From an uncultured Pelagibacteraceae bacterium (GTDB taxonomy: Bacteria > Pseudomonadota > Alphaproteobacteria > Pelagibacterales > Pelagibacteraceae), in NCBI GenBank assembly GCA_902532525.1, contig CACAIK010000001.1, forward strand, positions 124,001-188,000: DNA of 64,000 nt, given 5' to 3'. The number at the start of each line of letters is the position of its first letter. Position 1 is the stretch's first letter. Below, piece by piece: positions 1 through 64,000 of this stretch. The notes under the pieces are model-generated. The model did not search any database, was not told the origin of the DNA, and saw only the letters and a list, made by a program, of their open reading frames with translations. The position numbers and the translations under genes are program-made.

Positions 1-1037
1 GAAACGCAAAAAAACTTGGCGTAAAAAATATTATTATTCAAGATCTAAAAGATATTTTTGTAAAAAATTATGTTTATCCAATGATTAGAGGCCATGCAAT
101 ATATGAAGGTGTTTATTTGCTTGGAACCTCAATTGCTAGACCTTTAATAGCCAAAGATCAAATTAGAATTGCTAAAAAATTTAAGGCCTATGCTGTGTCT
201 CATGGATCAACAGGAAAAGGTAATGATCAAGTAAGATTTGAGTTAGGTTATCATTATTTTGGTCCTAAAATAAAAGTTATTGCGCCTTGGAGAATTTGGA
301 AGCTGAAATCTAGATCAGATCTAATTAATTATGCAAAAAAAAATAAAATTGAAATACCTAAAGACAAGAAAGGAGCGCCACCTTTTTCAGTAGACGATAA
401 TATTTTTCATACATCAACAGAAGGAAAGTTGTTAGAAAATCCAAAAAACTCTGCACCTGACTTTATCTTTCAAAGAACGGTATCTCCAGAAAAAGCACCT
501 AATAAATCTTCAATTGTAAAAATAGACTTTAAAAGTGGAGATCCGATTGCAGTGAATGGGAAAAAACTATCTCCATCTAAATTGCTTGGAAAATTAAACG
601 ACATAGCTGGAAAAAATGCTGTTGGAAGAGTTGATCTAGTAGAAAATAGATTTATCGGTATAAAATCAAGAGGTGTATACGAAACACCAGGTGGAACTTT
701 ATTAATGCACGCTCATAGAGCTATAGAGTCTGTTACACTTGATAAAGATACAATGCATAAGAAAGAAAAAATTATGCCTAGATATGCGGAACTGATTTAC
801 AATGGATATTGGTTTTCTAAAGAAAGATTTAAATTACAAAGAATTGTAGATCTTAAGAGAAATAAAGTAAATGGATCAGTTAAATTGAGGTTATATAAAG
901 GGAATGTTATTATTCATTCAAGAATAACTAAAAGTTCAGCTTATTCTATGAAAAAAGTTTCATTTGAGGAAAATAAAACTTTTAATAAATCAAATGTTGA
1001 AAGATTTATTAATTTTCACAAGAAAAAATTAAAATAA
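1..1037 (+). CDS. argG: Argininosuccinate synthase, 3' part (5' end outside window)
   Basis: This is the C-terminal roughly four-fifths of argininosuccinate synthase, which joins citrulline and aspartate with ATP in arginine biosynthesis. The reading frame is open from the first bases (NAKKLGVKNIIIQDLK...), so the ATG at base 81 is internal and not the start. Family-typical stretches follow: YPMIRGHAIYEGVYLLGTS, AVSHGSTGKGNDQVRFE (citrulline/aspartate-binding region) and the conserved APWRIW. The C-terminal multimerisation region is present and the stop codon is intact. Six bases separate it from the photolyase-like gene on the same strand, so the two may be co-transcribed. Nothing looks broken; the truncation comes only from the window edge. 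Confidence 0.95.
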   Translation, partial: NAKKLGVKNIIIQDLKDIFVKNYVYPMIRGHAIYEGVYLLGTSIARPLIAKDQIRIAKKFKAYAVSHGSTGKGNDQVRFELGYHYFGPKIKVIAPWRIWKLKSRSDLINYAKKNKIEIPKDKKGAPPFSVDDNIFHTSTEGKLLENPKNSAPDFIFQRTVSPEKAPNKSSIVKIDFKSGDPIAVNGKKLSPSKLLGKLNDIAGKNAVGRVDLVENRFIGIKSRGVYETPGGTLLMHAHRAIESVTLDKDTMHKKEKIMPRYAELIYNGYWFSKERFKLQRIVDLKRNKVNGSVKLRLYKGNVIIHSRITKSSAYSMKKVSFEENKTFNKSNVERFINFHKKKLK

Positions 1038-1043
1038 AATATC

Positions 1044-2186
1044 ATGAATTTTGAACCAAGTCGGGCGCAAGCCATCAATAAACTAGATAATTTTGTTGAA
1101 AATAATCTTTCTGAATATTCAAGATTGAGAAATTTTGATTTTGGTCCAGATAAAAGATCAAATATATCTTGTATTTCTCCATATATATCTCATGGAATAT
1201 TAAATGAGTTAGAAGTTATAGATAAAGCCTTAAAGAAATTTTCATTTTCTAAAAATGAAAAATTTATTCAGGAGGTTTTGTGGCGTACTTATTGGAAAGG
1301 ATGGTTAGAATTAAGACCTAATGTATGGACAGATTACCTAATAGAATTAAAAATTATAAGAGAAGAATACAAAGATAATAAAGATTACTTAGATGCCATT
1401 GATGGAAATACAAATATAGAATGTTTTAATGAATGGGTTAAAGAATTAAAAGAATTTAATTACCTTCATAATCATACAAGAATGTGGTTTGCCAGTATCT
1501 GGATTTTTACTTTAAATTTACCTTGGCAATTAGGAGCTGAATTTTTTATGAAGCATCTCTATGATGGAGATGCAGCATCTAATACATTAGGATGGAGATG
1601 GGTTGCAGGAATACAAACACAAGGTAAGCATTATTTGGCAAGTGAATGGAATATAAAAAAATTTACTAATAACAGATTTAATAACATTAATTTAAACGAA
1701 AATGCACCTCCTAAAGTTAGCGAGAAATTATACAAGGCTGTCTTAAAAGATTTTAGTAATCCAATAAGCTTAGATCAGCAAAATTTAATTATTTTTGAAA
1801 ATAATCTTTCTTTTGAGTTCACTGATTTCAAAGACCATAAATTTAAAAAGATTTATTTAGTAAATAATAAAAACGACAGTAGAAATATTAAACTTAGTGA
1901 AAAAACAGTGAAATTTAAGACTAATTTAATTCAGGACCAAAAAAGAAGGTTGGATGAAAAATCTTTGGATTGTGAAATTATTGATATTGGTAAGCTTAAA
2001 ACAATTGAGAATAGTTATTTTTTATATCCTTGTGTTGGAGAAAACTTAGATTTTTTAACTTCTCAAGGAATAAATAATATAAAATTTCTTTATCGTAATT
2101 TAGACCAAAGTTCTTGGAAATATTGCAATAAAGGTTTTTTTAATTTCAAAAAGTATATACCAAGTATAATTAAAGAATTTTTTTAA
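1044..2186 (+). CDS. Photolyase/cryptochrome-like FAD-binding protein without the N-terminal antenna domain
   Basis: The first ~210 residues match the helical FAD-binding domain of the DNA photolyase/cryptochrome family: SCISPYISHG (42-51), EVLWRTYWKGW (77-87), NHTRMW (143-148), DGDAASN (174-180) and GWRW (183-186). Photolyases normally begin with a ~130-residue alpha/beta domain carrying the antenna cofactor; here the FAD domain begins almost at residue 1. A ~160-residue C-terminal part, with alternating strand-like and helix-like stretches (KKIYLVNN, CEIIDIGK, NIKFLYRN), follows instead. Light-dependent DNA repair or blue-light sensing is inferred. The start ATG lies 6 bases after argG, and the gene sits in an island with a second photolyase-family gene. 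Confidence 0.8.
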   Translation: MNFEPSRAQAINKLDNFVENNLSEYSRLRNFDFGPDKRSNISCISPYISHGILNELEVIDKALKKFSFSKNEKFIQEVLWRTYWKGWLELRPNVWTDYLIELKIIREEYKDNKDYLDAIDGNTNIECFNEWVKELKEFNYLHNHTRMWFASIWIFTLNLPWQLGAEFFMKHLYDGDAASNTLGWRWVAGIQTQGKHYLASEWNIKKFTNNRFNNINLNENAPPKVSEKLYKAVLKDFSNPISLDQQNLIIFENNLSFEFTDFKDHKFKKIYLVNNKNDSRNIKLSEKTVKFKTNLIQDQKRRLDEKSLDCEIIDIGKLKTIENSYFLYPCVGENLDFLTSQGINNIKFLYRNLDQSSWKYCNKGFFNFKKYIPSIIKEFF

Positions 2187-2227
2187 AGAACTATTGTAAA
2201 TTATCAAAATTATGAGATAACAATAAT

Positions 2228-2458
2228 ATGAATAACCCGCAAGTTCTTGAAATTATTGAAAATCTTAAAGGCAGAAGGAATTACGAAGAAAAGAAAGCTT
2301 CAAAATTAGGTTTCAACTCTCTTTACGCATATATTGAAAATAAAATACTAAAAGAGAAAGAAGCTGAAGCAGCAAAAACTCTTGAACAATCAGCCCCTAA
2401 AGAAGAAGTGCTTGAAGTAAAAAAACCAGAGAAAAAGAAAAGCTGCTCTTGTTGTTAA
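2228..2458 (+). CDS. Small charged protein with Cys-rich C-terminus
   Basis: A 76-residue protein of unknown function. The N-terminal half looks helical and basic (ENLKGRRNYEEKKASKLGF); the C-terminal half is rich in Glu, Lys and Ala and probably disordered. It ends in KKKSCSCC, so three of the last four residues are cysteines (73, 75, 76). Such a tail could bind metal or be modified, but nothing in the sequence proves that. There is no signal peptide or membrane segment. It follows the photolyase-like gene on the same strand after 41 bases and converges with the DUF2256 gene, whose stop codon follows immediately. I do not recognise a family. Confidence 0.6.
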   Translation: MNNPQVLEIIENLKGRRNYEEKKASKLGFNSLYAYIENKILKEKEAEAAKTLEQSAPKEEVLEVKKPEKKKSCSCC

Positions 2459-2587
2459 TTAGTTATTTTTTGAACATTTCTTAGAACAATATTTCACTTT
2501 ATCCCAGTTCAATTTCCATTTTTTTCTCCAAGTAAAAGGTCTCTTACATACAGGGCAAATTTTTGTGGGTAAATTTTCTTTTCTCAC
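2459..2587 (-). CDS. DUF2256-type small zinc-ribbon protein (GTG start)
   Basis: A 42-residue protein read from a GTG start. It contains KICPVCKRPF followed by WRKKW and then WDKVKYCSKKCSK: two CxxC/CxxxC cysteine pairs and a Trp/Lys-rich centre, as in the DUF2256 family. That family is commonly found beside cryptochrome/photolyase-like genes of the COG3046 group, as here. The start overlaps the stop of the upstream photolyase-family gene (TAGTG on the minus strand), which suggests translational coupling. It converges with the CSCC gene without a gap. A structural zinc site is likely from the cysteines; the biochemical role is unknown. It is easily missed because of its size and non-ATG start. 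Confidence 0.8.
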   Translation of the reverse strand: MRKENLPTKICPVCKRPFTWRKKWKLNWDKVKYCSKKCSKNN

Positions 2588-4077
2588 TATGCAGTATTTT
2601 GTTTAATAAATTTTTCTGCCTCAGCTAAAATTAATTTTTTTCTATCAGGTTTCATTTTATCGAAAATTCTAACCATCATAGATAATCTAGGATTTTTTAA
2701 AAAGAAGGCTCTATTTCTATTTATGAATCTCCAATAAAGACCATCCATGGTATTGCACCATTCTCCTTTTTTAAAATCCATCATTTTCATGAAATAAGTG
2801 GATCCGCAAATATATGGTTTTGTTGCAAATATTCCTCCATCACTGAAAAGCCCCATTCCATAAACATTCGGTACCATTACCCAGTCAGAGGAATCCACAA
2901 ACATTTCCATAAACCATTTGTAAACATACGTTGGCTTAACTTCACATAAATTCATTATGTTTGATAAAATCATTAACCTTTCAATATGATGTGACCAACC
3001 ATAATTCACTGCATTTTTAATAGCATAATCTAGAGGTGGTAACCCTGTTGTTCCTTCGTACCATGAGTTTTTCATTTTTCTATTTTGTTTAAAAAAATTT
3101 CTAGTTTCCATTTCTTTTGAATAGCTTTGATATATTCCCCTCATAAATTCTCTCCACCCGATTACTTGACGAATATAACCCTCTAAGGAATTTAATCTTA
3201 TTTTATTTTTGTTGTGAAAATCTAAAACTTTTTTAATTATAAATTCTGGAGTGATAAGACCTAAATTGATGTAAGGACTTAAAGCACTATGAAATAATAT
3301 ATTATCTTTCTGATCAACTGCATCTTCATAATCCCCAAATAAATTTGATTTCTCTTTAATAAAAAAATTTAATAATTTAATTACATCATCATATTCCGTA
3401 GCAAACCAAAAATCTTTCGTATTACCTGGGTGACTTTTAAAATTTTTATCAATTAAAATTTTTAGTTTTTTCGTATGAACAGTCTCAGTAATTTTAGGGA
3501 ATTTGGGTATAGATATATTCTTTGGAAGTTTATTTCGATTTTCTTCGTCAAAACTCCATTTGCCTCCTTCTGGATTACCATCTTTTTTCATAAGTATATC
3601 CAAATCTCTTCTAGTCTCTTTATAAAAAACTGCCATAAAAGGTTTTTTTGATTTTGATAAATAGTTTTTAAATTTTTCTCTAGAATTTAAAAACATTGGT
3701 GTTTGAATAATATTCCATTTAATTTTTTCCTTTTTTAAAAAATTTGTAATTTTATTTTCAAAAAACTTATCCTCAATTTCGAAACTTGAAATTTCTTTAA
3801 TTTTTTTTGCTTTAATTATTTTTTTTAATTTTTCTGTGTAATCCAGCTTGAAAGATTTATCCTCGATCGAAGAATATTCTAATTTAAATTTATTTTTTTT
3901 CAGTCTGTCTGCGTGAGATCGCATGCAAGATAAGAACAATAATATCTTTTGTTTATGATGCTTTTCGTACGTACAAAGCTGATAATCTTCAGCCATAAAG
4001 AAAAAGTGGTCTTTTCTGTACTTTTCTAGATATTTCTCTGAGAAAAGCTGATTTCCAAGTAGAAAAAATAATTTCAT
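2587..4077 (-). CDS. Cryptochrome/deoxyribodipyrimidine photolyase-related protein (COG3046 / PhrB-like)
   Basis: A 496-residue, full-length member of the prokaryotic (6-4) photolyase/cryptochrome-like group. The N-terminal alpha/beta domain starts at once (MKLFFLLGNQLF). The FAD domain carries VIGWREFMRGIYQ, GWSHHIERLMILSN and DWVMVPNVYGMG. Characterised relatives bind a 4Fe-4S cluster with four cysteines. In the corresponding region I see only C378 (NLCEVKP), C424 (PYICGS) and C441 (EWCNTMDG), and the usual closely spaced YCxxC pair reads DFKKG. Cluster binding is therefore uncertain. It is followed by the overlapping DUF2256 gene and is divergent from the SDR gene, with a 27-base gap. A light-driven repair or signalling role is inferred. 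Confidence 0.85.
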   Translation of the reverse strand: MKLFFLLGNQLFSEKYLEKYRKDHFFFMAEDYQLCTYEKHHKQKILLFLSCMRSHADRLKKNKFKLEYSSIEDKSFKLDYTEKLKKIIKAKKIKEISSFEIEDKFFENKITNFLKKEKIKWNIIQTPMFLNSREKFKNYLSKSKKPFMAVFYKETRRDLDILMKKDGNPEGGKWSFDEENRNKLPKNISIPKFPKITETVHTKKLKILIDKNFKSHPGNTKDFWFATEYDDVIKLLNFFIKEKSNLFGDYEDAVDQKDNILFHSALSPYINLGLITPEFIIKKVLDFHNKNKIRLNSLEGYIRQVIGWREFMRGIYQSYSKEMETRNFFKQNRKMKNSWYEGTTGLPPLDYAIKNAVNYGWSHHIERLMILSNIMNLCEVKPTYVYKWFMEMFVDSSDWVMVPNVYGMGLFSDGGIFATKPYICGSTYFMKMMDFKKGEWCNTMDGLYWRFINRNRAFFLKNPRLSMMVRIFDKMKPDRKKLILAEAEKFIKQNTA

Positions 4078-4104
4078 TAACTATATATAACTCTTTAAAA
4101 ATTT

Positions 4105-4815
4105 ATGTCAGAAAAATATTTAGTAGTAGGTGCGACAGGATCTATCGGATCTAATTTAGCCGAACAGTTATACGCAGCCGGCAAAGAAGTACATTTAATT
4201 GGTAGGGATGAAGAGAGAACAAAATCTTTGTCTGAAAAACTAAATTGTAAATATACAGTCTCTGATGTTTTAGAAAATGGTTTTGTTGAAAAGATTAAGT
4301 CCGAAATAGATGATATCAAAGGTATAGCTTATTGTGTTGGTTCAATTGATTTAAAACCTTTGAGAATGGTTTCAGAACAAGATTTTACAAAATGTATGAA
4401 ACTAAATTTATATTCTGCAGTAGATTTAATTAAAGGTTATCAAGAAAGCTTAAAAAAAAATAAAGGATCGATTGTTTTGTTTTCAACTGTTGCTGCTCAA
4501 AGGGGTTTTACAAATCATGCAATTATAGCTTCAACCAAAGCAGCTGTTGAAGGATTAACTGTTTCTTTAGCAGCAGAATTTGCTCCTAATATAAGAGTAA
4601 ACTGCATTGCTCCAAGTTTAACTAATTCAAAAATTGCAGAGCCAATGCTTAAAAATAAAGTTTTAGCTGATGGTATAGCAAAAGCCCATCCATTAAAAAG
4701 ACTTGGAGAAGGTAAAGACTCAGCTTCGCTTGCAAAATTTCTAATAACTGAAGACAGTTCTTGGGTTACAGGACAAATTATTGCTGTCGATGGTGGTAGA
4801 TCAAAACTTTCATAG
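4105..4815 (+). CDS. SDR-family oxidoreductase-like protein lacking the catalytic tyrosine
   Basis: A 236-residue Rossmann-fold protein of the short-chain dehydrogenase/reductase family. The nucleotide-binding GATGSIG (9-15) is near the N-terminus and a typical C-terminal WVTGQIIAVDGG is present. The active-site serine is kept (FST, S127) and so is the lysine (K145), but the YxxxK tyrosine position is isoleucine (I141 in HAIIASTK). The NNAG motif has become YCVG. Ordinary SDR chemistry therefore looks impaired, so a binding, regulatory or altered catalytic role is possible. The start ATG lies 27 bases from the divergent photolyase-family gene, and the next gene begins at once, suggesting an operon with the sugar dehydrogenase. 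Confidence 0.85.
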   Translation: MSEKYLVVGATGSIGSNLAEQLYAAGKEVHLIGRDEERTKSLSEKLNCKYTVSDVLENGFVEKIKSEIDDIKGIAYCVGSIDLKPLRMVSEQDFTKCMKLNLYSAVDLIKGYQESLKKNKGSIVLFSTVAAQRGFTNHAIIASTKAAVEGLTVSLAAEFAPNIRVNCIAPSLTNSKIAEPMLKNKVLADGIAKAHPLKRLGEGKDSASLAKFLITEDSSWVTGQIIAVDGGRSKLS

Positions 4816-4816
4816 A

Positions 4817-5881
4817 GTGAAGAAATTATTATTTCTTTTATCATTAATACTATTCTCAACTAATTCATTTAGTAAAAATTTTAATTTTAATAAAATTATT
4901 GAATTAGAAGCACCTTGGGGTTCGTCGTTTGTTAATGAAAATGAAATGATTGTTACCGAGAAAGGTGGCAAAATAAAATTTGTAAACATTTCTACAAAAG
5001 AGATAAATGAAATTGATCATAACTTAAATTTTGTAGAATATGGACAGGGAGGATTATTAGATATTCTGTATCATGAAGATTACATTTACATCTCATACAC
5101 AGAAAATAGAAATAATTGGAAGACTAGTACTTCAATTGCACGTGCAAAATTTAATAAAAACAAATTAAATTTTAAAAATATTTTTCAAGCCAATCCACCA
5201 ATTGACTCGCCCTATCATTTTGGTTCAAGACTTGCGATTAAAGGCAACTATTTATTTGCTTCTGCAGGTGAAAGAGGCGGGGGAATGATTGCTCAAGATG
5301 GAAATAAACATCCAGGAAGTATAATTAGAATTTATCTAGATGGTAGCATTCCAAAAGACAATCCTCGTTTTGAGGGGAAATCAGACTGGCTACCTGAAAT
5401 ATATCAAATTGGTGTAAGAAATCCTCAAGGTTTAGCTTTATCACCTTTTGATGGAAAAATTTATATGAGCAATCATGGTGCAAAAGGAGGTGATTGGTTT
5501 GGTGAAGCAAAGAAAGGTGAAAATTATGGTTGGAAAATTCTTGGATGGGGTGGCACAAATTATTCAGGTATACCAATAGGGCCAAAATGGAAACCTGGCT
5601 TTACAAAAGCCATTCAATATTGGGTTCCATCTATAGCCACAAGTGCAATCACAATTTATAAAGGCAATGAATTTAAAGAATGGAATGGTCATGCATTAAT
5701 TACTTCTCTTAAAGATAAGTCTTTAAGAAAATTAGAGTTTAATGATTTATCAAAAGTAAAAGAGGAAATAATATTTAAAGATAAAATTGGAAGAATCAGA
5801 GACATACAAATTCATCCTATAAATGGTAAACTATATTTTTTAAATCAAGATGGATTGTGGTTTATGGAAAATTCTAGTTAG
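4817..5881 (+). CDS. PQQ-dependent sugar dehydrogenase (YliI/soluble aldose dehydrogenase type), exported
   Basis: A beta-propeller sugar dehydrogenase of the soluble glucose/aldose dehydrogenase family, expected to oxidise sugars in the periplasm with PQQ. From the GTG chosen here the protein starts with a classical signal peptide (KKLLFLLSLILFSTNSFS). An in-frame ATG 36 bases upstream would put a poor hydrophilic extension before it and overlap the SDR gene, so I prefer the GTG just after the SDR stop. Family motifs are YHFGSRLAIKG, GVRNPQGLALSP and SNHGAKGGDW, where relatives usually have EHGPRGGDE, so one acidic residue is changed. It overlaps the convergent MBL gene by 8 bases. No PQQ biosynthesis genes are in the window. 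Confidence 0.85.
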   Translation: MKKLLFLLSLILFSTNSFSKNFNFNKIIELEAPWGSSFVNENEMIVTEKGGKIKFVNISTKEINEIDHNLNFVEYGQGGLLDILYHEDYIYISYTENRNNWKTSTSIARAKFNKNKLNFKNIFQANPPIDSPYHFGSRLAIKGNYLFASAGERGGGMIAQDGNKHPGSIIRIYLDGSIPKDNPRFEGKSDWLPEIYQIGVRNPQGLALSPFDGKIYMSNHGAKGGDWFGEAKKGENYGWKILGWGGTNYSGIPIGPKWKPGFTKAIQYWVPSIATSAITIYKGNEFKEWNGHALITSLKDKSLRKLEFNDLSKVKEEIIFKDKIGRIRDIQIHPINGKLYFLNQDGLWFMENSS

Positions 5882-6875
5882 TATCAAAAAGCTCTTTAAA
5901 TAATTTAAATTCACCAATTTTAAAAATAATTGCATCATCTTTTTTAAATCCAAATTTTTCTGCATTTTGCTTAAACCTTAAAGGGGGCTCTAATATTGGT
6001 TCAAGTGATAAGACAAAAGTTCCCCAATGCATTCCAATTACTTTTTTACTTTTTAAATCTTTAGCAAGTCCAAGGGCTTCTTCAGGGTTAGTGTGGTAAG
6101 CAGAAGAATCTTTAATTGAAGACATAGGATAAAAATTATATGCGCCAATGTTAATAAATGTTAAATCAATAGGACCATACTTATCTCCCAATTCTTTATA
6201 TATTTTTCCAACACCAGTATCACATGAAAATAATATTTTTTTTCCTTTGTATTCAATCAAATAGCTACCCCATAAAGTTTTGTTAGTATCCGTTAAACTC
6301 CTTTTTGACCAGTGGACTGATGGCAAAAAAGTAATATTTAAATTCTGATTTATTCTTATTTGATCATACCAATCCATTTCATTTACATCTTTAAATCTAT
6401 TAATTTTAAAATATTTTTTTAGCCCTAAAGGTGCCAGGACTTTAGATTCTTTATAAGGAAATCTCATTATTGTTTTCATGTCTTGATGATCGTAGTGATT
6501 GTGAGTTAGTAGAAAAATATCTGTTCTTGGTATCTCATTAAGATTTAATGCTGGTTCGGTAAATCTCTTCGGCCCAAAAAATAAAGGTCCTGCATTTTTT
6601 GAAAAAACTGGATCTGTTATTATTGTTATTTCCCCTAATTTCAATAAAAATGTTGCATGACCTATCCACGCTACATATTCTTCGTTTTGGAAATTATTTA
6701 AATCCAATAAAACTTTTTCTTTTTTAATGACATTACTTTCAGGAAAAGTCATATCTAATTTTTTTTTTTCTTGGTTAAAGACCTTAAACGACCAATTGAA
6801 ATTCATATCAATCACCTTTGAACCTTCAGGATTACGAAATGTGCCATTTGCTAAATGATGATATTTTTTTTTCAT
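5874..6875 (-). CDS. MBL-fold metallo-hydrolase (COG2220 / NAPE-PLD-like)
   Basis: A 333-residue metallo-beta-lactamase-fold hydrolase. GHATFLLKLGEITIITDPVF and the zinc-binding THNHYDHQD (HxHxDH) lie in the N-terminal half; PSVHWSKR, FSCDTGVG and GMHWGTF complete the expected metal ligands. The arrangement resembles the UlaG/NAPE-PLD-like branch, whose bacterial members are mostly uncharacterised, so the substrate cannot be named. There is no signal peptide, so it is probably cytoplasmic. It lies 6 bases after the TesA-like gene on the same strand, probably one transcript, and converges with the sugar dehydrogenase gene with an 8-base overlap of the two 3' ends. Confidence 0.85.
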   Translation of the reverse strand: MKKKYHHLANGTFRNPEGSKVIDMNFNWSFKVFNQEKKKLDMTFPESNVIKKEKVLLDLNNFQNEEYVAWIGHATFLLKLGEITIITDPVFSKNAGPLFFGPKRFTEPALNLNEIPRTDIFLLTHNHYDHQDMKTIMRFPYKESKVLAPLGLKKYFKINRFKDVNEMDWYDQIRINQNLNITFLPSVHWSKRSLTDTNKTLWGSYLIEYKGKKILFSCDTGVGKIYKELGDKYGPIDLTFINIGAYNFYPMSSIKDSSAYHTNPEEALGLAKDLKSKKVIGMHWGTFVLSLEPILEPPLRFKQNAEKFGFKKDDAIIFKIGEFKLFKELFDTN

Positions 6876-6881
6876 ATCCGA

Positions 6882-7490
6882 TTAATAATTTTTTGAAATA
6901 ATATCTTGAATTGTATTACTTATAACTATTGTTCCAGCTTTGTTAGGATGTATGCCATCTTGTTGATTTAGATTTGGATCAAGAGCAACACCCTCTAGCA
7001 AAAATGGAATTAAAGGTAAATTATATTTTTTTGACAATTTAGGATAAATAGCATCAAAATTTTTTTTATATTTAGTTCCATGAGTTGTTGGCGCAACCAT
7101 CCCAGCTATTATAATTTTTATTTTTTTACTGTTAGCGATTTTAATTATTTCTTCTAAATTTCTCTCGGTTTCATCTGGTTGAATTCCTCTAAGCATATCA
7201 TTTGCCCCAAGACCAAGGATGATTAGATCAATACCGGGTTCTGATAAGCTCCATTCTGCTCTATTCAATCCACCAGAAGAAGTACTTCCTGACACACTTC
7301 CATTTATTACCTTAATATTTAAACCACTCCTAACGAGATTACTTTCTAAAACCAAAGATAAGTGTTGCTCTTTAGGTAGACCATAACCCGCCATTAAACT
7401 ATCGCCGAATAATATAACCTTTTCTATTGCACTTGCATTTATGTGCACTAGAAAGAATAACAATATTTTTATAAATAAACTTTTATTCAT
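6882..7490 (-). CDS. tesA: GDSL/SGNH arylesterase-lysophospholipase (TesA family)
   Basis: A ~202-residue SGNH hydrolase of the TesA family (acyl-CoA thioesterase / lysophospholipase L1), expected in the periplasm. The chosen ATG gives a signal peptide (MNKSLFIKILLFFLVHINASA). An ATG 63 bases further upstream adds an unlikely extension inside the divergent ABC gene. Block I is FGDSLMAGYGL, block III is GLGANDML and block V is DGIHPN with the catalytic Asp and His. The start codon shares bases with the start codon of the divergent ABC ATPase gene. A divergent tesA-ybbA pair is also known from E. coli, which supports both names. Confidence 0.88.
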   Translation of the reverse strand: MNKSLFIKILLFFLVHINASAIEKVILFGDSLMAGYGLPKEQHLSLVLESNLVRSGLNIKVINGSVSGSTSSGGLNRAEWSLSEPGIDLIILGLGANDMLRGIQPDETERNLEEIIKIANSKKIKIIIAGMVAPTTHGTKYKKNFDAIYPKLSKKYNLPLIPFLLEGVALDPNLNQQDGIHPNKAGTIVISNTIQDIISKNY

Positions 7491-8154
7491 GAACACACTT
7501 CTTAAATTAAAAAAAATAAATCTCAAATACCAAACTGGGAAGGACAATATCAATGTTTTAAAAAATATTGATTTAACTATAAAAAAAAAAGAAACTGTAT
7601 CTGTGGTTGGAGAAAGTGGGTCAGGAAAAACAAGCTTGATTATGCTTATTGGTGGACTAGAACGTCCAACCTCAGGGAAAATTATATTTCAAGACAGGGA
7701 AATAACAAATCTTAATGAAGACGAAGTATCTGAAATTAGAAAGCAAAATATAGGAATTATATTTCAATCTTTCTATTTAATTCCAAATTATACAGCTGTT
7801 GAAAATGTAGCTTTAACACTTGAACTTAATGAATTTAAAAATCCAGAGAAAGAAGCAAAAAGTTTATTAGATCGATTTGGTCTAAAACATAGATTCAATA
7901 ATCTTCCAAGTCAATTATCTGGCGGAGAGCAACAACGTGTGGCGATTGCAAGAGCTATTGCAATGAAACCAGATTTGATTTTAGCTGATGAACCAACTGG
8001 TAATCTAGATACCGAAAACTCAATAATGATCTCTGAAATTTTATTTAAATACGTCAAAGAAGAAGGGTCTTCTTTAATAATGGTCACACATGATCCAAAA
8101 TTAGCAGACAAAGCAAAACGAAAAATTAAAATCAAAGATGGAAAAATTAAATAA
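7489..8154 (+). CDS. ybbA: ABC transporter ATP-binding protein (YbbA/LolD-like)
   Basis: A ~221-residue ABC ATPase of the LolD/MacB-like class that powers FtsX-type permeases. Walker A is GESGSGKT, the signature is LSGGEQQR and Walker B is LILADEPTG, with the switch histidine in MVTHD. The chosen ATG (MNTLLKLKKINLKY) is the family-typical start; an in-frame ATG 48 bases upstream lies inside the divergent esterase gene. The start shares two bases with the tesA start on the other strand. The stop overlaps the permease gene by 17 bases, so translation is probably coupled. The substrate is unknown; YbbAP partners are thought to move lipophilic molecules from the inner membrane. Confidence 0.9.
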   Translation: MNTLLKLKKINLKYQTGKDNINVLKNIDLTIKKKETVSVVGESGSGKTSLIMLIGGLERPTSGKIIFQDREITNLNEDEVSEIRKQNIGIIFQSFYLIPNYTAVENVALTLELNEFKNPEKEAKSLLDRFGLKHRFNNLPSQLSGGEQQRVAIARAIAMKPDLILADEPTGNLDTENSIMISEILFKYVKEEGSSLIMVTHDPKLADKAKRKIKIKDGKIK

Positions 8155-10675
8155 TCCTTTGGAGTTAAGTTTGATATTCAAATATGCTTTAAAGGATTTA
8201 AGCAGAAATTATAAAAAAATTTCAAGCATTATTGTAACGCTGTTTATCAGTCTTTTTATTTTAAGTGCCATCTTTACAATCGAAGATAGTTTAAAAAAAG
8301 AGCTTAATGATAATGCAAAAGTTCTTTTGGGTGGAGATCTCGAAATCGATTATAACCGTAATCAGGGGGATCTTAATTTAGTCAATAAAGTAAAGGAATT
8401 TTCAACTGTCTCACAAATGATAGAGTTCAGTACAATGCTTTCTACGACAGGCAGAGAAAAAAATAAATCATTATTTACAAGGATTAAAACAGTTGATGAA
8501 AAATATCCACTTTACGGTGAAGTTGTTTATGAGCCAGAAGATGCTTATGAAAGAATGCAAAAGGAACCCAAAACAATTTTGATTAATGAAAGTTTATCAA
8601 AAACTTTAAAGATAAAAATAAATGACAAAGTTAAGGTACAAGATCAAAATTTTACAGTAGTTGGAATTATAAAATCTGTACCTGATGTTAGTGGATTTGT
8701 AGCATTTGGAGATTGGGCATTAGCAGGAAAACAAACTTTGGAGATACTAAAACTAAATGGAATAGGTAGTTTTTTAAATTATGAATATAAAGTAAAGTTT
8801 AAACCAAGTGATGATCCAAAAAAAATAGAAAGTAAGATCAAAGATATTTTTAAAGATGACCAAAATGTAAAGCTTAGATTTCCAGAAAATTCTGCTAGTG
8901 GCTTAAAAAGGATAATTAATAATTTTTCCCAATTTCTCTCTTTAGTTTCAATTAGTGCAATGTTAATTGCTGGAATAGGTATCGCAAATACATTGCTGTC
9001 TTTTATAAACCAGAACAATATGTCTATAGCTGTCAGAAAAGCTGTAGGTTTTTATTCAGGTAATATTAAAACACTATATTATCTTCAATTATTAATATTA
9101 TTATTTATTATTACTGTAATTTCTTATGGCTCAAGTTTTTTAATTGTACCAATCGCCGACAAATATTTATCTGATGGATTAGGATTAAATGTTTATCCAA
9201 AATTCTCTTTAATTAATTTTATAAAAATTTTTATTGTAGGTTTGTTGGTTCTTATAATTTTTTCTATACCTACAATAAGTTCAATTGATCAAGTTAAAGC
9301 ATCAAACCTATTTAGAAATGTATTCCAAAACCTACAATTTTATTACTCAAAAAAGTCAGTTATTTTAAGTTTTATCTTGTTATCATTTTTAGTTTTATTG
9401 TTTACGCTGGGATCTGAAAGACCTTCTTATAGCTTGGGTTATTTTCTGGCTTTTTTTATATGTCTAATTGTATTTTTTTTACTTTCAAAGATTATAATTT
9501 TGTTACTGAAAAAATTTAATTTTCGCTCAAATATCTCTTTAAAAGTATCAATAAAAAATATCACCCAAACAAAAAGTATTACTCCTATTACAATTATGTC
9601 TTTAGGTTTAGGAGTAACTTTATTATTAACATTAGCCTTAGTTGGTACAAATTTTAAAAGAGAAATTGCAAGATCTATTCCAGATATTGCACCTGATTAT
9701 TTTTTTGTTGGAATTCAAAAAGGTGAGAAGGAAAAATTTGAACAAGGTGTTTATAAGATGAGTCCTGATGCGAACATTGAAATAGTACCTATGGTTTCTT
9801 CCGGAATAGTAAAAATTAATGGTGTGAATCCAAATAGTTATATTAAACCAGATAATGATAGTTATTGGGTAATTGGAAGTGAAAGAAGATCTTCTTGGGT
9901 TGAAGATATACCTAAAGATAACCCAATTTTAAAAGGTGAATGGTGGGACTTATCCAAACCTAACCAACTTCAGATATCATTAGATTCTAAAGTGGCTAAA
10001 GATTTTAATATTAATTTGGGAGATATTTTTACTTTAAACATTTATGGTCGAGAAATCGATGGTGAAATAGTCAATTTTAGAGAAGTTGATTATCGAGATC
10101 TAAGTATTAATTTTGCCATGTTATTTAATCCACAATTTGCAAAAAATATTCCACATGAATATTTGGCAACCGCCAAATTTAAAAATCCAGATAATTTTGA
10201 CGAAACCAAAATGTTAGAAGTATTACCTAGTTTATCTATGATAAAAATTGCCGATTACCTGAATAAAGTAACATCAGTTTTAAATAAAGTTTTCATAGCT
10301 GTAACCCTAATTTCTGGTGTAACAATTGTCATTGGATTGATTGTTATCTCAAGTGCTATAATGGTCCAAGGAAAAGTAAAAGAGTACCAAAATCTTGTAT
10401 TTAAAATTTTAGGTTTTTCAAAAAAAGAAATTATATTTTCGTCTTTGATAGAATTTATAATTATTTTTATGTCGGTAATATTAATTGCAATTTTTTTTGC
10501 AGTAATTGGATCAAAGTTTATTATGGAGAATATTTTTGAATTAGTTTGGCAATTTGATTTTAAAGTTTTAATTTACCTTGGCGCCTCTATAGGAACTGTG
10601 ACCTTGATTTTAATTATGCTAACTAATCTTAAATACTTAAGTCCTAAAGTTTATCCACTAATAAGAAATCAATAG
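8138..10675 (+). CDS. ybbP: ABC transporter permease of the FtsX/YbbP family
   Basis: An 845-residue integral membrane protein with the YbbP layout: an N-terminal membrane helix (IIVTLFISLFILSAIF), a large periplasmic domain, FtsX-type helices near 270-400, further helices near 405-460, a second N-terminal-type helix (ITIMSLGLGVTLLLTLALVG), a second periplasmic domain and three C-terminal helices (about 715-840). Two tandem FtsX units in one chain distinguish YbbP from LolC/E. It overlaps the ATPase gene by 17 bases, so the two form one transporter. It converges with folD after a 6-base gap with no clear terminator. Confidence 0.9.
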   Translation: MEKLNNPLELSLIFKYALKDLSRNYKKISSIIVTLFISLFILSAIFTIEDSLKKELNDNAKVLLGGDLEIDYNRNQGDLNLVNKVKEFSTVSQMIEFSTMLSTTGREKNKSLFTRIKTVDEKYPLYGEVVYEPEDAYERMQKEPKTILINESLSKTLKIKINDKVKVQDQNFTVVGIIKSVPDVSGFVAFGDWALAGKQTLEILKLNGIGSFLNYEYKVKFKPSDDPKKIESKIKDIFKDDQNVKLRFPENSASGLKRIINNFSQFLSLVSISAMLIAGIGIANTLLSFINQNNMSIAVRKAVGFYSGNIKTLYYLQLLILLFIITVISYGSSFLIVPIADKYLSDGLGLNVYPKFSLINFIKIFIVGLLVLIIFSIPTISSIDQVKASNLFRNVFQNLQFYYSKKSVILSFILLSFLVLLFTLGSERPSYSLGYFLAFFICLIVFFLLSKIIILLLKKFNFRSNISLKVSIKNITQTKSITPITIMSLGLGVTLLLTLALVGTNFKREIARSIPDIAPDYFFVGIQKGEKEKFEQGVYKMSPDANIEIVPMVSSGIVKINGVNPNSYIKPDNDSYWVIGSERRSSWVEDIPKDNPILKGEWWDLSKPNQLQISLDSKVAKDFNINLGDIFTLNIYGREIDGEIVNFREVDYRDLSINFAMLFNPQFAKNIPHEYLATAKFKNPDNFDETKMLEVLPSLSMIKIADYLNKVTSVLNKVFIAVTLISGVTIVIGLIVISSAIMVQGKVKEYQNLVFKILGFSKKEIIFSSLIEFIIIFMSVILIAIFFAVIGSKFIMENIFELVWQFDFKVLIYLGASIGTVTLILIMLTNLKYLSPKVYPLIRNQ

Positions 10676-10681
10676 TAAATT

Positions 10682-11527
10682 TTATTTATTCGCTCTTTTA
10701 AAACATTCGATTGTATTTTTAAGTAAACATGCAATAGTCATAGGTCCGACTCCACCTGGAACTGGTGTTAAAGCTTTTGCAACTTTTGATACTTCATCAA
10801 ATGCCACATCGCCAACTAGGCCGTTTTCAGTTTTATTAATACCAACGTCAATCACAATTGCATCTTTTTTTACCCAATCACCTTTTACAAGCTCGGGGAT
10901 CCCAACAGCAGCGACTATAATGTCTCCTTTTAAACATTCTCCTTTAAGATCATTTGTTTTTGAATGAGTAATTGTAACTGTACAATTTTCTTTCAACAAC
11001 AACTGTGTCATTGGCTTACCATTTAAATTTGATCTTCCAACAATTACAGCCTTTTTTCCATTAAGGTTTGGTTCAATTTTTTTTATTAATAAATAACAAC
11101 CTAAAGGCGTGCATGGAATAGAACTTTCATAACCTGACGACAGATTACCAACATTCATGGGATGAAATCCATCTACATCCTTCTCTGGCATAATTGCCTC
11201 TATAACTTTTTGTTTATCAATATGTTTAGGAAGTGGGAGCTGAACTAAAATTCCTGAAACAGAATCGTCATTATTAAGTTCATCGATTTTTTTTAAAACT
11301 TCACTTTCTTCAACATTGTCAGGATATCTAATCACCTCTGATTTAAGGCCTACTTCATTTGCAGATTTCTCTTTATTTCTAACATAAATTTGACTAGGTG
11401 CTAAATCACCAATCAATATGACTGTTAAACCTGGTACTTTATTATGCTTATCTTTTAAAGATAAGACTTCTTTCTTGAGCTCTTCTCTTAAATCAGCAGC
11501 AGCTTTTTTTCCATCAATTAAAATCAT
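10682..11527 (-). CDS. folD: Methylenetetrahydrofolate dehydrogenase/cyclohydrolase
   Basis: A 281-residue bifunctional FolD, which interconverts methylene-, methenyl- and formyl-tetrahydrofolate in one-carbon metabolism. Visible motifs are YVRNKEKSANEVGL (catalytic Tyr and Lys), VQLPLPKHID, PEKDVDGFHPMNVG, IPCTPLGC, VGRSNLNGKPM (NADP loop) and the C-terminal LTPVPGGVGPMT. Length is normal for the family. It is the last gene of a minus-strand run (hemC-hemD-mscS-yggT-folD) with gaps of only a few bases, so probably one transcript. Nothing unusual. Confidence 0.97.
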   Translation of the reverse strand: MILIDGKKAAADLREELKKEVLSLKDKHNKVPGLTVILIGDLAPSQIYVRNKEKSANEVGLKSEVIRYPDNVEESEVLKKIDELNNDDSVSGILVQLPLPKHIDKQKVIEAIMPEKDVDGFHPMNVGNLSSGYESSIPCTPLGCYLLIKKIEPNLNGKKAVIVGRSNLNGKPMTQLLLKENCTVTITHSKTNDLKGECLKGDIIVAAVGIPELVKGDWVKKDAIVIDVGINKTENGLVGDVAFDEVSKVAKALTPVPGGVGPMTIACLLKNTIECFKRANK

Positions 11528-11530
11528 TTA

Positions 11531-11821
11531 TTAAAATATTAGTGGTGCAATGTAGAGTTTCATACACATTTCTATGAACCATATCAACAAAAGAAGTAAG
11601 ATAGGAGAAATATCAAAAGCACCAAGGTTAGGTAAAAATCTTCTAATTCTGATTAAAATCGGTTCAGTCATTTTATAAGTGAAATCTAATATTAAATATA
11701 CAAATCGATTACTTGTATTTAATACGTTAAAAGCAACTAACCAACTTATAACGACATTAGCAATTACAACATATGAGTAAAGTTTTAAAATTTGAAGCGC
11801 TAAATAAAATATAGCAATCAT
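11531..11821 (-). CDS. YggT-family membrane protein
   Basis: A 96-residue membrane protein with two hydrophobic segments (about 1-30 and 68-92) separated by a cytoplasmic stretch containing TYKMTEPILIRIRRFLP, the conserved YggT signature (TEPxLxPIRRxLP). Family members influence ion homeostasis or membrane assembly, but the biochemical role is not settled. It sits between mscS (4-base overlap) and folD (3-base gap). The YggT-folD pairing recurs in proteobacteria. Confidence 0.88.
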   Translation of the reverse strand: MIAIFYLALQILKLYSYVVIANVVISWLVAFNVLNTSNRFVYLILDFTYKMTEPILIRIRRFLPNLGAFDISPILLLLLIWFIEMCMKLYIAPLIF

Positions 11822-12903
11822 TTTTTTTCAACATAGATAGACTGACTTGGAAATGCAAATGCAGCTCCCTTACCTTCAACAATTTTTTTTATTTCAAGAG
11901 CCAAATTTTCTTTTACTTGTAAATAATTAGTCCAACTATTTGTTTTTGTAAAACATCTAACATACATATCAATCGAGCTATCTGAAAACTTATCTATTCT
12001 TACAGCTACTCCCACAGATTGATCGTAATCGTCGCCTTTATTGATGTGATCTTCAATTTCGTCTCTTATTGTTTTTAATTGTTCAATTGAAGTGTCGTAT
12101 TGAAGAGTTATTACCCAGCTAATAGCCCAGTTTGTCTTTCTGGTATTATTAATCACAGCATTCTCAGCAAATTGGAAGTTAGGAATAATTGCCAATGACT
12201 TATCAAATTTTCTTATAACCGTTGATCTAAATCCTATGTTTTCAACTACGCCTTCAATAACTCCATCGACTTTAATCCAATCACCAATTCTAAATCTTTT
12301 TTCAACTAATACTAAGATTCCAGAGATTAAATTTTTAAATAAATCTTGCGCACCTAATGCTACAGCTACACCAAATAAACCTAATCCTGCAATTATTGGA
12401 CCAATTTTAATTCCCCATAACTCAAGAACAGCAGCTGCACCTAAAATAAAAATTAAAATTTTAAGAGACTTTATAATCCAACCTATTAATTCTTTTGTAA
12501 GGACTTTATCTAATCCACTTAAAATATATGATATTGGTTCTATTATTTGATGGATTATCCAAAAAATTAAAATTGTTATTAAAGTTCTATTAATGTTATC
12601 TATGAAACTTCTAGTCTCATTATCAAATGACATATAGTAACTAGCAAAAAAGACGCCAAGAACAATTGGAAGAAACCTAGCAGGACCTTCCATAGATTTT
12701 ACAAAGGTATCATCTAATTTATTTGTTGTTCTTTTTGATATTAACTCTAACTTTTTTATAACAAGTTTGCTAATTAGACCTCTAAATATTAAAAATAGAA
12801 CAAATATTCCAAGACCAATTATTATCTGCAAAAAATCTACCCCAAGAATTCCCTGTTTCCATACAGATAAAAACAACTCATTCAGTTTATTTAAAACGTC
12901 CAT
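11818..12903 (-). CDS. Mechanosensitive ion channel, MscS family
   Basis: A 361-residue MscS-type channel that would open on membrane tension during osmotic downshock. Membrane helices are predicted at about 22-42, 74-90, 100-120 and 142-165. The pore-lining TM3 region carries the Gly/Ala-rich pattern LGLFGVAVALGAQDLFKNLISG, followed by the beta domain (FRIGDWIKVDGVIEGVVENIGFRSTVI) and a C-terminal alpha/beta vestibule (SVGVAVRIDKFSDSSIDMYVRC). It has more N-terminal helices than E. coli MscS, as is common in YnaI-like members. The 3' end overlaps yggT by 4 bases. Confidence 0.93.
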   Translation of the reverse strand: MDVLNKLNELFLSVWKQGILGVDFLQIIIGLGIFVLFLIFRGLISKLVIKKLELISKRTTNKLDDTFVKSMEGPARFLPIVLGVFFASYYMSFDNETRSFIDNINRTLITILIFWIIHQIIEPISYILSGLDKVLTKELIGWIIKSLKILIFILGAAAVLELWGIKIGPIIAGLGLFGVAVALGAQDLFKNLISGILVLVEKRFRIGDWIKVDGVIEGVVENIGFRSTVIRKFDKSLAIIPNFQFAENAVINNTRKTNWAISWVITLQYDTSIEQLKTIRDEIEDHINKGDDYDQSVGVAVRIDKFSDSSIDMYVRCFTKTNSWTNYLQVKENLALEIKKIVEGKGAAFAFPSQSIYVEKK

Positions 12904-12905
12904 AT

Positions 12906-13604
12906 TTAAATTTTATATAGCAAAAACTCTTCTTCACCAGAGTTAAATAGAAAAATTTTTTTCCATTTAATATCATTTAATGCCGAGGATGCTTTTTCAC
13001 CCATACACATAAGATTGGTTTCCATCCAAATGCTATCCAAGTTATATTTTTTTATGATTTTATAGAAAGTTCTTGCACTGTTTTCAGAATATATAAATAC
13101 AACATCTGGCACTGAAGATTTTATATTAAGTAAAAAATTATCATTCAGATTTTCATTTGGTATTACTGTATAATTTTTGATTCTCTTAACTATATAATTT
13201 TCTGAAATTAAATCTTTATCAAGATCATAAGATACTATTTCACCGCTAACATATAGCATTGATCCAGTTTTTGGATTAAAATTTTGCAAAATTAGTTCTT
13301 TAAGATTATTAACATTTCCTTCAGCACAAATAACATTTTGAAAACCTAGTTCTTTTGCTTTTCTCTCTGTTGCATTACCAACACAAAAACAGATTATATT
13401 TTTATCAATTTTTGATGTATCTAAATTTTTCAATGCATTTGCGCTTGTAAATATAATTGCTTTAAATTGTTCAAATATTGGATCTTCTATTTCTTTTTTT
13501 TTAATTTGTAACAGAGGTAAATGTGAAACTTTATGTTTCATAGAACTAAATTTTAAAATTAGCTCTTTGCTATCTTCCAGTGGTCTAGTTAATAAAATAT
13601 GCAT
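12906..13604 (-). CDS. hemD: Uroporphyrinogen-III synthase
   Basis: A 232-residue HemD-like protein, which closes and rearranges hydroxymethylbilane to uroporphyrinogen III. The family diverges strongly; support comes from the N-terminal ILLTRPLEDSKEL, IIFTSANALKNL, FCVGNATERKAKELGF and SGEIVSYDL, plus VVFIYSENSARTF in the second lobe. It directly follows hemC (1-base gap) on the same strand, the usual hemC-hemD order. Together with hemE, hemH and hemJ further along the window, most of the late haem pathway is encoded here. Confidence 0.88.
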   Translation of the reverse strand: MHILLTRPLEDSKELILKFSSMKHKVSHLPLLQIKKKEIEDPIFEQFKAIIFTSANALKNLDTSKIDKNIICFCVGNATERKAKELGFQNVICAEGNVNNLKELILQNFNPKTGSMLYVSGEIVSYDLDKDLISENYIVKRIKNYTVIPNENLNDNFLLNIKSSVPDVVFIYSENSARTFYKIIKKYNLDSIWMETNLMCMGEKASSALNDIKWKKIFLFNSGEEEFLLYKI

Positions 13605-13605
13605 A

Positions 13606-14517
13606 CTAATTTTTGTATGAACCCTTTGATTGTATTTTTAGCTTTTCTCCAATAGATCTACTTGCAATTTTTATTTTATCTTTTTCTATATTTTCTTTAA
13701 TGAAGTATCTTTGTTTTCCATCAATAGAAAAAAGTTCAGTTGTAATTTCAACTTTTTCTTTACCTAACTTTGCATATACACCCACTGCAGTATCACAATC
13801 TCCATCCAGAACTTTTAAAACTTCTCTCTCTGCATTTGCAATTATTCTGGTGTCTTTGTTATTAATATTTTCAAGTAGTTTTTTTATTTTACTATCTTCA
13901 GCTCTACACTGCATTGCTATAATTCCTTGTCCAGCACACGGAATAAGTTCACTAACACTAAATTCTTGTGAAATTTTATGTTCTAAATTTAAAGCTTCAA
14001 TTCCAGCTTTTGAAAGAAGTATTGCATCGTAATCACCTTTTTCCAATTTTTGAATTCGGGTGTCAACATTTCCTCTAATTAATTTGTATTTTAAGTTTGT
14101 TCTTTTTTTTTTAAGTTGATATTCTCTTCTATATGAAGAAGTCCCAATAACAGAGCCTGGCTCTAAATCGCTAAATTTAATATTATTTTTACTTATTAAA
14201 ACTTCATTCGGTGAATTTCTTTTCAAATAATAATTTGTTAACAATTTTTCTGTCTCAACTGTCGGCATGTCTTTTAGGGCATGGACAGCAATATCAATTT
14301 TTTTATTAATTAATTCACTTTCAATTTGACTTGAAAATAATCCTTTGCCGCCTATATCTGATAACCTCTGGTTCTGCTTTTGATCTCCGACAGTGAGGAT
14401 TTTTTTCAATTTTATTTCGTTTGAGCAAAACATCTTTAATTCTTGAATTACTTTCTCCGCATAAATTAAAGCTAACTTGCTTCCTCGAGAACCTACCGTT
14501 AATGAAGTTTTTTTCAT
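13606..14517 (-). CDS. hemC: Hydroxymethylbilane synthase (porphobilinogen deaminase)
   Basis: A 303-residue HemC, which polymerises four porphobilinogens to hydroxymethylbilane. Visible are VGSRGSKLALIYAE (start), IDIAVHALKDMPT, GTSSYRREYQL, LIRGNVDTRIQKL and the cofactor-attachment cysteine in VLDGDCDTAVG. It begins the minus-strand run hemC-hemD-mscS-yggT-folD. The 53-base gap to the divergent tsaD must hold promoters for both directions. Length is normal. Confidence 0.96.
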   Translation of the reverse strand: MKKTSLTVGSRGSKLALIYAEKVIQELKMFCSNEIKLKKILTVGDQKQNQRLSDIGGKGLFSSQIESELINKKIDIAVHALKDMPTVETEKLLTNYYLKRNSPNEVLISKNNIKFSDLEPGSVIGTSSYRREYQLKKKRTNLKYKLIRGNVDTRIQKLEKGDYDAILLSKAGIEALNLEHKISQEFSVSELIPCAGQGIIAMQCRAEDSKIKKLLENINNKDTRIIANAEREVLKVLDGDCDTAVGVYAKLGKEKVEITTELFSIDGKQRYFIKENIEKDKIKIASRSIGEKLKIQSKGSYKN

Positions 14518-14570
14518 ATAATTATTTTTATTACATTCTTATAGTTTAATTGTGTAATAATAAAAAATAT

Positions 14571-15644
14571 ATGTCAGAAAAACCAATAATACTGGGAATT
14601 GAGACTAGTTGTGACGAAACAGCAGTTTCATTAATACAAGGTGACACTAGTGGAGTTCCGAAAATTTTATCAAATATAATATCAAGTCAAGTTGATGTTC
14701 ATAAAGAGTTTGGCGGAGTAGTTCCAGAGTTAGCAGCTAGATCTCATTTAGAAAAAATTCATTTAATTGCAAATAAAGCTCTAGTTAAAAGTAAAATAAG
14801 AATAGATAAGATTTCTGCGGTTGCTGCTACAGCTGGTCCTGGCCTTATTGTTTGTCTTACTGTTGGATTAAATTTTGGTAAAGCTTTAGCGGCATCTTTG
14901 AATGTTCCATTTATAGGGGTTAATCATTTAGAGGGTCATGCTTTAAGCACTAAACTTCAAAAAAAAATAGAGTATCCTTACTTACTTCTGCTTATTTCTG
15001 GAGGACATAGTCAGTTCTTGAGCGTTAATGGATTGGGTAAGTATAACAGATTGGGTACAACTATTGATGATGCTCTGGGTGAAGCATATGACAAAACAGC
15101 AAAACTTCTAGGAATAGAATTTCCAGGTGGGCCAAAATTAGAAAGTTTTGCAGAGAAAGGTGATCCAAATAAGTTTGAACTTCCAAAGCCAATAATAAAC
15201 AAAGGTGGGTGCAATATGTCATTCGCTGGACTAAAAACTGCAGTTCTAAGGATAACTAAAAACATAAATTCAGTTCAAGAAAAGTTTGACCTAGCAGCGT
15301 CTTTTCAAAAAACAATAGAGAAAATTTTGTATATAAAATCAAAAATAGCGATAGAGGAATTTTGTAAAATTAATTCTGTAAAAAATGGTTCTTTTGTAAT
15401 AGCCGGTGGTGTTGCTGCAAATAGAGGTATAAGAAAGAGGTTAATTGAAATAAGTCAAAAAAAGAAATTTAACCCAATATTTCCTGACATTAATCTATGC
15501 GGAGACAATGCTGCAATGATTGCGATGGTTGGTTTAGAAAAATATAAAGTAAAAAATTTTGATAATCTAGATTTGAATGCAAATCCAAGATTAGCTTTAG
15601 ACAAGAATGCAAAATTTTTAAAAGGTGCTGGAGTAAAACTTTAG
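14571..15644 (+). CDS. tsaD: tRNA N6-adenosine threonylcarbamoyltransferase
   Basis: TsaD (Gcp/Kae1 family) transfers threonylcarbamoyl to A37 of ANN-decoding tRNAs. The chosen start gives the canonical MSEKPIILGIETSCDETA; an ATG 21 bases upstream only adds a short non-conserved leader. The metal-binding HLEGH, SGGHSQF, GLKTAV and the C-terminal VAGGVAANRGIR and GDNAAMIAMVG are all present. It is divergent from hemC, the usual alphaproteobacterial layout. Its TAG stop overlaps the GTG start of the next gene. The gpsA gene often found downstream in relatives is not there. Confidence 0.96.
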   Translation: MSEKPIILGIETSCDETAVSLIQGDTSGVPKILSNIISSQVDVHKEFGGVVPELAARSHLEKIHLIANKALVKSKIRIDKISAVAATAGPGLIVCLTVGLNFGKALAASLNVPFIGVNHLEGHALSTKLQKKIEYPYLLLLISGGHSQFLSVNGLGKYNRLGTTIDDALGEAYDKTAKLLGIEFPGGPKLESFAEKGDPNKFELPKPIINKGGCNMSFAGLKTAVLRITKNINSVQEKFDLAASFQKTIEKILYIKSKIAIEEFCKINSVKNGSFVIAGGVAANRGIRKRLIEISQKKKFNPIFPDINLCGDNAAMIAMVGLEKYKVKNFDNLDLNANPRLALDKNAKFLKGAGVKL

Positions 15645-16549
15645 TGAAAATTTATAAAGAAAATAAATTAGATGGAGAAGGCTTCCTAATAGTAAGTTTT
15701 TTTACTCAAAATTATAAGGATAAGGCTGACAGATTAATAAATTCACTTAGTAAATTTAATCTTAATTACAAGATATTTGAAGTTCCTACAATTCATTATT
15801 CGAAAAGTGAAAAAGGATCAAATGATATAAAATATTGTATGCCCGAACTAGTGATAAACATGGTAAAAAAATTTAAAATACCGATTGTTTTTTTAGATTG
15901 TGATTTAGTTTTGGTTAAAAAACCAAAATTATTTTACGAACTGAGAAAAAAAAATATAGATTTTGCTATATATAATTGGTTAGAAGATTCTGAGAATGAT
16001 GGATATTTGCCAATAAAACTCAAAGTAAATTCTGTAGATGGCGAAATAGAAAAGACCTACTATGTAAATAGTATAAATGTAAAACTTTTAAATAATCCGA
16101 TTAAAGAAAAGCAACTTTTCTCAAGTGGAGGTGTGGCATATTTCTCAGACAGCATTGCGTCTATCAATCTTTTAAATGAATGGTTAGAAAATATAGTTAA
16201 ATACCCTAAAGCTCCAGATGATCAATTACTAGATTTTACTTTTAATTATTCATCTACTGCAAGAAAAAATTTAAAAGTTGAATGGCTAGATAAGAGTTAT
16301 TGTAGAGTATTCTGGTGGATTTTTTCAGAACCAATTATTAATCATCCTGGAAATATGACTCATAGATCAAATGATAATTTTTTTAAAATAACTGGAAAAG
16401 AAAGATTTAAAATTGAAAATACAGTTAAGAGAAATAATAGTAAAGTTTCAAAAGAGTTTATAATAGACGCTGAAAATAAAAAAATATTAAAAATAGAAAA
16501 AGGAAAAATATTTATTGTAAGAAGCTTTACAGAAAGCATGTATGTTTAA
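15644..16549 (+). CDS. Putative GT-A-type glycosyltransferase
   Basis: A 301-residue protein read from a GTG that overlaps the tsaD stop (TAGTG). Glycosyltransferase-like features are a DxD-type metal motif (VFLDCDLVLVKKP, DCD at 85-87), a SSGGVAYF segment near 160-167, and PDDQLLDFTF near 191-200, the layout seen in GT8/GT77-like nucleotide-sugar transferases. NHPGNMTHRS near 240 may supply a late His ligand. There is no signal peptide or membrane helix. Acceptor and donor are unknown. The position in the tsaD-EVE-acs strand run, where gpsA is usual, suggests gene replacement or insertion. The fold call is moderate and the function is inference. Confidence 0.6.
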   Translation: MKIYKENKLDGEGFLIVSFFTQNYKDKADRLINSLSKFNLNYKIFEVPTIHYSKSEKGSNDIKYCMPELVINMVKKFKIPIVFLDCDLVLVKKPKLFYELRKKNIDFAIYNWLEDSENDGYLPIKLKVNSVDGEIEKTYYVNSINVKLLNNPIKEKQLFSSGGVAYFSDSIASINLLNEWLENIVKYPKAPDDQLLDFTFNYSSTARKNLKVEWLDKSYCRVFWWIFSEPIINHPGNMTHRSNDNFFKITGKERFKIENTVKRNNSKVSKEFIIDAENKKILKIEKGKIFIVRSFTESMYV

Positions 16550-16558
16550 TTTAAAAAT

Positions 16559-16972
16559 ATGAACTATTGGTTAATGAAATCAGAACCAAATGTTTGGTCT
16601 ATTGATCAACAAATTAAAGCTGGGAATAAAGGTGCTGACTGGGATGGAGTAAGAAATTATCAAGCAGCAAATAATTTAAAAAAAATGGAGAAGGGCGATC
16701 TCTGTTTTTTCTATCATTCAAACATTGGTAAAGAAATCGTTGGAATTGTTGAAGTAATTAAAACAGCATTTATCGACCCAACAGATAAAGAGAAGCGATT
16801 TGTAGCAGTAAAAGTTAAGTATAAAAGCAAACTAAAAACACCAGTTTCTCTCGAAAATATTAAAAAAAATAAAGATTTAAAAGATATTGCGCTAATAAAA
16901 CAAAGCAGACTATCTGTCATGCCAATAGACACTAAATGCTGGAAAATTATTTTGAAGATGAGTAGTATCTAG
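16559..16972 (+). CDS. EVE-domain protein (modified-base reader family)
   Basis: A 137-residue single-domain EVE protein. MNYWLMKSEPNVWSI is the family start, followed by WDGVRNYQAANNLKKM and GDLCFFYHSN, which line the ligand pocket in known structures, and the C-terminal LSVMPI. EVE domains are related to PUA and YTH domains and bind modified bases in DNA or RNA. In many alphaproteobacteria this gene follows tsaD and gpsA, matching its place here. It has no partner nuclease domain, so a housekeeping role is more likely than defence. Confidence 0.92.
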   Translation: MNYWLMKSEPNVWSIDQQIKAGNKGADWDGVRNYQAANNLKKMEKGDLCFFYHSNIGKEIVGIVEVIKTAFIDPTDKEKRFVAVKVKYKSKLKTPVSLENIKKNKDLKDIALIKQSRLSVMPIDTKCWKIILKMSSI

Positions 16973-16986
16973 GAAATTTATAATAC

Positions 16987-18999
16987 ATGCCAAAAAAAAA
17001 AAGAAAAAAAAAAATAATCACAAAAAAAAAAACTAAGTCTAAGTCGTTAGCTCCAAAGCAAGAAAAAGAACTTATATATAGAACAAAGAAAGACTGGATT
17101 AGCAAAGCTCTAGTAAATAAATCTCAGTATGAAAAAAAATATAAAGCTTCAATAAAAGATAATGATGGATTCTGGAAAAAAGAAGGAAAAAGAATTAATT
17201 GGATAAAACCATATACTAAAATTAAAGATGTTAAATATAGTAAATCAGATGTTAAGATAAAATGGTTTTATGATGGTACTCTTAATGCATCGGCAAATTG
17301 TATTGATAGACACTTAAAGAAGAATAAAGACAAAACTGCAATTATATGGGTTGGAGATGATCCAAAAGTTCAAAAGAAAATTTCTTACAAAGAATTACAC
17401 AAAGAAGTTTCTAAAGCTGCAAATGGTCTTAAAGAATTAGGGGTTAAAAAAGGCGATAGAGTAACAATTTATTTAACTATGATACCAGAACTTGCATATA
17501 CTATGTTAGCTTGCGCAAGAATAGGAGCAGTGCATTCGATAATTTTTGGAGGCTTTTCTCCCGATAGTATTTCTGGACGAATAAACGATTGCAAGTCTGA
17601 TTATCTAATTACAGCTGATGAAGGTGTAAGAGGTGGAAAAATAATACCTTTAAAATCAATAGCTGACGAAGCTTTAGTAAATTGTCCAAATGTAAAAAAA
17701 TGTGTAGTTGTCAAAAGAACAGGTAATAGAATTAATTGGGATGAACGAAGAGACGTTTGGTATCACGAGTTAACAAAAAAAGTTTCGAATAAATGTGAAC
17801 CTGAAGAAATGAATGCAGAAGATCCCTTATTTATTTTATATACGTCAGGATCAACTGGTAAACCAAAAGGTGTAATGCACACGACGGGTGGTTACATGGT
17901 TTATGCTTCAATGACCCACCAATATATATTTAATTATAAACCTAAAGATATTTATTGGTGTACAGCTGATATTGGTTGGGTAACTGGTCATAGCTATATT
18001 ATTTATGGACCATTATCAAATGGGGCAACAACAATAATGTTTGAGGGAATTCCAACTTATCCTGATAGTTCAAGATGGTGGCAAATCGTTGATAAGTATA
18101 AAGTGAATATTTTTTATACTGCCCCAACAGCAATAAGAGCTTTAATGAGAGAAGGTGATAAACCCGTTAAGAAAACATCAAGAAAATCACTGAAATTGTT
18201 AGGAACCGTAGGTGAGCCAATCAATCCAGAAGCCTGGGAGTGGTATTATAAAACTGTTGGAGATTCTAATTGTCCAATTGTTGATACTTGGTGGCAAACT
18301 GAAACGGGTGGAATATTAATTAGTCCTCAAACAGGTGCTATAAATTTAAAACCAGGTTCAGCAACAAAACCATTTTATGGAATTAAACCAGTAATAGTTA
18401 GTAAAGATGGAAAAGTTTTAAAAGGAGAAGCTGAAGGTCGATTATGTATTGCACAATCTTGGCCTGGTCAAATGCGGACGGTTTACGGAGATCATCAAAG
18501 GTTTATTGATACTTATTTTTCACAATTTGATGGAAAATACTTTACAGGAGATGGATGTAGAAGAGATAAAGATGGATACTATTGGATAACAGGAAGAGTA
18601 GATGATGTGATAATAGTATCAGGACATAATCTTGGAACTGCAGAGATAGAAAGTGCTTTCGTTGCTCATCCAAAAGTTGCTGAGGCTGCTGTTGTTGGAT
18701 ATCCTCATGATATTAAAGGTAATGGTTTGTATTGTTATGTAACTTTAAATGTAGGAGAAAAATCAACTTTAGATTTAGAGAGGGATTTAAAGCTTTGGGT
18801 AAGAAAACAAATTGGTCCGATAGCTACACCAGATCTAATTCAATTTTCACCTGGACTTCCAAAAACTAGATCGGGCAAAATTATGAGAAGAATTCTCAGA
18901 AAAATTGCAGCAAATGAACATGATCAATTAGGTGATACAACCACCTTGGCAGATCCAAGTGTAGTAAAAAGCTTAGTTGAAAATAGAAAAAATACTTAA
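16987..18999 (+). CDS. acs: Acetyl-CoA synthetase with Lys-rich N-terminal extension
   Basis: A 670-residue AMP-forming acetyl-CoA synthetase, activating acetate for central metabolism. Core motifs are [56 protein letters not shown] and the C-terminal [14 protein letters not shown] containing the lysine that is acetylated for control in homologues. Typical proteins begin near the segment aligned with residue ~35. Here about 25 Lys-rich residues precede it, encoded by three runs of eleven A's. No in-frame ATG lies between this start and the conserved region. The unknown gene and the Na+ symporter genes downstream suggest an acetate uptake and use locus. Confidence 0.96.
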
Positions 19000-19625
19000 A
19001 AATTTATTAATTCAATAAATTCTTTTTTAACATTATCCCATTTTAAGATCATAGAATTCAAAACTATTTTTTTGTCTAAAGATTTTAATTCTTCAGCGAT
19101 AGGAGACCATTCATATAAAGATAAAGCACTTGTATTAAAGGGTAATGACTCATGGTATTCATTCCAATTAATTTTTTCATACCTCTCAAGAAATTTTTTT
19201 TTCGCATTTTCATAAATTTCCTTTGGCATTTCATTTTTCTGAAGTTCATTATCCAAAATTTCAAAATAAATTTCATTTGCTTTTTCAGTATCATGTTGAT
19301 TTCTGATATTTTTTAAAAAAGAGATTGTATAAAAAGTTAAATCCTGTAAAGCAGTTGAATAAATATTCCATTTAGCTTTGTTAATTGAACCTAAAAATAT
19401 CTCATCTTCGAACATCAATACATATTTTGCTCCCATTCTTGTTTTAAGATATCCGTATAAAGTGACTTGGCTTACCCATGCAGATTTTTTTTGAATGAAT
19501 TCTTTTAAATCGGAATAATTTTCGATTTTTTTTGTTTTTTTGAAATATTTTAAGAATGGAATGAAATATTCCTTTAAATACTCAAATTTCAAATCTCTGA
19601 GCTTTAATTTGTATTTGATGCCCAT
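18996..19625 (-). CDS. Conserved-looking protein of unknown function in the acetate locus
   Basis: A 209-residue soluble, charged protein with no signal peptide, membrane helix or motif I recognise. It is rich in aromatic and Lys/Glu residues; a central part ([28 protein letters not shown], about 49-76) looks like an alpha-helical core and the end ([21 protein letters not shown]) is also helical. It overlaps the 3' end of acs by 4 bases and is divergent from the DUF4212/symporter pair, with 111 bases between. That position makes a role in acetate transport or its control conceivable, but this rests on neighbourhood only. Confidence 0.7.
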
Positions 19626-19674
19626 TTAGAACCGATATTACAACTTTTACTATAAATATATGCCATTTTTTACC

Positions 19675-19727
19675 CTTTAAATATCACTTTAAATGAGTAT
19701 GAATTATATCTTTAACCTATAGGGAGG
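19675..19727 (+). promoter_or_regulatory. Upstream region of the symporter operon with direct repeat and strong ribosome-binding site
   Basis: CTTTAAAT occurs twice, at 19675-19682 and 19687-19694, with a 12-base period, about 45-60 bases before the DUF4212 start. A very strong Shine-Dalgarno sequence AGGGAGG at 19721-19727 sits nine bases before the ATG. Most genes in the window have weak or no such site, so high translation of the transporter is likely. The repeat could be an activator site, but AT-rich words recur by chance in DNA of this composition. Confidence 0.4.
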
Positions 19728-19736
19728 ATTAAAATA

Positions 19737-19994
19737 ATGTCAAACAAAGAAAAGCACTGGGAAAAAACCAAAGGATTAATGATAATTACATTAATTATTT
19801 GGTTTGTTTTCGGTTATCTGATCTTCATGTTTGGTTCTGACCTAAACACTTCAAGTTTTATGGGATATCCATTAGCGTATTACATGTGTGCGCAAGGTTC
19901 CATCATTGCATTTGTGGTCCTAATTTTTTGGTTTGCAAATAGACAGGAAAAAATCGATGAAGAGTTTGGTTTTACCGAAAAGGAGGATGATTAA
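19737..19994 (+). CDS. DUF4212 sodium/substrate symporter small subunit
   Basis: An 85-residue membrane protein with two helices (about 16-33 and 42-63: IITLIIWFVFGYLIFMFG and YMCAQGSIIAFVVLIFWFANR) and a charged C-terminus. The pattern (HWEKTKGLM, YPLAYYMCAQGS, FWFANRQEKIDEEFGF) is that of DUF4212, the small partner of the VC_2705-type sodium:solute symporters. Its stop overlaps the start of the large subunit by one base (TAATG), and AGGAGG lies just before that start. It is probably required for transport together with the large subunit. Confidence 0.9.
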   Translation: MSNKEKHWEKTKGLMIITLIIWFVFGYLIFMFGSDLNTSSFMGYPLAYYMCAQGSIIAFVVLIFWFANRQEKIDEEFGFTEKEDD

Positions 19995-21832
19995 TGTTTA
20001 AAGGCAATTTTATTGACAACCTACCAAAAATTTACGGAACATATACTGGGGGCTTCATTGTATTCATCATTTTGATGGCAATAGCAGAGCAAGCAGGTAT
20101 GACCGCAAAAACAATTGGTATTTTGTTTGTCGCCTTTACAGTTTGTATATATGCCTTGATTGGGTATTTATCTCGAACTGTTCAGGTTGATGCTTATTAT
20201 GTTGCTGGAAGACAGGTACCAACAGTATTTAACGGAATGGCAACTGCAGCTGACTGGATGTCAGGTGCATCATTCGTTGCAATGGCTGGTGGTATTTACT
20301 TTGGTGGTTATACTTATATGGCTTTCTTAGTCGGATGGACTGGGGGATACGTTTTAGTATCATCACTTTTAGCACCATACTTAAGAAAATTTGGATGTTA
20401 TACTGTGCCAGATTTCATTGGAACAAGATACGGCGGAAACTTTGCAAGATTCTGTGCTGTAGTTGTTTTAACATTGGCATCTTTCACTTATGTAACAGCA
20501 CAAATTAACGCAACAGGAACAATCGCATCAAGAGCACTAAGTATTCCATTTGAATTAGGAGTTTGGGTTGGACTAGTAAGTATTTTACTTTGTTCAATGC
20601 TAGGCGGAATGAGAGCGGTAACTTGGACACAGGTTGCCCAATACATAGTATTGATTATTGCTTATCTAATTCCAGTATTCTGGATTAGTAACAAATCTGG
20701 TTTTGGTTTCTTTCCACACTTTATGTTAGGTGAGGAGGTAGCTAGATTAGGTGCACTTGAATCGCAATTTGGATTAGTTAAAAATGCTGCTGCAGATATT
20801 AAAGCTGCAGGTGTACCAGGTGGTCTAAAATCTATCGCTGTGTCACACGCAGGTGTGCCAGAAGGTGGAATGGCTGCATGGAAGTTTATTTCATTAGCAC
20901 TATGTATGATGGTAGGAACAGCTTCTTTACCGCACATTTTAATGAGATACTTCACTACTCCAAGTGTTAAAGCTGCAAGAAAATCAGTGGCATGGTCACT
21001 ATTCTTTATTGCATTGCTTTATACTTCAGCGCCAATGCTTGCAACATTATCCAAAATCTCACTAATAGATCCAAACTTACCAACAGGTATTATTGGAAAA
21101 CCAATTGCTGAGATTATGCAAATTGAGTGGGTAAATGCTTGGATTAATGTAAAACAAGCCTTCATAGCAGACTTTAACGGAGATGGTATTCTTCAGTTAA
21201 ATGAATGGTTTATGAGAGGTGACGTAGTTGTACTAGCAACTCCTGAAGTTGCTGGATTACCATACGTAATCTCTGGACTAGTTGCTGCAGGAGGAATGGC
21301 TGCTGCGATGTCAACTGCTGATGGTCTAATTCTTGCTATCGCAAACGCTTTATCACATGATATCTATTACAAAATCATTGATCCAAAAGCGGATGTAAGA
21401 AAAAGATTGTTAGTAGCTAGAGCACTTCTAATTGTTATTGGTGCCGCTGGAGCATACATTGCATCGATGAGGATCACTAGTATCCTTGGTGCAGTTGCTT
21501 GGGCATTTGACTTTGCAATGTCAGGATTGTTCTTCCCATTAATACTTGGTGTATGGTGGAAGAGAGCAACAAGACAAGGAGCAATAGCAGGTATGATAGC
21601 AGGTCTTGCATCAGGAACAGCTTATCTAATTTATGTGTATCCTAAGTTTATGGGTAATGCACCTTGGTTAGGTATTGACCATTTACGTTTCGGTATAATC
21701 GGAGCGTCGGTCTGTTTAGTTGTAATGGTTGTAGTAAGTTTAATGACTGAAGAACCAGATAAAGCTACACAGCAAATGGTAGACGAAGTTCGTGTTCCAT
21801 CAGGTAAGACGATACTTGGTAAGCAACACTAA
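19994..21832 (+). CDS. Cation/acetate-type sodium:solute symporter with EF-hand-like loop
   Basis: A 612-residue SSS-family transporter of the ActP/VC_2705 type with about 13-14 membrane helices. SSS features include GRQVPTVFNGMATAADWMSGASFV near residue 70-95, GTRYGG, and the GGMAAAMSTADGLILAIANALSHD stretch near 434-457. A loop at 393-404 reads DFNGDGILQLNE, a textbook EF-hand calcium-binding loop. Acetate or another short carboxylate is the likely substrate because acs lies just upstream across one gene; lactate or propionate cannot be excluded. Codon use is richer in G and C than the neighbours, in line with high expression. The transcript ends at a strong hairpin terminator. Confidence 0.92.
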   Translation: MFKGNFIDNLPKIYGTYTGGFIVFIILMAIAEQAGMTAKTIGILFVAFTVCIYALIGYLSRTVQVDAYYVAGRQVPTVFNGMATAADWMSGASFVAMAGGIYFGGYTYMAFLVGWTGGYVLVSSLLAPYLRKFGCYTVPDFIGTRYGGNFARFCAVVVLTLASFTYVTAQINATGTIASRALSIPFELGVWVGLVSILLCSMLGGMRAVTWTQVAQYIVLIIAYLIPVFWISNKSGFGFFPHFMLGEEVARLGALESQFGLVKNAAADIKAAGVPGGLKSIAVSHAGVPEGGMAAWKFISLALCMMVGTASLPHILMRYFTTPSVKAARKSVAWSLFFIALLYTSAPMLATLSKISLIDPNLPTGIIGKPIAEIMQIEWVNAWINVKQAFIADFNGDGILQLNEWFMRGDVVVLATPEVAGLPYVISGLVAAGGMAAAMSTADGLILAIANALSHDIYYKIIDPKADVRKRLLVARALLIVIGAAGAYIASMRITSILGAVAWAFDFAMSGLFFPLILGVWWKRATRQGAIAGMIAGLASGTAYLIYVYPKFMGNAPWLGIDHLRFGIIGASVCLVVMVVVSLMTEEPDKATQQMVDEVRVPSGKTILGKQH

Positions 21833-21839
21833 ATTAAAC

Positions 21840-21870
21840 TTTTTGGGGGCGATATTCGCCCCCATTTTTT
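21840..21870 (+). terminator. Rho-independent terminator after the symporter gene
   Basis: A perfect nine-base-pair stem (TGGGGGCGA at 21844-21852 and TCGCCCCCA at 21856-21864) with a TAT loop is followed at once by six T's. It lies 11 bases after the symporter stop and is by far the most GC-rich hairpin seen in this window. The downstream small membrane gene starts eight bases after the T run, so it needs its own promoter or read-through. Confidence 0.93.
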
Positions 21871-21877
21871 CAAATAA

Positions 21878-22213
21878 ATGCCATTATATATTTTAATAAT
21901 AGACTACATTTTAGGTATCATCATGTGGACTTTGATTGGAAGATCCGCAATGAATATTTTTCAAAAAGAAGATTCTGAATTCTTTTTTATGAAAGTTTTT
22001 GTAAGATATACAAACCCAATTATAAGAGTTTTCAAATTTATAACACCCAGTTTCATCATAGGGCCGCTAGTCCCACTTTATGTTGCATGGTTTTTTTACA
22101 TGTTTAGATTTTATTTAATGCCTTATTTAATGGGTTATTCTGTTATGGGAATGTTATCGTTTCCATTAGAAAGTGAAATAGCTGCAGAAATTTATAAAAT
22201 ATTTGGTAAATAA
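21878..22213 (+). CDS. YggT-like small membrane protein
   Basis: A 111-residue membrane protein: helix 1 about 3-25 (YILIIDYILGIIMWTLIG), an amphipathic stretch with VRYTNPIIRVFKFITPSFI, helix 2 about 60-85 and a C-terminal tail. The TNPIIRVFKFITP segment resembles the YggT signature, so I call it YggT-like; it is longer than the YggT protein near folD. It starts directly after the symporter terminator. A role next to the acetate transporter is possible but unproven. Confidence 0.65.
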   Translation: MPLYILIIDYILGIIMWTLIGRSAMNIFQKEDSEFFFMKVFVRYTNPIIRVFKFITPSFIIGPLVPLYVAWFFYMFRFYLMPYLMGYSVMGMLSFPLESEIAAEIYKIFGK

Positions 22214-22260
22214 TAATTCAAATATATTCAAAAATTGATAGTACTAGTTTTTATTTATTA

Positions 22261-22920
22261 ATGAAAAATATAAAAATTTCGCCTTCAATACTCTCTGCTG
22301 ATTTTAGCCAATTAGGTAAAGAAATAAAAAGATTAGAAGATGGTGGTGCAGACTTAATTCATGTTGATGTAATGGATGGACATTTTGTTCCCAATATAAC
22401 AATTGGGCCCCCAGTTATAAAAACGCTAAGAAATTATACCAAATTACCTTTTGATGTACATTTAATGATCTCACCAGTACATAAATATATTAAAAATTTT
22501 GCTGAAGCTGGATCTGATATAATAACAATTCACCCCGAGGCCACTGGTAATTTGATCGAGTCAATTCGTCTGATAAAACAATTAAAGAAAAAAGTAGGTA
22601 TATCTTTAAATCCAAACACAGAAATAGATGTTATAGAAAAAACTTTAAAAGATATTGATTTAGTTTTAATAATGAGCGTATACCCAGGATTTGGTGGTCA
22701 AAAATTTATACCAGAAGTTATTGAAAAAATTAAAAAGCTACATCAAATAAAAAAGAGTAATAACTTAAAATTTGATATTGAGGTTGATGGTGGAATAAAT
22801 TTTTCCAATTCAAAAGAGGTTATATCAGCAGGAGCAAACATATTGGTTTCTGGAACAACCATATTTAAAGAAAACGACGGCGATATTAAAAAAAATATAG
22901 AAACTCTAAGATCAATGTAG
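22261..22920 (+). CDS. rpe: Ribulose-phosphate 3-epimerase
   Basis: A 219-residue TIM-barrel epimerase interconverting ribulose-5-phosphate and xylulose-5-phosphate in the pentose phosphate pathway. Motifs: ISPSILSADFSQLG, HVDVMDGHFVPNITIGP (metal-binding His and Asp), PFDVHLMI, MSVYPGFGGQKFIPE and IEVDGGIN. The stop is one base before the ATG of the heparinase-like gene, and purH follows, so the three are probably one transcript. Confidence 0.97.
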   Translation: MKNIKISPSILSADFSQLGKEIKRLEDGGADLIHVDVMDGHFVPNITIGPPVIKTLRNYTKLPFDVHLMISPVHKYIKNFAEAGSDIITIHPEATGNLIESIRLIKQLKKKVGISLNPNTEIDVIEKTLKDIDLVLIMSVYPGFGGQKFIPEVIEKIKKLHQIKKSNNLKFDIEVDGGINFSNSKEVISAGANILVSGTTIFKENDGDIKKNIETLRSM

Positions 22921-22921
22921 A

Positions 22922-24547
22922 ATGCTTATAAAAAATTCTTTAATTTCAATAAATGAATTTTTTTACTCTTCTAAAAATCAAATAAAAAAATTATACCTAA
23001 AATCAAATCTATATAATAATAAAATTTCAAAAATTGAAATAAATAACATTTCCTACAGACCCAGTCTAAGTATTCTTGGTTGCTTGGTTAAATATAACAA
23101 AAAAAAAATTAAAATTGAGGAATTAAATAGAGAGAATATTTGGGGAAATAAATTATTAAGTGGAAATTATTTAAATAAACTAAATAATTTTTATTGGTTG
23201 TTTAGCATTGATTTAAAGTCTTCTCCAAATATCACTCAGTCAATAATTATTAAATGGATTGAAAAAAACCAAAAATATAATTCATTAACATGGCAGATTG
23301 ATATTTTATCAAAAAGAATAATATCTTGGTTGTCAAACTCTAAATTAACGTATGATAAGAGCGACGATGAATATAAAAAAAGATTTAATTTTTCTATAAA
23401 CAAACAAGTGAATCATTTAATAAATGAAATTACTAAATCTCAATCTGTTGATGACAAATTATTAGGCTGTACTGCAATCATAATAACAGGACTATCATAT
23501 GAAAATGAGAAATTTTTAAATTATGGCTTAGAATTATTAAGAAAAATCATTATTAACTCTTTTGATGACGAATATTTTCCAAAAACAAGGAGTATTAGAC
23601 AATTAAATTTTTATTTAAAATATTTTGTTCTTGTTAGGGAATTATTAAAGGAATCTTTTAATAATATTCCTGAGTACCTTGATGAAATAATTTTCTATCT
23701 TGGAAAATCTTACGTGATTTTCTCAAAACCTGAACAAAGTTTACTTTTTAATGGGAATCATCAAAATGACTTAAAAGAATTTAATAAATATCTATCACTA
23801 TATAAATATAAATTCGAAAATTCGAATAATGAAGTTGGTGGATACGCAATTTTAAAAAATAAAAGCTGCATTCTTGCAATGGATGTTGGAAATTCTCCCC
23901 AAAAAAGATTTTCGCATAATTATCAAAGTGGAGCGCTTTCATTTGAATTTTTTTACAAAGATAAAAAACTAATTTCAAATTCTGGGTATTTTCAGGATTA
24001 TAAAAACAAGCTAAATCTAATTTCAAAATCTACTGCTGCCCATTCAACCCTTATTATAGATAATTATTCAAGTTGTTCTTTCAGAAATAGCAGAGGCTAT
24101 AAGACATTAGAAAATGGTTTAAAAATTAGTGACAAAAATATTGTTAATGAAAAAAACTATTGGTTAATTAAAGCATCCCATAATGGTTATTTAAAAAAAT
24201 TGGGAATTTTACATGAAAGATCTTTAGAATATTTTTCAGAAAAATATAAATTGATAGGAACAGATAAAATAATCTCAAAAAATAAGTCGGAACCAAAAAA
24301 ATATGATATCAGGTTCCATATGGAGCCGGGTGTTAAATTAACAAAAACTTTAGATAATAAAACTATACTAATTGAAATTGAAAATTCTGGGTGGAAATTT
24401 TCAAGTAACTGCGAGAATATTAATATTGAATCAGGTATATATTTCGGTAATAAAAATTTATCTAGTGAAAATCAAAATATATGTTTATCAGGCAAAACAA
24501 AGGATGTAAGTTTGGACATTAAATGGGTATTCGAAAAAATACAGTAA
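22922..24547 (+). CDS. Heparinase II/III-family protein
   Basis: A 541-residue protein with the layout of alphaproteobacterial heparinase II/III-like proteins: an alpha-helical toroid domain in the first ~300 residues (NRENIWGNKLLSGNYLN, NFYWLFSIDL, QLNFYLKYFVLVRELL) and a C-terminal beta-rich part with AAHSTLIIDNYSS and DIRFHMEPGVKL. Characterised members are polysaccharide lyases, but these purH-linked members lack an assigned substrate. There is no signal peptide, unlike secreted lyases, so a cytoplasmic glycan-related role is possible. It overlaps the purH start by 25 bases. Confidence 0.85.
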   Translation: MLIKNSLISINEFFYSSKNQIKKLYLKSNLYNNKISKIEINNISYRPSLSILGCLVKYNKKKIKIEELNRENIWGNKLLSGNYLNKLNNFYWLFSIDLKSSPNITQSIIIKWIEKNQKYNSLTWQIDILSKRIISWLSNSKLTYDKSDDEYKKRFNFSINKQVNHLINEITKSQSVDDKLLGCTAIIITGLSYENEKFLNYGLELLRKIIINSFDDEYFPKTRSIRQLNFYLKYFVLVRELLKESFNNIPEYLDEIIFYLGKSYVIFSKPEQSLLFNGNHQNDLKEFNKYLSLYKYKFENSNNEVGGYAILKNKSCILAMDVGNSPQKRFSHNYQSGALSFEFFYKDKKLISNSGYFQDYKNKLNLISKSTAAHSTLIIDNYSSCSFRNSRGYKTLENGLKISDKNIVNEKNYWLIKASHNGYLKKLGILHERSLEYFSEKYKLIGTDKIISKNKSEPKKYDIRFHMEPGVKLTKTLDNKTILIEIENSGWKFSSNCENINIESGIYFGNKNLSSENQNICLSGKTKDVSLDIKWVFEKIQ

Positions 24548-26082
24548 AAATCAAGACTGCTCTAATTTCATTGTCAGATAAATCTAATTTAAAACCATTA
24601 TTAAGTTTATTAAAAAAGTATAATATTAAAATAGTAAGCTCAGGTGGAACATACAAAAAAATTAAAGCTTTAGGTTTTAAATGCTTGGAGGTATCCAAAT
24701 TTACAAATTCAAAAGAGTTATTAGATGGAAGAGTAAAAACTTTACATCCAAAAATTCATTCTGGGATTTTAAATATTAGGCAGAACCAAAAACATCAAAA
24801 AGAAATGAAAATTAATAATTATGAAAATATAGACTTAGTAGTTATAAATTTTTATCCATTTGAAAAGGTTTTATTAAATAATTCAGGTCACAAAAATATA
24901 ATCGAAAATATAGATATTGGAGGACCGACAATGGTTAGATCAGCTGCAAAAAATTATAATGATGTAGTAGTTCTAAGTAACTCAAAACAGTATGAGGATT
25001 TAGCTATTGAATTAAATAAAAATAAAGGATCGACAAATATAAATTTTAGAGAAAAATTAGCTGAGGAAGCATTTATGGAAACTGCATATTATGAATCAAA
25101 AATTTTTAATTATTTCAATCAGAAGTCTGAAAACCTTTTCCCAATCAAGAATGTATTTTCCGGAAAATTAGTTGAGAAAACAAGATATGGAGAAAACCCT
25201 CATCAAAGGGCGGCAATATATTCACAAAATAACAAACAGGAAATTATTCAAATCAGCGGAAAACAACTAAGTTACAACAACTATAACGATCTTTATTCAG
25301 CTCTAAGTATATCTAAAAATTTGCCAAAAAATAACGGTGTAGCAATAATTAAACATGCTAATCCCTGTGGAGTTTCCATTAATCCAAACAAAATTAAATC
25401 TTTTAAAGAGGCTTTAGAAAGTGACCCAATTAGTGCCTATGGTGGTATTCTATCATGTAACTTTAAATTAAATATTAGCTTAGCTAAAGAGATTAATAAA
25501 ATATTTTTTGAGGTAATAGTTGCAAATGGATTTGATGAAAAATCAGTCAAACTTCTGAAAAAGAAAAAAAACCTAAGACTAATTGATTCTAGTAATGTAG
25601 AAAAAAATTTTAAATTTAATTTCATAAATAAATTTAATTCTATTTTAGTGCAAGATCCAGATACACAACATTTTTCTAAGAAAGATTTTAAAATTGTATC
25701 AAAAATAAAACCTACGAATAAAACTTTAAACAAACTTATTTTTGCATTTAATATATGCAGAAGTGTAAAATCGAATGCAATAGTCATTACAAAAGATTAC
25801 AAGACAATAGGCATAGGTTCTGGTCAACCAAGTAGGTTAGATAGTTGCAAAATAGCAATTAATAAAATGAAAAAGTTTCAGAAAATACGCGATAGTGATG
25901 AAATTTTAGCAGCATCAGATGCTTTTTTCCCGTTTGTGGATGGTATAGAAAAATTAGTACAAGCAGGAATTTCAGCAGTCATTCAACCTTCTGGTTCAAA
26001 AAACGATAAAAAAATTATTCAATTTGCCAACCAAACAAAAACTATATTAGTGTTTTCTAAAACTAGACATTTTAATCACTAA
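24523..26082 (+). CDS. purH: Bifunctional AICAR formyltransferase / IMP cyclohydrolase
   Basis: A 519-residue PurH, catalysing the last two steps of IMP synthesis. The N-terminal IMP cyclohydrolase part has ALISLSDKSNL, SSGGTYKKIK, DGRVKTLHPKIHSGIL and VVINFYPFE. The C-terminal transformylase part has RYGENPHQRAA, KHANPCGVS, DPISAYGGI and the late SDAFFPFVDGIEKLVQAGISAVIQPSGS. The start inside the preceding gene is the only sensible ATG before the conserved region. The stop abuts the convergent phhB stop without a spacer. Confidence 0.97.
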   Translation: MGIRKNTVKIKTALISLSDKSNLKPLLSLLKKYNIKIVSSGGTYKKIKALGFKCLEVSKFTNSKELLDGRVKTLHPKIHSGILNIRQNQKHQKEMKINNYENIDLVVINFYPFEKVLLNNSGHKNIIENIDIGGPTMVRSAAKNYNDVVVLSNSKQYEDLAIELNKNKGSTNINFREKLAEEAFMETAYYESKIFNYFNQKSENLFPIKNVFSGKLVEKTRYGENPHQRAAIYSQNNKQEIIQISGKQLSYNNYNDLYSALSISKNLPKNNGVAIIKHANPCGVSINPNKIKSFKEALESDPISAYGGILSCNFKLNISLAKEINKIFFEVIVANGFDEKSVKLLKKKKNLRLIDSSNVEKNFKFNFINKFNSILVQDPDTQHFSKKDFKIVSKIKPTNKTLNKLIFAFNICRSVKSNAIVITKDYKTIGIGSGQPSRLDSCKIAINKMKKFQKIRDSDEILAASDAFFPFVDGIEKLVQAGISAVIQPSGSKNDKKIIQFANQTKTILVFSKTRHFNH

Positions 26083-26421
26083 TCAATTTATCTTATCTAT
26101 TTTAGCAGCTAAAATAAAATCACTTTCAGCAAGACCCTTAATTGCATGTGTAAATATTTTAATTCTTGCATAACCCCATCCAAACCATAAATCAGGATGA
26201 TGTCCCTCTGTTTCGGCAATCTCACCAACTTTATTCACAAATTCTTGACTTTGTAAAAAGTCATCAAATTTAAAATTTTTTATCAGATGAAATCCATCAA
26301 TTTTATCTTCAATTACTTCCCATCCATCAACTTGTTTTAAGTACTTATGAATTTCTTCTGTGCTGAAAGGTGGGATATTTCCTTCACATGGTATACATTT
26401 CTTACTTGCTAGATCACTCAT
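26083..26421 (-). CDS. phhB: 4a-hydroxytetrahydrobiopterin dehydratase
   Basis: A 112-residue pterin-4a-carbinolamine dehydratase (PhhB/DCoH). The catalytic pattern GHHPDLWFGWGYARIKIFTHAIKGLAESDF contains the family's HHP and the later TH. A short N-terminal CIPCEGNIPPFS precedes the fold. It recycles tetrahydropterin after aromatic hydroxylation; no phenylalanine hydroxylase is in the window. It sits between purH (convergent, no gap) and tRNA-Gly on the same strand, 16 bases from the tRNA 3' end, so it may be co-transcribed with the tRNA. Confidence 0.92.
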   Translation of the reverse strand: MSDLASKKCIPCEGNIPPFSTEEIHKYLKQVDGWEVIEDKIDGFHLIKNFKFDDFLQSQEFVNKVGEIAETEGHHPDLWFGWGYARIKIFTHAIKGLAESDFILAAKIDKIN

Positions 26422-26437
26422 AATAAAATTCCTATAT

Positions 26438-26512
26438 TGGAGCGGGCAATGGGACTTGAACCCACGACCTTCTCGTTGGCAACGAGACGCTCTACCACTG
26501 AGCTATGCCCGC
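26438..26512 (-). tRNA. tRNA-Gly (anticodon GCC)
   Basis: On the minus strand the sequence folds as a complete cloverleaf. The acceptor stem is GCGGGCA/TGCCCGC, the D arm contains TAGCTCAGTGGTAGAGC, the anticodon arm CTCGT-TGCCAAC-GAG presents GCC, and the T arm carries GGTTCAAGTCC. The discriminator is T and the 3' CCA is encoded. GCC reads glycine GGC and GGU codons. It lies between phhB and the divergent LON-domain gene. Confidence 0.97.
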
Positions 26513-26601
26513 ATATTCTTATATAATAAAATTAAAAGCTTTTTTTAAATTTATCAAGTGATTAAATAATTAAATGCGACTATCAAATCAATTCTGTCTA
26601 G

Positions 26602-26629
26602 TTGTAACTTTAAAAAGAATTATTATAAT
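26602..26629 (+). promoter_or_regulatory. Candidate sigma-70 promoter of the LON-domain gene
   Basis: TTGTAA at 26602-26607 and a perfect TATAAT at 26624-26629 are separated by 16 bases. The expected transcription start lies six or seven bases after the -10 box, which is at the ATG of the next gene, and no Shine-Dalgarno sequence precedes that ATG. The mRNA may therefore be leaderless. Confidence 0.5.
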
Positions 26630-26635
26630 TGTATT

Positions 26636-27277
26636 ATGAAACTTGAAGAACTACCAAAAACTATACCAATTTTTCCTTTGTCAAATTTTATAATGTTTCC
26701 TGGAACAACTGTTCCCCTAAACATTTTTGAGCCTCGATATTTACAAATGGTGAATGATAGTATGAAAAAGCATAGAATGATTGGGATGATACAGCCAAAA
26801 AAAACTGGGTCTTTGAAAAAACCTGATTTATATGAAATAGGGTGTATTGGAAAAATCACAAGTTTTAATGAAACGGACGACGGTAGAATACTTATTATTT
26901 TAAATGGGATTTGCAGATACAAAATTAACTCAGAATTAAATTCTGACAAAATGTACCGTGAGTGCAACGTTCAATACGATAATTTTTCTAAAGATATAAT
27001 GCAAAAAAGTAATGAAGTTAACTTTTCTGACTTAAGCTTAATTATGGAGAACATGAAAAAATTTTTTAAAAAACAAGGATATGTTGTAAACCTAAAAGAT
27101 TTAGAAAAGAAAGACATGAGCCAAACTCTTAATGATTTATCAATGGCTTCACCATTCTCATTAGAAGAAAAACAAATATTATTAGAAAGTCTTGATATAA
27201 ATATTAGAAAAGAAAAAATGGAGCAAATTTTAAATAATTATATTAAAGACGACTTTGAAAATACTACACTTCAGTAA
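26636..27277 (+). CDS. LON-protease substrate-binding-domain protein
   Basis: A 213-residue stand-alone LON N-terminal domain (no ATPase or protease part). TIPIFPLSNFIMFPGTTVPLNIFEPRYLQMVNDS is the typical opening, with GCIGKITSFNETDDGRILIILNGICRYKI continuing the beta fold; the C-terminal ~90 residues are helical. Such proteins probably bind unfolded or specific protein segments, but their partners are mostly unknown. It may be read from a leaderless message. It converges with the UbiH-like gene, one base apart. Confidence 0.9.
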   Translation: MKLEELPKTIPIFPLSNFIMFPGTTVPLNIFEPRYLQMVNDSMKKHRMIGMIQPKKTGSLKKPDLYEIGCIGKITSFNETDDGRILIILNGICRYKINSELNSDKMYRECNVQYDNFSKDIMQKSNEVNFSDLSLIMENMKKFFKKQGYVVNLKDLEKKDMSQTLNDLSMASPFSLEEKQILLESLDINIRKEKMEQILNNYIKDDFENTTLQ

Positions 27278-27278
27278 T

Positions 27279-28361
27279 TTATAAATTTAATCCTTTATCA
27301 GATAAAATATTAGAATACTTTTTAAAAAAAGAATTTTTGTTTAAAATTTTAAATACTGGTTTTGAAATTGAATTATTGACTTTGCTATCAAATTTAAAAA
27401 ATTCATATATTCCATCAATTGCTTTTCCGTAAAGGTAATTTAGATGTCTAGTTGAGTCCTGAAAATCTTGGGCAACAGAAGAATCAATAGGAAGACCTAA
27501 AGATATTTTATCATTAACTATTTTTGAAACTATTTTAATATCTCTGATCGTCATATTAAATCCTTGTCCAGCAAGAGGATGGATACGATGTATTAAATCA
27601 CCAAAAGCAAGTATATTGTCGTGAGTATAATTTCTAAGCATCTCAAAACTTAGATCAAATTTTTCTATTTTACTTATCTTTTTCAATGAATAGAAAGAAT
27701 TATATTCTTTAAATATATTATAAATTTTTTTGTCATTTATTTTCATTCCTTTGTAAGAAAAAACTATTGAAGTTTTTGTGCTAGATAATGGCAAAAATGC
27801 TAAAGGTCCATATTTTGTAAATACTTGAATAGCTGTATCATTATTTTTACTTCTGTGATTTATTAAAAAAGTATATGCTCTACTTCTATAATTTTTTCTA
27901 ATTTTATTTGTAAAAAATTTCCCCGAGATAAAATTTTTATTTTCACTGTTGATTACTAAGTCATAATCTTTAATTTTTTTTAAAATTACTGAGCTAGAGG
28001 TATCTGTATAAAGAAATTTTATAAACTTTGATTTTCTTGTTTCATTCAAAAAAAATTCATTTAATTTAGAATAGGGCATTAAATTAAAAACTTCTTTTTT
28101 TTTGTTATTAAAATTAATTATCTCTTTAGATTTAGAATCCTCTGTAAAAATTTTAATTTCTTTATTTTTCCATGGTATGACACTCAATTTTGTAAAAAAC
28201 CTTACATAATCGAAATTCTCGCTAGATAAAGCTATAGTTCTATTTGTTTTTGATTTTTGAATTTTTTTATTTAGGTATATGTCAACATTGAGTCTTTTTT
28301 CCTCTAAGACCTTAGCAAGAATCAAATTGGTTAAATTTAGGCCTATAAGACAAATTTTCAT
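27279..28361 (-). CDS. UbiH/UbiF-like FAD monooxygenase with degenerate Rossmann motif
   Basis: A 360-residue protein of the ubiquinone-biosynthesis hydroxylase family. The late FAD/GD motif is well kept (AFGDLIHRIHPLAGQGFNMTIRD), as is the C-terminal helix pattern. The N-terminal dinucleotide motif, normally GxGxxG, reads IGLNLTNLILAKVLEE, with most glycines gone. The protein is also ~30 residues shorter than usual. Either FAD is held in an altered way or activity has changed. A role in ubiquinone ring hydroxylation is inferred from family. It is divergent from ftsK, a common alphaproteobacterial neighbour, with a 61-base gap. Confidence 0.8.
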   Translation of the reverse strand: MKICLIGLNLTNLILAKVLEEKRLNVDIYLNKKIQKSKTNRTIALSSENFDYVRFFTKLSVIPWKNKEIKIFTEDSKSKEIINFNNKKKEVFNLMPYSKLNEFFLNETRKSKFIKFLYTDTSSSVILKKIKDYDLVINSENKNFISGKFFTNKIRKNYRSRAYTFLINHRSKNNDTAIQVFTKYGPLAFLPLSSTKTSIVFSYKGMKINDKKIYNIFKEYNSFYSLKKISKIEKFDLSFEMLRNYTHDNILAFGDLIHRIHPLAGQGFNMTIRDIKIVSKIVNDKISLGLPIDSSVAQDFQDSTRHLNYLYGKAIDGIYEFFKFDSKVNNSISKPVFKILNKNSFFKKYSNILSDKGLNL

Positions 28362-28422
28362 AACAAAATAATTTTAACAATAAAAATTAAATGATACAAA
28401 GTGACAAAAGCAGTTTTGATTC

Positions 28423-30501
28423 ATGATAATTAAAAATTATATCAGTAAAATCAGTGATTTTATTATAAAGAGAATAGCAGAAGTTGTTGGTATATTTCTG
28501 ATCGTAATCTCTGTGTTGCTTTTTATATCTCTAATTAGCTATTCACCAGAAGATCCGAATTTTATATTTCCAGAAAATCAGGGCATAAATAATTTCCTTG
28601 GTTTCAGAGGAAGTTTCGTTGCTGATCTATTTTTTCAATCAATTGGTATTATTTCACTTTTAATTCCATTTTCATTACTATTCACTGGTTTATCAATAAC
28701 AATTAATAAAAGATTGGTATTTATAATCGAAAATATTTTTTTCATAATTCTTTACATAATTACCGCAACTTTTTTCTTCGGTATTTTCCATAAGGAAACA
28801 CATTGGTTAATAATAAATGGAAATAATGGTTTTGTAGGAGATTTAATGTCTGAGACTATAATTGCAGACTTTTTACAAATTAATAAAATGTTAAGTTATT
28901 ATTTATTGATATTTTTAATTTTATTATTTTTTTTGCTAAGTAGTAATTTTAAAATTTCTCACATTTTAAATTTTTTTACTTTAATTAAAAAAATCTTAGT
29001 TTCAAAAAAAAATAATTCTACTAATCAAGAAAGTACCTTTAAAGAAAGTGCTATTGTTGAAGAGGTTAAAGAAACTCCTATTCAAGAAGATTTATTTGCA
29101 ATTAACAAGTCAAATTTAAATGATGTTAAAATTAAATTACCTTTAATTGATTTTTTAAAAAAACCAGAAAAGAGTTCAAACAAAAATGAGGATATTAAAA
29201 TAGACGCTGAAGGATTAGAAAAAATACTTCTTGATTTTGGTGTTGAGGGAAAAATAAAAAAAATAAGTCATGGACCTGTTGTTTCTTTAAATGAATTTGA
29301 GCCTGCAGCAGGAGTAAAGGTTTCCAAAATTATTAATTTAGCTGAGGATATTGCTAGAAATACAAGTTCAGAGTCTGCAAGAATAGCAACAATCCCTGGA
29401 AGTAATACTGTTGGTATTGAACTACCTAAAATATCCAGAGAAAATGTTTTTTTAAGGGAAATTATTTCAGATAAAAATTTTAAAAATAGAGAAATAAAAT
29501 TACCAATTGCTCTAGGTAAAAGTATATCTGGCGATCCCATAACTAGTGACTTAGGATCAATGCCTCATTTATTAATTGCAGGGACCACTGGTTCAGGAAA
29601 ATCAGTATGCATAAATACAATTATCCTGTCACTCATTTATAAACATACGCCTGAAATATGTAAGTTCATTTTAATAGATCCAAAAATGTTAGAACTTTCA
29701 ACTTATGAAGGGATACCTCATTTATTGTGTCCGGTTATTACTGAAGCTAAAAAAGCTGCGTCTGTTTTAGGTTGGGTAGTAAAAGAAATGGAAAGCAGGT
29801 ACAGGTTAATGACAAAAGTGGGTGTTAGGAATATTGACGGATATAATGAAAAACACAAAGTTAAAATGCCTTACATTGTAGTAATTGTTGATGAAATGTC
29901 CGATCTTATGTTGGTAGCTGGTAAAGAAATTGAAAATTATATTCAAAAATTATCGCAAATGGCGAGGGCGGCAGGTATTCATATAATAATGGCAACTCAG
30001 AGGCCAAGTGTTGACGTTATAACTGGAACTATAAAGGCTAACTTTCCTACTCGTATTTCATTCCAAGTAACTTCTAAAATTGATAGTAGAACAATTTTGG
30101 GTGAACAAGGTGCCGAGCAACTTTTAGGTAAAGGAGATATGTTATACATGTCTTCTGCAAATAGAATTACGAGAATACATGCTCCTTATGTATCAGAAAT
30201 AGAGATAGATAAAGTAAATAACTTTTTAAGAAATCAAGCGGAGCCAGATTATGTTGATGAAATTTTGAATTTTGCTGACGAAAAGGAAATTGGTGAAAAA
30301 ATGAAAGATAATTCTGATACCGATGAATTGTACAATGAAGCATTGGAAATAATTAAATCAGAAAGAAAAGCATCTACCTCATTTTTGCAAAGAAAATTGC
30401 AAATTGGATACAACAGAGCTGCAAGAATTATTGATCAAATGGAAACAAATGGTGAGGTTAGTAAAGCTAACCATGTTGGAAAAAGAGAAGTTTTAAAATA
30501 G
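28423..30501 (+). CDS. ftsK: DNA translocase FtsK
   Basis: A 692-residue FtsK/SpoIIIE-type translocase that moves chromosome ends and assists dimer resolution at the septum. Four hydrophobic segments lie in the first ~180 residues (for example VVGIFLIVISVLLFISLISY), then a short linker of ~70 residues, the alpha/beta motor with Walker A GTTGSGKSV, Walker B IVVIVDEMSDLM and ATQRPSVDVITG, and a C-terminal winged-helix gamma domain (SFLQRKLQIGYNRAARIIDQME). The linker is far shorter than in E. coli, as in other small genomes. The TAG stop overlaps the GTG start of lolA. Confidence 0.96.
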   Translation: MIIKNYISKISDFIIKRIAEVVGIFLIVISVLLFISLISYSPEDPNFIFPENQGINNFLGFRGSFVADLFFQSIGIISLLIPFSLLFTGLSITINKRLVFIIENIFFIILYIITATFFFGIFHKETHWLIINGNNGFVGDLMSETIIADFLQINKMLSYYLLIFLILLFFLLSSNFKISHILNFFTLIKKILVSKKNNSTNQESTFKESAIVEEVKETPIQEDLFAINKSNLNDVKIKLPLIDFLKKPEKSSNKNEDIKIDAEGLEKILLDFGVEGKIKKISHGPVVSLNEFEPAAGVKVSKIINLAEDIARNTSSESARIATIPGSNTVGIELPKISRENVFLREIISDKNFKNREIKLPIALGKSISGDPITSDLGSMPHLLIAGTTGSGKSVCINTIILSLIYKHTPEICKFILIDPKMLELSTYEGIPHLLCPVITEAKKAASVLGWVVKEMESRYRLMTKVGVRNIDGYNEKHKVKMPYIVVIVDEMSDLMLVAGKEIENYIQKLSQMARAAGIHIIMATQRPSVDVITGTIKANFPTRISFQVTSKIDSRTILGEQGAEQLLGKGDMLYMSSANRITRIHAPYVSEIEIDKVNNFLRNQAEPDYVDEILNFADEKEIGEKMKDNSDTDELYNEALEIIKSERKASTSFLQRKLQIGYNRAARIIDQMETNGEVSKANHVGKREVLK

Positions 30502-31055
30502 TGAAATATATAATTTTTATTTTAATATTCTTTTACCCATTAAATATTTTAGCATCATCAAAGCAGCTAATAAAAAACAAATTAGAAGAGACAGATAATA
30601 TATCTTTTAAATTTATTCAAAAAATCGGAAAAAAAACTGAGGAAGGAGAATGTATAATTTCTTACTCGAAAAAAATTTTATGTAAATATAACGATATTCA
30701 TAATAAAATTTTGGTATCTAATGGAAGATCACTCGTGATAAACAGTAAAAAAATTAAAAATTATTTAAGATACCAACTTAAAGACACTCCTCTTGATTTA
30801 ATTTTAGATAAAAAATTTCTAATAGATAAACTAGATAAGGTAGAAACAATTGAAGAGAATGATGAAACTTTCTATTTTAAAATTGTACATAACAATAATT
30901 TATTAAATATTTTTTTTGATAAAATTAGTTATGAAATTAAGGGATGGACCACAACTGACATTTATCTTAACAAAGTTGAAACCAAGTTATCTAATGTAGA
31001 AACAAATATAATGATTGATGAAAGAATATTTAGAGTTCAAAATTATATCAACTAA
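30501..31055 (+). CDS. lolA: Outer-membrane lipoprotein carrier protein LolA
   Basis: A 184-residue periplasmic protein that ferries lipoproteins from LolCDE to the outer membrane. The GTG start overlaps the ftsK stop (TAGTG) and gives a signal peptide (KYIIFILIFFYPLNILAS). The LolA beta pattern follows (NISFKFIQKIGKKTEEGECIISYSKKILCKY, LVSNGRSLVINSKK, TPLDLILDKKFL). The ftsK-lolA order is widespread in alphaproteobacteria and strongly supports the call despite divergence. It overlaps the convergent acetyltransferase gene by 8 bases. Confidence 0.9.
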   Translation: MKYIIFILIFFYPLNILASSKQLIKNKLEETDNISFKFIQKIGKKTEEGECIISYSKKILCKYNDIHNKILVSNGRSLVINSKKIKNYLRYQLKDTPLDLILDKKFLIDKLDKVETIEENDETFYFKIVHNNNLLNIFFDKISYEIKGWTTTDIYLNKVETKLSNVETNIMIDERIFRVQNYIN

Positions 31056-31560
31056 TATCTAAATTAATACTTTCAGATTTAAAAATTTTCATACCTCTTC
31101 CTAAATAATTTTTTAAAGCATGTTTGTGATCTAAAGAACAAGTATGCAACCAAACTTTTTTAGTATTTTTTCTAAATCCTAACTTTAATGCTTCAGACAG
31201 AAGATATGCACCATATTTTTTTCCAATAAATTGATCGAGAATACCGAAATAAGCTACTTCACATTTACTTGTCTCTGGATGAAACAAAAGTTCAAAAAAA
31301 CCAATTAAATCATCATTTTCAGTAAGTATATAAGTCTCTAAATTTGAATTGTTAGTATAATCCATCCACTTAGCGTCATTCCATATTAATCTATCGATCC
31401 AACGATAACTTTTGCCTATCTGCTTATAAAAAAATTTATTGATTTGAAAATCTGGTGGATTTTTTTTTTCTACTTTACAATTACTTTTTGGTTTTTTAGA
31501 TAAATTAATTTCATCAATTGAATTAATTTCTAAGTATTTTCTGTCAACTTTAATGATCAC
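31048..31560 (-). CDS. GNAT-family N-acetyltransferase
   Basis: A 170-residue GNAT acetyltransferase. The acetyl-CoA-binding region is FGILDQFIGKKYGAYLLSEALKLGF (variant of Q/RxxGxG/A), preceded by IGFFELLFHPETSKCEVAY and followed by VWLHTCSLDHKHALKNYLGRGMKIF. The start is GTG, overlapping the HIT stop by three bases. The substrate is not predictable. It is co-directional with the HIT gene upstream, so probably co-transcribed, and converges with lolA. Confidence 0.88.
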   Translation of the reverse strand: MIIKVDRKYLEINSIDEINLSKKPKSNCKVEKKNPPDFQINKFFYKQIGKSYRWIDRLIWNDAKWMDYTNNSNLETYILTENDDLIGFFELLFHPETSKCEVAYFGILDQFIGKKYGAYLLSEALKLGFRKNTKKVWLHTCSLDHKHALKNYLGRGMKIFKSESINLDIS

Positions 31561-31922
31561 GAGACCATTTTTCCAACTTTTTCACCACCAAATAAATGAA
31601 AATGCAGATGCGGTACTTCTTGACCACCATAATCACTAATATTGGCGAGAGCTCTATATCCTTTACCATCAATGGATGAGATGCCTAATTTTTTTGCAAC
31701 GGTAGTAACACCTTTCATCAATCCAATTATTTCTTCGTTGGATGCATTTACACTGAAATCATCTAAGTCAACATATTTTCCTTTTGGAATAACTAGAGCA
31801 TGAATTTTTTTTTGTGGGTTAATATCATAAAAAGATAAAACAAATTTATCTTCGTATATTTTGTTGCAAGGAATTTCACCTCTTAAAATTTTAGCAAATA
31901 TATTATTTTCATCATATTTCAT
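31557..31922 (-). CDS. HIT (histidine triad) nucleotide-binding protein
   Basis: A 121-residue HINT-type protein. The start NIFAKILRGEIPCNKIYED, the FYDINPQKKIHALVIPKG segment and the C-terminal triad VPHLHFHLFGG identify it. Such proteins hydrolyse phosphoramidates such as aminoacyl-adenylates in the cytoplasm. It lies between a possible 31-codon leader reading frame and the acetyltransferase gene, whose GTG start overlaps its stop. Confidence 0.95.
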   Translation of the reverse strand: MKYDENNIFAKILRGEIPCNKIYEDKFVLSFYDINPQKKIHALVIPKGKYVDLDDFSVNASNEEIIGLMKGVTTVAKKLGISSIDGKGYRALANISDYGGQEVPHLHFHLFGGEKVGKMVS

Positions 31923-31928
31923 AGACTA

Positions 31929-32024
31929 TCACTTATCTCCCAAGGGTCTTCCAGTTATATCTGTTGTAAAGTATTGATAAAACATGACAGATATAACTTC
32001 AATATTTTGCATCATTCTTATCAT
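31929..32024 (-). CDS. Possible 31-residue small protein upstream of the HIT gene
   Basis: On the minus strand an ATG opens a 31-codon frame starting MIRMMQNIEVISVMFY and ending ...TGRPLGDK before a TGA. It ends six bases before the HIT start, fits the gap between the HIT gene and the pilin cluster, and uses less poly-Lys/Asn than random AT-rich frames would. No ribosome-binding site is clear and I recognise no family, so it could be a small protein, a leader or chance. Confidence 0.3.
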   Translation of the reverse strand: MIRMMQNIEVISVMFYQYFTTDITGRPLGDK

Positions 32025-32032
32025 ATCAAAAC

Positions 32033-32230
32033 TTAAACAGTTTTTTTACAATTAAGTTCTCTAAAATAATATACTCTCGTATTTCCCAATGAAATATCAA
32101 TCTCTTTACTCAATTCCTCAATTATATTACTTTTTTTTTTAATAACATAATTATAACTGCATACATTAGCAGTAGCCCAAGTAAGTATACTAAATATTAT
32201 TGCAGCAATAATTAAAGATAACTTTAACAT
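32033..32230 (-). CDS. Small membrane-anchored or exported protein next to the pilin gene
   Basis: A 65-residue protein with an N-terminal hydrophobic segment (LKLSLIIAAIIFSILTWATANVC) that is either a signal peptide or a membrane anchor, followed by a short Lys/Glu-rich helix and ending near FRELNCKKTV. Two cysteines (24 and 61) could form a disulfide outside the cytoplasm. It lies 16 bases after the pilin gene on the same strand, so the two are probably co-transcribed. An accessory role for the pilin is only a guess. Confidence 0.6.
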   Translation of the reverse strand: MLKLSLIIAAIIFSILTWATANVCSYNYVIKKKSNIIEELSKEIDISLGNTRVYYFRELNCKKTV

Positions 32231-32246
32231 TTATTAAACATTTAAT

Positions 32247-32792
32247 TTATCTAAAATCGCAAAAATTAATTTCTTCAGATATAAAATCATCTGATCCATT
32301 TCCATCGATATCACCTAAATTTACTTTAAGGCAAGACATATTGCCAGCCATTCCACATGTATTATTTTTGTGTGCATATCCCATAACTATTTGACCTTGA
32401 GCAACACTCTGTGGTGGACAAGTTCCATTACTCCAATTAATTCCAAGTTGAGAGCTATTAATAGGGTTTTTCATACCAAAATTTTCTAAGTACAATTTAT
32501 ATGTAATTGAATCAGCGTTTAACATATTACTAGAAAAGCCAGGAGTATTGCATGTATGAGTATTTGGTGATCTCCCATCTTGATATGGGCCAAATTTTAT
32601 TTCAATTCCACTAAAACAACCTGTTGCCGCTAATTTGATTTTTTTTTCAATATTTGCAAAATTTGATTTTAATACATTTTGCTTTGCGCCTTTAGTATAT
32701 CCACTGTATGCAACAACACCAACTGCTGCCAAGATACCAATTATTGCTACTACAACTAAAAGTTCAATGAGTGTAAAACCTTTTTGGTTCAT
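32247..32792 (-). CDS. Type IV pilin / prepilin-like protein
   Basis: A 181-residue prepilin. The leader MNQKG is followed by the conserved FTLIELLVVVAIIGILAAVGVVAYSGY, with cleavage expected after Gly5 and Glu at mature position 5. The globular part has six cysteines (59, 81, 125, 146, 154, 178), enough for three disulfides. A DIDGNGSDD loop at 161-169 resembles calcium-binding loops. Single pilins like this serve adhesion, DNA uptake or surface sensing; no assembly genes are nearby. It is divergent from the TRAP transporter operon with a 92-base gap. Confidence 0.92.
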   Translation of the reverse strand: MNQKGFTLIELLVVVAIIGILAAVGVVAYSGYTKGAKQNVLKSNFANIEKKIKLAATGCFSGIEIKFGPYQDGRSPNTHTCNTPGFSSNMLNADSITYKLYLENFGMKNPINSSQLGINWSNGTCPPQSVAQGQIVMGYAHKNNTCGMAGNMSCLKVNLGDIDGNGSDDFISEEINFCDFR

Positions 32793-32826
32793 ATTAAAAA
32801 TACATTTTAGTTAATTTTTTAAATTT

Positions 32827-32849
32827 TTGCATTGTTAAAATATATGCAA
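32827..32849. promoter_or_regulatory. Candidate operator: 23-base inverted repeat before the TRAP operon
   Basis: TTGCAT (32827-32832) and ATGCAA (32844-32849) form perfect inverted arms with an 11-base spacer, the half-site spacing typical of LysR-type (T-N11-A) regulators. The centre is ~47 bases before the dctP ATG and ~45 bases before the pilin start on the other strand, so it could control either or both. No regulator gene is adjacent. Confidence 0.4.
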
Positions 32850-32884
32850 CTAATAAGATCAATTTTTAAAAAAAGAGAGGAAAA

Positions 32885-33901
32885 ATGAATAAATTTAAAT
32901 CAATTTATAAAGCTATTATTAGCTTAACATTTATTTTTTCATTTGTTCTTACTTCAACAGCTGCTTTTTCAGAGATAGTTGGACGTTTATCTGTTCACTG
33001 GAGCCCGAAGCACCATAGTGCTAAACATGCACAAATTTTTGCAGATGAAGTTAATAAAAGAGCAAAAGGAAAATTAAAAATAGAAGTTTATCCATCTAAA
33101 CAATTATTTGGAATTAGAGAAGTAATGGGTGCAGTAACTTCTGGTGCAGTTGAACTTGGGGGAATTGTTGGAGTAGTAAGTTTTCCACCAATCAATAAAA
33201 ACTTTAATGTTGCTTCATTTCCAGGGCTATTTAATTCATGGGAACAACAAAGAGGTTTTTTCCAAAACTCACCAAAAGGAAAAGAAATTTGGGGTGAATT
33301 GACAAAAAAAACTAATTCAACATTAGTAATGTATAACCCAGTTGGACCTGTAATGACTTTTTCAAGTGCTAAGGAATTGACAGGTATAGATGCTATGAAA
33401 GGTTTAAAAGCTAGAAGACTTTTAAAAAGTGAGGAGCCTATGTGGGATGCTTTAGGAGCAAATAGGGTATCTTTACCAACTGGTGAAGTTTATACTTCAT
33501 TACAGACTGGTATGATTGATACAATTAATAGTCCTCCAGGAAGTATTGAGGCATATAGCTGGTGGGAATTTTTGAAATACGCTCAGAAGCCTTATCAATA
33601 TTATGCTGATGCATATATTATGGCAAACTCAACTTGGTTTAATAGTCTGTCTCCAGACTTACAAAAAATCATAATGGATGTTGGTAAAGAAATAGGAAAA
33701 AGATCAACTGACTTAATTATGGATACTGGAGAAAGCACTCTTAAAAAATTCCAAGAAAGAGGTGGGGTTGTTACTACGCTTTCAGGAGCTGAAAAAGCTA
33801 AGTTTGATAAGCTTATGAAAGATGAAGTAATGCCAGCAATGGCTAAAATGATTGATGCTGACGCTTTAGAAGCAGCACAAGCATATGCTAAAAGTAATTA
33901 G
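32885..33901 (+). CDS. dctP: TRAP transporter substrate-binding protein (DctP/TAXI-DctP family)
   Basis: A 338-residue periplasmic binding protein of a tripartite ATP-independent transporter. A signal peptide ends near AAFSE. DctP features are HAQIFADEVNKRAKGKLKIEVYP, QLFGIREVMGAVTSGAVELG and the helix-strand segment MKGLKARRLLKSEEPMWDALGANRVSLPTGEVYTSLQTGMIDTINSPP, whose arginine normally binds a carboxylate. A good Shine-Dalgarno sequence (GAGAGGA) lies before the ATG. The ligand is probably an organic acid but cannot be fixed. The next two genes encode the membrane subunits. Confidence 0.92.
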   Translation: MNKFKSIYKAIISLTFIFSFVLTSTAAFSEIVGRLSVHWSPKHHSAKHAQIFADEVNKRAKGKLKIEVYPSKQLFGIREVMGAVTSGAVELGGIVGVVSFPPINKNFNVASFPGLFNSWEQQRGFFQNSPKGKEIWGELTKKTNSTLVMYNPVGPVMTFSSAKELTGIDAMKGLKARRLLKSEEPMWDALGANRVSLPTGEVYTSLQTGMIDTINSPPGSIEAYSWWEFLKYAQKPYQYYADAYIMANSTWFNSLSPDLQKIIMDVGKEIGKRSTDLIMDTGESTLKKFQERGGVVTTLSGAEKAKFDKLMKDEVMPAMAKMIDADALEAAQAYAKSN

Positions 33902-33929
33902 AAGAAGTTAAGCTTTTTCTATAAAGATT

Positions 33930-34424
33930 ATGAGGGCATTGCGAGCTATTAATAATTTGCTAGCAAAAGCTGCAATTTCGCTCGCAATGTTCATCGTCTT
34001 TTTAATGGTGGCAGCTTTAGCTTTAAGCGCCACAACAAGATTTATTACAGGTACAGGATTTGCATGGTTTATTGAATTACCACCTGTAATGGTTAGTTGG
34101 TTAGTATTTCCATTACTAGGTCCTTTATTAAAACAAGGACAACATATTAAAGTAGATTTTCTAAGTCACTATTTGTCAGAAAAATCAAAAAATATCATTG
34201 GCACAATTGTAAATTTAATAGCTTTAATTTCCGCATGCGTTTTCTTTAAGGCAGGAATTGATGCAACAACAATGTATTACAATTTAGGACAAATGATGGA
34301 ATTAGAAATTAACATTCCTATCTGGTGGATGTTTTTAGCATTTCCAGTTGGATTTTTAATTTTAGCCTTAACTTCTTTAGAACTTATTTTAGATAATTTA
34401 AAAAAACTTTTAGGGAAAGAATAA
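33930..34424 (+). CDS. dctQ: TRAP transporter small permease (DctQ)
   Basis: A 164-residue membrane protein with four helices (about 13-35, 45-68, 88-108, 124-150). FAWFIELPPVMVSWLVFPLLGPLLKQGQHIKVDFL matches the DctQ signature with its E...W...L pattern and the conserved H-I-x-V-D. It follows dctP by 28 bases and abuts dctM exactly, so the three genes form one operon and one Na+-driven importer. Confidence 0.9.
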   Translation: MRALRAINNLLAKAAISLAMFIVFLMVAALALSATTRFITGTGFAWFIELPPVMVSWLVFPLLGPLLKQGQHIKVDFLSHYLSEKSKNIIGTIVNLIALISACVFFKAGIDATTMYYNLGQMMELEINIPIWWMFLAFPVGFLILALTSLELILDNLKKLLGKE

Positions 34425-35690
34425 ATGTTTGGACTAGCTTTTATTATTTCTCTTGTAACATTAGTTATTTCTGTACCAATATTTTTAGTTTTTGGCTTAG
34501 GGAGTTCATTAGCTGCAATTGCTGGATTAAATTTACCGTGGTCAGTTTTGATTCAAGTTTCGTTTGGTGCGTTAACTAAACATGTTCTTATTGCAGTTCC
34601 ATTATTCATATTTACTGGAATGGCAATGTTAAAAGGTGGGGCAGCATCAAGATTAGTAAAGTTTACAACAACACTAGTTGGTCATTGGCCAGGTGGATTA
34701 GGTGTTGCTATGGTTATCGCGATGGGTTTCTTTGCAGCTTTTTGTGGTTCCATACTTGCTGCAATCACTGCAGTTGGAACAATTATGATGCCAAAGATGA
34801 TTGAACAAGGTTATCCGACACCATTTGTAGTCGTCCTAGCTGCTTCTGCTGCACTTTTAGAGGCATTAATACCTCCTTCCAATGCAGCAATACTATTTAG
34901 TGCTCTAACTAATGTTCCAGTCTCTAAAACTTTTGCTGCTGGAGTTATTCCAGGCCTAGTTCTGCTTGTTTTGATGGTCCTTCTAGTTTTGTTTAAATGC
35001 AGGCATATTAGAACAGATGAGAAGGCATCATTGAAAGAAAGAGTAAGTTCTTTCATCGCTGCGTTACCAGCATTGATCACTCCAGTTATAATTTTAGGCG
35101 GAATTTATGCAGGGATACTGACCCCATCTGAATCAGCCGCTGTTGCAGGAGTATATGCAGTTTTAATTGGATTTTTAATTTACCGTGAACTTACTTTTTC
35201 ATCTTTGATGAGCTGTTTAAGGGAAACTGCAATCATAACAGCTGTAATTTTTGCAATTATAGCAACTGCAACATTCTTAAGTGTGGTTTTAACTTACACT
35301 CAAGCTCCTCAAAAAATTATAACATTTTTCACTGACAAAGGTGTTAGCGTAAATCTATTTTGGATAATGCTTGGAACAATTTGTTTAATACTTGGAACTT
35401 TTATTGAAATAGTACCTGTGTTTTATTTAACGGTTCCAATTTTTGCAGCAATTACATTATCGTTCAATCAAAGCTTACTTCATCTTTATGTAGTATTTGT
35501 TGCATTTGCAGGTATTGGAATGATAACGCCCCCCGTATGTGTTGGTATTTATACAGCTGCAGGAGTGATCAAAGAAAATCCAGCCAAAGCTTTCAAAGAA
35601 GTTCCTCTATTTACAATCGTTGGGATAATTTATGGAATACTAATGATACTATTTCCAATATTCTCAACCTGGTTACCTGGTAAATTATAA
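34425..35690 (+). CDS. dctM: TRAP transporter large permease (DctM)
   Basis: A 421-residue DctM-type permease with about 11-12 helices. Family stretches include HVLIAVPLFIFTGMAMLKGGAASRLVKF, GFFAAFCGSILAAITAVGTIMMPKMIEQGY, PPSNAAILFSALTNVPVSKTFAAG, LTPSESAAVAGVYAVLIG and [20 protein letters not shown]. It is the transport core of the system encoded with dctP and dctQ. It converges with a small exported protein gene three bases downstream, without a clear hairpin terminator. Confidence 0.93.
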   Translation: MFGLAFIISLVTLVISVPIFLVFGLGSSLAAIAGLNLPWSVLIQVSFGALTKHVLIAVPLFIFTGMAMLKGGAASRLVKFTTTLVGHWPGGLGVAMVIAMGFFAAFCGSILAAITAVGTIMMPKMIEQGYPTPFVVVLAASAALLEALIPPSNAAILFSALTNVPVSKTFAAGVIPGLVLLVLMVLLVLFKCRHIRTDEKASLKERVSSFIAALPALITPVIILGGIYAGILTPSESAAVAGVYAVLIGFLIYRELTFSSLMSCLRETAIITAVIFAIIATATFLSVVLTYTQAPQKIITFFTDKGVSVNLFWIMLGTICLILGTFIEIVPVFYLTVPIFAAITLSFNQSLLHLYVVFVAFAGIGMITPPVCVGIYTAAGVIKENPAKAFKEVPLFTIVGIIYGILMILFPIFSTWLPGKL

Positions 35691-35692
35691 AT

Positions 35693-35956
35693 TTATTTTT
35701 TTGTTGAGCATTTTTCAGGACCATTTTGTCCAAATATTTGTGTCGAACTAAGATTATTATCTTTTTTACTTTCTAAAATTAAAAATTTAAATCCATCAAT
35801 GCATACTGTGTATAATGAAAATGGTAAAAATTCTCTATCTATCTCTCTTATTTCTTTATTCTTTCCCAAAAAATATTTTTCAAGAACTCTAATTTCTGCA
35901 GATACTAAACAAGTAGTTAGAAAAAAAACAAAAAAAATACTTGTAATTTTTTTCAT
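35693..35956 (-). CDS. Small exported protein of unknown function
   Basis: An 87-residue protein with a signal peptide (MKKITSIFFVFFLTTCLVSA) and a ~67-residue mature part. That part holds two cysteines (CIDGFKFLI and EKCSTKK) that may pair, and a Lys/Glu-rich start. FSLYTVCIDGFKFLI looks like two beta strands. I recognise no family. It lies between the TRAP operon (convergent) and hisE (same strand, 47 bases away). Confidence 0.6.
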   Translation of the reverse strand: MKKITSIFFVFFLTTCLVSAEIRVLEKYFLGKNKEIREIDREFLPFSLYTVCIDGFKFLILESKKDNNLSSTQIFGQNGPEKCSTKK

Positions 35957-36003
35957 AAATTAATTTCTCTAAACAAAACTATTCTAAAATTAATCTCATA
36001 TTT

Positions 36004-36276
36004 TTATTTTTTTCTTCTGTCTAGTTCTTCCATTACTTCTTCAATTTTTATACCACTTTTTTCAAGGTACATAATGAGGTGATATAAAACATCTGCAGCT
36101 TCATGGATTTTATTTGAGTCTTGCTCTACAGCTTCTATGAGTTCATTAATTTCTTCTAGGACTTTTTCTTTCGCTAAAGTTTTATCCTCTAAAAGCTTAT
36201 TAGTGTACGAGCCTTCAACAGAGTTACTTTTTCGCTCTCTTGCAAGGATTACGAGATCTTCTAATATCTTTAACAT
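36004..36276 (-). CDS. hisE: Phosphoribosyl-ATP pyrophosphatase
   Basis: A ~90-residue HisE, hydrolysing PR-ATP in histidine synthesis. The chosen ATG (MLKILEDLVILARERK) lies one base after the hisF stop; an ATG 51 bases upstream inside hisF adds a non-conserved leader. Motifs SYTNKLLEDKTLAKEKVLEEINELIEAV and HEAADVLYHLIMYLEKSGI carry the MazG-like metal-binding acidic residues. It ends the hisB-H-A-F-E run. The hisI function is not encoded with it. Confidence 0.93.
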   Translation of the reverse strand: MLKILEDLVILARERKSNSVEGSYTNKLLEDKTLAKEKVLEEINELIEAVEQDSNKIHEAADVLYHLIMYLEKSGIKIEEVMEELDRRKK

Positions 36277-36277
36277 A

Positions 36278-37030
36278 CTAAATCCTAACAGGTATATCTT
36301 TCGAAGCCAAATATTGCTTAGCTTCATTTACTGAATAAGTTCCATAATGGAATATAGATGCTGCTAAAACAGCACTAGCACCTGATTTTATTCCATCAAC
36401 TAAGTGATCTAAAGTTCCAACCCCACCTGATGCAATAACTGGAATATTTACCATAGAAGATATCTTTTGCATCAATTCAATATCATATCCTGACTGAGTT
36501 CCATCTTTATCCATGGATGTTACAAGAAGCTCCCCCGCGCCACATTTTTCCATTTTAGATGCAAATTCTAAAGCATTTATGCCTGTTGGATTTCTTCCCC
36601 CATGAGTAAAGATTTCCCATCCATCGTCTTTTCTCTTTGCATCAATTGCAACAACAATGCACTGTGATCCAAATTTTCTAGAACTATCTTCAACAACTTT
36701 TGCATTTTGTACAGCTGCTGTATTGATTGATACTTTATCAGCCCCACAATTAAGTAATTTATTAATGTCATCAATACTTCTAACACCTCCACCTACAGTT
36801 AGTGGTACGAAACATTCTTTAGAAGTTTTCTCTACCACTTCATAAATGGTATCTCTATTTTCATTTGAAGCAGTAATATCTAGAAAACAAATCTCATCAG
36901 CTCCTCCATCGCTATAAATTTTTGCTTGTTCAACAGGATCTCCTGCATCTTTAAGATCAACAAAGTTTATACCTTTTACAACACGACCATTTTTGACATC
37001 TAAACAGGGTATAATTCTATTTTTAAGCAT
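36278..37030 (-). CDS. hisF: Imidazole glycerol phosphate synthase, cyclase subunit
   Basis: A 250-residue TIM-barrel cyclase that uses ammonia from HisH to make imidazole glycerol phosphate and AICAR. Key parts are [18 protein letters not shown] (catalytic Asp), [46 protein letters not shown] and [17 protein letters not shown] from here feeds purH, also in the window. It overlaps hisA by 8 bases. Confidence 0.97.
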
Positions 37031-37742
37031 CTATTTCTTTTGCAAGTTCATCTAACTTTATATCTCCATCGTATATAGCTTTTCCGACTATAACACCTTC
37101 AATATTATTTAAATTTTTAGCTATTTTAATATCATTAATTGATGAAACACCACCCGATATAACTACAGGACAGTTTGAAATCTCAGCTACCTTTTGAGTT
37201 TCTTCAAAGTTAGGACTCTGCTTAGTTCCATCTCTATTTATATCAGTGTAAATAATTCTACTCACGCCATAATCATTAACTTTTTTTAAATACTCGGTTG
37301 TTAATTTATCAGAGTCCTCTGTCCATCCTGAAATTGCAAGATGACCATCTTTTGCATCTAAACCTAATGCAATTTGATTTGAAAATTTTTTACAAGCTTC
37401 TTCTAAAAATCTTCTATTTTTAATGGCAGCACTTCCCAAGATTACTTTTTCAACACCGGCATCAATATATTTTTGAATGGTTTCAAAATCTCTAACACCT
37501 CCTCCTATTTCTATTTTAAGGTCAAATTTACCAATAATATCTTCAATAATATCAATATTAATCGGCACCCCAGTTAATGCACCATCCAAATCGACTATAT
37601 GTAAATTTTTAAATCCACTGTCTTTATATTTTCCAGCTTGCTCCACAGGAGATATTTCATATTCGGTTTTATTTTCAAAATCTCCTTTGATTAATCTAAC
37701 ACACTTTTTGTCTTTGATATCTATTGCAGGAAAAATTTTCAT
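37023..37742 (-). CDS. hisA: ProFAR isomerase
   Basis: A 239-residue TIM-barrel isomerase of histidine synthesis. [18 protein letters not shown] (catalytic Asp), [36 protein letters not shown] and [17 protein letters not shown] are all present. Its ATG overlaps the TGA of a tiny lipoprotein gene (ATGA), so it is probably translationally coupled to it. Overlaps hisF by 8 bases. Confidence 0.97.
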
Positions 37743-37870
37743 TTTAATTTTACCTTAGCTTCACTAGACATATTCATATTGTTTAAATTATCTTTCTTAT
37801 TTTTTTTTAAATTATTTGGGTTCTGGCATGCAAATAACAGAAAGAATATTATTAATAAGTAATTTTTCAT
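37739..37870 (-). CDS. 43-residue predicted lipoprotein embedded in the his operon
   Basis: A short gene between hisH and hisA on the same strand. The product starts MKNYLLIIFFLLFACQNPN: a lipoprotein signal with lipobox LFAC, leaving a mature peptide of ~29 residues rich in Asn, Lys and Ser. The ATG lies one base after the hisH stop, and the TGA overlaps the hisA ATG (ATGA). Such tight joints on both sides argue that it is translated. It has no evident role in histidine synthesis. Function unknown; a chance frame of this kind with lipobox and both junctions is unlikely. Confidence 0.7.
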   Translation of the reverse strand: MKNYLLIIFFLLFACQNPNNLKKNKKDNLNNMNMSSEAKVKLK

Positions 37871-37871
37871 T

Positions 37872-38498
37872 TTACAAATTTATAAAATTATTAATTATTT
37901 TAAGTCCTAACTTATCACTTTTTTCTGGGTGAAATTGAGTTCCAAATATATTTTCTTTTTCTACTGCACAAACTATATTTGATGCATAATCTGTTGTTGC
38001 AGCAGTGACTGAATTATCATTAGGAACGAATTCGTAACTGTGCACAAAATACATATGAGAATTGTTTTCTATATCTTTAAAAATTTTACTATCTTTAACA
38101 ATTTTTATTTGATTCCAGCCGATATGAGGAAGTTTAAATTTTCCGTTTTGATTGTCAATTTTAGATACTTTACCAGAAATCCAACCCAATCCTTTTGTTT
38201 CAACTTCTTCATAACCAATATCTGCAAACATTTGAAGCCCTACGCAAATTCCCAACAGAGGTTTTTTACTATATAACGCAAAATCGCTTAGAGTGTCTAT
38301 TAAGCCATTTATGCCATTTAAACCGTCTATACAGCTCTTAAAGGATCCCTGCCCTGGCAAAACTACTTTGTCACTAGATTTAATTTTATTTAAATCTGAA
38401 GTTACTTCGATATTAACTTTATCTTTAGCAACTTCCTTAAAGGAGTTAATTACAGAGCTAATATTACCCGACTTATAGTCAACAATAGTGACGTCCAT
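37872..38498 (-). CDS. hisH: Imidazole glycerol phosphate synthase, glutamine amidotransferase subunit
   Basis: A 208-residue class I glutaminase that supplies ammonia to HisF. DVTIVDYKSGNISSV, the oxyanion PGQGSFKSC, the nucleophile GICVGLQMFADIGYEE, YFVHSYEFVP and the GTQFHPEKSDKLGL His/Glu pair complete the triad. It lies between hisB (5-base gap) and the small lipoprotein gene. Confidence 0.97.
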   Translation of the reverse strand: MDVTIVDYKSGNISSVINSFKEVAKDKVNIEVTSDLNKIKSSDKVVLPGQGSFKSCIDGLNGINGLIDTLSDFALYSKKPLLGICVGLQMFADIGYEEVETKGLGWISGKVSKIDNQNGKFKLPHIGWNQIKIVKDSKIFKDIENNSHMYFVHSYEFVPNDNSVTAATTDYASNIVCAVEKENIFGTQFHPEKSDKLGLKIINNFINL

Positions 38499-38503
38499 TA
38501 ATC

Positions 38504-39094
38504 TTATAAAGAGCCTTTAGTAGAAGGAATTGTACTTTTATTCCTTGGATCTAATTCCAATGCAGCTCTTAAAGTCCTTGCCAGGCCTTTATAGCAAGAC
38601 TCTATGATGTGGTGACTATTGTCACCGTAAATATTTTCAACGTGCAATGTAATTCCTGCAGCTTGCGAGAATGCTTGGAACCATTCTTTAAATAATTCTG
38701 TGTCCATCTCTCCAAGTTTTTCAACTTTTAATTTAACATTCCAAATCAAATAAGGTCTGTTAGAAACATCTATTGCAACTCTTGTTAATGTTTCATCCAT
38801 TGGTAACAGAATGTGAGCATATCTTTTAATACCTACAAATTTTTTTGATGCTTTCTTTAAGCATTCTCCAATAGCAATTCCTGTGTCTTCAGTTGTGTGG
38901 TGAAGGTCAATGTGTGTGTCACCTTTAGCTTTAACAGTTAAATCCATAGATGAGTGTTTAGATAACTGCTCGAGCATGTGATCTAAGAAACCTATTCCTG
39001 TGTCAACTTTGTACTTACCTTTGCCATCAATATTAAGGTCAACACTGATATTGGTTTCTTTTGTTTTTCTAGCTATTTTTGCTTTTCTTTTCAT
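38504..39094 (-). CDS. hisB: Imidazoleglycerol-phosphate dehydratase
   Basis: A 196-residue monofunctional HisB (no phosphatase domain). [61 protein letters not shown] carry the metal-binding histidines. It is the first gene of the his run and is divergent from hslV with 90 bases between, the usual alphaproteobacterial arrangement. Confidence 0.97.
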
Positions 39095-39149
39095 AATTTT
39101 AATTAGGTATATAGGTATTTTTGATTATATCAATAATACTAAACCCGGG

Positions 39150-39177
39150 CTTGAACTATTTAAATTCATATCCATTT
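39150..39177 (+). promoter_or_regulatory. Candidate heat-shock (sigma-32) promoter of hslVU
   Basis: CTTGAAC at 39150-39156 matches the sigma-32 -35 box (CTTGAAA) at six of seven bases. ATCCATTT at 39170-39177 matches the -10 box CCCCATNT at its essential CCAT-T positions, with a 13-base spacer, which is the preferred spacing. Transcription would begin within a base or two of the hslV ATG at 39185. hslVU is a heat-shock operon in other proteobacteria, so this fits. Confidence 0.5.
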
Positions 39178-39184
39178 ATAGTCC

Positions 39185-39700
39185 ATGACAACAATTGTAC
39201 TTGTAAGAAAAAATAATGACGTAGTTGTGGCCAGTGACGGTCAAGTTAGTATGGGTAATACTGTAATTAAGAAAACTGCAAACAAAGTTCGTAAAATTGA
39301 GAAAAGAAATGTGATCGCAGGTTTTGCAGGATCAACAGCAGATGCACTTACTTTGTTTGAGAGACTAGAGTCAAAGCTTGAAAAGCATGCGGGGAACCTA
39401 ACAAGAGCTGCTGTAGAATTAGCAAAAGATTGGCGTACAGATAAATATTTAAGAAGATTAGAGGCCTTAATGGCAATAGGTGATAAAGAAAAAAGTTTTA
39501 TAATTTCTGGAACAGGTGATGTTCTTGAACCTGAGGGAGATGTTATTGGGATTGGTTCAGGTGGAAATTATGCTTTAGCAGCCGCAAAGGTATTAATGGA
39601 TACTGATATGTCTGCAGAAGATATTGCTAAAAAATCTATTAAAGTTGCTTCAGATATTTGTGTCTTTACTAACGACAATTTGAGTATGGAGAAAATATAA
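39185..39700 (+). CDS. hslV: ATP-dependent protease HslV (ClpQ), peptidase subunit
   Basis: A 171-residue proteasome-like peptidase. After Met removal the catalytic Thr is exposed ([24 protein letters not shown]), followed by [26 protein letters not shown] and [19 protein letters not shown]. It forms double rings capped by HslU and degrades misfolded and regulatory proteins. The stop overlaps the hslU ATG (TAATG). A heat-shock-like promoter lies just upstream. Confidence 0.97.
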
Positions 39701-41067
39701 TGGAAAAATCAAATGTTACATCATTTCCAAAAGGCAAAGTTTCAAAAGAGAAGACTACAATTGCAAATTCATTATCACCAAGAGAAATTGTTTCAGAATT
39801 AGACAGATTTGTTGTTGGGCAAAATAAAGCTAAAAGAGCTGTTGCCATCGCTCTTAGAAATAGATGGAGACGTCAGGCCTTAGAAGATGATATGAAAGAC
39901 GAGGTTCTACCAAAAAATATTCTAATGATTGGACCAACTGGTGTTGGAAAAACTGAGATTTCTAGAAGACTTTCAAAACTAGCAGAAGCGCCGTTTGTAA
40001 AAGTTGAAGCAACAAGGTTCACCGAAGTAGGATATGTGGGACGTGATGTAGAGCAAATTGTAAGAGACCTATTAGAAATTGCAATTGCTATGGAGAAAGT
40101 AAAAAAAAGAAAAGAAGTGCATGCTCAAGCACAAAAACTAGCTGAAGACAGAGTTTTAGATGCACTGGTAGGTAATAAAGCAAGTGTTGCAACAAGAGAA
40201 AGTTTTAGAAAAAGACTTAGAGATGGAGATTTAGATGATAATGAAATTGAAATAGCAGTTAGTGAATCTAATCAGATGCCATCATTTGAGATACCTGGAA
40301 TGCCAGGGGCAAATGTCGGAATGATAAATATTTCTGACATGCTTGGGAAATCCATGGGTCAAAAGCCTAAGAAAAAGAAAATGTCAGTCAAAGAATCTCA
40401 CGAAATTTTAATAAATGAAGAATCAGATAAACTTATCGAACAAGACAAAATTATAAAATCAGCAAAAGATTCAACAGAAAATAATGGGATCGTATTTTTA
40501 GATGAAATTGATAAAATTTCTGCAAGAACAGATAGAGTTGGAGGTGATGTTTCAAGAGAGGGTGTTCAAAGAGATTTATTACCATTAATAGAAGGAACAA
40601 CAGTTAGTACAAAATATGGACCTGTTAAAACAGATCATATTTTATTTATTGCCTCAGGGGCTTTTCAATTAGCAAAACCTTCGGATCTTTTACCTGAGTT
40701 GCAAGGTAGACTACCAATAAGAGTTGAGCTAGACGCGCTAAATAGCCAAGATTTTATAAGAATATTAAAAGAACCAGATAATAGCTTAATAAAACAATAC
40801 AAAGCACTTTTGAAAACAGAAAATGTGGATTTAGAATTTACAGAAGATGGAATTAATACTATTGCTAATATAGCGAGTGAAGTCAATTCCTCTGTTGAAA
40901 ACATAGGTGCAAGAAGGTTACATACGATTATAGAAAGAGTTTTAGATGAAATTAGTTTTACAGCAACAGATAGGGCTGGAGAAAAAATTACTGTAGACAG
41001 TAAATATATAAAAGATAATATTGGCGAATTGGTAAAAGATACTGATCTTTCAAAGTTTATTTTATAG
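39700..41067 (+). CDS. hslU: HslU (ClpY) unfoldase ATPase
   Basis: A 455-residue AAA+ unfoldase partner of Hsl[34 protein letters not shown] opens the protein; Walker A is [13 protein letters not shown], the pore loop is [10 protein letters not shown], Walker B is VFLDEIDKI, and sensor 2 lies in [18 protein letters not shown]. The intermediate domain (about 110-240) is normal length. It converges with the Smr gene, with an 11-base overlap. Confidence 0.97.
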
Positions 41068-41470
41068 TTTTCAAAAATATATCAAAATTTCCTTTTGAAG
41101 GGCTATCAACTGATTCAAAGTCAATTTTAATTATTTTACTCATTAATTCAGAATTATTTTTGATATATTCAGGTACTGAATATTTTAATATACTTAAGTC
41201 TTTAGATTGATAAGGATCTTCCAAATTTTTTGACCTCATACCCTTACCAGTAATAACATTTACTTTCTTTACTTTATTTGCGTAGCAATTCTCAATAAAT
41301 TCTGAAATTTGTTTATTAGCTTCTTCCAAAGTATATCCGTGAAGATCAATTGATCTCTCTGAAATTATTTGATTTTTTAATTGATCTACATCTTTACTTT
41401 TGAGCTTTTCAGAACTATCTAAAAAATCTTGCCAGTCTTTTTTATCTTTATCTGATAGCTTATTTGTCAA
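41057..41470 (-). CDS. Smr-domain protein
   Basis: A 137-residue protein with a C-terminal Smr domain: [43 protein letters not shown] (about 45-87), including the D-L-H-G and T-G-K-G motifs. Smr domains act as nucleases on branched or stalled nucleic acids in other proteins; a role in RNA or DNA processing is inferred. The gene lies between hslU and the Tim44-like gene. A lytic transglycosylase (MltA) gene often sits between these two in alphaproteobacteria but is missing here. Confidence 0.9.
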
Positions 41471-42054
41471 GCTTGAGTATCAATTAGAAGCCAATTAGGA
41501 TTTGAAGATCGACTATCTTTAGAAAACTTCCAAGTATCTAGAACTTTTTTAATTTTTTCAGGATCGCCTGAAACAACTTTGTTATCTTTATCTTTAACAC
41601 ATGAAATAATTTCACTTACGAATTCTACTGTAACTTCTAACATATTTTTATTTTGTTGATGTTCTTTGACTTCAGCTGAGTTTATTCCAATAAATGTTGT
41701 TTCTGAAGAAAATTTTTTTTCATCTCTATCTTTAATTGCTTGTTCAAATTGTAGATAAACACTTTTATCAAGTAATGATTTTATTTCTTTTAGCTTTCCG
41801 CTAGCAAAATTAGTGATTATTGTTTCATAAGCAATCTTAGCACCTTTAACAAACTCTTTTTTAGCGTTTTCATCGAACGTGTTTGCATTTAAATCTACAG
41901 TAGGTTTAGATGGCGGGGCTTCATGAGCAAAACTTGAGTCTATATCTTCTTCAAATCCGGTTTTTTTGCCTAAAATTCCTCTTAATCTCAGAAAAATAAA
42001 GCCTGCAATCATTGCAAGTAATATAATATCGATGTATTCAAAGCTATAACTCAT
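41467..42054 (-). CDS. Tim44/TimA-like domain protein
   Basis: A 195-residue protein with an N-terminal membrane anchor (FEYIDIILLAMIAGFIFLRLRGILG) and a C-terminal Tim44-like domain (FVKGAKIAYETIITNFASGKLKEIKSLLDKSVYLQFEQAI to the end WKFSKDSRSSNPNWLLIDT). This is the usual alphaproteobacterial TimA-like protein encoded opposite secB/fxsA; a link to membrane protein handling is suspected but unproven. It overlaps the Smr gene by 4 bases and is divergent from fxsA with 57 bases between. Confidence 0.9.
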   Translation of the reverse strand: MSYSFEYIDIILLAMIAGFIFLRLRGILGKKTGFEEDIDSSFAHEAPPSKPTVDLNANTFDENAKKEFVKGAKIAYETIITNFASGKLKEIKSLLDKSVYLQFEQAIKDRDEKKFSSETTFIGINSAEVKEHQQNKNMLEVTVEFVSEIISCVKDKDNKVVSGDPEKIKKVLDTWKFSKDSRSSNPNWLLIDTQA

Positions 42055-42111
42055 ATGAGTATAATATTTACTATGTTGATAATTTCAACCTGCTAATTAA
42101 ATTATAGACAA

Positions 42112-42534
42112 ATGAACACAGTATTATTTTTGATTATCGGTATTCCTCTTATTGAAATTTACTTATTCATCAAAATTGGTTCTCAAATAGGAGCATTTAA
42201 CACCGTTTTACTCATATTAATTACTGCAGTGGCAGGAGTTGCTTATGCTAGATATGAGGGATTTAACACTCTGAGATCAGGAATGGGTCAGCTACTTAAA
42301 AATGAGCTACCTATTTACGAAATAATATCAGGTGCAACTCTTGCTTTTGCAGCCGTGCTATTAATCTTACCAGGATTTGCAACAGATTTTGTTGGAATAC
42401 TACTTATTATTCCATTTACTCGAAATTTAATATTAAACAGATTTGTAAAAAAAAGGAAAAAATATAATGAGAATAAAAATTATATTGATGGTGACTATGA
42501 GGATTTAAGTGATGATGACAACAAAAAAATATGA
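42112..42534 (+). CDS. fxsA: FxsA-family membrane protein
   Basis: A 140-residue membrane protein. The FxsA pattern is clear: GIPLIEIYLFIKIGSQIGAFNTVLLILITAVAGVAYARYEGFNTL and LAFAAVLLILPGFATDFVGILLIIPFTRNLI, with ~3 helices and a charged cytoplasmic tail. In E. coli FxsA suppresses phage exclusion, but its normal role is unclear. It overlaps secB by 26 bases, so translation may be coupled. Confidence 0.9.
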   Translation: MNTVLFLIIGIPLIEIYLFIKIGSQIGAFNTVLLILITAVAGVAYARYEGFNTLRSGMGQLLKNELPIYEIISGATLAFAAVLLILPGFATDFVGILLIIPFTRNLILNRFVKKRKKYNENKNYIDGDYEDLSDDDNKKI

Positions 42535-42940
42535 AATTGTTTTAAAATACGTAAAAGACCTTTCAGTTGAAATACCTAACCCTGATACTTTTATATTTAG
42601 CAGAGAATATATAACTAAATATTCTTTGGGAATAAATATAACAACCAATCCACTTAAAAATGAAATGATAGAGATAATTACAAAGCTTACTTATAAAGAT
42701 CCAAGTGAAAATAAAAAAAAATCTTTTTTTGAAATTTTATTTTCAACTGTAATTAAGATAAATGACAAGTCTTTAAAAAAAGAAGAACTTGAAAGAGTTA
42801 TACTGTGTGATGTACAAAATGAGATTTATCCTGAACTAGAAAGAATTTTTTTAGGAATAATAAGAGATTCGGGCTTTCCAGATCTTAAGTTAGAAAAAAA
42901 AATTAATTTTGAACAATTGTATCAACAAAGGTTAAATTAA
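42509..42940 (+). CDS. secB: Protein-export chaperone SecB
   Basis: A 143-residue SecB, the tetrameric cytoplasmic chaperone that hands preproteins to SecA. KYVKDLSVEIPNPDTF is the typical first strand; the rest keeps the length and the C-terminal RDSGFPDLKLEKKINFEQLYQQR pattern (usually GFPPLxLxPIDFxxLY). It is more diverged than its neighbours; the usual zinc-coordinating SecB tail is absent, as in other alphaproteobacteria. It converges with dnaQ (4-base overlap). Confidence 0.9.
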   Translation: MMMTTKKYEIVLKYVKDLSVEIPNPDTFIFSREYITKYSLGINITTNPLKNEMIEIITKLTYKDPSENKKKSFFEILFSTVIKINDKSLKKEELERVILCDVQNEIYPELERIFLGIIRDSGFPDLKLEKKINFEQLYQQRLN

Positions 42941-43602
42941 TAATAATTTTTTTTTAGCTCAGACTTTAAAAACTTTTCATGATTTTCTAATTCTTCTTTA
43001 GAAATATTTACAATTTTTTTTGAATATCCTTTGATTTTATTTAAATTAACATCTTTCTTTTCTATTTTGCTGTTAAATTGAAAAATTGGCTCTCTTTGCT
43101 CGAGAAGATTTATATATACTTTTGCTAGAAGTTCACAGTCTAATATAGCATTATGCTTTTCTCTTTTTTTATTATCCACTCTAAATTTTTTACAAAGTGC
43201 ATCTAAACTAATAGCTGAACCAGGGAACTTATTTCTAGCAATCTCAAGTGTATCTACAACGTTATCTTTTGATATTGTGTCTCTATTAATTAAAGAAAGC
43301 TCGTTGTTAAGATGACCAATATCAAATTCTGCATTATGAATTACAATCTTTTTATTATGGATAAATTTTAAAAATTCATCAGCTATATCTAAAAATTTTT
43401 TTTTATCAGACAAAAATTCATCAGTATATCCATGAACTTTCAGGGCAGACTCAGAAACTTTTCTCTCGGGATTTAAATAACAATGGAATTTTTTTTTTGT
43501 AGGAATTAAGTTATCTAACTCTATACAACCAATTTCAACGATTCTATGGCCATCTTTGACTGATAGCCCAGTGGTTTCAGTATCAAGAACTACTTCTTTC
43601 AT
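42937..43602 (-). CDS. dnaQ: DNA polymerase III epsilon subunit (3'-5' proofreading exonuclease)
   Basis: A 221-residue DnaQ. ExoI is VLDTETTGL (DxE), ExoII is IVIHNAEFDIGHLN, and ExoIII contains KREKHNAILDCELLAKVY (HxxxxD). The N-terminus starts directly with the nuclease domain and a Lys-rich C-terminal tail would contact the polymerase alpha subunit. It overlaps coaE by 20 bases on the same strand. The coaE-dnaQ order is standard in alphaproteobacteria near the origin. Confidence 0.96.
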   Translation of the reverse strand: MKEVVLDTETTGLSVKDGHRIVEIGCIELDNLIPTKKKFHCYLNPERKVSESALKVHGYTDEFLSDKKKFLDIADEFLKFIHNKKIVIHNAEFDIGHLNNELSLINRDTISKDNVVDTLEIARNKFPGSAISLDALCKKFRVDNKKREKHNAILDCELLAKVYINLLEQREPIFQFNSKIEKKDVNLNKIKGYSKKIVNISKEELENHEKFLKSELKKNYY

Positions 43603-44170
43603 AAAAGATTTTTTTTTTTAATATTTTTATTTTTTTCTTCATTATATTAGCTGAATAATTATTATCGATTGTATATTTTGCCAATTTCCTTTTTTTCAAC
43701 AACTTAGATTGGTTTTGTTTTAATACCTCTATAATTTTCAAATTATAATTTTTTCTTTTCTTTAATCTCTTTAAAATTTTTGACTTTTTTGATCTTACGA
43801 ATACTAAGATATCTCCTTTTTTATTAAGTTTGTTTTCAATTAAAAGAGGAATATCTAATACAACCATTTGAGAGTTTTTATTTTTACTCAAAAATTTACC
43901 CATTCTTTTTCTCACTATGGGATGGACAATCGAAGATATTATTTTAATATTTTTACGATTTGAGGAAACAGCTTCAATTAGTTCAGACTTTTTAATTGGG
44001 AATGATTTAATAAATTTTGGTAATCTTCTTTTGAGTTGGTTGTAACAGTTCTTATTTTCTCTATAAACATTGTTTACCTCTTGGTCTGCATTAAAGACTG
44101 GATATTTGAATAGTTTAGCAATAAATGATTTACCAGAACCTATCCCACCCATCATACCTACTCTAATCAT
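43583..44170 (-). CDS. coaE: Dephospho-CoA kinase
   Basis: A 195-residue CoaE, phosphorylating dephospho-CoA at the 3' position. The P-loop is MMGGIGSGKSFIA; KYPVFNADQEVNNVYRE follows, with SSIVHPIVRKRMGKF and VLDIPLLIEN. The C-terminal half is very rich in Lys and the family's last helices are short. It overlaps dnaQ by 20 bases and lies 6 bases after the SDR gene. Confidence 0.95.
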   Translation of the reverse strand: MIRVGMMGGIGSGKSFIAKLFKYPVFNADQEVNNVYRENKNCYNQLKRRLPKFIKSFPIKKSELIEAVSSNRKNIKIISSIVHPIVRKRMGKFLSKNKNSQMVVLDIPLLIENKLNKKGDILVFVRSKKSKILKRLKKRKNYNLKIIEVLKQNQSKLLKKRKLAKYTIDNNYSANIMKKKIKILKKKIFYERSSS

Positions 44171-44176
44171 GGTTAT

Positions 44177-44917
44177 TTATATGCACCTTCCTCCATCCAC
44201 CTCTAAAATTGTCCCTGTTATCATGCTTGCCTCGTCTGAACATAAAAAACATGCTGCGTTTCCCATATCTTGAGGAGTAGAGAATCTACCGATTGGAATT
44301 GTTGACAAAAATGCTTTTTTTTTTTGGGGGGTATCTCCACCCATAAAAGATTTTAATAATGGCGTAATTCCGGCAACGGGTGCAATTGCATTAACTCTTA
44401 CATTAAAAGGGGCAAGTTCTATAGCCATGGCTTTTGTTGCTGTAATCATCCATCCTTTGCTAGCATTGTACCAATTTAATTTAGGCCTAGGCGATAAACC
44501 TGCCGTTGATGCTACATTTAAAATTACTCCTCCTCTTAACTTCTTCATTCTAGGCACAAAATATTTTGCACTTAGATAAACAGATTTAGCATTTACATTA
44601 AATACTTTATCAAATTCCTTTCCTGTTACGGCTTCCATATTTTTTGGTTTGTGAGTAATTCCAGCATTATTTACAATTATATCTACTGTCTTATATTTTT
44701 TGAGAGTATATTTTAATAAGGATTTAAAATCTGGTTCTTTTGATACGTCTGCAACAAAGTGATCTTGGGATAATGATTTTGAAACTTTTTTTAATAACTT
44801 TGAATTAATATCAACTAGTATCAATTTTGCTCCTTCATCAGAAAATTTTTTAGCTATTCCTTTACCAAAACCTGACGCTGATCCTGTTATTATTGCAACT
44901 TTATTTTTTAACCTCAT
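44177..44917 (-). CDS. SDR-family oxidoreductase (FabG-like)
   Basis: A 246-residue classical SDR, complete in contrast to the other SDR in the window. The cofactor loop TGSASGFGKGIA, NNAG (in DIIVNNAGITHK), the catalytic serine (VASTAG) and WYNASKG (Tyr and Lys) are intact, and an Asp at the end of beta-2 (LVDINSK) suggests NAD rather than NADP. The substrate is unknown. It sits between coaE and aroE, genes that are usually adjacent in alphaproteobacteria, so it is probably an insertion into the cluster. Confidence 0.9.
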   Translation of the reverse strand: MRLKNKVAIITGSASGFGKGIAKKFSDEGAKLILVDINSKLLKKVSKSLSQDHFVADVSKEPDFKSLLKYTLKKYKTVDIIVNNAGITHKPKNMEAVTGKEFDKVFNVNAKSVYLSAKYFVPRMKKLRGGVILNVASTAGLSPRPKLNWYNASKGWMITATKAMAIELAPFNVRVNAIAPVAGITPLLKSFMGGDTPQKKKAFLSTIPIGRFSTPQDMGNAACFLCSDEASMITGTILEVDGGRCI

Positions 44918-44920
44918 AAT

Positions 44921-45715
44921 TCAATTTTTTAATAAATTTATAGTTTCTTCATCAATATCTGGTTGAATATTATGCCAAATATTAAAAGCTTTTTGGGCCT
45001 GGTAAAGGAACATATTTAATCCATTTTCAAAGTTATTACCTTTCTGATTTCCTATGTTAAAAAATTTTGTCTCATATGAATCATAAATTACATCATAGAA
45101 AAATTTATTTTTTCCGAATTGGCTAAAATCATGCTCAAACTCATCTTCTTTTTTTAGGCCTATACTGGTTGCATTAATTATCATATCAAAATCAACTAGA
45201 TCGCCCCAATCCAATACCATTATGTCGTTAAATGAATCTTTTAGTTCATCAGCCTTGCTTTTCGTCCTGTTACTCACAATTATTTTTGAAGCATTCATTC
45301 TTTTTAACGCATATATTATTGATGGAACTACACCACCAGCACCTAGAATAATTATGGTTTTGTTGGTTACATTATAATTTAATTTTTTTATACTGAGTTC
45401 AAAACCGTCGATATCGGTGTTGTGGCCTATTAAATTTCCACTTTCAACAGAAATCGTATTTATGGATTTTGTTCTCAAAGCATGGCCACTTAAAACATTA
45501 ATGTAGGGAATAATTTCCTTTTTAAAAGGTACAGTAACATTAAGACCATTCAAGTGACCTTGTTTTAAGTTTTCACATAATTCAGCTAGGTCACTTTTGT
45601 GCGTCTCCAATTTTCCATAAATCGCATCTAAACTGTATTTTTTTATCCAAAAATTATGCAACTTTGGAGATAGTGAATGATCTATTGGATTTCCAATAAC
45701 TAAAAATTTTTTCAT
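44921..45715 (-). CDS. aroE: Shikimate dehydrogenase
   Basis: A 264-residue AroE, reducing 3-dehydroshikimate with NADPH in aromatic amino acid synthesis. GNPIDHSLSPKLHNFWI, NGLNVTVPFKKEI (catalytic Lys), GHNTDIDGFE (catalytic Asp), LGAGGVVPSI and VSNRTKSKADE are visible. It overlaps maf by 4 bases. Confidence 0.96.
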   Translation of the reverse strand: MKKFLVIGNPIDHSLSPKLHNFWIKKYSLDAIYGKLETHKSDLAELCENLKQGHLNGLNVTVPFKKEIIPYINVLSGHALRTKSINTISVESGNLIGHNTDIDGFELSIKKLNYNVTNKTIIILGAGGVVPSIIYALKRMNASKIIVSNRTKSKADELKDSFNDIMVLDWGDLVDFDMIINATSIGLKKEDEFEHDFSQFGKNKFFYDVIYDSYETKFFNIGNQKGNNFENGLNMFLYQAQKAFNIWHNIQPDIDEETINLLKN

Positions 45716-46296
45716 TTATAATTACCTAGATATTTTTTAATATCAATTATAGGTAATCCCATAATAGTATTTTCATCTCCATCAATAGATATAAATAAAT
45801 TTCTACCCTCTCCTTCTATTTGATAAACATTATATGCATACAGAGCTTCGTCTGTTATTTTTTCTAAATATTCTTTTATTTCTTTGTCTGAAAAATTTTT
45901 CATTGTGAGGTACGCTTTATCTGTATAATTCCAAGTCATTGATCCGTTTTTAGATATACAAACTGAGCTTATCAATGAATGTTTTTTTCCATTTAATTTT
46001 TTTAAAATGTTAAACGCTTCTATCCTATTTTCAGGTTTTGAGATTAATTCTCCGTTTAAATCTATTACACTATCCGCACCAAGGACTAAAACATCATAAT
46101 TTTTTTGGCTAACCTTATTTGCTTTTAGTTCGGCCAGATTTTTTGAAATTATTTCTGGAGATGCGCCTTCATTTAACAAACTTTCTTTTACAGGATCCTC
46201 ATCAATATTCGAAGGAAATACTTCACATTGAATTCCATTTTTAATTAAAATTTCTTTTCTAACCTTACTTTTTGAAGCTAAAATAATTTTAACCAT
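45712..46296 (-). CDS. maf: Maf-family nucleoside triphosphate pyrophosphatase
   Basis: A ~194-residue Maf protein, probably removing non-canonical or excess nucleotides. The chosen start gives MVKIILASKSKVRKEIL, the family opening; an ATG 18 bases upstream is possible but extends beyond the homologous start. VLGADSVIDLNGELISKPEN, the helix RIEAFNILKKLNGKKHSLISS and IEGEGRNLFISIDGDENTIMGLP complete the pattern. It overlaps the end of ppsR by 8 bases and aroE by 4. Confidence 0.93.
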   Translation of the reverse strand: MVKIILASKSKVRKEILIKNGIQCEVFPSNIDEDPVKESLLNEGASPEIISKNLAELKANKVSQKNYDVLVLGADSVIDLNGELISKPENRIEAFNILKKLNGKKHSLISSVCISKNGSMTWNYTDKAYLTMKNFSDKEIKEYLEKITDEALYAYNVYQIEGEGRNLFISIDGDENTIMGLPIIDIKKYLGNYK

Positions 46297-47110
46297 TTTT
46301 ATTTTGTATTTCAAATATTTTAATTATTGATGCTGCAGTTTCTTCAACAGATTTTCTAGTTACGTCTATTGTTGGCCATCTATTTTTTTTAAATATTTTC
46401 TTAGATTGTTCCACTTCAAGTCTAATTTTTTCTAGATTTATGTAATCTGATGTTTCATTTTCTTTCAGTGAATTTAATCTATTTCTTCTTATGTCATAAA
46501 GTCTTTCGGCTTCTGTAGTTAATCCGATAACACATATTGTTTTTGATTTCATAATATCATTTGGAATGCTCATATCATTTACAAGTGGAATATTTGAAGT
46601 TTTTAATCCTTTATTTGCAAGATATATGGAAGTCGGTGTCTTGCTCGTTCTGCTAACACCAACTAAGATGATATCTGATTCTAAAATATTTTCGGTATTA
46701 TTACCATCGTCATGATTCATGGTAAATTGTATTGCTTCAATTCTTTTATAATAATCTTCGTCTAAAACGTGTTGACCACTGGGCTGGTGTGTTGCTTTTT
46801 CGTTCAAAATTTTTGAGAAGTTGAGTATTAAGTCGCCGAGAACGCCAAAACATGGAATGTTTTTCTTATTAGCTTCTTCTGCAAGAAACTTTGCTAATTT
46901 ACTATTAACAACAGTATATAAAATTATTGGACTCTCTTGTTTTTTAGCATCATTTAGTATCGTAGAAATTTGATTTTCGGTTCTTGTAAATGAAAATTGA
47001 TTCAGATCATAATTAAAGTTGTTAAATTGTGCTTTAAGAGCCATGAATATTCTATCAAGTGTCTCTCCCGTTGAGTCTGATATTAAATAAACTTGGTGTG
47101 TATTCATCAT
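46289..47110 (-). CDS. ppsR: Pyruvate, water dikinase regulatory protein (bifunctional kinase/pyrophosphorylase)
   Basis: A 273-residue DUF299/PSRP-type regulator that phosphorylates and dephosphorylates PEP synthase or pyruvate phosphate dikinase on threonine. VYLISDSTGETLDRIF opens the protein and the P-loop is DIILVGVSRTSKTPTSIYLANKG. No target gene lies in the window. Its start (two ATGs in a row) borders the likely replication origin, divergent from hemE; the ppsR-hemE pair flanking the origin is a classical alphaproteobacterial layout. Confidence 0.93.
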   Translation of the reverse strand: MMNTHQVYLISDSTGETLDRIFMALKAQFNNFNYDLNQFSFTRTENQISTILNDAKKQESPIILYTVVNSKLAKFLAEEANKKNIPCFGVLGDLILNFSKILNEKATHQPSGQHVLDEDYYKRIEAIQFTMNHDDGNNTENILESDIILVGVSRTSKTPTSIYLANKGLKTSNIPLVNDMSIPNDIMKSKTICVIGLTTEAERLYDIRRNRLNSLKENETSDYINLEKIRLEVEQSKKIFKKNRWPTIDVTRKSVEETAASIIKIFEIQNKNG

Positions 47111-47391
47111 GTATAAATTGTTTATAAATTAACTATAGAATAAGAAAAACTTTTGATTTAGCAACCACATCTAACTTTAGTATAATTCTTATTGTTTAAT
47201 TAACATTTTTATAAATATGAATAAGTTATTAACAATTTTCATATATATAAAAGTGATTAAATAATCCCCGTTTTAAAGGTTTTTTTTTTTATGATAATGA
47301 ATAAAAAGTGGATAAAGTGTTGAAATTGAGTAATTTACGTTATCAACAATTCATACTAATAATAAATCTAAATATAATTATCTTATTATAA
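47111..47391. other. Probable chromosomal replication origin (oriC) between ppsR and hemE
   Basis: The longest gene-free stretch of the window (281 bases), very AT-rich. DnaA-box-like sequences: TTATCCACT at 47307-47315 (read on the minus strand, 8/9 match to TTATCCACA), TTATCAACA at 47340-47348 (8/9) and TTATTAACA at 47226-47234 (7/9). AT-rich tracts such as CATATATATAAAAG near 47240 and a run of ten or more T's near 47281 could serve as an unwinding element. Genes read away from it on both sides. In Caulobacter and related alphaproteobacteria the origin lies next to hemE, with rho, mnmE, mnmG, rsmG and parAB nearby, exactly as here. A second use as promoter region of hemE (TATAAT at 47373-47378) and ppsR is certain to overlap. 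Confidence 0.65.
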
Positions 47392-48393
47392 ATGACACCA
47401 ATAAAAGAATGTTTAATAAATAATAAAACAGATCTCATTCCTATTTGGCTAATGAGACAAGCAGGTAGATACTTACCTGAATTTAGAGAAATAAGAAAAA
47501 ATAACCCAAATTTTATAAATCTTTGTTTAAACTCAAAATTATCAAAAGAAATAACTCTTCAACCAATAAAAAGGTTTGGTTTTGATGCTGCAATTATCTT
47601 CTCTGACATTTTAATGATACCCTATGGACTTAGTCAAAAAGTTGAGTTCAAGAAAAACTTTGGTCCTAATCTTGAAGATGTGGAGATGGATAAATTACTA
47701 GAAATTGATGAGGCAAAATTTACAAAAAATTTATCTCCAATATATCAACTTTTAGCTGATTTAAAAAAAAACGAGGATTTAAAAAAAAAAGATGTAATTG
47801 GTTTTGTAGGAGCTCCATGGACTTTGCTTGTATATATGATAAATAAGGTCTCTCCAAAAAATGGTTTAATAAACAATTTTTTCTCAGACATAGATTTAAT
47901 TAATAATTTGTTAAAAATTTTAGATAAATTTATTAAAATCCATATAAAAAACCAAGTAAACGCTGGCGCCACTTTAATCCAAATATTTGATAGCTGGTCT
48001 GGTCTGATTGAATCAGATTTTGAAAAATATTTATACAATCCAACTTTATCTTTAGTTAACTATACTAAAAGCTTAGGTGTACCAGTAATTTGTTTTCCAA
48101 GAGGAATAACAGACTATAGCCAATTTTGTAAAATTGTGAAACCAAGCATGATTAATATAGATTATGACGTTGATCCAAAAAATTTACTTAAAAATGTAGA
48201 TATACCCATACAAGGTGGATTGCACCCTGAGGTACTATTAACAAATAAAGACCACTTAAAAAAAGAAGTAAATAAATATTTGGAAATATTTAGAGATCAT
48301 CCTTACGTGTTTAATCTTGGACATGGTATTCTTCCGGAAACAAAAATTGAGATGGTAGAAGAATTAGTAAAAATAGTTAGAGACTTCAAATGA
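47392..48393 (+). CDS. hemE: Uroporphyrinogen decarboxylase
   Basis: A 333-residue HemE, converting uroporphyrinogen III to coproporphyrinogen III. IPIWLMRQAGRYLPEFRE is the signature near the start, with FSDILMIPYGL, GFVGAPWTLLVYM and FNLGHGILPET. It is the first gene right of the probable origin and overlaps hemH by 4 bases (ATGA). Length is a little short but normal for alphaproteobacteria. Confidence 0.97.
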   Translation: MTPIKECLINNKTDLIPIWLMRQAGRYLPEFREIRKNNPNFINLCLNSKLSKEITLQPIKRFGFDAAIIFSDILMIPYGLSQKVEFKKNFGPNLEDVEMDKLLEIDEAKFTKNLSPIYQLLADLKKNEDLKKKDVIGFVGAPWTLLVYMINKVSPKNGLINNFFSDIDLINNLLKILDKFIKIHIKNQVNAGATLIQIFDSWSGLIESDFEKYLYNPTLSLVNYTKSLGVPVICFPRGITDYSQFCKIVKPSMINIDYDVDPKNLLKNVDIPIQGGLHPEVLLTNKDHLKKEVNKYLEIFRDHPYVFNLGHGILPETKIEMVEELVKIVRDFK

Positions 48394-49382
48394 TGAAAGA
48401 TCACCCTAAAATTAAATTTGGTAAAACTGGAGTTTTAATCGTCAACTTGGGTACCCCCGATTCAACAAAATGGTTAGATATAAGACGCTACTTGAAAGAA
48501 TTTTTGTCCGATAGAAGAGTTATAGAGGTTAATCCAATATTATGGCAACTAATATTAAATCTAATAATTTTAAATTTAAGACCATCTAAAACAGCAAAAG
48601 CTTATAAAGAAATTTGGATGAAGGATATAAACATGTCCCCACTAATGTATTATACAAAGAAGCAAGCTGAAAAAGTCTCAAATTTAATATCGAATGAGGA
48701 AATATTAGTGGACTTTGCAATGAGATATGGAAATCCGAGTATTAAAAGTAAAATAAAGAAGTTACATGATAATGGTTGTGAAAATCTTGTAATTTTACCT
48801 CTATATCCACAGTACGCTGCAGCAACCACGGCTACGGTATGTGATGAAGTGTATAGAACATTAATGTCTATGAGATGGCAGCCCTCACTTAAAATTATTC
48901 CCCATTATGAGTCTGATCCTTTGTATATTGATGCTTTGGTGAATTCTATTAACTATAAAATAGAAAACATAAATTGGAAACCAGATTTAATATTAGCTTC
49001 TTATCATGGAATACCAAAAAAATATTTTGATAAAGGAGACCCATATCATTGTTATTGTCATAAAACTACGAGACTTATTTCTGAAAAGTTTAAAGAAATT
49101 GAAATTAAAACTACCTTTCAATCAAGGTTTGGACCCGAGGAATGGTTACAACCTTATACTGACAAAACTTTAGAACGTTTACCAAAAGAGGGAGTAAAAA
49201 ATGTTCTAGCAATTTGTCCAGGATTTTCTTCAGATTGTGTTGAAACATTAGAAGAAATATTAATTCAAGGAAAAGAAAGTTTTATGGAAGCTGGTGGAGA
49301 AAATTTTGATATGATTCCGTGTCTAAACGATAATGATGATCATATAAAATTACTTAATAATTTGATTAAAAGAAATATTTAA
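48390..49382 (+). CDS. hemH: Ferrochelatase
   Basis: A 330-residue ferrochelatase inserting Fe2+ into protoporphyrin IX. GVLIVNLGTPDSTKWLDIRRYLKEFLSDRRVIE, YPQYAAATTATVCDEVYR, LASYHGIPKKYFDKGDPYHCYCHKT (catalytic His) and the signature AICPGFSSDCVETLEEI are present. It overlaps hemE by 4 bases and is followed by hemJ after a few bases, so hemE-hemH-hemJ form one operon. Confidence 0.97.
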   Translation: MMKDHPKIKFGKTGVLIVNLGTPDSTKWLDIRRYLKEFLSDRRVIEVNPILWQLILNLIILNLRPSKTAKAYKEIWMKDINMSPLMYYTKKQAEKVSNLISNEEILVDFAMRYGNPSIKSKIKKLHDNGCENLVILPLYPQYAAATTATVCDEVYRTLMSMRWQPSLKIIPHYESDPLYIDALVNSINYKIENINWKPDLILASYHGIPKKYFDKGDPYHCYCHKTTRLISEKFKEIEIKTTFQSRFGPEEWLQPYTDKTLERLPKEGVKNVLAICPGFSSDCVETLEEILIQGKESFMEAGGENFDMIPCLNDNDDHIKLLNNLIKRNI

Positions 49383-49385
49383 TTG

Positions 49386-49820
49386 ATGAATTACTATCTT
49401 CTTTTTAAATCTTTGCATTTGATCTCAGTTATTTCATGGATGGCTGGTTTATTGTATCTACCAAGAATTTTCGTATATCATGCTGAAAATAGTGATGATA
49501 GAAAAATATCTGATGTATTTAAGGTCATGGAAAAAAAATTGTATTTTTACATTATGACACCAGCCATGATTCTGTCATGGATATTTGGTTTGATATTAAT
49601 TCACAGCATAGGATTTCAGCAACTAGGCCAAACATGGATGGTATTAAAAATAATATTTGTGATATTACTTACTTTGTATCATTTCTATCTTGGGAAAACC
49701 TTAAATCATTTTAAATTCGATCAAAATACTCATTCTCATAAATTTTACAGATTAATTAATGAAATTCCTACAATATTGCTTATTTTGATAGTTTTTGTTG
49801 TAATTTTTAAGCCTTTATAG
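49386..49820 (+). CDS. hemJ: Protoporphyrinogen oxidase HemJ
   Basis: A ~144-residue membrane protein with four helices. YYLLFKSLHLISVISWMAGLLYLPRIFVYHAE matches the HemJ (UPF0093) opening with its conserved histidine, and WMVLKIIFVILLTLYHFYLG and RLINEIPTILLILIVFVVIFKP follow. It performs the last oxidation before haem in many alphaproteobacteria. The preferred ATG lies just after a TTG that could also open the frame. hemJ usually sits between hemH and rho, as here. Confidence 0.93.
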   Translation: MNYYLLFKSLHLISVISWMAGLLYLPRIFVYHAENSDDRKISDVFKVMEKKLYFYIMTPAMILSWIFGLILIHSIGFQQLGQTWMVLKIIFVILLTLYHFYLGKTLNHFKFDQNTHSHKFYRLINEIPTILLILIVFVVIFKPL

Positions 49821-49880
49821 GCTTGAAATTTTTCAAACAGATTATTATATTAGATTTATCTAAACAAACTCCCCTAAATT

Positions 49881-51152
49881 ATGAATATTCAAGAATTAAA
49901 AGAAAAAAGCTCAGAAAAGCTCATTACGGAAGCTGAAAATTTAGGAATTGAAAATGCGAGTACTCTAAGAAGACAAGAAATCTATTTTGCTATATTAAAA
50001 AAATTAGCAGAAAAAGGTGAAGAGATTACTGGCGGTGGAGTACTTCAATTACTTCAAGATGGATTTGGTTTCTTAAGAGCAATAGAGTCAAATTATCTTC
50101 CAGGTGCTGATGATATTTATGTGAGTCCTAATCAAATAAGAAGATTTGGTCTACGAACGGGTGATACTGTTGAAGGACCAATCAGGGCACCTAAAGAAGG
50201 CGAGAGATATTTTGCTTTACTACAAGTGAGTAAAATTAATTTTGAAGAGACTGATAAATTCAAACATAAAATTGCTTTTGATAATTTAACTCCTTTATAT
50301 CCAAATAAACAGTTAGTAATGGAAGTTGAAGCAACTAAGATTGAAAAAAAAATTGATTTAACTCCGAGATTAATTGATTTGGTTAGCCCAATTGGGAAAG
50401 GACAAAGATCACTAATTATTTCGCCTCCAAAAGCTGGTAAAACTATGATCTTACAAAGTATTGCAAATTCAATTACAGCAAATCATCCAGAATGTTACTT
50501 AATGGTGCTTTTAATTGATGAAAGACCAGAAGAGGTAACAGATATGCAAAGGACTGTAAAAGGAGAAGTTATTAGTTCTACATTTGATGAGCCAGCACAA
50601 AGACACGTTGCAGTAGCTGAAATGGTTATAGAAAAAGCAAAAAGATTAACCGAACATAAGAAAGATGTTGTTATACTTTTGGATTCAATAACAAGACTTG
50701 GTCGAGCATACAATGCTGTGGTCCCCAGTTCAGGAAAAGTTTTAACTGGCGGTGTTGATGCTAATGCGTTGCAGAGACCAAAAAGATTTTTTGGGGCTGC
50801 AAGAAATATTGAGGAAGGTGGGTCACTAACTATTATTGCTACAGCGCTAATTGATACTGGTAGCAGAATGGATGAAGTTATTTTTGAAGAATTCAAAGGT
50901 ACTGGTAACAGTGAAACAATTCTTGACAGAAAAATTTCGGAAAAAAGAATATTTCCTGCTATTGATATAACAAAATCTGGTACTAGAAGAGAGGAATTAA
51001 TTTTTGAGAAAAATGATCTTCAAAAAATGAATGTTTTAAGGAGAATCATTGCCCCAATGGGATCAATGGATGCTATAGAATTTATTAATTCAAAGTTAAA
51101 AGATACTAAAAATAATTCTGATTTTTTTAATTCAATGAATAAGCCATCTTAG
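49881..51152 (+). CDS. rho: Transcription termination factor Rho
   Basis: A 423-residue Rho helicase. The N-terminal domain ([15 protein letters not shown]), the RNA-binding cold-shock-like fold ([43 protein letters not shown]), Walker A PPKAGKT, Walker [10 protein letters not shown] and the Q-loop [14 protein letters not shown] are standard. With very few hairpin terminators visible in the window, Rho-dependent ends are likely important. The next gene on this strand in relatives, mnmE, is displaced by an inserted minus-strand gene. Confidence 0.98.
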
Positions 51153-51153
51153 T

Positions 51154-53085
51154 CTAACTTTTAAAAAAACTTTCGTAAATTTTTTCTAAGTTTGCAGTAT
51201 ATTTTTTAGAATCAAATAACTTTAAAACTTTTTCTTTTTCCAATTTTTTGTTAATTTCTTTAAACCTTCTATTATCATTACGCAATTCAATTGCAGTTTT
51301 TACATAATCATCTAGGTTTTTTGTTATTAATTGATTTAAACCAATTGAATTTAATATACTTCCAGCAACCCTTGAAGCAAAAGATTCACCAATTAATGTA
51401 AGAGTTGGAACTTTTCTTCTTATTGCCTCGATTACAGTGGTATGACCATTGTAAGGAAAGGTATCTAAAAAAAGATCCATTATTTCAAATCTTTTTAAAT
51501 GTTCATCGTAAATAAGTTTGTCCGCAAAAATAATTCTTTCAGTATCTACATCAAACTTTCTACATTCTTTTTTTAAGTTTTTTGATGCAATTTCATTATT
51601 ATTTAGCAACCATAAAACACTATTATTAGTTTTTTTTAATATATTCATCCATGCTTCAAAAATTATTGGTGTGATTTTATAGCTATTGTTAAAACTTCCA
51701 AATACGAAACTCTCATCAGGAATTCCCAAGTTTTTTTTACTAAATTTTTTTTTAGAAATTTGAATATTTGTTGGATTTGGAAAGAAACTGTCTGGTAATC
51801 TTAAAATTTTCTCAGTGTAAAATTTCTCAAAATTATTTGGGATAAGAAAGTCGTCACCTATTATATAATTCATAAATGTGGTTCCCATTGTTCCTGAATA
51901 CCCAAGATAGCTTATTTGTACTGGTGCAACTTTTTTTAAATATATCTCATTTCTTGAATCTGAGGTGTATCCGGTCAAATTTATAGCTATATTTAAACCA
52001 ATTTTATGAGCAAGACTTACAATTTCACCATCTGATTTTTTTGTTACATCATAAAATTTAGTAAAATATTTTTGGACTTCATAGTGTAATTTATCTTTAA
52101 CAGGTCCATGAAAAAAACCATAAATTTCAAACTTAGAATGATCATGGTTTTTAAATATATCTTTAGTTAATTGTAAAACTGGATGATTATAAAATTCTGC
52201 TCCAAAATAACCAATTTTAATTTTATTAAGCTTCTTTAAATTTTCACTATTATAATTTTTATCTTTTTGAAATGCCACATTGCTGTAAAGAATAGAATTT
52301 TTTTTTTGTAGAGACATGTCATCGATTAATGAGAGTAAAGGAAATGGCTCTATAATTTTCTCATCATTCTCAATAGAATTTTTTAATAATTTTAAATTTG
52401 ATTTAAAATTATCCCAATCACAAATATGCATTTTTGAATGAAAGTACTTACCAAATAAATATGGAAATTTAGGGTTTGCATTTAATGCATTATGAAATTC
52501 TCCTATAGCCTCAACAAATTTTTTCTTCGATAGAAATATTTCAGCTTTATTATTATAGGCTTCAGCGTTATCTTTATTCAATTTTATGGACTTATCGTAA
52601 GATTTAATTGCTTCATCAGATCTACCCACATCTCTAAGAAGATTACCAATATTATTATAAATTTTATAATTATTAGGAGATAATTTAAGAGAATAATTAA
52701 AATATTTTATGGCCTCATTAAAATTAAGCAATTTTCTATAAGCAATTCCAATATTAATGTTTGCATCAAGAAAATTTGGATTTAGTTTTAGAGCTTTTTT
52801 ATAATTTGTTATTGCACTTTCACTATTATTCAATTGACTTAAAGCAATACCGATATTGTTATAGTAACTTTCTGTGTCTTTTTTTAATGTAATAGCTTTC
52901 GATAGGTAGAAAACACATTTTTTATAATCTTTTATTTGTAAAAAAGCAGTTCCAATTAAAAAATAAACTTGTGCTTCATTTTTAAAGTCATTAATTATTT
53001 TTAAATATTCCTTTATTGCTTGGTCTATCTTACCTATTTTGTGTAATTTTTTTGCTTCTTCTAATATGTTAAATTTATTTTTCAT
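51154..53085 (-). CDS. TPR-repeat GT41-type glycosyltransferase (OGT/SPINDLY-like)
   Basis: A 643-residue protein. About six TPR repeats occupy residues 1-220 (patterns like YYNNIGIALSQLNNSESAITNYKKALKLNP). The C-terminal GT41 catalytic region (about 295-640) has KIGYFGAEFYNHPVLQLT, APVQISYLGYSGTMGTTFMNYIIGD, LGIPDESFVFGSFNNSYKITP, IMDLFLDTFPYNGHTTVIEAI and ESFASRVAGSIL. Family members transfer GlcNAc or another sugar to proteins. There is no signal peptide, so it acts in the cytoplasm. It interrupts the rho-mnmE neighbourhood against the direction of the flanking genes, an insertion. Target and donor are unknown. Confidence 0.9.
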   Translation of the reverse strand: MKNKFNILEEAKKLHKIGKIDQAIKEYLKIINDFKNEAQVYFLIGTAFLQIKDYKKCVFYLSKAITLKKDTESYYNNIGIALSQLNNSESAITNYKKALKLNPNFLDANINIGIAYRKLLNFNEAIKYFNYSLKLSPNNYKIYNNIGNLLRDVGRSDEAIKSYDKSIKLNKDNAEAYNNKAEIFLSKKKFVEAIGEFHNALNANPKFPYLFGKYFHSKMHICDWDNFKSNLKLLKNSIENDEKIIEPFPLLSLIDDMSLQKKNSILYSNVAFQKDKNYNSENLKKLNKIKIGYFGAEFYNHPVLQLTKDIFKNHDHSKFEIYGFFHGPVKDKLHYEVQKYFTKFYDVTKKSDGEIVSLAHKIGLNIAINLTGYTSDSRNEIYLKKVAPVQISYLGYSGTMGTTFMNYIIGDDFLIPNNFEKFYTEKILRLPDSFFPNPTNIQISKKKFSKKNLGIPDESFVFGSFNNSYKITPIIFEAWMNILKKTNNSVLWLLNNNEIASKNLKKECRKFDVDTERIIFADKLIYDEHLKRFEIMDLFLDTFPYNGHTTVIEAIRRKVPTLTLIGESFASRVAGSILNSIGLNQLITKNLDDYVKTAIELRNDNRRFKEINKKLEKEKVLKLFDSKKYTANLEKIYESFFKS

Positions 53086-53233
53086 TGTAACAAGTAGAAA
53101 CTTATGATCTTAAAAGTAAATTACAGAAAATATTAATCAAAGACATAAATTTCTTAATTTAATATTAGATAAAATTTAAATTATCATAGAAAAATTTATA
53201 TATTTAAATTCAATACTAGCTATAATTGTTTTA

Positions 53234-54565
53234 ATGACAATATATGCTCTATCTTCTGGACCTGGAATAGCCGGTGTCTCTGTTATCAGAGTTTCTGGTA
53301 GAGAGACACAAAAAGTAATAAAGGAGCTGACCCAAAGAGATTTACCTAATCCTAGAGAGGCTACTAGAAGAAATTTCAATAAAATCAGCAATAATGAGCT
53401 TATTGATGAGGGAATTTTAATATGGTTTCCTGCTCCAAATAGCTACACTGGTGAAGATATGGCTGAATTCCATGTACATGGTAGCAAAGCGGTTGTTAAA
53501 GAAATGCATACAACTATTTCAGAGATAGATGGTTGCCGGTTGGCTGAGCCTGGTGAATTTACTAAAATAGCTTTTCAAAATGGTAAAATAAATTTACTAA
53601 AAGCAGAGAGTATATCTGACTTAATTTCATCAGAAACAGAAATCCAAAGACAACAGGCTATTAAAATTATGTCTGGTAAAAGTTCTGACAAATTTAATTC
53701 TTTAAGAGATAGAATTTTAAAAATTTTATCTAATATAGAAGCTAAAATAGATTTCCCTGAAGACGACCTACCAGATGATATTTTAAAAAATATTCACTTA
53801 GAGACCAGAGGTATAAAAACAGAAATAGAAAAAATATTAAACGATCAGAAAGTAGGAGAAAGAATTAGAGAGGGTTTTAAAATAGCAATTATAGGTCCTA
53901 CTAATGCTGGTAAATCTTCACTACTAAATTATCTATCTAAAAGAGATGTAGCAATAGTTTCAGAAGTAGCTGGAACAACCCGGGATGTAATAGAAGCACA
54001 CTTAAATATAGATGGATACCCTGTGGTAATATCTGATACAGCTGGAATTAGAAATTCAGAAGATGAAATCGAAAAAAAAGGTATCAATTTAGCTTTGAAA
54101 AAGGCTGAAAACTCTGATTTAAACTTAATTGTGATAGAGCCAAAAAATGTTGATTTTTCAAGCTTTTTTAAAGATATTACATCAAAAAACTCAATATTAG
54201 TCGTAAATAAAATGGAGCAAGGAGTCGATAATCTTAGTCAAGAAATAAAAAAACATAATCCTGTTTTTATATCAATTAAGGAAGAAAAAAATTTAGATAA
54301 ATTAATAAACATGATTAAAAATAAATTAAAAAATAATTTTATTTCCAATGAAGATATTTTTATAACTAGGCAAAGACACAGAAAAAGTCTTGAGTTATGT
54401 TTAGATAGTTTAATAAATTTCGAGGCGAAAAAATCTTTAGATGATATTGATAAAGCAGCTGAAGATTTAAGGCTAGCTACCAGACACCTGGGTTTTATTG
54501 TTGGAAAAGTTGATGTGGAAGAAATACTTGGATCAATATTTAGTGATTTTTGTATAGGTAAATAA
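53234..54565 (+). CDS. mnmE: tRNA-modification GTPase MnmE (TrmE)
   Basis: A 443-residue MnmE, working with MnmG in modifying U34 of tRNAs. The N-terminal formyl-THF-binding domain (IYALSSGPGIAGVSVIRVSG, PNSYTGEDMAEFHVHG), the G domain with GPTNAGKSSLLN, the DTAG motif and NKM, and the C-terminal catalytic FCIGK are complete. A perfect TATAAT at 53221-53226 ends seven bases before the ATG and no ribosome-binding site is visible, suggesting a leaderless mRNA. Confidence 0.97.
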   Translation: MTIYALSSGPGIAGVSVIRVSGRETQKVIKELTQRDLPNPREATRRNFNKISNNELIDEGILIWFPAPNSYTGEDMAEFHVHGSKAVVKEMHTTISEIDGCRLAEPGEFTKIAFQNGKINLLKAESISDLISSETEIQRQQAIKIMSGKSSDKFNSLRDRILKILSNIEAKIDFPEDDLPDDILKNIHLETRGIKTEIEKILNDQKVGERIREGFKIAIIGPTNAGKSSLLNYLSKRDVAIVSEVAGTTRDVIEAHLNIDGYPVVISDTAGIRNSEDEIEKKGINLALKKAENSDLNLIVIEPKNVDFSSFFKDITSKNSILVVNKMEQGVDNLSQEIKKHNPVFISIKEEKNLDKLINMIKNKLKNNFISNEDIFITRQRHRKSLELCLDSLINFEAKKSLDDIDKAAEDLRLATRHLGFIVGKVDVEEILGSIFSDFCIGK

Positions 54566-54587
54566 TCGTTGCTAATACTTATTTTTT

Positions 54588-54610
54588 GCACTTTTTAAAG
54601 TGTTTTCTTG
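54588..54610 (+). terminator. Weak hairpin after mnmE, possible terminator or attenuator
   Basis: CACTT (54589-54593) can pair with AAGTG (54598-54602) around a TTTA loop, followed by TTTTCTT. The stem is short and AT-rich, so it is at best a weak intrinsic terminator between mnmE and mnmG. Confidence 0.25.
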
Positions 54611-54641
54611 TAAAATTTAGGATCGATAATAAATTACAATT

Positions 54642-56513
54642 ATGAAAAATGAGTTAACATTTGATGTAGTTGTTATTGGAGGGGGTCATGCAGGTTGTGA
54701 GGCAGCGACAGCATCTGCCAGACTAGGAGTTAACACCGCCCTTTTTACACATAAATTTGATACTATTGGAGAGATGTCATGTAACCCAGCAATCGGGGGA
54801 TTGGGTAAAGGACATTTAGTTAGAGAGATTGATGCACTAGATGGTGTCATGGGTGAAGTAGCAGATAAGTCGGGCATTCAATTTAGATTATTAAACAAAA
54901 GTAGAGGACCGGCAGTAAGAGGACCAAGAACTCAAAGTGACAGATCGCTTTATAAAAAATTTATGCAAGAAAAACTTGTAAAGTATTGTAATTTAAGCAT
55001 ATTTTCTGATCCTGTAATAATGTTTAATTTTAGTAATAATGATATAAAGAGTTTAACAACACAATCTGGTAAAGAAATTAAATCATCAAAGATAATTTTA
55101 ACAACTGGTACTTTTTTAAATGGATTAATACATATAGGTGAAGAAAAGACACCAGCAGGAAGATTTAACGAGAAACCCTCTACAGGTTTAAGTGAACAAT
55201 TAGAAAAGTTCGATTTTAAAATTGGTAGATTAAAAACTGGTACTCCACCAAGGTTGGATGCTAGAACAATAAACTTTGAAAATTTAGAGGAGCAACATGC
55301 TGATCATGATCCCTATTTTTTTTCATTTTTAACAAAAAAAAATTTCAATAAACAAATTTCATGTCGAATGACATATACAAATGAAACTGTTCATAAAATT
55401 ATTTCAAAAAATATTAAAAAAAGCGCGATGTATTCTGGAAGTATAAAAGGAGTCGGTCCAAGATATTGTCCATCTATAGAAGATAAAATAAAAAAATTTG
55501 CAGATAAACACAGACATCAAATTTTTTTAGAACCTGAGGGTTTAAATGATCATACAATTTATCCAAATGGAATTTCAACATCTCTACCAGCGGATGTGCA
55601 GCAAGAAATATGTAATAATATCAATGGTTTAGAACAAGTAAAAATTTTGAGGCCTGGATATGCAATTGAATACGATTTTGTTGATCCAAGAGAACTTTTT
55701 TTAACGTTAGAGACAAAAAAAATAAATAATTTATACCTTGCCGGTCAAATTAATGGGACTACTGGATATGAAGAAGCTGCTGCTCAGGGATTAATCGCTG
55801 GAGCAAATGCTGCACTTTCTTTTAAAGGTCAAGAACCATTCATTTTAAACAGATCGGAAGCATATATTGGTGTTATGATAGATGATCTTGTTACCAAAGG
55901 TGTTGCCGAACCTTATAGAATGTTCACTTCAAGAGCCGAATATAGATTATCGCTGAGATCAGATAATGCAGATGTTAGATTAACTCAAAAAGGAATAGAT
56001 TTGGGATTAGTTTTAAATAAAAGAGCAAAAATATTTAAGGAAAAATACAACGCATTATCAATAATCCAATCTAAAATGGATAAATTGATGATTACACCAA
56101 CAAAAGCTAATGATTTTGGTGTAAAAATAGCAAAAGATGGAATTAGTAGATCTGCAAATCAAGTTTTAGGGCAAAAATCAGTAAATATGAGTAAAATAAG
56201 GGAAATTTGGCCTGATATTAAGTATATTTCACGTGAAATAGATGAGCAGTTAGAAATTAATTCTCATTATAAAGGTTATCTAAAGAAGCAAAAAGCAGAT
56301 ATAATTGCTTTTAAAAGAGATGAAAACTTAATAATACCTGAAAATATTAATTATGATGATTTTTCAGGTTTATCAAACGAGGTAAAGTCAAAATTTAAGA
56401 AAATTAAGCCTAAAACAATGGGGCAAGCACTAAGGATTGACGGTATAACGCCAGCTGCTGTATATATTTTGTTGTCTCACCTTAAAAGAAAGTCTATTAA
56501 GCATATAGCTTGA
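54642..56513 (+). CDS. mnmG: tRNA uridine 5-carboxymethylaminomethyl modification enzyme MnmG (GidA)
   Basis: A 623-residue FAD protein, partner of Mnm[22 protein letters not shown] (dinucleotide motif), [85 protein letters not shown] and [22 protein letters not shown] are all present, and the C-terminal helical domain that binds MnmE ends the chain. Its 3' part holds a 14/16 parS-like palindrome. It overlaps rsmG by 4 bases. Confidence 0.97.
56225..56240. promoter_or_regulatory. parS-like palindrome inside mnmG
   Basis: TATTTCACGTGAAATA is a perfect 16-base palindrome. It differs from the classical parS TGTTTCACGTGAAACA only at the symmetric second and fifteenth positions (14/16). It lies 332 bases before the perfect site in rsmG and ~1 kb before parA. 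Lower-affinity ParB binding is likely; this is inference from the match. Confidence 0.6.
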
Positions 56514-57157
56514 TCGATTCGAATATTATAAAAACAAACAAAATATTATATAAAAATGTTTCACGTGAAACATATTTGGAGTTAGAGAACTATTCAAAAG
56601 CAATAATTTCAAAAAATAAACAGATAAACTTAATAAGCAAGAGTACAGAAAAATTAATAAAACAAAGGCATATTGAAGATAGTTCACAAACTATTGATTT
56701 TATTGATAAAAATGATATTACAACATGTACTGATCTTGGTTCAGGAGCAGGTTTACCTGGAATAGTTTTGGGTATTTTGATGAAATCAAAAAAACCACTG
56801 TTTAAAGTAATTTTTTATGAAAAGAGCTACCATAAAAGCAACTTTTTGAAAGAAATGACAAAAAAATTCAATCTCAATTCAGAAATACATCAAAAAAATA
56901 TATTTGATGAAAAAAATTTAACAACTGATGTAATTATTTCACGTGCCTTTAAACCTTTACCTATAATTTTTAAAATTGCAGAAACAAATTTTAAAAATTT
57001 TAAGTATATTATTTTATTTTTAGGCAAAAGTGGAAAAATTCATTTAGATGATGCACGTAAATTTTGGAATTTTGATTATGAAAAAAAAAAAAGTCTTACA
57101 AATAAAGATTCTATGATTATTAAAATTTCTAATTTAAGAAAAAAGAAAAAAAAATAA
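56510..57157 (+). CDS. rsmG: 16S rRNA (guanine-527-N7)-methyltransferase RsmG (TTG start)
   Basis: A 215-residue SAM-dependent methyltransferase. [30 protein letters not shown] opens the conserved region, followed by [12 protein letters not shown], the SAM-binding [27 protein letters not shown] and [12 protein letters not shown]. No ATG lies before the conserved part; the TTG overlapping the mnmG stop (TTGA) is the only sensible start. The Val-Ser-Arg-Glu-Thr stretch is encoded by a perfect parS site, so the same bases serve protein and chromosome segregation. The C-terminus is extremely Lys-rich. Confidence 0.95.
56557..56572. promoter_or_regulatory. Perfect parS centromere site inside rsmG
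   Basis: TGTTTCACGTGAAACA matches the ParB-binding consensus at all 16 positions and is perfectly palindromic. It encodes part of the VSRET segment of RsmG. parAB lie immediately downstream, and the probable origin is ~9 kb upstream, within the distance usual for parS clusters. ParB bound here would nucleate the partition complex. Confidence 0.93.
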
Positions 57158-57205
57158 AAAAGATTTGGATTAAAAAAATAAATAAAAAAAAAAATATTAA
57201 AAATA

Positions 57206-58006
57206 ATGAGTAAAAAAATTATTTCTGTAATAAACCAAAAAGGAGGAGTAGGAAAGACAACAACTGTCATAAATTTGGCAGCTGGTCTATCAATGAAGGG
57301 AAAAAAAGTTTTAGTAATAGACTTAGATCCCCAGGGTAATGCAACAACAGGCCTCGGCTTATCTAATACAACAAGTTCAGACAAAACAATTTACAGCGTA
57401 CTCAATGGAAATAATAAAATTTTAGAGGTTATACAACAGACCAAGTTCACAAATCTGAATTTAATCACTTCAAATGTTGATTTGTCAGGTCTTGAAGTCG
57501 AAACTGCAGGTGATAGTCGAAGAGCATTTAAATTAAAGGATGAATTAAGCTTGATTTTAAACGATTCTAGAGCATCATATGATTATATATTAATTGATTG
57601 TCCACCTTCACTGAGCTTACTAACAATAATGGCTCTAGTTGCCTCTGATGCTTTAGTAGTGCCACTTCAGACAGAATTTTTTGCTTTAGAGGGACTTACA
57701 CAACTCATGAAAACTATCGAGAGAATAAAATTTAATTTAAATCCAGATTTACAGATTAGGGGGATACTTCTTACGATGTTTGATAAAAGAAATAAACTTT
57801 CAGGACAGGTTGAATTAGAGGCTAGAAACTATTTTAAAGAAAAAGTTTACTCAACAGCTGTTCCTAGGAATGTAAGATTATCAGAAGCACCCTCGCATGG
57901 AATACCAGTTCTTATATATGATAAGATCTGTCCAGGTAGTAAAGCTTACTTTAAGTTTACAGAGGAATTTTTAGAACAAGATAAACCAGTGGAAAGTGCA
58001 GCATGA
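57206..58006 (+). CDS. parA: Chromosome-partitioning ATPase ParA (Soj)
   Basis: A 266-residue Walker-type ATPase that segregates origin regions with ParB. The deviant Walker A is INQKGGVGKTTTVINLAAGL, with VIDLDPQGNATTGLG, the Walker B-like YDYILIDCPPSLSLL and VPLQTEFFALEGLTQL. It lacks an N-terminal DNA-binding extension, as in chromosomal ParA proteins. It overlaps parB by 4 bases and follows rsmG after a 48-base A-rich gap. Confidence 0.97.
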   Translation: MSKKIISVINQKGGVGKTTTVINLAAGLSMKGKKVLVIDLDPQGNATTGLGLSNTTSSDKTIYSVLNGNNKILEVIQQTKFTNLNLITSNVDLSGLEVETAGDSRRAFKLKDELSLILNDSRASYDYILIDCPPSLSLLTIMALVASDALVVPLQTEFFALEGLTQLMKTIERIKFNLNPDLQIRGILLTMFDKRNKLSGQVELEARNYFKEKVYSTAVPRNVRLSEAPSHGIPVLIYDKICPGSKAYFKFTEEFLEQDKPVESAA

Positions 58007-58854
58007 TAAATCCATTTAAAAACAAGAAAGGTCTAGGAAGGGGACTATCATCCTTGATTGGTGATAGCGGAATTAAAACTTCAAATGATAAAATCTCAAT
58101 TAGTTCAATTGTACCAAATAAGAATCAGCCAAGAAAGATTTTTGAAAAAGAAGCTTTAAAAGAATTGTCATTCTCAATTAAAGAAAGAGGAATAATTCAG
58201 CCTTTAATTGTAAGAAAATCTGAAGACCATAATGATATGTTTGAATTAATTGCTGGAGAAAGAAGGTTGCAAGCTGCACAGTCCGCCGGTCTTCATGAAG
58301 TGCCGGTTGTAATTATTGAGGCTGACAATCTTAAATCTTTAGAACTAGCCATTATAGAGAATGTTCAAAGAAAGGATCTGAATTCTATTGAAGAAGCCGA
58401 AAGTTATAAAAATTTGATTGAAAACTTTGGATATGACCAAGAAAAAGTCGCTCAGTTTATAGGCAAGAGTAGATCGCACATTTCGAATTCATTACGCTTG
58501 TTATCATTACCTGAAAAGATTATTGAAATGGTAAGGTTAAACACAATTTCACAAGGTCATGCCAAAATTCTGGTTGGTTTAGAGAACGCTATACTTTTGG
58601 CTGAAAAAATAGTCAAAAAAAAACTCTCTGTTAGACAAACAGAAAATCTTGTTAAGTATGTAAAAAATGCTAGTAAAAATATTGTTAAATCAAAAGATAC
58701 AAATACTATTGAAACAGAAAATCAACTAACTGAAAAAATTGGTATGAGAGTATATTTAAATAATAAAAAAAATAATTCAGGAACTCTTGTATTTGAATAC
58801 AAAGGTTTAGATCAATTAGATAGGCTTATTAATATTATAAAAAAAAATTATTAA
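58003..58854 (+). CDS. parB: Chromosome-partitioning protein ParB (Spo0J)
   Basis: A 283-residue ParB, which binds parS and spreads as a CTP-dependent clamp. KGLGRGLSSLIGD is the N-terminal ParA-contact region. The CTPase pocket follows with PNKNQPRKIFEKEALKELSFSIKERGIIQPLIV and LIAGERRLQAAQSAGL (GERR box), then IENVQRKDLNSIEEAESY, the helix-turn-helix (QEKVAQFIGKSRSHISNSLRLL) and a C-terminal dimerisation domain. The target sites are visible upstream in rsmG and mnmG. It converges with holA (4-base overlap). Confidence 0.97.
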   Translation: MINPFKNKKGLGRGLSSLIGDSGIKTSNDKISISSIVPNKNQPRKIFEKEALKELSFSIKERGIIQPLIVRKSEDHNDMFELIAGERRLQAAQSAGLHEVPVVIIEADNLKSLELAIIENVQRKDLNSIEEAESYKNLIENFGYDQEKVAQFIGKSRSHISNSLRLLSLPEKIIEMVRLNTISQGHAKILVGLENAILLAEKIVKKKLSVRQTENLVKYVKNASKNIVKSKDTNTIETENQLTEKIGMRVYLNNKKNNSGTLVFEYKGLDQLDRLINIIKKNY

Positions 58855-59828
58855 TAGTTATTAATAAAATCAGACACCAAATTTAGTGAGTTTTTAGTGT
58901 TACTTTTAACTAAAGTTTCAATATCGTTTATTTGATAAATTTTGTTTTTAAGATCACCTAATTTCCAAGTATTTGCTTGCTTTTTTACTATTTCTTTATC
59001 CTTCCAAAATATTGGTGGCTTTGTTTCAGAAATAACTTTTTCGATATTATTATTTGTTTGATATCTTTCAATAATATCAATTAATCGTTTAGATTTACTC
59101 AAAATAGTTCTAAGTATTAATATACAATCATCGTCTGAATAATTATTTTCATTTAAAATCTTTGATATGTTTTTCCTATTTTTTGAAAGGTAATTGTCTG
59201 CTAATTCATTAACTCCATAGTTTTCAACTAAATTAGTTAATTTTTTTACAATTTCATAATCGATTGAATTATTTGAGTATGAAAAATTTAGTATTTTTTC
59301 TAACTCGTTTTGAAGATTTTCTCTGTTCCCTCCTGCTCTACTAACTAGTAAATTAATAGATTCTCTAGATAATTTGATTTTATGTTTATTAATAAATTCT
59401 AAAATAATTAAAGTTAGTGATTTAGAATCGTCTTCATAAAACGGAATTGTTACCAACTTTTTGTTTTTTTCAAAAAAGTTTCTAATTTTTGATTTTTTTT
59501 CGAGTACACCAGTTTTTAATATGATTTTAATACCATCTAAATTTATTTCTAATAGCTCCTCAATAAATTTCGTAACTTTATCACTAATTCTTGATATAAT
59601 AATTATTTTCTCGTTTTCGAAAAGTCCTTTTGTTAATATTCCATTTAAAATAGAATCGTAATTATTTATAAATTCTTCTTCCTCATATTTATTTATTGAG
59701 CCATTCGCTATATTTGTAAATTTTTTTTTTATAACTTCATTTTGAAAACCTTCATTTTTTCCATAAAATAGAAATATTTCGAACTTATTAAAGTTAAATT
59801 TATTTAATTCATATGACTTTACTATCAC
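58851..59828 (-). CDS. holA: DNA polymerase III delta subunit
   Basis: A 325-residue HolA-like protein, the clamp-opening subunit of the clamp loader. Similarity is low, as usual in this family, but the layout fits: FEIFLFYGKNEGFQNEVIKKKF at the start, LLVSRAGGNRENLQNELEKILNF in the middle lid domain and a helical C-terminal collar domain. The order leuS-lptE-holA, with overlapping ends, is the standard proteobacterial cluster and supports the call. Confidence 0.88.
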   Translation of the reverse strand: MIVKSYELNKFNFNKFEIFLFYGKNEGFQNEVIKKKFTNIANGSINKYEEEEFINNYDSILNGILTKGLFENEKIIIISRISDKVTKFIEELLEINLDGIKIILKTGVLEKKSKIRNFFEKNKKLVTIPFYEDDSKSLTLIILEFINKHKIKLSRESINLLVSRAGGNRENLQNELEKILNFSYSNNSIDYEIVKKLTNLVENYGVNELADNYLSKNRKNISKILNENNYSDDDCILILRTILSKSKRLIDIIERYQTNNNIEKVISETKPPIFWKDKEIVKKQANTWKLGDLKNKIYQINDIETLVKSNTKNSLNLVSDFINNY

Positions 59829-60277
59829 GAGCCAACTGCCATTACAGAGGTTAGAATCTCCTGAATAATTTCTTCAGTAATATTATTTATAACGTTCGCT
59901 TCAAATTGAGATAACTCAAACTTATCATTAATATTGTTATAGGATGTATGTTTTCGAATAGACTTGTTAATCAGAATTTCTTCATTTCTTATTATTTGGT
60001 ATTCAAATTGAATTTCTAGCTTGTATTTTTCTGGATCACCCTTAGCATTCGATGAAATTATTTCTTTAATTTTTTTAGTTTCAAAAAATATATCAAAATT
60101 TTCTTTCCCACTTCCACTTTGAATTAAATTTTGTTTAACAATTTCATTAACTTTTTTATCACCTTCGAATTTAATATTAACAAACCTAAAATCATATTTT
60201 TTATTTGCTAACATAGGTTTAAAAGAGCAACTGACTAATACTACTAAAAACAAAAGGATTGATATAATTTTACTCAT
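59825..60277 (-). CDS. lptE: LPS-assembly lipoprotein LptE
   Basis: A 150-residue lipoprotein: [23 protein letters not shown] carries a lipobox (LVSC), and the mature part has the alternating pattern of LptE with [27 protein letters not shown]. LptE plugs LptD in the outer membrane during lipopolysaccharide export. Sequence alone would be weak, but its place between leuS (8-base overlap) and holA (4-base overlap) is diagnostic. Confidence 0.87.
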
Positions 60278-62813
60278 TTACCAAAATATTCATAAGTCTG
60301 TTTTGAACAAATATAATTTTGTTTATTTTTTTTTCTTTTAAATGTTTATTGGTAACCTTATCTTTTTTTACGATTTCTAAAAGGTTTGTCTGATCAATAT
60401 CTTTTTTAACATTTAAAATAGCTCTTTTTTTACCATTTATTTGTATAACAAAACTTACCTCTTCTTTTTCTAGTAAAGTCTCATCGTATTCTGGCCACTT
60501 TAAATTTTGTATTTCAGTAAACTCACTTAAACATTCGCTTGCAAAGTGTGGAATTATAGGGGAGAAACAAATTAATATTTTCTTATAATTATCTTTTAAA
60601 TTTGATGCATTTGCATTTTGCCTAATATATTTAATGAGAAAATTGTATGTTTCATACATGTTTGCAATTATGACATTATAATTAAATTTCTCTAAATTGG
60701 TTGTTATTTTAGAAATTACTTCATTAGTAAATTTATCAATTTCTTTATTACTTCCACCATTGATGTCCTCAGCTAATTTTTTTTTTATCTCAATATGAAG
60801 TGTCCACAACTTTTGAATAAATTTATATGAAGAAACCATTCCTTGCTCTGACCATTGAACATCTTTTTCAGGTGGGCTGTCAGATAAAATAAATAATCTT
60901 ACTGCATCTGCTCCATAGTTTTTAATTATGAATTCAGGGTCAATTACATTTTTCTTGGATTTCGACATGGACTCAGATGGTCCTACCGTTACAATCTCAT
61001 TTTGATTATTCTTTTTAACATACTTGTTATTAATTTTTTCAACTTCATCTGGTGATAACCAATTATTGTTCCGGTCTTTGTATGTTTCATGACATACCAT
61101 ACCTTGTGTGAATAAACTTTTAAAAGGCTCAAAAATGTTGAAATTCTTGTTTTCATAATTAAGAGCTCTCATAAAAAATCTTGAATATAATAAGTGCAAA
61201 ATTGCATGTTCTACACCACCTATATATTGATCTACAGGCATCCAATAGTCTATATCCTCTTTTGTATATCCATATGATTGCTCTTTAGGTGAACAAAATC
61301 TAACATAATACCAAGATGAGCATACAAATGTATCTAATGTATCTGTTTCTCTTGTTAATTTCTTTCCATCTATAATAATTTCTTTCCACTCTTTTAATTG
61401 ATCTAAAGGATTTCCTTTAACATTTAAATTTATGTTTTCTGGAAGTTTTACTGGTAGCATTGATTTAGGTATCGGGTAAACCTCACCCTTTTTATCATAT
61501 GCCACTGGTATGGGACATCCCCAATATCTCTGTCTTGATACACCCCAATCTTTTAATCTATAATTTATTTGTTTTTTTCCCAGATTTTTTTCTTCTAATA
61601 TTTTGATTGTTTCCTCAATAGAATTTTTTGGAGCTTCAAAGCCATCTAAAAATTTGGAGTTAATAATTATACCAGGTCCAGCATATGCTTCGTTTTTTAC
61701 TTTGTAATCATTGCTTTCACTGTGCGGTTTTACAACTGTATTAATTTCTAAATCATATTTTTTCGCAAAATCAAAATCTCTTTGGTCATGAGCCGGGCAA
61801 CCAAATACTGCCCCAAACCCATAATCCATTAAAACAAAATTAGCAAAATAAACTGGAACTTTTTGATCTGGATTTAGAGGATTTATTGCTAGTAAATTTG
61901 TTTTGAAACCAATTTTTTCACCTACAGCAATTGCTTCCTCGGTTGTACCAGTTTTTGAACAATCTTCTTTGAATTTTAAAAAAGCTTCATCTTTCTCAAA
62001 GAATTTCGATATTTCATGATCAACTGAGAGAGCTAAAAATGAAAATCCAAAAAGTGTATCTGGTCTTGTTGTAAAACATTTTATACTTTTTACAGGTAAA
62101 TTCCCTTCAATTTTAAAATCAATCTCACATCCAAATGATTTACCAATCCAATTTTTTTGCATTATTTTAACTTTATTTGGCCAATTATTTAATTGTTCTA
62201 AACCGTCCAATAAATCTTGTGAAAATTTTGAAATTTTAAAAAACCATTGATTCAATTTTTTCCTTTCAACAACTGCTCCAGATCTCCAACCGCGCCCATC
62301 TATAACTTGTTCATTTGCTAAAACTGTTTGATCAACTGGATCCCAGTTAACATAGTTTTCTTTACGATAGACAAGTTTCTTTTCAAGTAATTCTAGAAAA
62401 AAGGTTTGTTGATGTTTATAATAATCTTCCGAGCAAGTTGATATCTCTCTATTCCAATCTATAGATAAACCCAAACTTTTAAGCTGATTTTTCATCATAT
62501 TTATATTTGAATTTGTCCAATCCTTTGGGTCTAAATTATTTTCTTTAGCTGCATTTTCTGCTGGCATTCCGAATGCATCCCACCCCATAGGGTGCAAGAC
62601 ATTGAAGCCTTGTAAAGTTTTATACCTTGAAAGCACGTCTCCTATTGTATAATTTCTTACATGTCCCATATGAATTTTACCTGAAGGATAAGGAAACATT
62701 TCTAAGCAATAATATTTCTTTTTTTTGGGTAAGATATTACACTTAAAAGATTCATTCTCATCCCAATGATTTTGCCATTTTTTTTCTATCAATTTAAAAT
62801 TATATCTCGACAC
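60270..62813 (-). CDS. leuS: Leucyl-tRNA synthetase
   Basis: An 847-residue class I synthetase. The HIGH motif is [14 protein letters not shown], the KMSKS motif is [13 protein letters not shown], and the editing domain with [21 protein letters not shown] and [18 protein letters not shown] lies between. The end carries the usual anticodon-binding helices and C-terminal domain ([17 protein letters not shown]). Full length. It is followed by lptE and holA on the same strand and preceded by the DUF3576 gene. Confidence 0.98.
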
Positions 62814-62832
62814 TATGCTTTATCTTTTGGTA

Positions 62833-63396
62833 TTATTTCTTTTCTGGATCACTTCTTATGTAAGGTTCATTTTTCCCAACGTTTTGTTTTTCATAGACAG
62901 CAGCTTGAGTTAAAATTTTCCTTGATAATTCACTAGCAAGTTCGCCAGATCTGTCAGAAATTTTACAATCTGTTGACATGCTACAATTTTTGTAAAAAAC
63001 TTTTATGGACAAAGCATCTGATCTTATTTCATTTGATAAAAACCGTATTGAAATTTTAATCGACTCATCTGCTGAACTACCGTCACTGTACCAGTCTGTA
63101 ACTATTATGCCCCCACTATAATTTGCCAATGCCAATGGCATGAAGTCCAAAGTATCTAAAGATGCTCTCCAAAGCTCGTTTGAACTTGCAAAGTCAAATG
63201 TACCACCTTTAGTTTTACCAAAATTCGAAAGTCTAAAACCTCTTCCTTCTTCGATATTTTTTGCAACTCTTTCTTTAGGATCGTATGAAACTTTTCTTGC
63301 ATCTGCTCCTGGCAGTTTTCCTCCCTTACAAGAACTAAGGAAAAAAATAAATAATATTATAGCTAGAGAATTAGATTGAATTTTTTTTAGTTTCAT
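62833..63396 (-). CDS. DUF3576-family predicted lipoprotein
   Basis: A 187-residue envelope protein. The signal LAIILFIFFLSSCKGGKLPGADARK contains a lipobox (LSSC). The mature part matches the DUF3576 pattern: NELWRASLDTLDFMPLALANYSGGIIVTDWYSDGSSADESIKISIRFLSNEIRSDALSIKVFYK. This family sits before leuS in many alphaproteobacteria, as here (19-base gap), and probably helps outer-membrane assembly, but its role is not known. Confidence 0.9.
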   Translation of the reverse strand: MKLKKIQSNSLAIILFIFFLSSCKGGKLPGADARKVSYDPKERVAKNIEEGRGFRLSNFGKTKGGTFDFASSNELWRASLDTLDFMPLALANYSGGIIVTDWYSDGSSADESIKISIRFLSNEIRSDALSIKVFYKNCSMSTDCKISDRSGELASELSRKILTQAAVYEKQNVGKNEPYIRSDPEKK

Positions 63397-63518
63397 ATTT
63401 GAAATATTTAAATCATTTAGCTTATTTTTAAAATATTGTACGAATAATCAAAAAAAATGCTTAATTTTTAACGATTTTATTGATGTATTTATGCAACACT
63501 TTATTAAAAATATCTAAA

Positions 63519-63608
63519 TATAATGTTATTTTCAGAGTATTTAAAGGCCTTTTTGGTAAATAAGTCATGTTTAATATTAATATTAATAAATACAAAGGAG
63601 TATTTAAT
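63519..63608 (+). promoter_or_regulatory. Porin promoter (-10) and leader with Shine-Dalgarno in a hairpin loop
   Basis: A perfect TATAAT at 63519-63524 gives an expected ~80-base leader; no good -35 box is visible. TAAATAC (63587-63593) and GTATTTA (63600-63606) form a seven-base-pair stem with the loop AAAGGA, so the Shine-Dalgarno AAAGGAG is displayed in the loop directly before the ATG. This could stabilise the mRNA end or tune translation. Confidence 0.5.
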
Positions 63609-64000
63609 ATGAACAAATATACAAAAATAGGGTTAACAGCATTAGCTGGTTCTCTAGTTGCAGGTTCAGTATCAGCTGCTACTTTAAGCGCATCTGGTGG
63701 AGCTGCAATGTACTACAGTGGTGGTGACGACAAAGCTAACACTGGTAACGGTTGGACAATGTCTGACTCAGTTACATTTTCTGCTTCAGGAGATGTAAAT
63801 GATATCGGTGTTACACTATCAATTGAATTAGATGGTGACGCTGCTTCAGGAAAAACTAACTCAGGTACTTCGTACTCTTCAACAACTTCAATGAACGTTG
63901 TTGACAGTCACTCTATCTCTTTCGATTTTGGTGATGCAGGTAGTTTAACATTCGCTGGACACGGTGGTGACGGTGCTATGAGTGCTAAAGACGACGTAAT
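63609..64000 (+). CDS. Outer-membrane porin, 5' part (3' end outside window)
   Basis: The frame starts MNKYTKIGLTALAGSLVAGSVSA, a clear signal peptide, then ATLSASGGAAMYYSGGDD and alternating beta strands rich in Gly, Ser, Asp and Thr (SISFDFGDAGSLTFAGHGG), as in Gram-negative porins. The frame is open to the window end, giving 130 codons of a larger protein. A strong Shine-Dalgarno site and a codon choice richer in G and C than the neighbours suggest very high expression. It would form a general diffusion pore in the outer membrane. Confidence 0.85.
   Translation, partial: MNKYTKIGLTALAGSLVAGSVSAATLSASGGAAMYYSGGDDKANTGNGWTMSDSVTFSASGDVNDIGVTLSIELDGDAASGKTNSGTSYSSTTSMNVVDSHSISFDFGDAGSLTFAGHGGDGAMSAKDDV

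Follow-up and report, generated by a model that had tools for sequence, protein, structure and literature searches.

The chromosomal replication origin of a SAR11 bacterium very probably lies in a short, AT-rich gap between ppsR and hemE

The 281 bp intergenic gap at positions 47111–47391 of the window (the whole stretch of 64,000 nucleotides analysed here, from an uncultured Pelagibacteraceae bacterium) is, we are confident, the chromosomal origin of replication (oriC) of this SAR11 bacterium, and it is very probably an origin of the kind expected in alphaproteobacteria, here short and AT-rich. A preliminary description of the DNA had proposed oriC at this place, and the proposal is supported by the position and length of the gap, the positions of its DnaA boxes, the neighbouring parS and parAB, the orientation of genes and an element made of a box followed by DnaA-trios. 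The gap is flanked by ppsR on the left (minus strand) and hemE on the right (plus strand), and so lies between hemE and ppsR/COG1806 as do other alphaproteobacterial origins; those of Caulobacter and Rickettsia, the latter a predicted one, are placed between hemE and COG1806 in the excerpts of PMC1914354 used here. The assembled genome from which the window comes comprises 1,183,021 bp in 38 contigs and is 86% complete, and the gap is found at 171.1–171.4 kb of a 188,850 bp contig. A literature search by titles and the beginnings of abstracts, with DoriC and the supplements of PMC8287927 outside its scope, found no treatment of SAR11 oriC anatomy, and in the portion of PMC7858055 consulted SAR11 is mentioned in passing only. 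The origin may already be present in DoriC or in the supplements of PMC8287927, a study that examined 2070 species.

The AT content of the gap is 82.6%, compared with a window mean of 71.0%, an above-average value as expected of an origin; 281 bp windows (step 10) that are equally AT-rich make up 0.31% and occur at four places other than the gap. Masking of ORFs left three longer apparent gaps (565, 461 and 321 bp), but these are mostly occupied by overlapping ORFs that the mask had dropped (6882–7553, 4105–4815 and 36004–36327), and 47111–47391 is therefore indeed the largest gap; the next-longest, of 214 bp, contains a tRNA. Among ORFs of at least 100 aa, 12 are on the minus and four on the plus strand between 36 kb and the gap, and nine are on the plus and five on the minus strand between the gap and 64 kb. 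The description of this gap as the largest, as AT-rich and as bordered by outward-reading genes is thus accurate.

Five 9-mers with at most one mismatch to TTATNCACA are present in the gap, compared with a mean of 0.67 in shuffled sequence (p = 0.001, 1000 dinucleotide shuffles), although the exact TTATNCACA is absent from the window's gap. The two boxes already described as matching TTATCCACA at eight of nine positions were found again, TTATCCACT at 47307–47315 (minus strand) and TTATCAACA at 47340–47348 (plus strand). One box matching at seven of nine positions had also been described; three are present, TTATTAACA at 47226–47234 (plus), TTATTCATA at 47216–47224 (minus) and TTATAAACA at 47119–47127 (minus). 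With five sites the gap has the highest box density of any 281 bp stretch of the 188,850 bp contig, on which there are 205 sites in all, and the runner-up has three. The recurring form of the box is TTATNMACA, in which A or C is allowed at position 6, a pattern picked post hoc from the alignment of related gaps. This pattern is not enriched genome-wide (212 occurrences in the assembled genome, 294 for the reversed control), and among the 100 listed of these 212 places, three occurrences within 230 bp are found only at the gap. As a locator, clusters of boxes with at most one mismatch rank the gap first in the window's contig and in the sampled stretches of two closed relatives, G020 and G127; in the sampled stretches of G128 the gap ties with two other clusters, and in G019 the top cluster is not the gap but a stretch of coding DNA at 625.6 kb, for which reason box clusters were set aside as a stand-alone locator of the origin. 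The features of the gap and its two neighbours are as follows, with the number of gaps, out of 78 from this genome and its relatives, in which each box position is occupied (at most one mismatch to TTATNMACA within 2 nt of the equivalent position).

46289–47110, minus strand: ppsR/COG1806 (PEP synthase regulator), left neighbour
47111–47391, no strand: predicted oriC, the AT-rich intergenic region separating ppsR from hemE
47119–47127, minus strand: DnaA box TTATAAACA, 77/78 gaps
47197–47205, plus strand: weak DnaA-box-like site TAATTAACA, two mismatches to TTATNCACA, 71/78 gaps
47216–47224, minus strand: DnaA box TTATTCATA, left arm of two inverted boxes separated by 1 bp, 45/78 gaps
47226–47234, plus strand: DnaA box TTATTAACA, right arm of these inverted boxes, 38/78 gaps
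47296–47304, minus strand: weak DnaA-box-like site TTATTCATT, with the next box 11 bp away, 51/78 gaps
47307–47315, minus strand: DnaA box TTATCCACT, 46/78 gaps
47340–47348, plus strand: DnaA box TTATCAACA, adjoining the proposed opening site, 68/78 gaps
47353–47364, no strand: candidate DnaA-trios, four NTA triplets ATA CTA ATA ATA (3'-NAT-5' on the other strand), 4 nt past the box
47365–47391, no strand: remaining AT-rich stretch before the hemE start, probably the unwinding region, with a promoter-like -10 element TATAAT at 47373–47378
47392–48393, plus strand: hemE, right neighbour (299 bits, just below the curated 303)

The best 80 hemE matches in the genome collection carry the titles Pelagibacteraceae, Pelagibacterales or Candidatus Pelagibacter, which identifies the window's genome as SAR11. 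The order ppsR (minus), gap, hemE (plus) is kept in 78 of 81 loci (the window's own and 77 relatives), with hemE identities of 60–100%; the three left out (L055, L062 and L078) have a ppsR that is unreadable at a contig end. The gap is 266–286 bp long in these 78 loci (median 281), and all 78 sequences differ from one another. Among 20 further stretches from the family, 19 (of which 12 belong to five other genera) have a gap of 255–284 bp, and the twentieth is too short to tell; none of these gaps is identical to any of the 78. A further locus, L230, was left out as its hemE is unreadable. Beyond the family, we compared 29 alphaproteobacterial loci, the best-matching among 81 genomes of the class with a hemE match (out of 95; the 81 include the window's own genome and one family member). 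A divergent ppsR/hemE pair is present in 17 of the 29, with a gap of 343–683 bp, and in the other 12 ppsR was not found within the stretch. Three family genomes (G010, G061 and G070) have hemE broken into two frames with stops, reflecting either decay or sequencing errors.

Conservation of the boxes in close relatives, on which the proposal had been made to depend, does not speak against it in the 78 gaps: there are on average 4.49 sites with at most one mismatch per gap compared with 0.76 in shuffled sequence, and the seven box positions listed above recur in 38–77 of the gaps, counts that are not independent because the gap sequences are related. An eighth recurring position near 47318 is occupied in 39 gaps, and the next-best place in 20. 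A perfect TTATNCACA is missing in 33 of the 78.

Within the gap, the best-conserved 34 bp window is 47331–47364 (mean top-base fraction 0.802, compared with 0.705), with the ppsR-side end, 47111–47144, a close second at 0.797. This block consists of TAATTTACG, the box TTATCAACA, the spacer ATTC and the triplets ATA CTA ATA ATA. In the four triplets the T is kept in 76, 71, 58 and 77 and the A in 78, 77, 77 and 78 of the 78 gaps, and the first base is variable, mostly A or C. The arrangement agrees with the rule published for the basal unwinding system, which asks for a DnaA box (at most two mismatches), a spacer of 0–16 nt and at least three NAN triplets (PMC8287927, as excerpted); the rule holds in the window, and at a spacer of 4 nt three or more triplets are present in 52 of the 78 gaps (at least four NTN triplets in a row in 51, three in one and fewer in 26). 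As in Bacillus subtilis and others, there is a box, a 4 nt spacer and four triplets whose middle base is fixed, on the strand where they are expected. Unlike that system, in which the triplets are mainly 3'-GAT-5', the SAR11 triplets are 3'-TAT-5' and 3'-GAT-5' and there is no second good box right beside the first; the SAR11 function is predicted from sequence. We consider it likely that 47353–47364 acts as a set of DnaA-trios.

One competing interpretation accepts the origin but takes the trio reading to be wrong, with opening at another AT-rich part of the gap and the triplets kept for transcription of hemE. We regard this as unlikely, though it has a number of observations in its favour. 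At a 4 nt spacer, 27 of the 78 gaps have fewer than four NTN triplets in a row, and a strict test for the box with a run of at least three NTA at that place succeeded in only one of 12 gaps from other genera. Other places in the gap show three-base periodicity of conservation as well, and 47353 ranks fourth of 270 in this respect. A looser box-and-trio pattern includes the hemE gap in all seven closed genomes, but its 11–27 matches per genome are not above those of the reversed control (13–22). Against this interpretation stand the published rule itself and the first rank of the block in conservation, albeit by a narrow lead. By eye, moreover, CTACTA, a GC-richer form of the triplets, appears within the 110 bp preceding hemE in eight of the 17 other alphaproteobacterial gaps. 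A strict module pattern derived from the alignment gave 79 matches in 78 of 143 family genomes (12 for the reversed control), of which 78 are directly upstream of hemE and one is elsewhere (contig 22 of G099); it is unmatched in 65 of the 143, including 27 of the 28 that belong to other genera. Since the pattern was built from the same genus, and partly from the same genomes, as three examples show, its near-uniqueness per genome is the informative part. That the trio block could be hemE coding sequence was rejected, because in the window TAA directly precedes the ATG and the triplets stand at distances from the ATG of 0, 1 and 2 modulo 3 in 26, 41 and 11 of the 78 gaps.

The genes downstream of hemE also resemble those expected near an alphaproteobacterial origin. 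The preliminary description had named rho, mnmEG, rsmG and parAB as lying near such origins, and all are present in the window.

49881–51152, plus strand: rho
53234–54565, plus strand: mnmE
54642–56513, plus strand: mnmG
56510–57157, plus strand: rsmG (91 bits; curated cut-off 99.5)
56557–56572, no strand: exact parS TGTTTCACGTGAAACA, within rsmG
57206–58006, plus strand: ParA-type ATPase (listed matches all below curated cut-offs)
58003–58854, plus strand: ParB-family partition protein

The exact parS is 9.2 kb from the gap, within the tens of kilobases expected of an origin, and its 14-base core is found at no other place of the assembled genome. Exact parS is present, one copy each, in 65 of 143 family genomes and missing in the other 78. 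In the window's genus, 54 of the 56 genomes with parS (its own included) have it 7.1–10.8 kb downstream of hemE, and in two it is on another contig. Nine genomes of other genera have parS: in G001 it is 10.8 kb downstream of hemE, in one genome it is on another contig, and G008 and G009 carry it together with a remote hemE match. The latter two, closed genomes of genus g6, have no better match to hemE than one of 30% identity, so that hemE may have been lost or replaced there and parS retained. In G005, G010, G011, G012 and G013, parS is found on the other flank of hemE, that of ppsR, at a distance of 17–19 kb, which suggests that in those genera the par cluster and the origin have shifted relative to each other. 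A second parS-like palindrome, TATTTCACGTGAAATA, with two mismatches, is located at 56225–56240 in mnmG, 332 bp before the exact parS (shuffles give 0.37 parS-like matches with at most three mismatches per window). Between rho and mnmE, on the opposite strand, is a gene for a TPR-repeat protein of 643 aa (51154–53085), which, judged by eye, is probably an O-GlcNAc-transferase-like glycosyltransferase; in G019 rho adjoins mnmE, and the best match to the TPR protein in the 80 kb searched lies elsewhere with 35% identity.

At the scale of the chromosome, we sampled four closed relatives (G019, G128, G020 and G127; about 28–33% of each, more densely near hemE). Genes (ORFs of at least 100 aa) are directed away from hemE in 64, 62, 68 and 61% of cases, respectively, and with genes closer than 60 kb excluded hemE ranks 11th of 276, 36th of 262, second of 240 and fifth of 288 test origins. 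The best origin by orientation lies 80, 150, 5 and -32 kb from hemE. Genes are therefore oriented outwards as expected, with a resolution of tens of kilobases to 150 kb, and gene orientation puts the origin in the hemE region, though not at the level of base pairs. GC skew gave no such agreement. A minimum of cumulative skew over the complete genome that fell away from the gap had been named as refuting the proposal, and within the contig this is literally the case, the minimum being at 121.5 kb, 50 kb from the gap. Skew at four-fold sites (leading/lagging) is -0.132/-0.045 in G019, -0.047/-0.185 in G128, -0.109/-0.067 in G020 and -0.055/-0.045 in G127; once corrected for gene strand, its sign is right only in G128 and wrong in G019 and G020, and the value in G127 is close to zero. 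Being noisy or inconsistent in sign in the contig, in G019 and in the four closed genomes, GC skew was rejected as a locator of the origin. The small and sign-variable four-fold-site skew, together with the statement in PMC1914354 (as excerpted) that GC skew is insufficient in several alphaproteobacteria, marks it as a poor indicator here. Excerpts of two other reports list Pelagibacter among alphaproteobacteria with atypical skew (PMC2031905) and strain HTCC1062 among chromosomes possibly divided unequally by origin and terminus (PMC2099444).

It is highly improbable, in our view, that the gap is a mere divergent promoter region for ppsR and hemE, its right-hand block being the hemE promoter and the origin lying elsewhere, for example near dnaA. 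A sigma-70-like site (10/12, TTCATA-17-TATAAT, 47350–47378) does overlap the trio block, but promoter-like sites in the gap number six compared with 4.2 ± 2.5, not clearly above chance. The dnaA gene is not beside the gap: in the window's genome it is encoded on contig 21, and in all seven closed relatives (G019, G128, G020, G127, G015, G016 and G036) it is 61–64 kb downstream of hemE; in the 200 kb around hemE in G019, the local skew minimum (636.6 kb, 32 kb from hemE) falls between the two genes. However, the 281 bp upstream of dnaA contain 0, 0 and 2 boxes with at most one mismatch in G019, G128 and G020, respectively, with no cluster, and the 281 bp stretches tested between -1000 and about +480 relative to the dnaA start in these three genomes never contain more than two. 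A promoter region would also leave unexplained the seven to eight recurring box positions, the near-constant length of the gap and the parS neighbourhood. In G128 a cluster of four boxes is present at 403.3 kb, about 3 kb beyond the end of dnaA, and across the seven closed genomes the distance from hemE to dnaA is nearly constant in spite of their differing sizes.

Taken as an origin, the gap can be compared with Cori of Caulobacter crescentus, with which it shares the hemE/COG1806 (ppsR) site, an AT-rich region and several DnaA boxes (PMC1914354, as excerpted). The SAR11 gap is the shorter (281 bp, compared with 343–683 bp in the 17 other alphaproteobacterial gaps), its boxes are degenerate, and, unlike Cori, for which PMC1914354 counts five CtrA sites and one IHF site, the window's gap contains neither the CtrA site TTAA-N7-TTAA nor the IHF consensus. 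The predicted origin of Rickettsia prowazekii is flanked by the same gene pair but exceeds 400 bp (PMC1914354). In the relatives, 26 of the 78 gaps contain 33 TTAA-N7-TTAA sites (mean 0.42, compared with 0.27 in shuffled sequence), ten of which coincide with the box pair 47296/47307. The stricter form ending in TTAAC is present in 14 gaps (0.21, compared with 0.06), and since it exceeds the shuffles, CtrA sites are possible in some relatives. Origins of the hemE/COG1806 type without CtrA sites are described for E. ruminantium and one Wolbachia strain in the excerpts of PMC1914354, and we therefore treat such sites as common but not defining. The same was assumed for the IHF site, the consensus of which, a weak test, is present in six of the 78 gaps, as in shuffles.

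No GANTC was found in the window's gap, and one of the 78 gaps has it, compared with 0.19 per gap in shuffled sequence; GANTC is also about twofold depleted across the contig (252, compared with 534 expected under a first-order Markov model), so that any depletion specific to the gap is modest. GATC is strongly depleted on the same contig (560, compared with 1953 expected under the same model), and the depletion of both motifs is alike in three stretches of G019. The genome encodes a CcrM homolog (579 bits; curated cut-off of the Caulobacter model 830 bits), in agreement with the excerpted account of PMC3973325, in which SAR11 has a CcrM homolog and Rickettsiales are without one. The assembled genome, 86% complete, contains four OmpR-type regulators matching PF00486, three full-length and one cut by a contig end, and CtrA was not recognized among them. 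From their sequences and neighbours, the three full-length proteins are presumably of the PhoB, ChvI and OmpR types. Control of this origin by CtrA or methylation looks weak or absent.

In the mechanism that we infer, DnaA would bind mostly weak boxes of the TTATNMACA type spread across 230 bp and would form a filament on the NTA triplets at 47353–47364, 4 nt from the box at 47340–47348. The filament would pull the AT-rich DNA open towards hemE, helicases would load and forks would depart both ways, and ParB bound to parS 9.2 kb away would separate the new origins. Far more tentatively, we speculate that the SAR11 oriC may be a stripped, 'always ready' origin, in which the ancestral place at hemE has been kept along with a fixed opener of box, spacer and trios, the window's lineage has lost the inputs through CtrA and GANTC/CcrM that are known from Caulobacter, and, with TTATNMACA boxes of low affinity, mainly the level of DnaA sets initiation.

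Few groups of cells in the ocean are more abundant than SAR11 bacteria, and loose control of their cell cycle has been reported under changed conditions, on which an 'always ready' origin, if true, would bear. Estimates of growth rate from read coverage depend on a correct origin, for which the gap, unlike GC skew, offers a fixed anchor. Through the conserved box-spacer-triplet element, the mechanism of opening can be tested directly in a streamlined cell with little sign of CtrA control at its origin.
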